DNA from: Candidatus Poribacteria bacterium | GTDB lineage: Bacteria > Abyssobacteria > SURF-5 | DNA length: 28,839 bases | Assembly (NCBI GenBank): GCA_016215705.1 | Contig: JACRIR010000118.1 | Location: forward strand, 1-28,839 | Direction: 5' to 3' | Shown: in pieces, positions 1 to 28,839 of the stretch | How the letters are laid out: every line of letters starts with the position of its first letter | Position numbering within the stretch: the first letter of the stretch is position 1 | Made by a program: the position numbers and the translations under genes | Notes under the pieces: model-generated | The model's database searches: none | What the model was told of the DNA's origin: nothing | What the model saw: only the letters and a program-made list of their open reading frames with translations

Positions 1-463
1 CGCAAAGAGAGAATCAACGAAGAAAAGAAGATTCACCGTGCAGGAATGGCTTTCCCCCACGCTCTCCGTGCTCCCCGTGATTAAGAGGGTCCCTGCGAAC
101 GCCCTCCCGCGATTGTCAACTCGCTCGCCTATAATATGCGCTCTAGACGATAAATTAGAACAGATTATATTTATTTTGTCAAGAGAAATATTTACTCTTT
201 TTCAGCGGGGGGGGGGGGATGATCAGGGAACTCCGAAACGCGGACATACATATACCACAGGCAGCAGATATTTGTCAAGAAAAAAATGTCATCCAGGGTA
301 ATTACTGTAGGTTAAACGGTTACTGAAAGTAACTAGTTACTGAGAGTGAACCGGTTACTGAGGGTAACCGGCAGAAGAGCAAGGCGCCCGAAGTGAGCTG
401 CAGAAAAGGAAATCATGACAGAAAAGCCGCAGCCAACCAAAAACCAACTAAAGTCCTGAAACA
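1..463. other. Non-coding stretch with no supportable gene
   Basis: I see no credible gene here: the short open frames lack ribosome binding sites and recognisable motifs. It holds a run of 12 G at 207-218, an AAGAG/CTCTT mini-hairpin followed by T residues near 180-203, and the GTTAC dyad array listed separately. Non-coding sequence continues to the def start at 732 and includes the group II intron remnant at 464-540. The window begins inside this stretch, so its left boundary is unknown. Confidence 0.6.
319..368. repeat. Three tandem GTTAC-N5-GTAAC dyads
   Basis: Three near-identical units start at 319, 336 and 354, each of the form GTTACTGARRGTRAAC. Units 1 and 3 are exact dyads (GTTAC...GTAAC), and unit 2 has an extra base in its right arm. 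The third unit extends to CCGGTTAC/GTAACCGG, a strong hairpin. Spacing is 17-18 bp. This could be an operator array or a small hairpin repeat. No adjacent gene makes a target obvious, since def starts more than 360 bases away. Confidence 0.5.
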
Positions 464-540
464 GTAGAGTAGAGAGGGCATAACCCTCCCCCTTGTCAAA
501 CCGGACGTGCAGATTTCCCGCATCCGGCTTTCCTGTAGGC
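464..540 (-). mobile_element. Group II intron 3' remnant (domains V-VI)
   Basis: Read on the minus strand, 530-498 folds as a domain V hairpin. The basal stem AAGCCGGAT/GTCCGGTTT carries the catalytic AGC triad (A-U, G-U, C-G), the two-base AC bulge is present, and a GCGG stem is capped by GAAA. It is followed by a domain VI-like hairpin (GAGGG-TTATG-CCCTC, 488-474) and a CTACTCTAC end typical of bacterial group II introns, which puts the 3' splice boundary near 464. No reverse transcriptase frame is present upstream on this strand (above 540), so only a 3' fragment or degenerate copy remains. The call rests on structure and remembered consensus, not on a search. Confidence 0.55.
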
Positions 541-682
541 TTTGCCTCAAGCATGCACAGGACTCAGCTTGCCATGTCGCAGGCGCAGCAAACCCATGCG
601 CTCAGATCGAGCGTAGTAGGTCACTCCTTTCGGCTAACGAAACGGACGTTGGCTTCGTCTTCGAAGAGGCATACAGCCCTTA

Positions 683-711
683 TTGCATTCGCCCCATGCG
701 TATGCTAAAAT
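683..711 (+). promoter_or_regulatory. Candidate sigma-70 promoter for def-recR
   Basis: TTGCAT (683-688) and TAAAAT (706-711) are separated by 17 bp. The -10 matches 5 of 6 consensus bases but the -35 only about half. Transcription would start about 15 bases before the def ATG at 732, leaving room for the GAAAGGA ribosome binding site. Moderate support. Confidence 0.35.
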
Positions 712-731
712 AAAACGTCTGAAAGGATTAC

Positions 732-1271
732 ATGGGAAAAGACACTCCAAAACTAAGCCTTGTCGTCTATCCTGCTTCGATTCTCCGAAAACAGGCGACA
801 ATCGTGAAGACCGTCGACGGCCCTTTGATAAAGGCCGCAGACGCCATGTTCTCGATTATGTACGAAAACCACGGTGTCGGCCTGGCGGCGCCGCAGGTCG
901 GCATGTCGAAACGGGTGCTCGTGATTGATCTTCGCCAGGACGATCAACCTATTTACGTGATGATAAATCCGCGAATAACAAAACGCGAAGGTGAAACCGA
1001 GGCTGAAGAGGGTTGTCTCAGCCTGCCCGAGGTGTTCGGACAGGTGAAACGAGCCGAGCGCGTAGAGGTTGCATACGTAGACCGCGAGGGCGAGGAACGC
1101 ACTCTCCTGGCGGAAGGACTGCTCGCGCGCGCAATCCAGCATGAGATCGATCATCTGAACGGCGTGCTTTTCGCGGACAGAGTGGCGGAAGCGCAAAAAA
1201 AGCTCGTAGACCAGAAACTCCGCGAACTTGCCGAGTCGGCAAAACAAAAGAGCAAAGAACATGCGCGGTGA
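732..1271 (+). CDS. def: Peptide deformylase
   Basis: This Fe/Zn hydrolase removes the formyl group from the N-terminal methionine of nascent proteins in the cytoplasm. All three family motifs are present in the 179-residue product: GVGLAAPQVG (48-57, consensus GxGLAAxQ), EGCLS with the metal-binding Cys95 (93-97), and HEIDH (137-141), which supplies two metal-binding histidines and the catalytic glutamate. Length is normal for a bacterial enzyme. The ATG is preceded by GAAAGGA at good spacing. The 3' end overlaps the recR start by 11 bases, indicating translational coupling. The more usual partner fmt is not seen in the window. Identity is secure. Confidence 0.96.
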   Translation: MGKDTPKLSLVVYPASILRKQATIVKTVDGPLIKAADAMFSIMYENHGVGLAAPQVGMSKRVLVIDLRQDDQPIYVMINPRITKREGETEAEEGCLSLPEVFGQVKRAERVEVAYVDREGEERTLLAEGLLARAIQHEIDHLNGVLFADRVAEAQKKLVDQKLRELAESAKQKSKEHAR

Positions 1272-1860
1272 AGGCGGCGCGATAACCAAGTTAGTGGAAG
1301 AGTTTCGGCGGCTGCCGGGCATCGGCCCCAAGAGCGCCCAACGGCTGGCCTTTCATATCATTAACCTCTCGAAAGAAGAAGCCCTGCGGCTCGCGCAGGC
1401 GATCACCGAAGCAAAAGAGAAAATCCGCTTCTGCTCCGTCTGCTGCAACATCACTGAAACCGACCCGTGCGAAACGTGCGCCGACCCCAGGCGCGACCAC
1501 TCCGTCATCTGCGTCGTGGAAAAGCCAAGCGAGGCTGCCTTGATAGAGAAGGGCGGAAGATACAGAGGTCTGTATCATATTCTTCACGGCTCGATCTCGC
1601 CGCTCGACGGCATCGGTCCCGACGACATTCGGCTTAGGGAACTACTGGCCAGACTTGCGGACAAATCCGTCAGCGAACTGATTGTGGCGACGAATCCGAA
1701 TACCAATGGCGAGGCCACGGCGATGTATATCCGTGAGGTAACGAGACTGCTTGGTGTGAGAGTGACCCGCATAGCGCAAGGTGTGCCGGTGGGAAGCGAC
1801 CTCGAATTCGCGGACAATTCCACGCTCGCACACGCTCTCGAAGGGCGGAGGGAAATGTGA
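1261..1860 (+). CDS. recR: Recombination protein RecR
   Basis: RecR loads RecA at single-strand gaps together with RecF and RecO. The 199-residue product begins with the helix-hairpin-helix region (RRLPGIGPKSAQRLAFH). It has a four-cysteine zinc finger (CSVCC...CETC) around residues 58-73, then a Toprim domain (VICVVEKPSEAALIEKGG) and the conserved GVPVGSDLEFAD near the C-terminus. I chose the ATG at 1261, inside the end of def, because the protein then begins at the usual distance from the RRLPGIG motif; an upstream in-frame extension would lie wholly within def. The def-recR overlap suggests one transcript. A perfect palindrome follows 43 bases after the stop. Confidence 0.96.
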   Translation: MRGEGGAITKLVEEFRRLPGIGPKSAQRLAFHIINLSKEEALRLAQAITEAKEKIRFCSVCCNITETDPCETCADPRRDHSVICVVEKPSEAALIEKGGRYRGLYHILHGSISPLDGIGPDDIRLRELLARLADKSVSELIVATNPNTNGEATAMYIREVTRLLGVRVTRIAQGVPVGSDLEFADNSTLAHALEGRREM

Positions 1861-1903
1861 CGGCAGGCTCGAATCTGCGATTGTTTGCAACACCCGCGAG
1901 GCG

Positions 1904-1948
1904 GCGAAAATCGGGGACACGATGCGACATCGTGTCCCCGATTTTCGC
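1904..1948. repeat. Perfect palindrome, copy 1 of CGGGGACAC family
   Basis: Arms of 21 bp (1904-1924 and 1928-1948) pair perfectly around the triloop CGA. The core is CGGGGACACGATG and its complement. Two more copies occur at 3152-3198 and 26204-26232. The outer arm bases differ between copies yet stay complementary. It resembles REP-type intergenic palindromes. No RAYT transposase is in the window. Confidence 0.85.
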
Positions 1949-2048
1949 TGGAGTGCGGAAGAGAAAGCGAATACTATCTTGATTTCCTCTGCAGTGCTCA
2001 CTGTTAATATCTTGAATTTGTGTCGTGATTTCTCGCGACGCTTTGCAT

Positions 2049-2130
2049 GGAAATCACACGGGCGCAATGAATTGCGCCCCTACGGGCATGAATCAAGAAA
2101 CGCTGTAGGGACGCGATTCATCGCGCCCGA
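2049..2130. repeat. Pair of inverted GCGCAATGAATTGCGC-type repeats
   Basis: A unit reading CGGGCGCAATGAATTGCGCC followed by CCTACGGG (from about 2050) faces a second unit TGTAGGGACGCGATTCATCGCGCCCG (about 2102-2127). Each unit is itself a dyad. The same type recurs at 7558-7578 and, as GTAGGGGC...GCCCCTAC, at 27623-27650. It is a dispersed intergenic repeat of unknown function. Confidence 0.6.
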
Positions 2131-2229
2131 TGTATCCTGTTTAGTTGCGGCTATGCCGCGCTGTGCGTTCTCTGCGCCCTCTGCGGTTTTCGCTCTTTGG
2201 ATTCTATTTTTCAGATTTCAGGAGCCGAT

Positions 2230-3129
2230 GTGGCTGACAGCGGTGAAGAAAGCTCAATGCGAGACTTGATCGCTCAGTTTCTCGCGTGGCTGAGAGTCGA
2301 GAAAGGACTCTCGAAGAACACCTATCTCTCCTACGGCTACGATCTCGAGAGATATCGCGAATTCGTCGAGGGGTATCTCCGGGTCAACATCGCCGATGTC
2401 ACCCGTCGAGATATCGTCGATTATCTTTTCATATTGAGGGAGCGGAAGTTGTCGAGTCGCTCGATTGCGCGCCACGTCGCCGCAATCAAGCAATTCCATC
2501 GATTTCTTCGCCGCGAGGGCCATCTCAAGAGCGACTGTACTGCGAATCTCGATAAATTCAATATTTGGAAGAATCTGCCTGAGACGCTAAGCCGCTCCGA
2601 AGTCGAGAGTCTGCTCGCTCAGCCGAACCTCGCCGAAGAGAATCGCATAAGAGACACGGCGATGCTCGAGTTGATGTATTCGGCGGGACTGAGGATATCC
2701 GAGCTCGTCAGCCTGAGGCGTGAAGACGCGCTCCTCGACATTGTCTTCATCAAATGCCGGGGCAAAGGCGGAAAAGAGCGGCTGATCCCCATTGGAGAAG
2801 TCGCCGTCGACAAGCTAAGAAGCTATCTTGATAGTAAGCCGGATCACAATTCCGACGCGCTCTTTCTCACGCGGCTCGGCAAGCCGTTCTGCCGGCAGGG
2901 TTGTTGGAAGATGATCCACGGACACATAAAGCGTTTGGGTATTACGAAGAAGATTACGCCTCATACGTTGCGACATTCTTTTGCGACGCATTTGCTCGCG
3001 GGAGGAGCAAACCTGAGATCGATCCAGGAGATGCTGGGCCACGCCGACATCGCCACTACACAGATATACACCCATGTGACGGCCGATAGGCTGCGGAGCA
3101 CGCATCTTCGCTGCCATCCGAGAGGATAG
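2230..3129 (+). CDS. xerD: Tyrosine recombinase XerC/XerD
   Basis: This site-specific recombinase resolves chromosome dimers at dif during cell division. The product of about 299 residues has the N-terminal SAM-like core-binding domain (FLAWLRVEKGLSKNTYLSYGYDL). The C-terminal catalytic domain has the full active-site set: Arg155 (SAGLRISELVSL), Lys182 (GGKERLIP), His245 and Arg248 (HTLRHSFATHLL), His271 (GHADIATTQIYTH) and nucleophile Tyr280. It ends in the usual HPRG tail. I prefer the GTG start at 2230 because AGGAG lies 5 bases upstream; an ATG at 2257 is the alternative and would shorten it by nine residues. XerD rather than XerC is a judgement from overall similarity. It is flanked on both sides by copies of the same long palindrome. 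Confidence 0.9.
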   Translation: MADSGEESSMRDLIAQFLAWLRVEKGLSKNTYLSYGYDLERYREFVEGYLRVNIADVTRRDIVDYLFILRERKLSSRSIARHVAAIKQFHRFLRREGHLKSDCTANLDKFNIWKNLPETLSRSEVESLLAQPNLAEENRIRDTAMLELMYSAGLRISELVSLRREDALLDIVFIKCRGKGGKERLIPIGEVAVDKLRSYLDSKPDHNSDALFLTRLGKPFCRQGCWKMIHGHIKRLGITKKITPHTLRHSFATHLLAGGANLRSIQEMLGHADIATTQIYTHVTADRLRSTHLRCHPRG

Positions 3130-3151
3130 GCGAAAGCGGGAATCAGGATTT

Positions 3152-3198
3152 GCGTTTATTCGGGGACACCATGCGGCATGGTGTCCCCGAATAAACGC
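3152..3198. repeat. Perfect palindrome, copy 2 of CGGGGACAC family
   Basis: Arms of 22 bp (3152-3173 and 3177-3198) pair perfectly around CGG. The core matches copy 1 except for a compensated change (ACC...GGT for ACG...CGT). The outer arms are also different but still complementary. It sits 23 bases after the xerD stop and could also act as a transcription-attenuating hairpin. Confidence 0.85.
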
Positions 3199-3239
3199 TC
3201 AAGCGGGCAAGGCGAAAGGGGAAGCGCAAGCGGGAGACG

Positions 3240-3275
3240 TTGCCCCCTTTGACAAAGGGGGCAGGGGGGATTTTT
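3240..3275. repeat. CCCCCTTTG-type inverted repeat
   Basis: TGCCCCCTTTG (3241-3251) and CAAAGGGGGCA (3253-3263) are exact inverted arms around a single base, followed by GGGGGGATTTTT. A related and larger version occurs at 27733-27790. It lies just before the ABC ATPase gene. Confidence 0.6.
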
Positions 3276-3312
3276 CCGATAAGGACCGTATGAGGGTAAC
3301 AGGCTACGCATA

Positions 3313-4125
3313 ATGTCAACCATTGAAACAAAAAACATCGTGTTCGACTACCCGAACCAGCCATTGTTCGACGGCTTGAGCGTCAGCGTCGGCAGCGGCG
3401 AATTCGTGGGACTCGTCGGACCCAACGGTTCCGGCAAGACGACTTTCCTCAACTTGCTCACGCGCGTGCTGAAGCCTTCGCGGGGTCAGATACTCGTGGA
3501 GGGCGCCGATATACGGACATTGTCTGCCCGCGCGCTGGCGTGCAAGATCGCAGTCGTGCCGCAGGAATCCGCCATAATATTTCCGTTCACGGTGTCCGAG
3601 GTAGTCCTCATGGGACGGGCTCCACACATGAGAACGATACTCGAGCGCAGCGAGGATTTCGATATCGCAGCCGAGGCGATGGAGATGGCCGGTGTCACCA
3701 ATCTGGCTGAACGCCCCATCACTGAATTGAGCGGCGGCGAGCGACAAAGTGTGTTGATTGCGCGCGCGCTCGCCCAGAGGCCGGGCATTCTGCTCCTGGA
3801 TGAGCCGACCGCTTTTCTTGACATAAGGCATCAGGTAGACATCTACGATATTCTCGGACGCCTCAACCGCGAGCGCAAGATGACGATAGTCGCGGTCTCG
3901 CATGATCTGAACCTGGCGTCGCAATATTGCGAGCGAGTGTTCGTATTCAAACAGGGCCGCCTCATGTTTGACGGCCCGCCGCAAAAGGCAATCACCGCTG
4001 CGACGATCCACGACGTGTACGGTGTCGATGTCGTAGTTCAAACCAGCCCGCAGAGCGGCCGGCCGTTCGTTCTCCCCATACGGAGCCGATCGGAAAACGG
4101 CAATTCCGGGAGCGGCCTCACATGA
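3313..4125 (+). CDS. ABC transporter ATPase, FecE/BtuD type
   Basis: This 270-residue nucleotide-binding subunit resembles ATPases that energise uptake of iron-siderophores, haem or cobalamin. Walker A is GPNGSGKT (36-43). The Q-loop follows in VVPQESAI, the signature is LSGGERQ, Walker B is ILLLDEPTAFLD, and the switch histidine is in VSHDLN. The pattern VSEVVLMGRAPH and the ending DVYGVDVVV are typical of the FecCD-partner ATPase family. No permease or substrate-binding protein is adjacent, so it is an orphan ATPase in this window. Its last codons overlap the next gene in an ATGA junction, so the two are translationally coupled. Substrate cannot be read from sequence; the B12-dependent partner makes cobalamin an attractive guess. 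Confidence 0.85.
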   Translation: MSTIETKNIVFDYPNQPLFDGLSVSVGSGEFVGLVGPNGSGKTTFLNLLTRVLKPSRGQILVEGADIRTLSARALACKIAVVPQESAIIFPFTVSEVVLMGRAPHMRTILERSEDFDIAAEAMEMAGVTNLAERPITELSGGERQSVLIARALAQRPGILLLDEPTAFLDIRHQVDIYDILGRLNRERKMTIVAVSHDLNLASQYCERVFVFKQGRLMFDGPPQKAITAATIHDVYGVDVVVQTSPQSGRPFVLPIRSRSENGNSGSGLT

Positions 4126-5549
4126 AGATCGTCCTCATCAATCCGCCCGAGATGATCGCCGGTGAAGAGCGTGGAACCGGCTTCGGCGCCCGCAGTTTTG
4201 TGAAACAACTTCGCGTTCTGCCACCGTTGGGACTGGCATACTTGGCTGCCGTTCTCAGGAATGCCTCGCATCAGGTCGAGTTGATAGACGCCAATGCGCT
4301 CCGGATCGGGCCGGACGAAGTCGTGCGAAACACCTGCGCTCTTTCGCCGGATGTTGTCGGCATCACATGCGTGACTCCAATCTTCCCGGTCGTGGTCAGC
4401 ATATGCCGCTCGCTGAAAGCGCTCCAGCCGGCCCTTCGAATAGTCGGCGGCGGCCCGCAGGTCACAATCATGCCGGACCTGACGATGGAGAATACCGCGT
4501 TCGATTTCGGAATCGAGGGCGAAGCCGAAATGGCCATGCCCCGACTGCTCGACGCGATAGGACAAGGCGTCAAACCTGTGGGCATAGGCGGAGTTCTTTT
4601 CAGAGAGAACGGACACGTAACCAGGAACGGCCCGGCCGAAATCATGCCGATTGACGACATCCCATTCCCTTGGCGTGAAATTCTGCCCAATGAGCGATAC
4701 TTCGACATGACGACGGAAGCCAAGAGGGTTTCTTCAATAATGACGGCGCGCGGCTGTCCGTATCGCTGTTCATTTTGCGAGCGCTACATCCGGGGCGGCC
4801 ACTATCGCGCGCGCAGCGCGGACAATGTCACAGCCGAATTGCAGGAACTGGTGACGAGGCACGGGTGCACCGAGATTGTGATCTATGATGATACGTTTAC
4901 GGCCAACAAAAAGCGCGCGGCCGAAATCTGCGAAAAAATCATGGAGCGCGGGCTCAAGTTTCGCTGGGACTGCCGCACTAGAGTGGACTGCGTCGATGCG
5001 GACCTCTTGAAGTTGATGGCGCGGGCAGGCTGCTCCCGCATCTCGTTCGGAGTCGAATCGGCACAGGCGGATGTGCTCGGGCTTTTCAACAAGAGAATCA
5101 CCATCGAGCAGGTCGAGCAGGCGTTTGCCATGACGCGCGCGGCGGGGATCAAGATTCTGGCCTACTTCATGCTTGGCGCGCCGGGCGAGACACGCGATTC
5201 GATCGAGAATACGATGGCGGTCTCGCGCAAGCTGAACCCCGATTTCGCTTACTACTCGATTGTTGTCCCCTACCCGGGCACCGACCTCTACGATCATGCG
5301 CTCAGCAAGGGTTTGATCCGTTTCGATTACTGGAAGGAGTACGTGAGGAGCGAAGGTAAGCTGAAAGAGCCGACTCCAATGTTCGAGCACGGCGATATCA
5401 CGCGCGAGTATCTCGCTTCGGCGCTCAGGTCGGCATACGCGCGTTTCTACGTGCGTCCCGCTTACATCGCAAGAAGATTCCGATCGATAAAAAGTCTCTC
5501 CGACTTTGCCTGGCACGTCAAGATGGCCAGAGCCACACTAATGACCTGA
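4122..5549 (+). CDS. B12-binding domain radical SAM protein
   Basis: This 475-residue protein has an N-terminal cobalamin-binding Rossmann domain (KIVLINPP..., LGLAYLAAVLR, VVGITCVTPIF, RIVGGGPQVT; about residues 1-145). A radical SAM core follows with the cluster motif GCPYRCSFC (Cys212, Cys216, Cys219; CxxxCxxC). Later conserved stretches include IYDDTFTANKKRA, RISFGVESAQ and YFMLGAPGET, the usual barrel strands. The classical DxHxxG base-off histidine is not present, as in many members. Family members are methyltransferases, cyclases or P-methylases, so the reaction here cannot be assigned. It overlaps the preceding ABC ATPase by four bases and converges on htrA. Confidence 0.88.
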   Translation: MKIVLINPPEMIAGEERGTGFGARSFVKQLRVLPPLGLAYLAAVLRNASHQVELIDANALRIGPDEVVRNTCALSPDVVGITCVTPIFPVVVSICRSLKALQPALRIVGGGPQVTIMPDLTMENTAFDFGIEGEAEMAMPRLLDAIGQGVKPVGIGGVLFRENGHVTRNGPAEIMPIDDIPFPWREILPNERYFDMTTEAKRVSSIMTARGCPYRCSFCERYIRGGHYRARSADNVTAELQELVTRHGCTEIVIYDDTFTANKKRAAEICEKIMERGLKFRWDCRTRVDCVDADLLKLMARAGCSRISFGVESAQADVLGLFNKRITIEQVEQAFAMTRAAGIKILAYFMLGAPGETRDSIENTMAVSRKLNPDFAYYSIVVPYPGTDLYDHALSKGLIRFDYWKEYVRSEGKLKEPTPMFEHGDITREYLASALRSAYARFYVRPAYIARRFRSIKSLSDFAWHVKMARATLMT

Positions 5550-5595
5550 ATGCCATATCTCTAACGAGACGGGACAGTCTCTAACCCCCGCTGAT

Positions 5596-5624
5596 AAAAG
5601 GCGCCACGTACTTCTCCGGGCGCC
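5596..5624 (-). terminator. Rho-independent terminator after htrA
   Basis: On the minus strand a GGCGCC/GGCGCC stem (5624-5619 with 5605-5600) with a 13-base loop is followed by TTTT (5599-5596). It lies three bases past the htrA stop codon (5627-5629). The T run is short, so strength is uncertain. Confidence 0.5.
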
Positions 5625-5626
5625 GC

Positions 5627-6841
5627 TCACTTGCCTTCCAGCGCGATGAGTTGGAGCTTCAACTGCTTGTCCTTGCGGAGCACGTCGATTGAGAACTGAT
5701 CGCCCACAAGCGCGCGGCCGAACACGCTGAGGGCGTCATCGCCGTCCTTTATCACACGGCCGTTCACGCGCGCGACGACGTCTCCCGCCTTCAGGCCCGC
5801 CTTGTCAGCGGGACTATTCAGTTCCACCGACTGCACGACCGCGCCTCCAGAGGGCAGCTTGAGCGCGCCGGCGGTTTCTTCGTCCACCGTCACAACCGCA
5901 AATCCGAGCCAAACGTCTCGAACCTTGCCGTGCTGCTTCACCTCGGCAAGAATCTTCTTGACCCGATTGATGGGGATCGCGAATCCGATTCCCTCCGAGC
6001 CGCCACTCTTGGAGAAGATGAACGTGTCGATTCCGATGATTTGTCCGTCGGCGTTGACGAGCGGGCCGCCGCTGTTGCCCGGGTTAATGGCTGCGTCGGT
6101 TTGAATCATGTCGTCATACACGCGGCCGGCCTCGTCCGGTTTGAACGCGCGCTTCCGCGCGCTGACCACGCCGACAGTAACAGAAGGTTGCGTATCGTCG
6201 ATCAGTTGGCCGAACGGGTTGCCGATCGCAATGGCCCACTCCCCCACCATAAGGTTATCCGAATCGCCTAATTCGGCGTTCGGGAGGTCCTTGCCGTCCA
6301 CTCTGATTATGGCTATGTCGGACGCCTCATGAACACCCGCGAGCTTTCCGGCCAACTTTCGGCCGTCGGGTGTCACGACGGTTATTTCCTCGGCGCCATG
6401 CACGACGTGCGCATTCGTAACTACGTAACCATCCGGCGAGACAATCACGCCGGAGCCGATCTTGGGAATCGCCTCTCGATACTTGTAGTATCTGGTGCGC
6501 GGAATGAAATCGCGGAAGAAGGAATCGAAATACGGGTCCCCGAAAGGACCGACCCCCACAATTCGGGTCGCAGTCACGCCTATGCTTACAACCGCCGGGC
6601 CAACCTTGTTGGCCGCTTTGACTATGGCGTTTTCGCGCGAATAGGAAATTGATTCTCCGGCCGACGGCTGCGCTACAACGCTGAATTGTCCGCTGCTCGC
6701 CTGTGGAGGCGGCGCATGCCGGCGCACCAGCATAAAGAGCGCGGACGCGCCAAGCGCAAAAAAAAGAAGCAGGATGGCGCCCGTCGCGCGGCTGGAAGAA
6801 GCAACCCTGTGCCGCCTTGCAAACTCTATCCTGTCACCCAT
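5627..6841 (-). CDS. HtrA/Deg-family serine protease, one PDZ domain
   Basis: This is an envelope quality-control protease of 404 residues. A cytoplasmic N-tail precedes one membrane segment (about 20-41, AILLLFFALGASALFMLVRR), which anchors a trypsin-like domain outside the cytoplasm. The catalytic triad is His145 (VVTNAHVV), Asp175 (SDIAIIRVD) and Ser257 (NPGNSGGPL). A single C-terminal PDZ domain (about 310-400, AVVQSVELNSPADKAGLKAGDVV) makes it DegS- or HtrA-like rather than the two-PDZ DegP. An AGGAGAGA site precedes the ATG. The start lies within the last codons of comB (8-base overlap), so the two are co-translated. The membrane anchor and single PDZ allow a DegS-like signalling role, but no anti-sigma gene is nearby. 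Confidence 0.92.
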   Translation of the reverse strand: MGDRIEFARRHRVASSSRATGAILLLFFALGASALFMLVRRHAPPPQASSGQFSVVAQPSAGESISYSRENAIVKAANKVGPAVVSIGVTATRIVGVGPFGDPYFDSFFRDFIPRTRYYKYREAIPKIGSGVIVSPDGYVVTNAHVVHGAEEITVVTPDGRKLAGKLAGVHEASDIAIIRVDGKDLPNAELGDSDNLMVGEWAIAIGNPFGQLIDDTQPSVTVGVVSARKRAFKPDEAGRVYDDMIQTDAAINPGNSGGPLVNADGQIIGIDTFIFSKSGGSEGIGFAIPINRVKKILAEVKQHGKVRDVWLGFAVVTVDEETAGALKLPSGGAVVQSVELNSPADKAGLKAGDVVARVNGRVIKDGDDALSVFGRALVGDQFSIDVLRKDKQLKLQLIALEGK

Positions 6842-7544
6842 GATCTTCTCTCCTAACTATCGCATCTCCTCGTCGGACGGGGACCATATCGAATTCATTC
6901 AATCCGGCTGCGAAGTCTATGTCACGCTCGAAGCCCAGTTGAACGAGGGTTCGGCCATGCAGACTGTCAGTCTTCATCATCGCCGCCAAATTATTCCGAT
7001 GCTCGTTCCACAATGCGACGGCTCTTTCTGTTTCCGGCATCCCTTTGGCGCCGAGAGAATCGATTAACATTCCGCCGCAAACGATATCTTCCAAAGAAGG
7101 TTCTCCCCGCGTCCCGGCACACACTATAAGTGTGTCCTTTTGTTTTTCTTGCAGCAACCTGGTGACTTCGCGTCCATTCAGAAAAGACGCAATTACGAGC
7201 GCGTCGGAGGCGGCGCACGCCCGCATCGCGCGTGTGCCGTTGGTGGTGGTGAACGCAATCATGCGGCCGCGTACTTTCTCGGGGACATACTCGAGGGGCG
7301 AGTTGCCCAAATCGAAGCCCTCTATTCTCAACCCTTCTCTCTCGCCGCCCAAAAGAGCGCCCCACCGGCGTGCGATCTCGCGCGCTTCTTCCGGCGTTTC
7401 CGTCGGAAAAACAGCGGCGCAACCATTGGCAAGCGCGGTCACAATAGTTGTACTCGCGCGCAGCACGTCGATCACGACACAGATTTTCCCCCGAACGCTC
7501 TCGGGCTTCACCGATTGGGCAGTTAAGACGATGTCAACTCGCAT
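6834..7544 (-). CDS. comB: 2-phosphosulfolactate phosphatase ComB
   Basis: The 236-residue product matches the ComB fold throughout: VVIDVLRASTTIVTALANGCAAVFP, LLGGEREGLRIEGFDLGNSPLEY, FTTTNGTRA and IVCAGTRGEPSLEDIVCGGML. ComB hydrolyses 2-phosphosulfolactate in coenzyme M (and sulfolactate) biosynthesis. It is widespread in bacteria that make no coenzyme M, where its substrate is unclear. The other coenzyme M genes (comA, comC, comDE) are not in this window, so the physiological role is open. It overlaps htrA by 8 bases. It follows the metallo-hydrolase gene with a 134-base gap that holds a repeat. Confidence 0.88.
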   Translation of the reverse strand: MRVDIVLTAQSVKPESVRGKICVVIDVLRASTTIVTALANGCAAVFPTETPEEAREIARRWGALLGGEREGLRIEGFDLGNSPLEYVPEKVRGRMIAFTTTNGTRAMRACAASDALVIASFLNGREVTRLLQEKQKDTLIVCAGTRGEPSLEDIVCGGMLIDSLGAKGMPETERAVALWNEHRNNLAAMMKTDSLHGRTLVQLGFERDIDFAAGLNEFDMVPVRRGDAIVRREDHG

Positions 7545-7557
7545 AGTTCTTGTTCCG

Positions 7558-7580
7558 TAGGTGCGAATTCATTCGCACAA
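7558..7580. repeat. GTGCGAAT-type dyad repeat
   Basis: GTAGGTGCGAATTCATTCGCAC contains the exact arms GTGCGAAT (7561-7568) and ATTCGCAC around TC. It has the same layout as the GTAGGG...GATTCATCGCG repeats near 2102-2127. It lies between the metallo-hydrolase and comB. Confidence 0.5.
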
Positions 7581-7678
7581 GTACGCTTCAATAATCCACA
7601 TGGTCCCACATCCTCATATCGTCAGCATATTGCCTGCGCAAAACGAGAAGAAGTCGTTCATCATTCATCATTCTGCAT

Positions 7679-8443
7679 TCATATGTCAATTGTATCGCCG
7701 GCATAAAGCACGCGGCACACTATGCCTTCTTGTGACAGCTTCTGCTTCATGCGTTCAAGGACCGCTTCCACATCAATCGTACGTACGCTCACTCGTTTCT
7801 TTGCCGCTATATCCAGATACTTGCCAATACAGTCGAAGTGCATCGGAACGACGCATTTCGGCCGAATCGCTTTCGCGAGCTCGACTGCGTTATTGATATC
7901 CATTCCGTCTGCTCCGCCGAGAAACGTGTAGAACGCGCACGATACCTGAAGAATGGCAACGTCTATGCGCTTGCCACGGAGCGCACCCACAATGCTCCAA
8001 TCGAAGCGCGTGTCACCACTGAAGTACACATTCCTTTCGCTTTCGACAAGGAATCCGACTGAGTCCTTCGATAGCGGATGGAAAGCCGGCACAGCAGTTA
8101 CTTTGATTCCCGAAGTCTCGACGGTTTCCCCCGTCTGAAGTTGACGGTAATTACAGATTCCGTTACGTCTCGATCGTTTGACAACGCTTGCCGGCCCGAC
8201 AACCGTCGTTCCAAGCCTGTGCGCCAGATTCAAAGCCCCGCGATCGAAATGGTCAATGTGGTTGTGTGAAACCAGCATCACGTCGCAATGACTTATCGAT
8301 TCGGGGTCTGTCGCCAACGGATAGATTCGCCTCATAAACAAGCGGTAGAGAATTCCTGACGTAGTAAACCACGGATCGGTCAGAATCACGATTCCGCCGA
8401 TTTCGAGTTTGAATGTTGACTGTCCGATCGAGGTGATTCTCAT
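7679..8443 (-). CDS. Metallo-beta-lactamase-fold hydrolase (UlaG-like)
   Basis: This is a 254-residue member of the MBL-fold superfamily, in the UlaG/RomA-like branch often annotated as Zn-dependent hydrolase. The start MRITSIGQSTFKLEIGG and the TDPWF element are typical. The metal site is HNHIDH. Later ligands appear in FSGDTRFDW and VVPMHFDCIG. The protein begins directly with the first beta strand, has no signal peptide and is cytoplasmic by inspection. No good ribosome binding site precedes the ATG. Substrates in this branch range from sugar-phosphate lactones to N-acyl phospholipids, so the reaction cannot be assigned. It may be first in a transcript with comB and htrA. Confidence 0.82.
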   Translation of the reverse strand: MRITSIGQSTFKLEIGGIVILTDPWFTTSGILYRLFMRRIYPLATDPESISHCDVMLVSHNHIDHFDRGALNLAHRLGTTVVGPASVVKRSRRNGICNYRQLQTGETVETSGIKVTAVPAFHPLSKDSVGFLVESERNVYFSGDTRFDWSIVGALRGKRIDVAILQVSCAFYTFLGGADGMDINNAVELAKAIRPKCVVPMHFDCIGKYLDIAAKKRVSVRTIDVEAVLERMKQKLSQEGIVCRVLYAGDTIDI

Positions 8444-8583
8444 CGCGGGTTCGTTTTCATGATGTCATCCAGATATCCGGAGACCGGCATTCTTGTTCGT
8501 TGAACAAAGCGACCTGTCGAGTCCAAACAGACATCGAAGAGGATGATAGCAGAGACGCGGCTCGCGTTTCAAGAATCAGCGAA

Positions 8584-8610
8584 GAGATCCATCGCTTCGC
8601 TTAGAATGAC
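8584..8610 (-). repeat. Dispersed GTCATTCTRARCGAAGCGA repeat, copy 1
   Basis: Read on the minus strand it gives GTCATTCTAAGCGAAGCGAT followed by GGATCTC. A second copy is at 22797-22825 on the plus strand. The motif resembles a short intergenic repeat common in many environmental genomes; its function is unknown. Confidence 0.6.
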
Positions 8611-8682
8611 GCGTCTAATGGCGTCCTACAGAGGGTCGTTATGCGCGCCGTTCACGTCGCACCCATACCCGCCAACAGTTGG

Positions 8683-8711
8683 TTGCGCCTCATCGCCAAG
8701 GAATGTATAAT
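8683..8711 (+). promoter_or_regulatory. Candidate sigma-70 promoter for the nucleotidyltransferase
   Basis: A perfect TATAAT (8706-8711) lies 17 bp after TTGCGC (8683-8688), a weak -35. The predicted start near 8718 leaves a 5' leader of about 59 bases before the ATG at 8777. Confidence 0.45.
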
Positions 8712-8776
8712 ATGTCTCGGTTCTTTCACGACCGTGCGAAAGGCTCTGGCGACGTGTTCGAATTCGGGAAGGACGG

Positions 8777-9766
8777 ATGCGCAATTACCCTGGACTGAAG
8801 ACAATAGTCGTTGTGGGCGACAAGGGCAAAAGCCATCCGGTCCTGGGAAAAAATAAGGCATTCCTTGAGGTAGAAGGGTTGCCCCTCGTCGGGCACGTGC
8901 TCAAGGCGCTGGAAGAAGCGCAGAGTGTCGCCGAGATATATGTCATCGGTCCAAAGAAGAGATTGGAGGAGGTTCTGTCGGCAAGTTTCGCCTCTGCGCT
9001 CAGCAAACCCATCCGCATTTTTGAGCAGCGCTCTAACCTCTACGAGAATATTTGGACCGCTTTCCTGGAAACACTGCCGGCCGGCCAGCGGGACGAGGCT
9101 GCGACCGCCGGCGGTGGGCTTTGCGCCGACAACGTCGCGCTGGTTATCGGCTCCGATATGCCGCTGGTCACAGGCCCCGAAGTCGATGAATTCGTATTGA
9201 AATGCGATATGGAGAAGTACGACTGTGTGGTCGGAGTCACACGCGAGGAGGACCTGAAGCATTACTACCCCAACGATGCGAAACAGGGCATCCGGCTCGC
9301 GTACCTGCATTTCAGAGAGGGCAACCTGAGACAGAACAACATGTGGCTCGTTCGCCCTTTCAAGGTTCGTAACCGGCATTATATACAGACGATGTACGAC
9401 CTGCGGTATCAGAAAGAACCCGGAAACATCGTGCGGCTTGCGTGGGAGATACTCAGGAGAGGAAAGGGGGTTTGGGGCGCATTGGGGAACTACTTCTTGC
9501 TCCAGACCTCGCTCCTTTTTGCGAGACTTCATCTCGGTTTCATGAGGGACATCGTTCGCAGACTTACGCGCATCGATTCAGTCGTGAACTGCATCTCGAA
9601 GCTCCTGGAAACCCGTTTTTCGTACGCCTGCACCACACTTGGCGGCGCCGCGCTCGACGTTGACAGGGAACAGGAGTATGAGAGTATCAAGGCACGATTC
9701 ACCGAGTGGATGAGCTATCAAGAGAAAAAGGCCGGCGAAATAATTGCTCGCGGCAATTCCGGGTAG
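8777..9766 (+). CDS. MobA-like nucleotidyltransferase with long C-terminus
   Basis: The 329-residue protein begins with an NTP-transferase fold. A first strand and modified P-loop (TIVVVGDKGKSHPVLGKNKAFLEVEGLPLVGHVL, about 9-42) are followed by IYVIGP and VALVIGSDMPLVTGPEVDEF (residues about 133-152), whose SDMP is the metal-binding site. Canonical members read LAGGxGxRM; here the glycine pair is replaced by GDKGKS, while the lysine in LGKNKAFLEVEG is kept. The C-terminal 130 residues contain amphipathic or hydrophobic stretches (LGNYFLLQTSLLFARLHLG) and no domain I recognise. GGAAGGA precedes the ATG at good spacing. It probably transfers a nucleotidyl group to a sugar-, polyol- or cofactor-phosphate. 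The substrate is unknown, and the neighbours give no decisive hint. Confidence 0.7.
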   Translation: MRNYPGLKTIVVVGDKGKSHPVLGKNKAFLEVEGLPLVGHVLKALEEAQSVAEIYVIGPKKRLEEVLSASFASALSKPIRIFEQRSNLYENIWTAFLETLPAGQRDEAATAGGGLCADNVALVIGSDMPLVTGPEVDEFVLKCDMEKYDCVVGVTREEDLKHYYPNDAKQGIRLAYLHFREGNLRQNNMWLVRPFKVRNRHYIQTMYDLRYQKEPGNIVRLAWEILRRGKGVWGALGNYFLLQTSLLFARLHLGFMRDIVRRLTRIDSVVNCISKLLETRFSYACTTLGGAALDVDREQEYESIKARFTEWMSYQEKKAGEIIARGNSG

Positions 9767-10068
9767 TCTTCCAACTAACAGAAAAAACGCGACAGAAACA
9801 GGGCGAAAGGGAAACTCGAGAAGAGGAAAACGAGCTTGTTTCTCATTTCCGACTTCACTGTTCTTCCCCAACCAACCCGCCACCGTAGACAACGGCGTCC
9901 TGAGAACCAAGGCATCATGCGGCAAGTTTCGTCATATGAATTCCTGCTTTCGCCGGAATTTCGTGGAGATACGCCGGATATCTGTCTCAAATGCCGCTGC
10001 CAACCGCGGCTTGGAGAATTCCAGGAAAAGGTTCGGGCTTTCAAGTTAATGGTTGCAGAGTGATTGAT
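9767..10068. other. Intergenic stretch before the cytochrome
   Basis: No gene is supported. It contains a short AATTCC/GGAATT hairpin with the TGCTTTCGCC loop (about 9939-9960), which resembles a degenerate member of the common 'cgaaagc' intergenic repeat. I found no convincing promoter. Confidence 0.5.
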
Positions 10069-11958
10069 ATGGTGAGAGTTATTGTCGCAGTTCTCCTGGT
10101 CATCGTGCTACTCGCGCTTGTGCAACAGCCGGCGGCGCAGGAAAAGGAACCAGGGGCGCGAGGAGAGGGCTGCCTCGGCTGCCATAAAGGTATCGAGACG
10201 ATCAACCAGAAAATGGCGGCCGCGTGGGGAGCAGACAAGAAGTGCGAGATATGCCATCAAGGGCAACCTTCGGCGGCGAGTGAACTGGAGGCGCATGCCG
10301 GTCTCATCGCCAACCCGGGTGATCTCAGGGTCATAGACCAAACCTGCGGAAAATGTCACAGTGATTACGGAGAGATACTGCGGGTAAAAGTGCAGGGCAT
10401 TGATGACCACGTGGGCAGAGTGATGCGCTCGCTGATGGCTACCGCAGCCGGAGAAATAGCGGGAACACGGTATCTTTGGAACACTCAGGAAACGAGGTCT
10501 GCCATCCACGGGGTGCGTGCGGTATTGGACATGGATCACGAGCAGCCGGAAGGCGCAGTCGCATTGCTTACGGAATTGCCGCCGGCTTCAAACTCGGATG
10601 CCGACAGCCTGCTCCGGGGCGCATGTCTCAGGTGCCATCTCTGGACCGAAGACAAAACCACACCGGGCGTTTTCCGGCCGGCGGGATGCTCGGCATGCCA
10701 CGTGCTTTACGGAGAAACCGGACTGAGCCAGAGTGGAGACCCAGCCATGCCCAAGGACAAGCCCGGCCATCCTCTGCGACACGAGATCACGACGCGCATC
10801 CCGGACACTCAGTGCCTGCTGTGTCACAACGACGGAGGGACAAGGATCGGTCTCAGCTACGTGGGGCTCGCCGTGACCGATTCGAGGCTCGGTCGCACGA
10901 CTTCGGAGACCGACGAAACATCTCTATATGGGGCGCGCCTGATGCACGTAAAACCCGACGTGCACTATCGCCGAGGCATCGGCTGCATCGACTGCCATGA
11001 CTCCATCGACCTTCACGGCGACGGTAACGTGTATTCCCATCAGGAGTATCAGGTGGGGATACGGTGCGAGAGTTGTCACGGCAGTTCGTCGAAGAAGCCG
11101 ACTTTCCGGACGGAGCGGGGCGATGCGCTGGCCAACGTGGCGATGACGGACGGCAAGCCCTACCTGCGCACGAAAGTCTTCGAGGAGGAGCACCGAATTC
11201 CTGTTGTGTATTTGTCCGACACGGACTCCTCCCGTCCGGCCGGCATCTGGCACAAAGGTCATCTAAGATTGGAATGCTACACGTGTCACAGTCTCAACGT
11301 ACCACAGTGCTACGTCTGTCACATGACTCGTGATGACGGCAGAGTGAGTCCGGTCGATTGGGCGACGGGCATAGGCGAGGGTCAACTGCCGAGAAGCTCG
11401 GCGGGGATGTGGAGCGGCAGTGCGCTGTATCAAGCGTGGGACAACCCTATTCTCGGCATTGGCCGCAGAGACCGAATCTCTCCCTTTATGCCGGGGGGCC
11501 AGGCTATATTGGACCGTCTCAGTTCGGGCGGCGAAAAGATCGTGTCAAACCATGTTTTCAAGACGTCAGCAGGCCTTTATGGTTTCTCCATGAACCCGGT
11601 TCAGCCGCACAACATAAGCGCCGAATCACGAACCTGTCCTTCGTGCCATTCGAACAAGAAAACTCTGGGACTGGGGAGTGATTTTGCGGACCTCAAGCGC
11701 CTCGGTCTGTCCTTGAACTTTTCACCCGACAGTTTTGTGAACGAGGAGGGCGGCCGTATCCAGGACTCCGGCCATGAGGGAGTTCGTCCTTTCAACGGAG
11801 AGGAACTAGCCGGTTTGCTTCGGACTGATTCTTGCATTGTTTGCCACAAGGAGCCAATGGAAATGTTCCCCTCCCGTTTTACGCCGGGGTCATTGAAAGA
11901 AGGGGACAGGTCGCATGAAGAGGCAATCAAGAAATCTTTTCAGGCGGAAAAGGAATAA
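10069..11958 (+). CDS. Secreted dodecahaem cytochrome c
   Basis: The 629-residue product starts with a clear signal peptide (MVRVIVAVLLVIVLLALVQQPAAQ), so it acts outside the cytoplasmic membrane. I count twelve CxxCH haem-binding motifs: CLGCH, CEICH, CGKCH, CLRCH, CSACH, CLLCH, CIDCH, CESCH, CYTCH, CYVCH, CPSCH and CIVCH. No C-terminal anchor is visible. The ATG at 10069 was chosen because the signal peptide begins there; a longer in-frame frame to 9991 would put charged and polar sequence in front, and a GTG at 10060 is possible. Such proteins carry electrons to or from metals, nitrogen or sulfur oxides, or partner complexes; the specific role is not readable. No maturation (Ccm) or membrane quinol partner gene is present. 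The stop codon directly abuts the next gene. Confidence 0.9.
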   Translation: MVRVIVAVLLVIVLLALVQQPAAQEKEPGARGEGCLGCHKGIETINQKMAAAWGADKKCEICHQGQPSAASELEAHAGLIANPGDLRVIDQTCGKCHSDYGEILRVKVQGIDDHVGRVMRSLMATAAGEIAGTRYLWNTQETRSAIHGVRAVLDMDHEQPEGAVALLTELPPASNSDADSLLRGACLRCHLWTEDKTTPGVFRPAGCSACHVLYGETGLSQSGDPAMPKDKPGHPLRHEITTRIPDTQCLLCHNDGGTRIGLSYVGLAVTDSRLGRTTSETDETSLYGARLMHVKPDVHYRRGIGCIDCHDSIDLHGDGNVYSHQEYQVGIRCESCHGSSSKKPTFRTERGDALANVAMTDGKPYLRTKVFEEEHRIPVVYLSDTDSSRPAGIWHKGHLRLECYTCHSLNVPQCYVCHMTRDDGRVSPVDWATGIGEGQLPRSSAGMWSGSALYQAWDNPILGIGRRDRISPFMPGGQAILDRLSSGGEKIVSNHVFKTSAGLYGFSMNPVQPHNISAESRTCPSCHSNKKTLGLGSDFADLKRLGLSLNFSPDSFVNEEGGRIQDSGHEGVRPFNGEELAGLLRTDSCIVCHKEPMEMFPSRFTPGSLKEGDRSHEEAIKKSFQAEKE

Positions 11959-12690
11959 ATGCGGTTCGCGATAATATCCGACATACACTCGAATCTTCAT
12001 GCCCTCATGGCGGTCCTTGAGGAGATAGGCAAGCAAAAAGCCGACAGCATATTCTCATTGGGTGACCTCGTGGGCTACAACGCTTTCCCGAGCGAGGTGC
12101 TCGACATTATCTTTCAAAGGAACATCCCCTCAATTATGGGCAATCACGACATCGTGTGCTGCGGTCTTGAAAACCCGATATGGTTCAATCCGTCGGCCCG
12201 GGAGGCCTCGCTGTGGACCCGGAAAAGACTATCAGAGGAGAAGAAGCGATATCTCTGCAACCTTCATAACGAGAAGATGATACACGACAGAATCTACACC
12301 GTGCACGGAAGCCCGATGTCGCGCGACGACTACATCATGGATTTGATGGACGCCTTGAACTGTTTTCAGCACCTGCCGGACAAATCGATCCGGATTTGTC
12401 TGTACGGCCACACCCATCTCCCTGCGATTTACAGCGACCACGGCCCTTCGCATGACTGCACACATGCGGGGAAGCATTCTCTCAGCATCAGGGACCGCTA
12501 CTTCATCAATCCGGGCTCCGTCGGCCAACCCCGGGATGGAGACCCACGCGCGTCATTTGCGATGCTGGATCTCGAAGAGACGACAATCGAGATTATTCGA
12601 GTTGAATATGATGTTACAGCGGCAATGAAGGCCGTGTTGAAAGCAGGGCTGCCGCATTTTCTGGCGGAGCGTCTGCAAGTGGGCGCCTAG
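11959..12690 (+). CDS. Calcineurin-like metallophosphoesterase
   Basis: This 243-residue cytoplasmic enzyme has the full metallophosphoesterase motif set: DIHSN (8-12), GDLVGYN (about 35-41), GNHD (about 60-63), HGSP in the middle, and GHTH (about 151-154). The order and spacing match the YfcE/ApaH-like phosphodiesterase branch that acts on small phosphodiesters or nucleotides. The substrate is unassigned. Its ATG follows the cytochrome stop with no intervening base, so expression is probably coupled. Why a phosphoesterase is coupled to an extracytoplasmic cytochrome is unclear. A promoter for the downstream signalling operon lies just after its stop. Confidence 0.85.
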   Translation: MRFAIISDIHSNLHALMAVLEEIGKQKADSIFSLGDLVGYNAFPSEVLDIIFQRNIPSIMGNHDIVCCGLENPIWFNPSAREASLWTRKRLSEEKKRYLCNLHNEKMIHDRIYTVHGSPMSRDDYIMDLMDALNCFQHLPDKSIRICLYGHTHLPAIYSDHGPSHDCTHAGKHSLSIRDRYFINPGSVGQPRDGDPRASFAMLDLEETTIEIIRVEYDVTAAMKAVLKAGLPHFLAERLQVGA

Positions 12691-12742
12691 GCATAGCCAA
12701 ACTCTTTGGTGGATAGAAATTTATGGCGCTTCCCCGACCCTG

Positions 12743-12771
12743 TTGAACGGGGTTATCTTTCATGCTATAAT
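12743..12771 (+). promoter_or_regulatory. Sigma-70 promoter of the signalling operon
   Basis: TTGAAC (12743-12748) and a perfect TATAAT (12766-12771) are separated by exactly 17 bp. Initiation near 12778 would give a leader of about 58 bases before the kinase ATG at 12836. This also rules out the in-frame TTG at 12743 as a start codon, because it is part of the -35 element. Confidence 0.7.
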
Positions 12772-12835
12772 TACATTCGGAAACTCTGTCGTGCAAGCAG
12801 TATCCGCGCGGTCAAAAGTAGGGGATGACCTGCCG

Positions 12836-15346
12836 ATGCGGCCTCCCAAATTCAGATTAGGGCTCCGTTTCAAGATAACCGCCTATATTTCACTTGTCGT
12901 GATGTTCACAGCTACGGTGCTTGGCTGGTTTCTTGTCCGCAGACAAGTTCACGAAATAGCCGAACATCTCAAGGAAAAAGGAGCGGTTCTGGGACGGAAC
13001 GTAGCTTCCGCCAGCGAGTACGGCATGCTCACGGGCAACCGAACGATATTTGACAGCATCATCGCCGGCCTGAAGAAGGAGAAGGATGTTGCGTACTGCA
13101 TCATAGCAAATAATCGAGGCGAAATACTGGCTCGCACACCGACCCTGCCACACCACATCGAGGGCATCTCGCAGACGGCCGCCTACGAGGTAACCGAACA
13201 GGCGCTAAGAACCGAAAAGCTGCTCATACAATCATTTACCGAAGATGAAACCAGGACACCTGTGTACGACATCGCGGCGCCCATCATGACGCAGAAGATC
13301 AGTTCATCTCTCTCGGGAGAAGAGGTTGTTTTCGGGATGGACGACACCTCCGGCTCGAAGGGTGTCACCGAAAGAATAGGAGTGGCGCGCATCGGCATAT
13401 CGCTGGATTCAATGAACAAGGAAATCAGCCGGGCTCGCCGCACAATCACAAACGTCACGGTGTTCGTCGTACTTTTGTCCATCGGAATAACCGTGTTCCT
13501 GGTGCGCGTCATCGTTGATCCGGTTCAGCAGTTGGTCGCTGCAACGGAGCGAGTGGCGAGCGGTAACCTCGACAAGCCCGTCATGATCAACACTAACGAC
13601 GAAATCGGCGAACTGGGCGCCTCGTTCAACAAGATGACGGACGATCTGAAGCGCTACCGCACGGCGCTCGAGGATTACAGCAGAACACTCGAGCAGAAGG
13701 TGGAGGAACGCACAAAAGCGCTCCGCTTAATCAATGAGGAGTTGCACCGGACAAACGAGCAGTTGGAGACGGTCAACAAACTGAAATCGGAGTTTCTTGC
13801 GAATATGAGCCACGAACTCCGAACTCCTCTGAACGCGATTATCGGGTTCTCCGAAATTCTTCACGACCAGTCGTTCGGCGCGCTCAACGAGAAGCAGATC
13901 AAGTACGCGCAAAACGTGGTAATCAGCGGGAAGCACTTGTTGCAACTCATCAATGAAATTCTTGATCTCGCGAAAGTTGAATCGGGAAAGATGGACCTGC
14001 ATCCGGAAACGTTCGCGCTCGCGGATGCGCTGACGGAAATCGTGAGCTTCGCGCGCGGGCTCGCCGCAAAAAAGGAGATAACGATCCGGCAGCGGATTTC
14101 GCCGAAGATTGTCACTATTACGGCGGACCCCAAGAAATTCAAGCAGATTTTTTATAATCTGCTCAGCAACGCGATAAAGTTCACGTCCAACAATGGATTG
14201 GTCGAGATATCGACCGATATTGTTGGAGATTTCGAAATATCGGTGAGCGACCAGTTCATTCTGAGACGCTACGTGGAATTCTGCGTCAAAGATAACGGGA
14301 TAGGAATCGACAAGGCGGACCATGAGCGAATCTTCCACGAATTCCAGCAGGTGGACGGCTCGCATTCGCGCCAGTACGAGGGCACCGGCCTCGGGCTCGC
14401 GCTCACCAAGAAGATCGTCGAGTTGCATGGCGGCTCAATATGGCTCGAAAGCGAAAAAGGCAAAGGCAGCTCGTTCTACTTCACTCTGCCTGTGACGGAG
14501 AACGACACCATCGAGCCTGCCCCATCGCCCGAAGCCGCGGAGCGAAGAAAAGAACTCGCTGTCGGCTCAAACAGCAAAGGCCGCGCTGAAGCCGTGCTCG
14601 TTGTGGAAGATGAGCCGCACTCATTCGAGTTGATATCGGCTTATCTGACGGAAGCCGGCTACCAGGTCGCCCACGCAACGAGCGGAAAAGAGGCTATCGA
14701 AGCGGCGCGTTTGATCCACCCCGCAATCATAACGCTCGATATTGTGCTCCCGGACATGGACGGTTGGACGGTATTGCAGGAACTCAAAGCGGCTCCGGAG
14801 ACAAGCCATATCCCGGTAGTCATCACGTCGGTACTGCAGGATGACGGGACGGGCTTCAGCATGGGGGCAGCCGATTACATCGTGAAGCCCATTTCACGCC
14901 AGCAGTTGCTCGATCGTCTGGAGAAATTGCACGAATTTACCGCGAAGGGACGCATATCGGACGTGCTGGTAGTGGACGACGACCGCCAGTTCGTCGAGCT
15001 TGTAGCCACCATGCTTGAGGAACAGTCTTTTTGTATCACGAAGGCGTACACGGGCCTCCAGGCAATCGAGTACGCCACCAAGCAGAGGCCCGACCTGATC
15101 TTCCTCGATCTGCTGCTTCCCGATATCAGCGGATTCGAGATCGTGGAATTCCTGAAGATGGAGGAGACCACCAAAGATATCCCGATAGTGCTTGTAACCG
15201 CCAAAGACCTGACGGATGAGGAGAAACGCTCGCTGGACGGAAAGATAGAGGCGATAGCCCAAAAAGGGCACTATGGCAAGAATGATTTCCTCGGCGAAAT
15301 CAAACGCATCGAGCGCCTCGTCACGACAAGAAAGGGAGAAGCTTGA
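12836..15346 (+). CDS. Membrane hybrid histidine kinase with two receivers
   Basis: This 836-residue sensor has TM1 at about 14-34, a periplasmic sensor region of about 165 residues, and TM2 at about 203-225. A HAMP domain follows (VIVDPVQQLVAATERVASGNLD), then a coiled coil. HisKA carries phospho-acceptor His326 (NMSHELRTPLNAIIGFSE), followed by an ATPase domain with N-box (NLLSNAIKFT, about 440), DNGIGID and GTGLGLAL. Two C-terminal receiver domains follow, with phospho-acceptors Asp635 (TLDIVLPDMDG) and Asp758 (FLDLLLPDISG). The ATG at 12836 was chosen because it lies downstream of the promoter and directly precedes the charged pre-TM1 stretch. The next gene starts one base after the stop. 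The double receiver suggests an internal phosphorelay feeding the downstream regulators; the stimulus is unknown. Confidence 0.93.
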   Translation: MRPPKFRLGLRFKITAYISLVVMFTATVLGWFLVRRQVHEIAEHLKEKGAVLGRNVASASEYGMLTGNRTIFDSIIAGLKKEKDVAYCIIANNRGEILARTPTLPHHIEGISQTAAYEVTEQALRTEKLLIQSFTEDETRTPVYDIAAPIMTQKISSSLSGEEVVFGMDDTSGSKGVTERIGVARIGISLDSMNKEISRARRTITNVTVFVVLLSIGITVFLVRVIVDPVQQLVAATERVASGNLDKPVMINTNDEIGELGASFNKMTDDLKRYRTALEDYSRTLEQKVEERTKALRLINEELHRTNEQLETVNKLKSEFLANMSHELRTPLNAIIGFSEILHDQSFGALNEKQIKYAQNVVISGKHLLQLINEILDLAKVESGKMDLHPETFALADALTEIVSFARGLAAKKEITIRQRISPKIVTITADPKKFKQIFYNLLSNAIKFTSNNGLVEISTDIVGDFEISVSDQFILRRYVEFCVKDNGIGIDKADHERIFHEFQQVDGSHSRQYEGTGLGLALTKKIVELHGGSIWLESEKGKGSSFYFTLPVTENDTIEPAPSPEAAERRKELAVGSNSKGRAEAVLVVEDEPHSFELISAYLTEAGYQVAHATSGKEAIEAARLIHPAIITLDIVLPDMDGWTVLQELKAAPETSHIPVVITSVLQDDGTGFSMGAADYIVKPISRQQLLDRLEKLHEFTAKGRISDVLVVDDDRQFVELVATMLEEQSFCITKAYTGLQAIEYATKQRPDLIFLDLLLPDISGFEIVEFLKMEETTKDIPIVLVTAKDLTDEEKRSLDGKIEAIAQKGHYGKNDFLGEIKRIERLVTTRKGEA

Positions 15347-15347
15347 G

Positions 15348-15731
15348 ATGGCCGCCGCACGGATTCTTGTTGTAGAAGACAATGCAATGAACATGGAACT
15401 GGCTGTTGATCTGCTCAGCCTCCAGGGTTATGAAGTCCTGTCGGCCAGAACGGGACAGGAGGCGCTTGACATCTCGAGCACGGAGCAGTTGGACCTCATC
15501 CTGATGGACGTTCAACTTCCGGGGATGGACGGACTGACCGTCACAAAGAAGCTTAAGGAAAACCCCAGCACGAAGCATATACCCGTTGTTGCGTTGACCG
15601 CCCATGCCATGAAGGGCGACGAGGAGAGAATCCTTCGTCATGGCTGCACGGGCTACATCTCGAAACCTATTGACACGAGGGAATTCCCAAAGGCCGTCGA
15701 GAAGTTCATCGGCAAAACGAAGAAAGGTTGA
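15348..15731 (+). CDS. Single-domain response regulator (CheY/DivK-like)
   Basis: The 127-residue protein is only a receiver domain: acidic pair VVEDN near residues 9-13, phospho-acceptor Asp54 (LILMDVQLPGMDG), the T/S position in VALTAHAM, and Lys in ISKPID. There is no output domain, so it acts by protein-protein contact or as a phosphorelay carrier. I chose the ATG at 15348, with GGGAGAA upstream; a longer frame starting within the kinase gene would add a non-conserved extension. It sits between the hybrid kinase and a REC-kinase in the same operon, a natural position for a shuttle between them. Confidence 0.92.
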   Translation: MAAARILVVEDNAMNMELAVDLLSLQGYEVLSARTGQEALDISSTEQLDLILMDVQLPGMDGLTVTKKLKENPSTKHIPVVALTAHAMKGDEERILRHGCTGYISKPIDTREFPKAVEKFIGKTKKG

Positions 15732-15740
15732 ACCCGCGTC

Positions 15741-16949
15741 ATGCCCAAAGAAAGTTCCGCTCCCGGCCAGGCCCGCATCCTGATCGTCGAGGATGACCCG
15801 GTAAACATCGAGCTCATGAAAGCTCAACTCGGCAGCGAGGGATACGTAATCGAGTCCGTCCTCGACGGGGAGGAAGCGCTGCGCCGCCTCTCGCAGACGA
15901 AACCCGACCTTGTTCTGTTGGACATCATGCTTCCGAAAAAAAGCGGCTTTGAAGTCTGCAAACTGATCAAAAGCAATGCCGAAATAAGAAACACGCCTGT
16001 GATCATGGTGACCGCCCTCAACGACATGGAGAGCAGGGTCAAGGGCATAGCCGTCGGAGCAGACGATTTCCTGACGCGCCCTATGGACAAGTCGCAACTG
16101 TTGGCGCGCGTGAAGTCGATGCTGAGAATAAAACAATTGAACGACGAGCTTACGAGCGAAACCCTGGCGAGCCGCGAATCGAGCGAGAAGCTGGAGCGCC
16201 AGCAGCGGGTGCTGAAGTCGATGTCCACGCAACTCATGCAGGCGAGCCACTTGAAGTATGAATTCATCGTGAACATGAGCCATGCGCTGCGCACTCCGCT
16301 CAACGTGATAATAGGTTTTTCGGAGATGCTGCAGGACGAACTCGTCGGCAAACTCAATGACAAACAATTGAAATACGTGAATAACGTTCATGAAAGCGGA
16401 CGCGAACTGCAACAGCTTATCACGAATATCGTCGATGTCTTCAAGATAGACACGGGCAAGGTCCCGCTCGAGACCACGGAATTCTCGCTGAAAGATTCAA
16501 TTGTTACCGCCGCCGAAGCCATGAAGGCGGCGGTTCAAGAGAAGAAAATGGACATCTCGGTCCGCGTTGCGCCGGAGGCTTCCCGCATCTGCGCAGACCC
16601 TCAGAAACTCGCGGTCATCCTCGAGAACCTTCTGTCGAACGCCGTCAAGTTCTCCCCCAGGGGGAGCACGGTGCAGGTGCAGGCCGAAAGGGTCGGGGAT
16701 TCGATCCGCCTGTGCGTTCGCGATTCAGGCCCCGGCCTCTCGGAAGTGGACTGCAAAAGGGTATTCACCGAATTCTATAAGGTGAGCCATCCCGAGGGTT
16801 CCCCTTCCGGCGGCAGCGGGCTCGGGCTGGCGATCTCGAAGAAGCTTGTGCTGATGCACGGCGGAGAAATCTGGGCGGAAAGCAAGAGAGGGGAAGGCAG
16901 CGCGTTCATTTTCACGCTGCCTCAAAGGCAAAAGAGGGCGCAGTGGTAG
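15741..16949 (+). CDS. Soluble REC-HisKA hybrid kinase with His-Ala motif
   Basis: The 402-residue cytoplasmic protein starts with a receiver domain (Asp61 in LVLLDIMLPKKSG). A coiled coil leads to a HisKA dimerisation helix with His181 (NMSHALRTPLNVIIGFSEML) and a HATPase domain (LLSNAVKFSP, RDSGPGLSE, GSGLGLAISKK). There is no membrane segment. The conserved acidic residue right after the phospho-acceptor histidine is Ala182 (codon GCG) instead of Glu, although the ATP-binding boxes look intact. In this kinase family that Glu assists phosphotransfer and phosphatase activity, so catalysis may be altered. It starts 9 bases after the single-domain receiver. Its own REC domain makes it a likely internal node rather than a primary sensor. 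Confidence 0.9.
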   Translation: MPKESSAPGQARILIVEDDPVNIELMKAQLGSEGYVIESVLDGEEALRRLSQTKPDLVLLDIMLPKKSGFEVCKLIKSNAEIRNTPVIMVTALNDMESRVKGIAVGADDFLTRPMDKSQLLARVKSMLRIKQLNDELTSETLASRESSEKLERQQRVLKSMSTQLMQASHLKYEFIVNMSHALRTPLNVIIGFSEMLQDELVGKLNDKQLKYVNNVHESGRELQQLITNIVDVFKIDTGKVPLETTEFSLKDSIVTAAEAMKAAVQEKKMDISVRVAPEASRICADPQKLAVILENLLSNAVKFSPRGSTVQVQAERVGDSIRLCVRDSGPGLSEVDCKRVFTEFYKVSHPEGSPSGGSGLGLAISKKLVLMHGGEIWAESKRGEGSAFIFTLPQRQKRAQW

Positions 16950-16980
16950 CCATCTCTTTTTGTCTTTCCCAGGAGATTAG

Positions 16981-18534
16981 ATGACGGTCGAGAAGCAGCG
17001 TAAATCAAGAGCGCGCGTATCGCCTGGCCGCAGGAGAATTCGTTCTCGCTCTTCCACAAAATGGATCGAGGCGATGTTTGAGTCATTCATTGACTCGATC
17101 GATGTCGGAGTGTTCGTGCTCGACACCGCCGGCACGATCAACCGCGTCAACAGGTTCATCCTCGAGCATTATCGGTGGGAGCTTTCCGAACTGATCGGCA
17201 AGAATATCTTCGAGCTTATGCCCGACCTGCTGGCCCTGGGCGTACAAAAGGGGTTCAAGGAGATAGTCGGCCTGCGGCTCACGAGAGAACTCATGAACAT
17301 CGAGCGCGAGGACCGGCAAGGAGCGCGCGTCGTATTCAACCTCAAGGGAATTCCCATTGTCGAAGGAAACGAGGTTAGAGGCGTGCTCGCCGTGATGAAC
17401 GACATTACGGAGAAACGAGCTCTCGAGTCCCAGGTCGCCGAGACTGAAGAATATCTGCGGAGCCTCATCGATAACGCGAATGATATCATCTACACGCTCG
17501 ACCGCGAGGGCTACATAACGTTTCTCAACAAAATGGGTCAGAAGATAACCGGCTACAGTTTCGATTCCGGCGCAGAGATTCGCGGGCACTATTCCGAATA
17601 TGTAGTCAAGAAGGATGTCCAAAAAAACGAAAAGAAGTTCCATGAGGCCATAGAAGGCAAGCCGCAACGGTTCGAGTCCGAGATCGTGAGCGTTGACGGC
17701 AGGCACGTGAATGTGCTCATCAATATTACGCCCATCCGGAAGGGCGAGAAAATAGTCGGCGTTCTGGGGATTGCGCGCGATGTCACGGAGCGGAAGCAGA
17801 TGGAAGCGCAATTGCTGCAAGCGAGCAAGATGGCGGCCATCGGCGAACTCGCTGCGGGAGTGGCTCATGAAATCAACAACCCGGTCGGCATAATAAGCGG
17901 GGCCGCGGAGCAACTTCAGTTCGTGATCGATCATTACCGGGACAGACCGGAAGAGTTGATGGGTAAGCTGTCTCAACACCTTGATGTAATACGGGAGCAA
18001 GCGGTGCGCTGCAAGAAGATAACGCAGGGGTTGCTGAACTTCGCGCGCAAGACGGAGCTTCGAGCGTCGGAAGTTAACGTCACAAGACTTCTTCAGGAGA
18101 CCGTCGCCCTCGTGGAGAACCGGACAAACTCGGAACACAAGAGGATCGAAACCCACATGCCGTCCGATCCGCCCAAATTCTATTCCGACCCTCACCTTCT
18201 CGAGCAGGTCTTCCTGAACCTCGTCAACAACGCGCTCGACGCCGTCAAAGAGGGCGGCACGGTCATTGTGAAGGGACGCACCGAAAACAACTGGCTCATC
18301 ATGGATTTCATCGATGACGGAATCGGGATTTCGGATGAGGCCCAAAAGAAAATATTCGACCCGTTTTTTACGACGAAGCCCATCGGGAAAGGAACCGGCC
18401 TGGGGCTTTCAATTTGCTTCGGCATCGTCCAACGCATGAGCGGGACGATCTCGGTGGACAGCAAACCGGGCGTGGGCACAACTTTCACCGTCCGCCTGCC
18501 GGTGGAACGAGGGCGACGGCTTGAAACGATGTGA
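16981..18534 (+). CDS. PAS-domain sensor kinase, NtrB-like
   Basis: This 517-residue kinase has no membrane segment. A basic N-terminus precedes PAS1 (about 38-150, GVFVLDTAGTINRVNRFILEHY), then PAS2 (about 156-275, DIIYTLDREGYITFLNKMG) ending in GIARDVTERKQ. The HisKA motif with His296 (GVAHEINNPVGIISGAAEQL) is of the HEINNP type found in partners of NtrC-family activators. The ATPase domain has FLNLVNNALDAV, DDGIGI and GTGLGLSICFGIV. AGGAGAT lies just before the ATG. It is followed after three bases by the NtrC-type regulator, its obvious cognate partner. PAS domains may bind haem, flavin or small ligands; none can be assigned from the sequence. Confidence 0.93.
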   Translation: MTVEKQRKSRARVSPGRRRIRSRSSTKWIEAMFESFIDSIDVGVFVLDTAGTINRVNRFILEHYRWELSELIGKNIFELMPDLLALGVQKGFKEIVGLRLTRELMNIEREDRQGARVVFNLKGIPIVEGNEVRGVLAVMNDITEKRALESQVAETEEYLRSLIDNANDIIYTLDREGYITFLNKMGQKITGYSFDSGAEIRGHYSEYVVKKDVQKNEKKFHEAIEGKPQRFESEIVSVDGRHVNVLINITPIRKGEKIVGVLGIARDVTERKQMEAQLLQASKMAAIGELAAGVAHEINNPVGIISGAAEQLQFVIDHYRDRPEELMGKLSQHLDVIREQAVRCKKITQGLLNFARKTELRASEVNVTRLLQETVALVENRTNSEHKRIETHMPSDPPKFYSDPHLLEQVFLNLVNNALDAVKEGGTVIVKGRTENNWLIMDFIDDGIGISDEAQKKIFDPFFTTKPIGKGTGLGLSICFGIVQRMSGTISVDSKPGVGTTFTVRLPVERGRRLETM

Positions 18535-18537
18535 GGA

Positions 18538-19905
18538 ATGAAAAAGAAACCGATCAGACTCTTGATAGTTGACGACGAAGAAGCCTACCGAAACTTGTTG
18601 TTCGAGCGATTCAGCATGGTCGGCGACGCTGTAGCGCTGGCGGCCACAGGTGAAGAGGCGCTCACTCGAATCAAATCTGAACCGTTCGACGTCGGCATCC
18701 TCGACCTCCGCATGCCCGGCATGGACGGAATCGAGTTGTTCAAGAGAATCAGGGAATACCAACCGCTCGCGGAAGTGGTCTTCCTGACGGGACAAGCGAC
18801 CGTCGACATGGCAATCGAGGCCATGAAGCTCGGAGCATATGACTTTCTCACTAAGCCATGCCAGCTCTCCGAACTGCAACTGGTTGTCCAGAAAGCGTGT
18901 GAAAAAAAACAGCTTGCCGAGAGAGTGAGCCGCCAAAGCGAGCTGCAGCAGAGAGCCGGAATCGTAAACCTCGTGGGTGACAGCGCCGCAATGCAGCAAG
19001 TCAAAGGCCTCATCGCCAGAGTAGCCCCCACCGAATCGAGCGTGCTCGTCGAGGGTGAAAGCGGAACAGGCAAAGAAATCGTGGCAAACGCCATCCATCA
19101 GAACAGCCGGAGAAGCAACAACACGTTCGTCGTGATAAACTGCGGCGCAGTTCCTGAGACTCTCCTTGAAAGCGAGCTCTTCGGCCACGAGAAAGGCGCG
19201 TTCACGGGCGCCGTCAAGCAGAAGAGCGGCCTCTTTGAGATAGCCGACGCAGGCACTCTCTTCATCGACGAGGTAAGCGAAATGAGTCCCGGTATGCAGG
19301 TCAAACTGCTGCGGGTCCTGGAGACGGGCAGATTCCGGCGAGTGGGTGACATCAAAGAGATCGAGGTCGATGTCCGCGTCATATGCGCGACCAACAAGAG
19401 GCTCCGCGAAGAAACAGCGGCAGGCCGATTCCGGGAAGACCTGTTTTACCGAATTAACGTCATGAGCATCTATTTGCCGCCGCTTCGTGAACGCAGAGAA
19501 GATATCCCCTTGCTCGTGGCGCATTTTGTCCGGTCATCGCGTCACCCGAACGCCGGTAGGATCACGGTGACAAGCGAAGTCCTAAACGCCTTCTCCAGGT
19601 ACCACTGGCCCGGCAATGTGCGCGAACTCTCCAATGTTATTGAACGCGCCATCATACTTGCCGATAACAACATCATCACGCTTCACGAGATACCTATCCT
19701 CGACAAGAGCGGCGGTGAAGCTAACTCGCAGTCGCTCGTCACTCTCTCGCTCGATGATGTCGAGAGAAGGCACATCCAGCTTGTGCTCGAAAGCGAAAAC
19801 GGCAATAAGACACGAACGGCGCAGATTCTCGGTGTCAGTCGTCCAAAGCTCTACAGAAAAATGCTCAAGTACGGCATTTCCGATAATGTTCGCACATCCT
19901 CCTAA
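18538..19905 (+). CDS. NtrC-family sigma-54-dependent response regulator
   Basis: This 455-residue activator has three domains. The receiver carries phospho-acceptor Asp56 (ILDLRMPGMDGIELF). The AAA+ domain has Walker A GESGTGKE (173-180), the sigma-54 contact loop GAFTGA (220-225, intact), Walker B GTLFIDEVSEM, and the arginine-finger region FREDLFYRINV. The C-terminal Fis-type helix-turn-helix ends in TRTAQILGVSRPKLYRKMLKYGI. It can therefore open sigma-54 promoters when phosphorylated. It is the last gene of the signalling operon, three bases after the NtrB-like kinase. The only strong sigma-54 promoter I noticed is about 380 bases downstream, in front of the structured RNA, which makes that RNA the prime candidate target. 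Confidence 0.95.
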   Translation: MKKKPIRLLIVDDEEAYRNLLFERFSMVGDAVALAATGEEALTRIKSEPFDVGILDLRMPGMDGIELFKRIREYQPLAEVVFLTGQATVDMAIEAMKLGAYDFLTKPCQLSELQLVVQKACEKKQLAERVSRQSELQQRAGIVNLVGDSAAMQQVKGLIARVAPTESSVLVEGESGTGKEIVANAIHQNSRRSNNTFVVINCGAVPETLLESELFGHEKGAFTGAVKQKSGLFEIADAGTLFIDEVSEMSPGMQVKLLRVLETGRFRRVGDIKEIEVDVRVICATNKRLREETAAGRFREDLFYRINVMSIYLPPLRERREDIPLLVAHFVRSSRHPNAGRITVTSEVLNAFSRYHWPGNVRELSNVIERAIILADNNIITLHEIPILDKSGGEANSQSLVTLSLDDVERRHIQLVLESENGNKTRTAQILGVSRPKLYRKMLKYGISDNVRTSS

Positions 19906-19977
19906 AAGAGAGCCGAAAGGCGCCTCACACCTTCTGTCATCCTCGCCTTCTTAAATATCTCGCAGAAATGACGCCAA

Positions 19978-20015
19978 TGTCAATAAGGCTGACGGCGGTG
20001 TCAAGAAGCCTGACG
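19978..20015. promoter_or_regulatory. Two tandem GTCA-N7-TGAC dyads, 21 bp apart
   Basis: TGTCAATAAGGCTGACG (19978-19994) and TGTCAAGAAGCCTGACG (19999-20015) differ at two positions, and each is a dyad GTCA-N7-TGAC. The 21-bp centre-to-centre distance is two helical turns, which suits two dimers bound on the same DNA face. They lie about 70 bases after the NtrC-type gene and about 300 bases before the sigma-54 start point, so they are plausible enhancer sites. Confidence 0.5.
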
Positions 20016-20057
20016 TAGTTGTCTCTTCCTCTGCTCAAACAAGGCTTCACCATAACG

Positions 20058-20256
20058 TTTTGTTACATATTTTTGAAATGTCATAACCGATTTATCTTCA
20101 GAAGATTACGTTTGGTCAGCCGCATTTCAGATACACCATTGCGTAACATAACATTTCATTTCTTGAATTCCCACTCGGAGACATCTCCTCATAGAAGAAT
20201 CAATTATTGCCAGAACCGAGTCCTTTAACTTGGCTCTTGACAATATGTTACAAAAA
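20058..20256. repeat. AT-rich region with repeated TGTTACAT-like elements
   Basis: TTTTGTTACATAT at 20058-20070 recurs inverted at 20243-20255 with 12 of 13 bases matching. A half element GTAACATA lies at 20143-20150. TGAAATGT (20074-20081) is matched by ACATTTCA (20151-20158). These could be further activator sites or an integration-host-factor-type bend region upstream of the sigma-54 promoter. Confidence 0.4.
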
Positions 20257-20281
20257 CACACTTCGCTTCTCTCGATGCCTT

Positions 20282-20297
20282 TGGCATAGACCTTGCT
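20282..20297 (+). promoter_or_regulatory. Sigma-54 (-24/-12) promoter
   Basis: TGGCATAGACCTTGCT fits the sigma-54 consensus TGGCAYRNNNNTTGCW at every constrained position, with GG at 20283-20284 and GC at 20295-20296 in the required spacing. The start point would be near 20308. No protein gene follows on this strand, so the transcript would be the structured RNA. An NtrC-family activator gene lies immediately upstream. Confidence 0.7.
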
Positions 20298-20307
20298 TAT
20301 ATACTAT

Positions 20308-20627
20308 GCAACGGTAAGTGAAGGCGCTAGGCCTTGACCACCGGGCTCAGTGAGGGGAAATAATAGATTTTGGGCAGATGAATAACCATTTAAAACACTT
20401 GCTGGGAGACAAGCGTTTTGAGAGGGCAATTGATAGAATGGGACAATGGTTACCATCTGCCCACGTTTTCTTACGTCCTAATCCCCTCCTAAAGCAAGGG
20501 ATGGATTTGCCCCGTCATTTCTTTTGAATCCGGCGGCAAGTGAAGTCGTCGGAAAGAGAAAAGGCAGACCGGACTTAATAGAAGTTTTTGACGGGGCGGG
20601 TTCTCCCTTGCTTTACTTTTTTCTTTT
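20308..20627 (+). ncRNA. Candidate structured non-coding RNA, unknown family
   Basis: About 320 bases downstream of the sigma-54 promoter fold by eye into nested helices. A 5' hairpin is AAGGC/GCCTT (20321-20335). A closing helix GAGGGGA/TCCCCTC (20352-20358 with 20482-20488) encloses a 10-bp helix TGGGCAGATG/CATCTGCCCA (20371-20380 with 20454-20463). Inside that are TAACCATT/AATGGTTA (20383-20390 with 20445-20452) and a 10-bp hairpin with one mismatch (20392-20401 with 20410-20419). A second domain is a helix of about 26 bp with one bulge (20491-20517 with 20589-20614), which encloses a 9-bp hairpin (20529-20537 with 20545-20553). A T-rich tract follows. I do not recognise it as 6S, tmRNA, RNase P, SRP or a riboswitch. 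Several GGA triplets occur in loops (for example 20405-20408), so a CsrA-sponge role is one speculative option. Confidence 0.6.
20491..20627 (+). terminator. Terminator-like 3' hairpin of the structured RNA
   Basis: AAAGCAAGGGA plus a 15-base segment (20491-20517) pairs with 20589-20614 through about 26 pairs, including several G-U pairs, with a single bulged base at 20502. CTTTTTTCTTTT (20616-20627) follows directly. The loop is 71 bases long and itself structured. The T run is present only on the plus strand, which supports plus-strand transcription. Confidence 0.55.
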
Positions 20628-20722
20628 ATGCAGTCAGCTTGAGCGGCTTCCTCTGCTAATCCTGTTGCCTTACCTTCGAGTTGTGACCTTCGGCCTTTGA
20701 CTCTCGCCTCCGTTTGACAACC

Positions 20723-20824
20723 GTTTTCTCATTGGGATAGACTACCTCAGTCCTTAGACCGGCATGGACGCAATGGACGGGATGGAGTTTTCTCATTGGG
20801 ATAGGCTAACTCAGTCCTTAGACC
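20723..20824. repeat. Two 38-bp direct repeats, 26-bp spacer
   Basis: Units at 20723-20760 and 20787-20824 match at 36 of 38 positions. Both start GTTTTCTCATTGGGATAG and end CTCAGTCCTTAGACC. The 26-bp spacer contains three ATGGA steps. Layout and the GTTTTC start resemble a minimal or relic CRISPR. Only two units exist, the spacer is short and internally repetitive, and no cas gene is in the window, so I call it only a repeat. Confidence 0.75.
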
Positions 20825-20904
20825 ATGAACTTGAGATGTGAACCACACGCGTCCGTAAAGTATCCAAGACTTTTTGGTCGGAGTCAGCGAGCCGCCGTCG
20901 GGGC

Positions 20905-21600
20905 TCAAGCAAGCAAGTTAAGAATGGGGTCCTGAGCGGAAGGTTGGGTATCGGGAATGGCGCCGCCGGTTGCCTGAGTGGTTTGTGTGGTTACTTTTTG
21001 ACTTTCGGAAGAGGCAGAAGCCAAAGAGAGCGTCGAGAATATCTGTTCGAGTCGCATGCGCCTGATCTCGTCGCCGACCACGTCCATGTCATGTTCCAGA
21101 CGCGCGCGTTCAAGGCCGGCATCCACTCGCTCGATTACGGAATCGGCAAACTGTAGCCGTTTGCTTGCGGTTTCAAGCCTCTGTTCAAGCTGGTTGAGCC
21201 GCGCATCCAGCTCGCGTTCGCGCATCGAACCAGGACTGGTCAGATACCGGAATCGGCGGATGGAAGGAGCCGGCCCTTTGCTGATTTCGGATGTGTTCGG
21301 CTCTGCGTTTGCTTCGGCAAGTGGAGGACCGTTGTTTGCCGGACCGACAGTTTCGTTGGCGCCGGCCGTCTCAAGCGAAGCGGCGGCGGCATTCGGGCTG
21401 TTCATTGGGGGGGTAGTAGCCGCAACGGGATTATGAGAAAGCGGTTCAGTCTCAATTCGCCCCGCGCTTGCGTTTGTCTGTATGGTTGGCCTTGCAGCGG
21501 TTTGTTGAGCGGACAGATTGGGAGAAGCAATGCCTATTCTATCGAGGTCGTGCCTCACATCGAAAGCAGGATTGTTCGTAATGTTTATTCTGATTCCCAC
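20905..21600 (-). CDS. Coiled-coil protein with flagellin-like N-terminus
   Basis: I do not recognise this protein. With the GTG start at 21600 it has 231 residues and begins MGIRINITNNPAFDVRHDL, which recalls the first residues of flagellins (MxxRINTNxxSLxAxRxL). A low-complexity Ala/Pro/Asn/Thr-rich middle follows (about 27-120), then a strongly charged predicted coiled coil (about 125-195, RERELDARLNQLEQRLETASKRLQ). It ends with a polar tail closing in DPILNLLA. There is no signal peptide. The GTG was chosen because GGAAGGGG lies upstream and the transcription start predicted from the consensus promoter lies too close to the ATG at 21657. A flagellin-derived or surface-filament-associated role is only a guess, and a protein unrelated to flagellin is quite possible. 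Confidence 0.55.
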   Translation of the reverse strand: MGIRINITNNPAFDVRHDLDRIGIASPNLSAQQTAARPTIQTNASAGRIETEPLSHNPVAATTPPMNSPNAAAASLETAGANETVGPANNGPPLAEANAEPNTSEISKGPAPSIRRFRYLTSPGSMRERELDARLNQLEQRLETASKRLQFADSVIERVDAGLERARLEHDMDVVGDEIRRMRLEQIFSTLSLASASSESQKVTTQTTQATGGAIPDTQPSAQDPILNLLA

Positions 21601-21669
21601 GGCACACCGCCCCTTCCCCGAAGGAGCCATATCGGCCACGAGGCATTCTAGACCCACTAAACCATTGTA

Positions 21670-21698
21670 ATTATACCATCAAGGCAGGTCTTTGTCAA
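21670..21698 (-). promoter_or_regulatory. Consensus sigma-70 promoter for the coiled-coil gene
   Basis: On the minus strand, TTGACA (21698-21693) and TATAAT (21675-21670) are both perfect and separated by 17 bp. Initiation near 21663 leaves a leader of about 60 bases before the GTG at 21600. It is the best sigma-70 match in the window and predicts strong expression of an otherwise unrecognised gene. Confidence 0.8.
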
Positions 21699-21789
21699 AG
21701 GGATGATCCTTTTTGAGCGCGCGCTTTGGTATAGATAAGTCATTGCAAAACAACCACTTAAGAATCAGTTGGCCGGAGGTCAGGGTAAA

Positions 21790-22782
21790 ATGCGCTATGT
21801 ATTAGGGATTGATGCCGGTGGAACACACACCCGATGCCAGATTGCTGATGTGGAGGGCCGCATAGTCTCTGTGGGATACGGCGGTCCGGCAAACACGAAC
21901 TTTATCTCACCCAAAGACGCCCGACATTCCGTCGAATGCGCTCTTTCCGGAGCCCTGAAGTCGTTCGGCCGCCCGGTGGAGGTAGCAGTCCTGGCGGGAC
22001 CGCATCTGCCCGCTGTGACACTTCGCGGTATGCCCTTCAAGGTTCAAATAAAGAAGAAGATATTTGTCAATGAATTCGAGGCTGCCCTTGCGGCGGGTCT
22101 CCAGAATGTGGGCGGCCCGGGTGTTGTGATATTGTCGGGAACAGGCTCCTTCTGCATGGGTCGCAATTGGGCCGGTGAGGAAAAGCATACGGGCGGATGG
22201 GGCCCCACCATTGGGGACGAAGGCAGCGGCTACGACCTTGCGCGGGAGGCGCTGGCGGCAGTCGTGAGAGCGTCGGACGGTAGAGACAGCCGGACGATAC
22301 TCACGGAGTTGATTTGCTCGCGCCTGAAGTTATCCCATCTCGACGGGCTCAAGGTCTTGCTTTACCGCCAGCCCATGAGACGCGACATTTTTGCCGGGCT
22401 TGCCGAGTGTGTGTTCGTCGCGGCGAAGTCGGGCGATAAGGCAGCCGAGGCAATACTCCGAAGCGGAGGCAGGCGTCTGGCGCGTCTTGCGTTTCCGGTG
22501 TTGGATCAATTGTTTGGGTGGGGAGATGCGTTCCCAGTCATTCTTAGCGGCGGCGTGTTGAGCCGGCGCAGCATTGTTACCGACATGATCAACGCTAATG
22601 TAAAGACAGTGCGCCCGCTAGCCAAAGTCTCCGTGTCCGCGTTTCAACCCGTGACCGGCGCAGTCATTATCGGGTTGCACTCCATCGGAGTGAAGATAAC
22701 CGGCTGGATAACCTTGAATTTGGAGAACAGTAAATCGACGATGAATTCTTCCAGCGGAAGCAGGGGGAACAAAGCGAAATGA
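21790..22782 (+). CDS. BadF/NAGK-type sugar kinase
   Basis: The 330-residue protein belongs to the ASKHA ATPase superfamily, BadF/BadG/N-acetylglucosamine-kinase branch. The phosphate-1 motif is in GIDAGGTHTRCQIAD. Sugar/phosphate-2 elements are VVILSGTGSFCMG and GWGPTIGDEGSGYDLAREAL, and the adenosine motif is VILSGGVLS. The GPTIGDEGSGY stretch is characteristic of amino-sugar kinases such as NAGK and MurK. The ATG at 21790 follows a GGAGGT site. The downstream SIS-domain gene suggests both handle N-acetylglucosamine or N-acetylmuramic acid recovered from peptidoglycan. The last 20 or so residues (GNSGS-like, Ser/Asn-rich) look like a non-conserved tail. Confidence 0.85.
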   Translation: MRYVLGIDAGGTHTRCQIADVEGRIVSVGYGGPANTNFISPKDARHSVECALSGALKSFGRPVEVAVLAGPHLPAVTLRGMPFKVQIKKKIFVNEFEAALAAGLQNVGGPGVVILSGTGSFCMGRNWAGEEKHTGGWGPTIGDEGSGYDLAREALAAVVRASDGRDSRTILTELICSRLKLSHLDGLKVLLYRQPMRRDIFAGLAECVFVAAKSGDKAAEAILRSGGRRLARLAFPVLDQLFGWGDAFPVILSGGVLSRRSIVTDMINANVKTVRPLAKVSVSAFQPVTGAVIIGLHSIGVKITGWITLNLENSKSTMNSSSGSRGNKAK

Positions 22783-22796
22783 GCGCCCATCTCAAT

Positions 22797-22825
22797 GTCA
22801 TTCTGAACGAAGCGAAGAATCTTCC
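22797..22825 (+). repeat. Dispersed GTCATTCTRARCGAAGCGA repeat, copy 2
   Basis: GTCATTCTGAACGAAGCGAA followed by GAATCTTCC lies between the kinase and SIS genes and matches the inverted copy at 8584-8610. It forms part of the short leader of the SIS gene. Confidence 0.6.
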
Positions 22826-22849
22826 ACGGCGGCAAGGAGAAAAAGTGAA

Positions 22850-23551
22850 ATGAGTTCGTATTATGACAAAGCGCTCGAGCTTCTTTCGAGGGTTCACTCG
22901 ACACAGAGCGAAGCAATCGCGAAGGCAGGAAGTGTTGTGGGTGAGACAGTAAAGGGCGGAGGGATTGTCCACGCCTTTGGAAGCGGGCATTCGGCCGCTA
23001 TCGCCTATGAGGCCCACGGCAGGGCGGGTGGTCTGGCGGCGGTAAGCGCCATAATAGACCCGCTGAGAGGACTGTCGGAGAACGTGGAGGGCTACGGCCG
23101 CGCCCTTTTGCGTCCGGTGGTTTTTGCAAAGCGAGACTCGGTAATCGTGATCTCGAACTCGGGCAGGAACGCGCTCCCAATCGAGGTTGCAATGGTCGCG
23201 CGCGAAAACGGTCTTATAGTCATCGCGATCACTTCTCTTGCGCACACGACCTCGGTTAAATCACGGCACTCCAGCGGCAAGCGGCTGTTCGAGCTTGCCG
23301 ACGTCGTAATCGACAACATGGGGGAGTCGGGCGACGCATCCGTTCAGGTAACAGGATGCAGCGTCCCTGTCGGGCCGACCTCTACCATTGCGGGCGCATA
23401 CATCATGAACGAAATCATGATAGCGGCCGTCGAGTGGCTGGTGAGAAACGGCGTCGAGCCGCCGGTTTTCAAGAGCGCAAATCTGGACGGCTCGAAGGAG
23501 CATAACGAAGCTCTGAGGCGGCGTTACAGCGCTCCACGTATCCTATGGTAG
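22850..23551 (+). CDS. SIS-domain sugar-phosphate protein
   Basis: The 233-residue product is a single SIS domain. A helical lead-in is followed by the phosphosugar-binding loop GIVHAFGSGHSAAIAYE (about 38-54), VIVISNSGRNALPIEVA (about 101-117) and LIVIAITSLAHTTSV. It resembles UPF0309-type proteins found beside amino-sugar genes. Family members act as isomerases, deaminases or lyases on phosphosugars (for example MurQ, which cleaves MurNAc-6-phosphate), or only bind the ligand. AGGAG precedes the ATG. It follows the amino-sugar kinase by 67 bases, so kinase then SIS enzyme would process a salvaged amino sugar. The exact reaction cannot be assigned. Confidence 0.82.
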   Translation: MSSYYDKALELLSRVHSTQSEAIAKAGSVVGETVKGGGIVHAFGSGHSAAIAYEAHGRAGGLAAVSAIIDPLRGLSENVEGYGRALLRPVVFAKRDSVIVISNSGRNALPIEVAMVARENGLIVIAITSLAHTTSVKSRHSSGKRLFELADVVIDNMGESGDASVQVTGCSVPVGPTSTIAGAYIMNEIMIAAVEWLVRNGVEPPVFKSANLDGSKEHNEALRRRYSAPRILW

Positions 23552-23612
23552 AACATAATGAGTCCGATAGGGAAAAGATGAACGAAACGGGGGTATTTTG
23601 CTGAAAGAATGC

Positions 23613-24923
23613 TTATGACGCGAGTTCCGCGGTCAGATCACGGAGTCTGATGAGAACCTTGTCGAGGTTATCGTCCATGAACCGGCTGAGGAGAGACACG
23701 GCCTCGTCTGCTCGATTTTTCGCGTGTAACGATTCGGCTTCCGCTTCAACATCGGCGCTCTTCTCTGCAAATTCGGCCTCGAGTCCGCTCCAAACCTCTT
23801 GAACGCGCGGAGTCCTTCCTTCAAAATCCTGCGCCACGGAATCACCCAACCTCTTGAACAACCACCAAACCGAGTCTTCCGAAAACCGGGCGCCTGCGCG
23901 CGTGAGCGCGAGCGGTATCTTGCCTTCGACGTAGAGAGGCATGAACACGCCACAGCACGGTGTTCCGAAGCTTGCCCAATATGCAATCCGGTGGTCGGTC
24001 CCGCGCAAATGAGCGACAATGCTCGCGGCGGTTGTGCCGACGGGGTCCGCGTGCATACAGATGGAATAACATTTGCCGTCCGAGGGATCGCGCCCCGGCG
24101 TGAAAACCGTTTCGCTCTCATAATGGTTGCGAAGTATCCGCATCATCGAGTGGGGAGAGATTTGACCGGACTGCTCTCCGAGCAGTTTTCCTGATTGCCT
24201 CAGTCGCTCTTCGGAGATTTGAGGTGGAACCGCCTCGATGCTGCGATAGGCAGCCGAGAAATTGAACCTCTCAGACGCGGCGCCATGCCACCAGCCATTC
24301 ATGACGGCGTGCTCGCAGGCATCCGGCGAAAGCGCGTCCCAGTCGGCGACTATCGCAATATGATTTGAAATGCGGGCTGTCTCCGACACCTTTTTCCAGG
24401 CGTATTGGCTGCCGGAGGTTTCGAGTATGTATGCTTCGCGGGGATCGGCGATTATGAATGAGTTGCTGTATTGCCACTGGTAATGCTCAAATGCCGAGCC
24501 ACCTTGCCCGAACTCCTCGAGAAGGCGCGTCATCACGTCGAGTGCTTGCCGCGCCGTACGCCCACGCTCGAGCCCCAGGCGCACGAGGTCCATCCCGAGG
24601 AGGCCGCTATCCGACAGAGTTTCCTTGGTGAACACCGCTTCGTTGCCGATTGCCACGCCGCACTCGTTCATGCCGTGCTCGAAACCCCAAAGCCAGTATG
24701 GTCTCGAACCGATTAGCGCCAGGGTTTCTTCCACTTGCGGGATTTCAACATATTGGCATTTGAGGGACGCGCCGCGCTTGTGTGTCAGACGCGGGATTTG
24801 AGAAAGGGGTTGACTCTCGTCGGCGGGCCTGTCGCTGTTCTTTCCGAGAATAACGGAACCATCGGCGGTAGCGCTTCCGAGCGCTACCAGCGTGTCACAG
24901 CCGGCTACGGACAATCGAGGCAT
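23613..24923 (-). CDS. Secernin-type C69 peptidase
   Basis: This 436-residue member of the Ntn-hydrolase C69 family (secernins and dipeptidases) has the predicted catalytic Cys9 in AGCDTLVALGSATADGS, followed by ILGKNSDRPADESQPL, the hallmark of secernins. Further family stretches are WLWGFEHGMNECGVAIGNEAV and SNHIAI. I chose the ATG at 24923, with AAGGA upstream, over a GTG ten codons earlier; this puts the Cys at the usual short distance from the N-terminus. Activity on dipeptides or acyl-amides is known for relatives; the substrate here is unknown. It lies 55 bases downstream of the acyl-CoA dehydrogenase gene, on the same strand. It converges with the amino-sugar pair. Confidence 0.88.
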   Translation of the reverse strand: MPRLSVAGCDTLVALGSATADGSVILGKNSDRPADESQPLSQIPRLTHKRGASLKCQYVEIPQVEETLALIGSRPYWLWGFEHGMNECGVAIGNEAVFTKETLSDSGLLGMDLVRLGLERGRTARQALDVMTRLLEEFGQGGSAFEHYQWQYSNSFIIADPREAYILETSGSQYAWKKVSETARISNHIAIVADWDALSPDACEHAVMNGWWHGAASERFNFSAAYRSIEAVPPQISEERLRQSGKLLGEQSGQISPHSMMRILRNHYESETVFTPGRDPSDGKCYSICMHADPVGTTAASIVAHLRGTDHRIAYWASFGTPCCGVFMPLYVEGKIPLALTRAGARFSEDSVWWLFKRLGDSVAQDFEGRTPRVQEVWSGLEAEFAEKSADVEAEAESLHAKNRADEAVSLLSRFMDDNLDKVLIRLRDLTAELAS

Positions 24924-24978
24924 CCTTAAGTCCTTTTTGCCTTCCTTCCGCACCTTGCGCCGTTGCAGTTTATCGGCC

Positions 24979-26118
24979 TTATTTCAGCAAGTGCGAGGCG
25001 ATGACAAGGCGCTGGATTTCTGACGTGCCTTCGTATATCTCGGTTATTTTGGCGTCGCGGAAGTTGCGCTCGACCGGATACTCTTTCGAGTAGCCATAAC
25101 CTCCATGTATTTGAATTGCCTTCGTGGCCGTCTTCATCGCGGTCTCGGAAGCGAAAAGTTTCGCCATGGCTGATTGTTTGCTGTAAGGCTGTTTTGCGTC
25201 TTTCATCTGAGCAGCGCGGTGAACAAGCAAACGCGCGGCGTCGATCTCGGTCGCCATGTCGGCGAGCATCCACTGGATCGCTTGGAACTTCGCTATCGGC
25301 TGGTTGAACTGCACGCGCTCGAGCGAATATTTTACCGACTGTTCCATTGCTGCGCGCGCTATGCCGACGGCCTGGGCGCCAATCCCGATGCGCCCTCCGT
25401 CAAGCGTCTGCATTGCAATCTTGAAACCCTGTCCCACTTGTCCGAGTAACTGGTCCTTGGGAATTCGGCAATCCTCGAAGATAAGCTCGGCCGTGCCGGA
25501 AGCGTTGAGACCGAGTTTCTTCTCGATCTTCCCCACCTTGAAGCCGGGGGTTTCTTTTTCGACGATGAACGTGCTGATGCCCTTTAAGCCCTTGCCCTTG
25601 TCGGTCATTGCAAACACAACCATAGTGTCGGCGTGGCTCCCGTTGGTGATGAACACTTTGCTTCCGTTGAGAATCCACTCGTTGCCGTCGAGAACGGCGG
25701 TGGTCTTCTGGTTGCCGGCGTCGGAGCCTGCGCTCGGCTCCGTCAGCCCGAAGCATCCTATCTTTCTGCCGGCGGCGAGAGGCGCCAGGAACCGCTGTTT
25801 CTGTTCTTCAGTCGCGTTATTGAGGATGGGATCGCACACAAGCGAATTGTTCACGGACATTATGACGCCGGTATTCGCGCATGCCCGCGAGATTTCTTCG
25901 AGCGCCACCGCGTAGCACACGTAATCCATCCCGGCGCCGCCGTATTGTTCGGGCACGGCGACCCCCATGAGGCCCAGTTCCCCCATCTTCTTCGCAAGCT
26001 CTACCGGAAACCGGTGCGTTTCGTCCAACTCGGCGGCCAGGGGAGCAACTTCCTTGTCCGCGAAATTGCGGGCCATGTCCTGAATCATTTTTTGTTCGTC
26101 AGTCAGATCGAAATTCAT
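24979..26118 (-). CDS. Short-chain-type acyl-CoA dehydrogenase
   Basis: This 379-residue FAD flavoenzyme oxidises acyl-CoA to trans-2-enoyl-CoA in beta-oxidation (or the reverse with an electron-bifurcating partner). It begins MNFDLTDEQKMIQDMARNFADKEVAP. FAD and substrate elements include FGLTEPSAGSDAG and WILNGSKVFITNG, and it ends with IYEGTSEIQRLVIASHLLK, where Glu363 in YEGT is the expected catalytic base. The pattern is closest to butyryl/short-chain dehydrogenases. The ATG at 26118 has GGAGG eight bases upstream; the longer frame to 26160 adds a non-conserved leader. ETF genes are not in the window. The thiolase gene upstream on the same strand fits a fatty-acid or butyrate pathway. Confidence 0.95.
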   Translation of the reverse strand: MNFDLTDEQKMIQDMARNFADKEVAPLAAELDETHRFPVELAKKMGELGLMGVAVPEQYGGAGMDYVCYAVALEEISRACANTGVIMSVNNSLVCDPILNNATEEQKQRFLAPLAAGRKIGCFGLTEPSAGSDAGNQKTTAVLDGNEWILNGSKVFITNGSHADTMVVFAMTDKGKGLKGISTFIVEKETPGFKVGKIEKKLGLNASGTAELIFEDCRIPKDQLLGQVGQGFKIAMQTLDGGRIGIGAQAVGIARAAMEQSVKYSLERVQFNQPIAKFQAIQWMLADMATEIDAARLLVHRAAQMKDAKQPYSKQSAMAKLFASETAMKTATKAIQIHGGYGYSKEYPVERNFRDAKITEIYEGTSEIQRLVIASHLLK

Positions 26119-26203
26119 CTTGATTGCCTCCAGTTCGAATACGGCGTTCCCGGGATTCACTTATCGATGCAAGATTACTCTCTATTGACGTCTCGTTGAA
26201 AAT

Positions 26204-26232
26204 CGGGGACACGATGCGGCATCGTGTCCCCG
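26204..26232. repeat. Palindrome, copy 3 of CGGGGACAC family
   Basis: Arms CGGGGACACGATG (26204-26216) and its complement (26220-26232) surround CGG. The left flank AAAAT matches copy 1 but the right flank does not pair, so this copy is shorter. It lies between the thiolase and acyl-CoA dehydrogenase genes, in the middle of a probable operon. Confidence 0.8.
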
Positions 26233-26307
26233 CTCGTCCGTATCAGGTTTCCGAAACACCTATCAGCGCCGAAATAGGAATTGGTAAGGTATTTCCAGGG
26301 CCCAACA

Positions 26308-27483
26308 TTACCGCTCGACCATCATAGCGACGGCCTCGCCCCCACCGATGCACAGAGTGGCCAACCCTCTCTTTGCGTTTCTCTTTTTCATCGCGTACAA
26401 GAGAGTGGTCAGGACGCGAGCGCCGCTCCCGCCTATGGGGTGGCCAAGCGCGATGGCGCCGCCGTTGACATTTACTTTTGCGGGATCAAGTCCGAGTTGT
26501 ATGTTGGCTGCGAGGGTGACAACCGCGAACGCCTCGTTGACCTCGAACAGGTCGATGTCGCCCACGGTCTTCCTTGTTTTCTCAAGAAGCTTTTTCACCG
26601 CGTCGACCGGCGCAATTGTGAACCACTCGGGCTCAAGGCTGGCGGTGCTGTAAGCGATGATTTTCGCGAGCGGCTCGATCCCTTTTCTCTTCGCGTTTTC
26701 GGCCGATGTTATGATAAAGGCCGCTGCGCCGTCATTTATCGAAGACGCATTTGCCGCCGTAACCGTCCCGTCTTTCTTGAAAGCTCCGGGCAGTTTGGGT
26801 ATTTTCTCGAAGTTGGCGCGCCCCGGGCCCTCATCCTCGCTGACGACCACAGGATCGCCCTTCTTCTGCGGAATGTTGACCGGCGCTATCTCGTCGCGGA
26901 ACAAGCCCTCTTTTTGCGCTCTTTGCGCGCGCTTGAAACTCTCGATCGCGAGATCGTCCTGCATTTTCCGCGTGATAGCGTATTTCTCTGCGCACAACTC
27001 GGCGGCGTTGCCCATGTGGAAATCATTGTAGACGTCCCAAAGACCGTCTTTGATCATCAAGTCGATGATCTTGGCGTCGCCCATGCGGTAGCCGCCTCGC
27101 GCCTTTTCGAGCGCATAAGGAGCGCGCGTCATGTTTTCCATTCCGCCGGCCACAACGACCTCGGCTTCGCCCAGGCGCACGGAGTCAAACGCAAGCATTG
27201 CCGCTTTGAGTCCGGAGCCACAGACCTTGTTTATGGTCAAACATCCGACCGATTTGGGAAGCCCTGCGCCGAGGGCCGCTTGGCGGGCCGGCGCTTGTCC
27301 GATCGCGGCGGGCAAAACACAACCCATGATGCACTCATTCACTTCATCGGGCGAGATGCCCGCGCGCTTTATCGCCGCTTCGATTGCGACGCTCCCAAGC
27401 CGCGTCGCGGGCACATCCGCAAATGCACCCTGAAAGCTTCCGACGGGCGTGCGCGCCGCACTCGCTATAACGACTTCTCTCAT
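26308..27483 (-). CDS. Acetyl-CoA C-acetyltransferase (thiolase)
   Basis: This 391-residue thiolase condenses two acetyl-CoA or cleaves 3-ketoacyl-CoA. Cys88 in INKVCGSGLKA is the acyl-accepting nucleophile. The C-terminal catalytic set is GHPIGGSGAR (His near 348) and CIGGGEAVAM (Cys near 378). The start MREVVIASAARTPVGSFQGAF is typical, and AGAGGAGAG lies just upstream. Length is standard. It leads a minus-strand run of thiolase, acyl-CoA dehydrogenase and secernin. Enoyl-CoA hydratase and 3-hydroxyacyl-CoA dehydrogenase, needed for a full cycle, are not in this window. Confidence 0.95.
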   Translation of the reverse strand: MREVVIASAARTPVGSFQGAFADVPATRLGSVAIEAAIKRAGISPDEVNECIMGCVLPAAIGQAPARQAALGAGLPKSVGCLTINKVCGSGLKAAMLAFDSVRLGEAEVVVAGGMENMTRAPYALEKARGGYRMGDAKIIDLMIKDGLWDVYNDFHMGNAAELCAEKYAITRKMQDDLAIESFKRAQRAQKEGLFRDEIAPVNIPQKKGDPVVVSEDEGPGRANFEKIPKLPGAFKKDGTVTAANASSINDGAAAFIITSAENAKRKGIEPLAKIIAYSTASLEPEWFTIAPVDAVKKLLEKTRKTVGDIDLFEVNEAFAVVTLAANIQLGLDPAKVNVNGGAIALGHPIGGSGARVLTTLLYAMKKRNAKRGLATLCIGGGEAVAMMVER

Positions 27484-27622
27484 GATTCGCTCTCCTCTAT
27501 TTAAGGTGTTATGAGATAACTCAATTGCCAGGAGGGAAAGGGGTCAGTAGGAAACCAACCGAGCGTATTCTAACAGAATGGACATAGTGTGTCAATTTGC
27601 CGAAAAGCCGATTTGTTGGAAG

Positions 27623-27650
27623 GTAGGGGCACGGCGCGCCGTGCCCCTAC
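27623..27650. repeat. Perfect 28-bp palindrome GTAGGGGCAC...
   Basis: GTAGGGGCACGGCG is followed immediately by its exact reverse complement, with no spacer. It belongs with the GTAGGG-type dyads near 2049-2130 and 7558-7580. Confidence 0.75.
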
Positions 27651-27732
27651 GGGCGGATCGACAGTTGAGGGACAGCCTCAAAGGGGGGATTCGCGAAGTC
27701 GCAGAAGTCCTTGGGAAACGAGAGTTCTAAAT

Positions 27733-27790
27733 CCCCCCGTCCCCCCTTTGCAAAGCGGGGGACGGAGCCGACTTTTGCAAAGGGGGGACG
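27733..27790. repeat. CCCCCTTTG-type inverted repeat with 17-bp arms
   Basis: CGTCCCCCCTTTGCAAA (27738-27754) and its exact complement (27774-27790) flank a 19-base loop. The element is a longer relative of the one at 3240-3275. It may be a mobile mini-repeat or a terminator-like structure. Confidence 0.7.
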
Positions 27791-27849
27791 TTCGACCCTT
27801 GGTTATGAGCCCATTTCCCACAATATATAGGGATGTTTTCAGAAAAAGC

Positions 27850-27877
27850 TTGAAAAATATCAAACCTGTGGTATAAT
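27850..27877 (+). promoter_or_regulatory. Sigma-70 promoter for the LysM gene
   Basis: TTGAAA (27850-27855) and a perfect TATAAT (27872-27877) are separated by 16 bp. Initiation near 27884 leaves a leader of about 54 bases before the ATG at 27938. Confidence 0.6.
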
Positions 27878-27937
27878 AATTGAAATTCTGCTTGCCTATC
27901 ATGGGGATGACAACCTGGGGCTATTCTTCGACCTTGC

Positions 27938-28839
27938 ATGAATAGGAAAAAGACCGAGTTGCGCCCACTCATTGGATTACTATGGTCGGTCATTGTGACA
28001 GCTTGGGTGTGTTTCCTGCCCTCCGAGGCATACGCCCAAATCAAGAAGACTGTCGAACCGGGTATAAAAGTGGAGATGGTCAATGGCAAGGATATATATG
28101 TAATATCTTATCCCTCAAAAGATTATGACCTCTCCGACTGCGCCGAGCGTATCATGGCCAATCCTGAGAGGGATTCTCGGTTCCTTAAAGGAAAATCCTT
28201 AAGGGTCCCGCTCGCTGAACTCAACGATGAATATCAACTGGAAGCAATGAGAACACTTTTCAAGCAGGACTCTCATAACGACACCGGCTGGGTCCATAAG
28301 GTAACGTATGTCTCTTCGCGGAGGCAGGGTGGCGAGACGCTTTGGGCCATCACGGAATGGTTCACGGGCAACGGCCAGAACTACAAGAAGCTGCTGGCGC
28401 ATAATGGTATGTCGGGTCGCTTCAAGCTCTACAAAGGAACAACAATCAAGATACCGCTGGACATGCTCTCGCCCGCTTTCAAAAAGCCGATTCAATTCGA
28501 GATCGCCGCTCGGCGCGCTGCGGAAGCGCCGACCCCCGAATCGAGACACCTCAACGGTGACCTGACTCTGAAGATCGACGCGCAAGGCGAATACGCATCC
28601 TATCGATTGAAGAAGGGAGATACAATTTACTCGAAGGTCGTCATGAAATATACAGACCGTGTGGAAGTCGAGGACGTGAAGGAAGCGGTCGATATGATAT
28701 GTCGCCGAAGCGGGATCAAAGACCCGCGCAAGCTGAATGCGGGCGATGAAATAAAGATGCCGCTCGAACTGTTGTCGGTTATGTATTTGCCACCGGATAA
28801 TGCGGACAGGCAGACTTACGAACAAGTGACAGAGGAGGC
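27938..28839 (+). CDS. Secreted LysM protein, probable amidase N-terminus (partial)
   Basis: The frame is open from the ATG at 27938 to the window end (300 codons), so the C-terminus is missing. A signal peptide (positive MNRKKTELR, then LIGLLWSVIVTAWVCFL, cleavage likely after SEAYA at residue 33) sends it across the membrane. Residues about 122-176 form a LysM-like domain (GETLWAITEWFTGNGQNYKKLLAHNG... KGTTIKIPLDML). Residues about 221-280 form a second divergent one (YRLKKGDTIYSKVVMKYTDR... AGDEIKMPLELL). LysM binds peptidoglycan. The second domain's wording matches, from memory, the N-terminal region of N-acetylmuramoyl-L-alanine amidases, so an amidase catalytic domain may follow outside the window. 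The ribosome binding site is weak. Confidence 0.75.
   Translation, partial: MNRKKTELRPLIGLLWSVIVTAWVCFLPSEAYAQIKKTVEPGIKVEMVNGKDIYVISYPSKDYDLSDCAERIMANPERDSRFLKGKSLRVPLAELNDEYQLEAMRTLFKQDSHNDTGWVHKVTYVSSRRQGGETLWAITEWFTGNGQNYKKLLAHNGMSGRFKLYKGTTIKIPLDMLSPAFKKPIQFEIAARRAAEAPTPESRHLNGDLTLKIDAQGEYASYRLKKGDTIYSKVVMKYTDRVEVEDVKEAVDMICRRSGIKDPRKLNAGDEIKMPLELLSVMYLPPDNADRQTYEQVTEE

Follow-up and report, generated by a model that had tools for sequence, protein, structure and literature searches.

A conserved structured RNA with a sigma-54 promoter, the probable output of an adjacent multi-kinase NtrC-type operon

What does a multi-kinase signalling operon control when the sigma-54 promoter that follows its NtrC-type activator gene precedes no protein gene? 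This question is raised by a 28,839-nt contig of Candidatus Poribacteria bacterium (JACRIR010000118.1; hereafter the window, i.e., the whole stretch of DNA that was analysed). The original prediction had proposed that this five-gene operon controls an RNA output, in the manner of Qrr or Rsm-type RNAs. We compared three genomes of the phylum, i.e., that of the window (G000) and two others (G001 and G002), which represent three genera of one family. We consider it probable that a new RNA family is encoded here, i.e., a regulatory RNA that sigma-54 RNA polymerase transcribes under the control of the adjacent NtrC-type regulator and that would act in trans without Hfq. The proposal of an RNA output stands for a sigma-54-driven structured RNA tied to an NtrC-type activator (conserved promoter and helices, no conserved ORF, no Rfam family), but not for a Qrr mechanism.

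The promoter and the upstream signalling operon

The promoter box TGGCATAGACCTTGCT matches the consensus TGGCAYRNNNNTTGCW at all constrained positions. A search of the whole window returned it as the only sigma-54 match with at most one mismatch, for a chance expectation of 0.94 per 28.8 kb on both strands and of about 0.006 for this intergenic strand. Orthologous boxes are found in the relatives, i.e., TGGCACTAGTTTTGCT in G001, with one departure (at R), and TGGCATGGAGATTGCT in G002, so that the sigma-54 promoter claimed at this place is well founded. The spacing between the box and the invariant hairpin described below is 116 nt in the window, 109 nt in G001 and 115 nt in G002, and the -24/-12 promoter thus occupies a conserved position ahead of the RNA in all three genera. 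From the position of the box, transcription is predicted to start near 20307-20308. The claim that no protein gene lies behind the promoter is also borne out: the plus strand has no downstream gene, and its only sizeable ORF (49 aa) is not conserved.

The promoter lies in a syntenic block of about ten genes that surrounds the RNA in the three genera. On the 5′ side, the order is cytochrome c, metallophosphoesterase, hybrid kinase, response regulator, kinase, PAS kinase and NtrC-type gene; on the 3′ side, it is a convergent gene for a 250-aa protein, a BadF-type ATPase and a SIS-domain protein. The proteins of the kinase operon are only 65-81% identical between genera, which indicates that these genera are well separated. 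The orthologues of the NtrC-type regulator, located at the same place in G001 and G002, are 76-81% identical. As predicted, its GAFTGA motif is intact in the translation, and the end of its gene is 376 nt from the sigma-54 box (about 380 bases had been announced). RpoN was found in all three genomes. A multiheme cytochrome gene (9991-11958, plus strand), also syntenic in the relatives, belongs to the same-strand run that includes the signalling genes; its product has partial similarity, below the curated cut-off, to ExtM of selenite/tellurite reduction operons.

Upstream of the box, the hexamer GTAACA is located at -139 in the window and at -136 and -141 in the relatives. No other 6-mer holds its distance to the box (136-141 bp for GTAACA) across the three genomes; among 2000 shuffled triples, 22 contained any such 6-mer and none contained GTAACA itself. 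Altogether, TGTTAC/GTAACA occurs five times in the upstream regions of the three genomes (0.41 expected). The motif had been spotted before the comparison with CbrB presented below. From adjacency and this one short candidate motif, we infer a link between the RNA and the neighboring NtrC-type activator. In the mechanism that we propose, the kinases of the operon would pass phosphoryl groups to the NtrC-type response regulator. This regulator would probably bind GTAACA/TGTTAC about 140 bp upstream of the promoter and activate the sigma-54 RNA polymerase, leading to transcription of the RNA.

Table 1. Coordinates, in the window, of the promoter, the RNA parts, the signalling genes and the candidate activator sites
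Feature	Coordinates	Strand	Basis or remark
Sigma-54 (-24/-12) promoter TGGCATAGACCTTGCT	20282-20297	+	Pattern match; orthologous boxes in G001 and G002
5′ hairpin of the RNA	20312-20343	+	Predicted fold; relatives' predicted hairpin here differs in sequence
Domain I: invariant hairpin enclosed by a covarying helix of 18 bp (20372-20390 with 20445-20462)	20372-20462	+	
Invariant 42-nt core: hairpin AAAACACUUG-CUGGGAGA-CAAGCGUUUU, then GAGAGGGCAAU	20389-20430	+	Three-genus comparison
Near-invariant C-rich segment GUCCUAAUCCCCUCCUA, 17 nt, anti-Shine-Dalgarno-like, proposed pairing seed	20475-20491	+	
Domain II: variable structured loop closed by a long helix (20490-20516 with 20589-20615)	20490-20615	+	
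T-rich tract 3′ of domain II; may act as a terminator, in this genome only	20616-20629	+	Absent in both relatives
Hybrid histidine kinase: HAMP, HisKA, HATPase, two receiver domains	12743-15346	+	Pfam; orthologues syntenic in G001 and G002
Single-domain response regulator	15273-15731	+	Pfam Response_reg; syntenic
Receiver-histidine kinase protein	15741-16949	+	Pfam; syntenic
PAS histidine kinase	16981-18534	+	Pfam; syntenic
NtrC-type response regulator: receiver, sigma-54 activation AAA+ with GAFTGA, Fis-type HTH; proposed RNA activator	18538-19905	+	Pfam, translation
GTAACA, candidate half-site for the activator (139 bp upstream of the sigma-54 box)	20143-20148	+	Position kept in relatives
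TGTTAC, further candidate half-site (-221)	20061-20066	+	This genome only
TGTTAC, further candidate half-site (-36)	20246-20251	+	This genome only

Fold, conservation and distribution of the RNA

For the RNA 20308-20640, the folding energy is -128.8 kcal/mol (z = -6.95), a stability that none of 100 shuffled sequences reached. Its minimum-energy fold recovers the two well-built domains of the original prediction, i.e., a long one-bulge helix that encloses a hairpin, and a helix of 12 + 15 bp whose loop is itself structured. Two details of that prediction hold in this genome only. The 7-bp closing helix GAGGGGA/UCCCCUC is complete here but only about 4-5 bp long in either relative. The T tract said to end the RNA does follow domain II here but is absent from both relatives, so domain II is not just a terminator, and the position of the 3′ end is uncertain. 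The RNA would measure roughly 270-330 nt in the family, and roughly 320 nt for the window copy. The opposite strand is likewise well folded (z -6.1), as for any long-helix RNA gene, and the strand has to be assigned by other evidence. This is provided by the G-U pairs, which make up 11 of the 116 paired cells in the three-genome helix comparison: on the other strand they would become A-C mismatches, which designates the plus strand as the RNA.

Together with its sigma-54 box, this RNA has orthologues in both other genomes of the phylum, at the same place in the syntenic block, and each of the three genomes carries a single copy. Three-way identity reaches 97% at 20386-20425 and about 60% at 20426-20505, for a background of 15-28%, about 20%, in the aligned upstream and flanking intergenic DNA. 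The 42-nt core is the same in the three genera except for one base inserted between TTT and AAAAC in the relatives, and the C-rich segment shows the same bases in all three. As to the helices, the 18-bp helix of domain I contains six pairs with two-sided change (3 of 54 cells broken) and domain II five two-sided changes among 22 compared pairs (1 of 66 cells broken), both counts being made on an alignment hand-adjusted for bulges and hence biased towards structure. In the unadjusted MAFFT alignment, cited for domain I, five two-sided changes are observed, where shuffles give 2.3 and slid controls 1-2. Since only three sequences are compared, these statistics are modest, and we regard the covariation support for the helices as good but not final. 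The covariation and conservation expected of a genuine RNA are thus seen in both long helices and in the promoter, and no hidden conserved ORF is found in the three genera.

The distribution of the RNA was studied with a covariance model made of domain I and the C-rich segment, under strict filters. All three members of the phylum were matched, and none of 383 other genomes. At 80 loci of NtrC-type genes from other phyla, the model gave no convincing match (best, 12 bits). A protein search with the NtrC-type regulator in the genome contigs returned only relatives from other phyla, with 40-49% identity. No copies of the RNA were found in viral and phage sequences. In Rfam, no relevant match was obtained for the RNA at gathering or relaxed thresholds, including with CrcZ, Qrr and GlmY, nor any match at the gathering threshold for the two syntenic loci of the relatives. 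The fold had been described as unrecognised, and the RNA family is indeed new, adding to Rfam a family that it misses, in a barely sampled, isolated phylum. Elsewhere in the window, a group II intron domain match (464-532, minus strand) exceeds the Rfam gathering score and adjoins a plus-strand peptide deformylase gene.

On this comparative evidence, we hold the conserved structured RNA gene and its sigma-54 promoter to be real. The syntenic occurrence of this promoter and of a folded RNA after the same multi-kinase operon in three genera implies that the pathway very probably ends in a regulatory RNA, i.e., that the output of the operon is very probably this RNA rather than proteins only.

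Mode of action and rival explanations

The search for Hfq gave nothing in the three genomes of the phylum, although control genomes were positive, and the RNA can therefore not simply copy the mechanism of Qrr or CrcZ. CsrA was found in G000 and G001, and not in G002, whose genome is 91% complete. We propose that the RNA acts in trans without Hfq. The near-invariant segment GUCCUAAUCCCCUCCUA contains the anti-Shine-Dalgarno core CCUCC, and its portion UCCUAAUCCCCUCC, located between two rigid domains, would pair with the Shine-Dalgarno regions of target mRNAs and block their translation, a step that we put forward only tentatively even if the RNA is real. In the predicted fold of G001, AUCCCCUCC of this segment is fully exposed in a hairpin loop; in those of the other two genomes, the segment is mostly paired, and this pairing could either serve as a gate or count against the base-pairing reading.

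The search for targets gave no conserved target of the C-rich segment among the three genomes, and no consistent target for seed pairing at the starts of neighboring genes. Near-complements number 5, 8 and 4 in G000, G002 and G001, against 7, 2 and 4 for a reversed-pattern control, i.e., no more than the control in two of the three genomes. A perfect complement of 16-19 nt is found at G000:C128:1255-1273 (L139). It lies in non-coding DNA, ahead of a strong GC hairpin, and may be a sponge, a paralogue or a chance match. As an antisense target, it was rejected, being non-coding and not conserved in the relatives. In G002 only, the site AGGAGGGGATTATG (C72:6917, L163), which precedes an ORF of about 162 aa, is a plausible candidate target: its Shine-Dalgarno sequence and start codon can pair almost completely with the seed.

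The main rival to base pairing is a protein-titrating RNA, in which the 42-nt core with its exposed GGGA and a second GGGA would sequester an RNA-binding protein, CsrA or another, just as CsrB/RsmZ sequester CsrA and CrcZ sequesters Hfq/Crc. The predicted folds of all three RNAs contain exactly two conserved unpaired GGA sites (both GGGA), one in the invariant hairpin loop and one in the following single strand, 34-36 nt apart. Moreover, the stem and the loop of the core are both invariant, which suggests recognition of shape plus sequence, and CsrA is encoded by two of the genomes. However, two sites are few compared with the multiple CsrA dimers bound by CsrB-type RNAs (PMC5027483), and neither the lack of detected CsrA in the nearly complete G002 nor that of Hfq in the three genomes fits well. 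We thus judge titration possible but rather unlikely. Both modes are ones that we infer, and base pairing is slightly favored. A composite is conceivable and doubtful: a phylum-specific class of sigma-54/NtrC RNA without detectable Hfq, whose 42-nt core would recognise an RNA-binding protein beside the 17-nt anti-Shine-Dalgarno seed, the RNA being the conserved output of a multi-kinase pathway.

The readings that dispense with a trans-acting RNA are much less probable. One would make the region a cis-acting leader or an antisense element of the convergent gene (20905-21657, minus strand), since the RNA is directed at the 3′ end of this gene, which is conserved in place. This is very unlikely, as 333-508 nt separate the core from the stop codon of the gene, with little conservation between them save domain II and a sigma-70-like box. 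A DNA element without RNA gene (a REP/MITE-like palindrome, a terminator or a recombination site), suggested by the strongly conserved arms CTGCCCCG/CGGGGCAG of domain II and by its terminator-like aspect, is at least as improbable: the locus is single-copy and orthologous in position, the sigma-54 box stands at a fixed distance, and the G-U pairs favor one strand. The repeat idea was dropped, the arm pattern giving one exact match per relative genome, at the RNA locus itself. As for a small-protein gene with incidental RNA structure, the window does contain a 49-aa ATG ORF across the core, but neither G001 nor G002 preserves its start, frame or C-terminus, the 12 shared codons show no synonymous change, and the two-sided helix changes fit RNA structure. 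This hidden ORF is largely refuted, and such a gene is hardly credible.

Several other features lie 3′ of the RNA. A sigma-70-like promoter, TTGACA-N17/18-TAGACT (20714-20743, plus strand), is conserved in the three genomes (at L111:9711, plus strand, in G001, and in G002 about 286 nt 3′ of the core). It is located between the RNA and the convergent gene, is aimed into the 3′ end of the latter, and may drive an antisense or a second small transcript. Two direct repeats of 38 nt (20723-20760 and 20787-20824), 95% identical and 26 nt apart, look like a local duplication and not a CRISPR, since the first one overlaps this conserved box. The 250-aa protein of the convergent gene has no Pfam match and is conserved in place in the three genera, about half of its length being 40-45% identical.

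Comparison with known systems

Returning to the preferred reading, a trans-acting RNA under the NtrC-type regulator, we compared it with the systems named in the original prediction. LuxO-Qrr of Vibrio is similar in that a regulatory RNA depends on sigma-54 and on an NtrC-type response regulator. However, Qrr RNAs are Hfq-dependent and much shorter than the present RNA, and the analogy of mechanism fails with Hfq undetected in the three genomes. CsrB/RsmZ are likewise structured RNAs with exposed GGA motifs, controlled by two-component systems, but the classical ones are not known to be driven by sigma-54. The Rsm analogy is weak, since only two GGA sites are both conserved and exposed, and CsrA was found in two genomes out of three.

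Two other systems, CbrB/CrcZ and QseF/GlmY, appear as better parallels. In Enterobacteriaceae, the sigma-54-dependent glmY adjoins the genes of the two-component NtrC-type activator QseF (GlrR), with upstream activating sites, and its RNA is not Hfq-bound (PMC6075780). It differs in that glmY is upstream of the operon, that the sites are TGTN12ACA and that the action goes through RapZ and GlmZ; moreover, the present RNA has no Rfam match. For the supposed pairing, the NfeR1/alpha-r14 RNAs of rhizobia offer a precedent of Hfq-independent trans-acting sRNAs, with ultraconserved unpaired CU-rich anti-Shine-Dalgarno motifs (PMC10746234). Unlike here, the NfeR1 promoter is not of the sigma-54 type, and three hairpins bear the motif; no sequence relation to the present RNA was seen.

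In Pseudomonas and Azotobacter, crcZ is a separate transcription unit with its own sigma-54 promoter, directly 3′ of the NtrC-type activator gene of cbrAB, and this synteny is kept (PMC8871633). CrcZ sequesters Hfq/Crc, unlike what can be expected here with Hfq undetected; the present RNA has no Rfam match, and the present kinases are not SLC5-fused CbrA. On the other hand, CbrB, the NtrC-type activator of crcZ, has TGTTAC and GTAACA subsites (PMC6296734), and the half-site of our candidate activator sites looks the same. These hexamers being short, this likeness is a parallel and not proof of a shared regulator. The layout in which an NtrC-type activator is followed by its sigma-54-driven RNA, best known from Pseudomonads, Enterobacteria and Vibrios, would extend to genomes in which Hfq was not found and which offer a concrete case for studying riboregulation without it.
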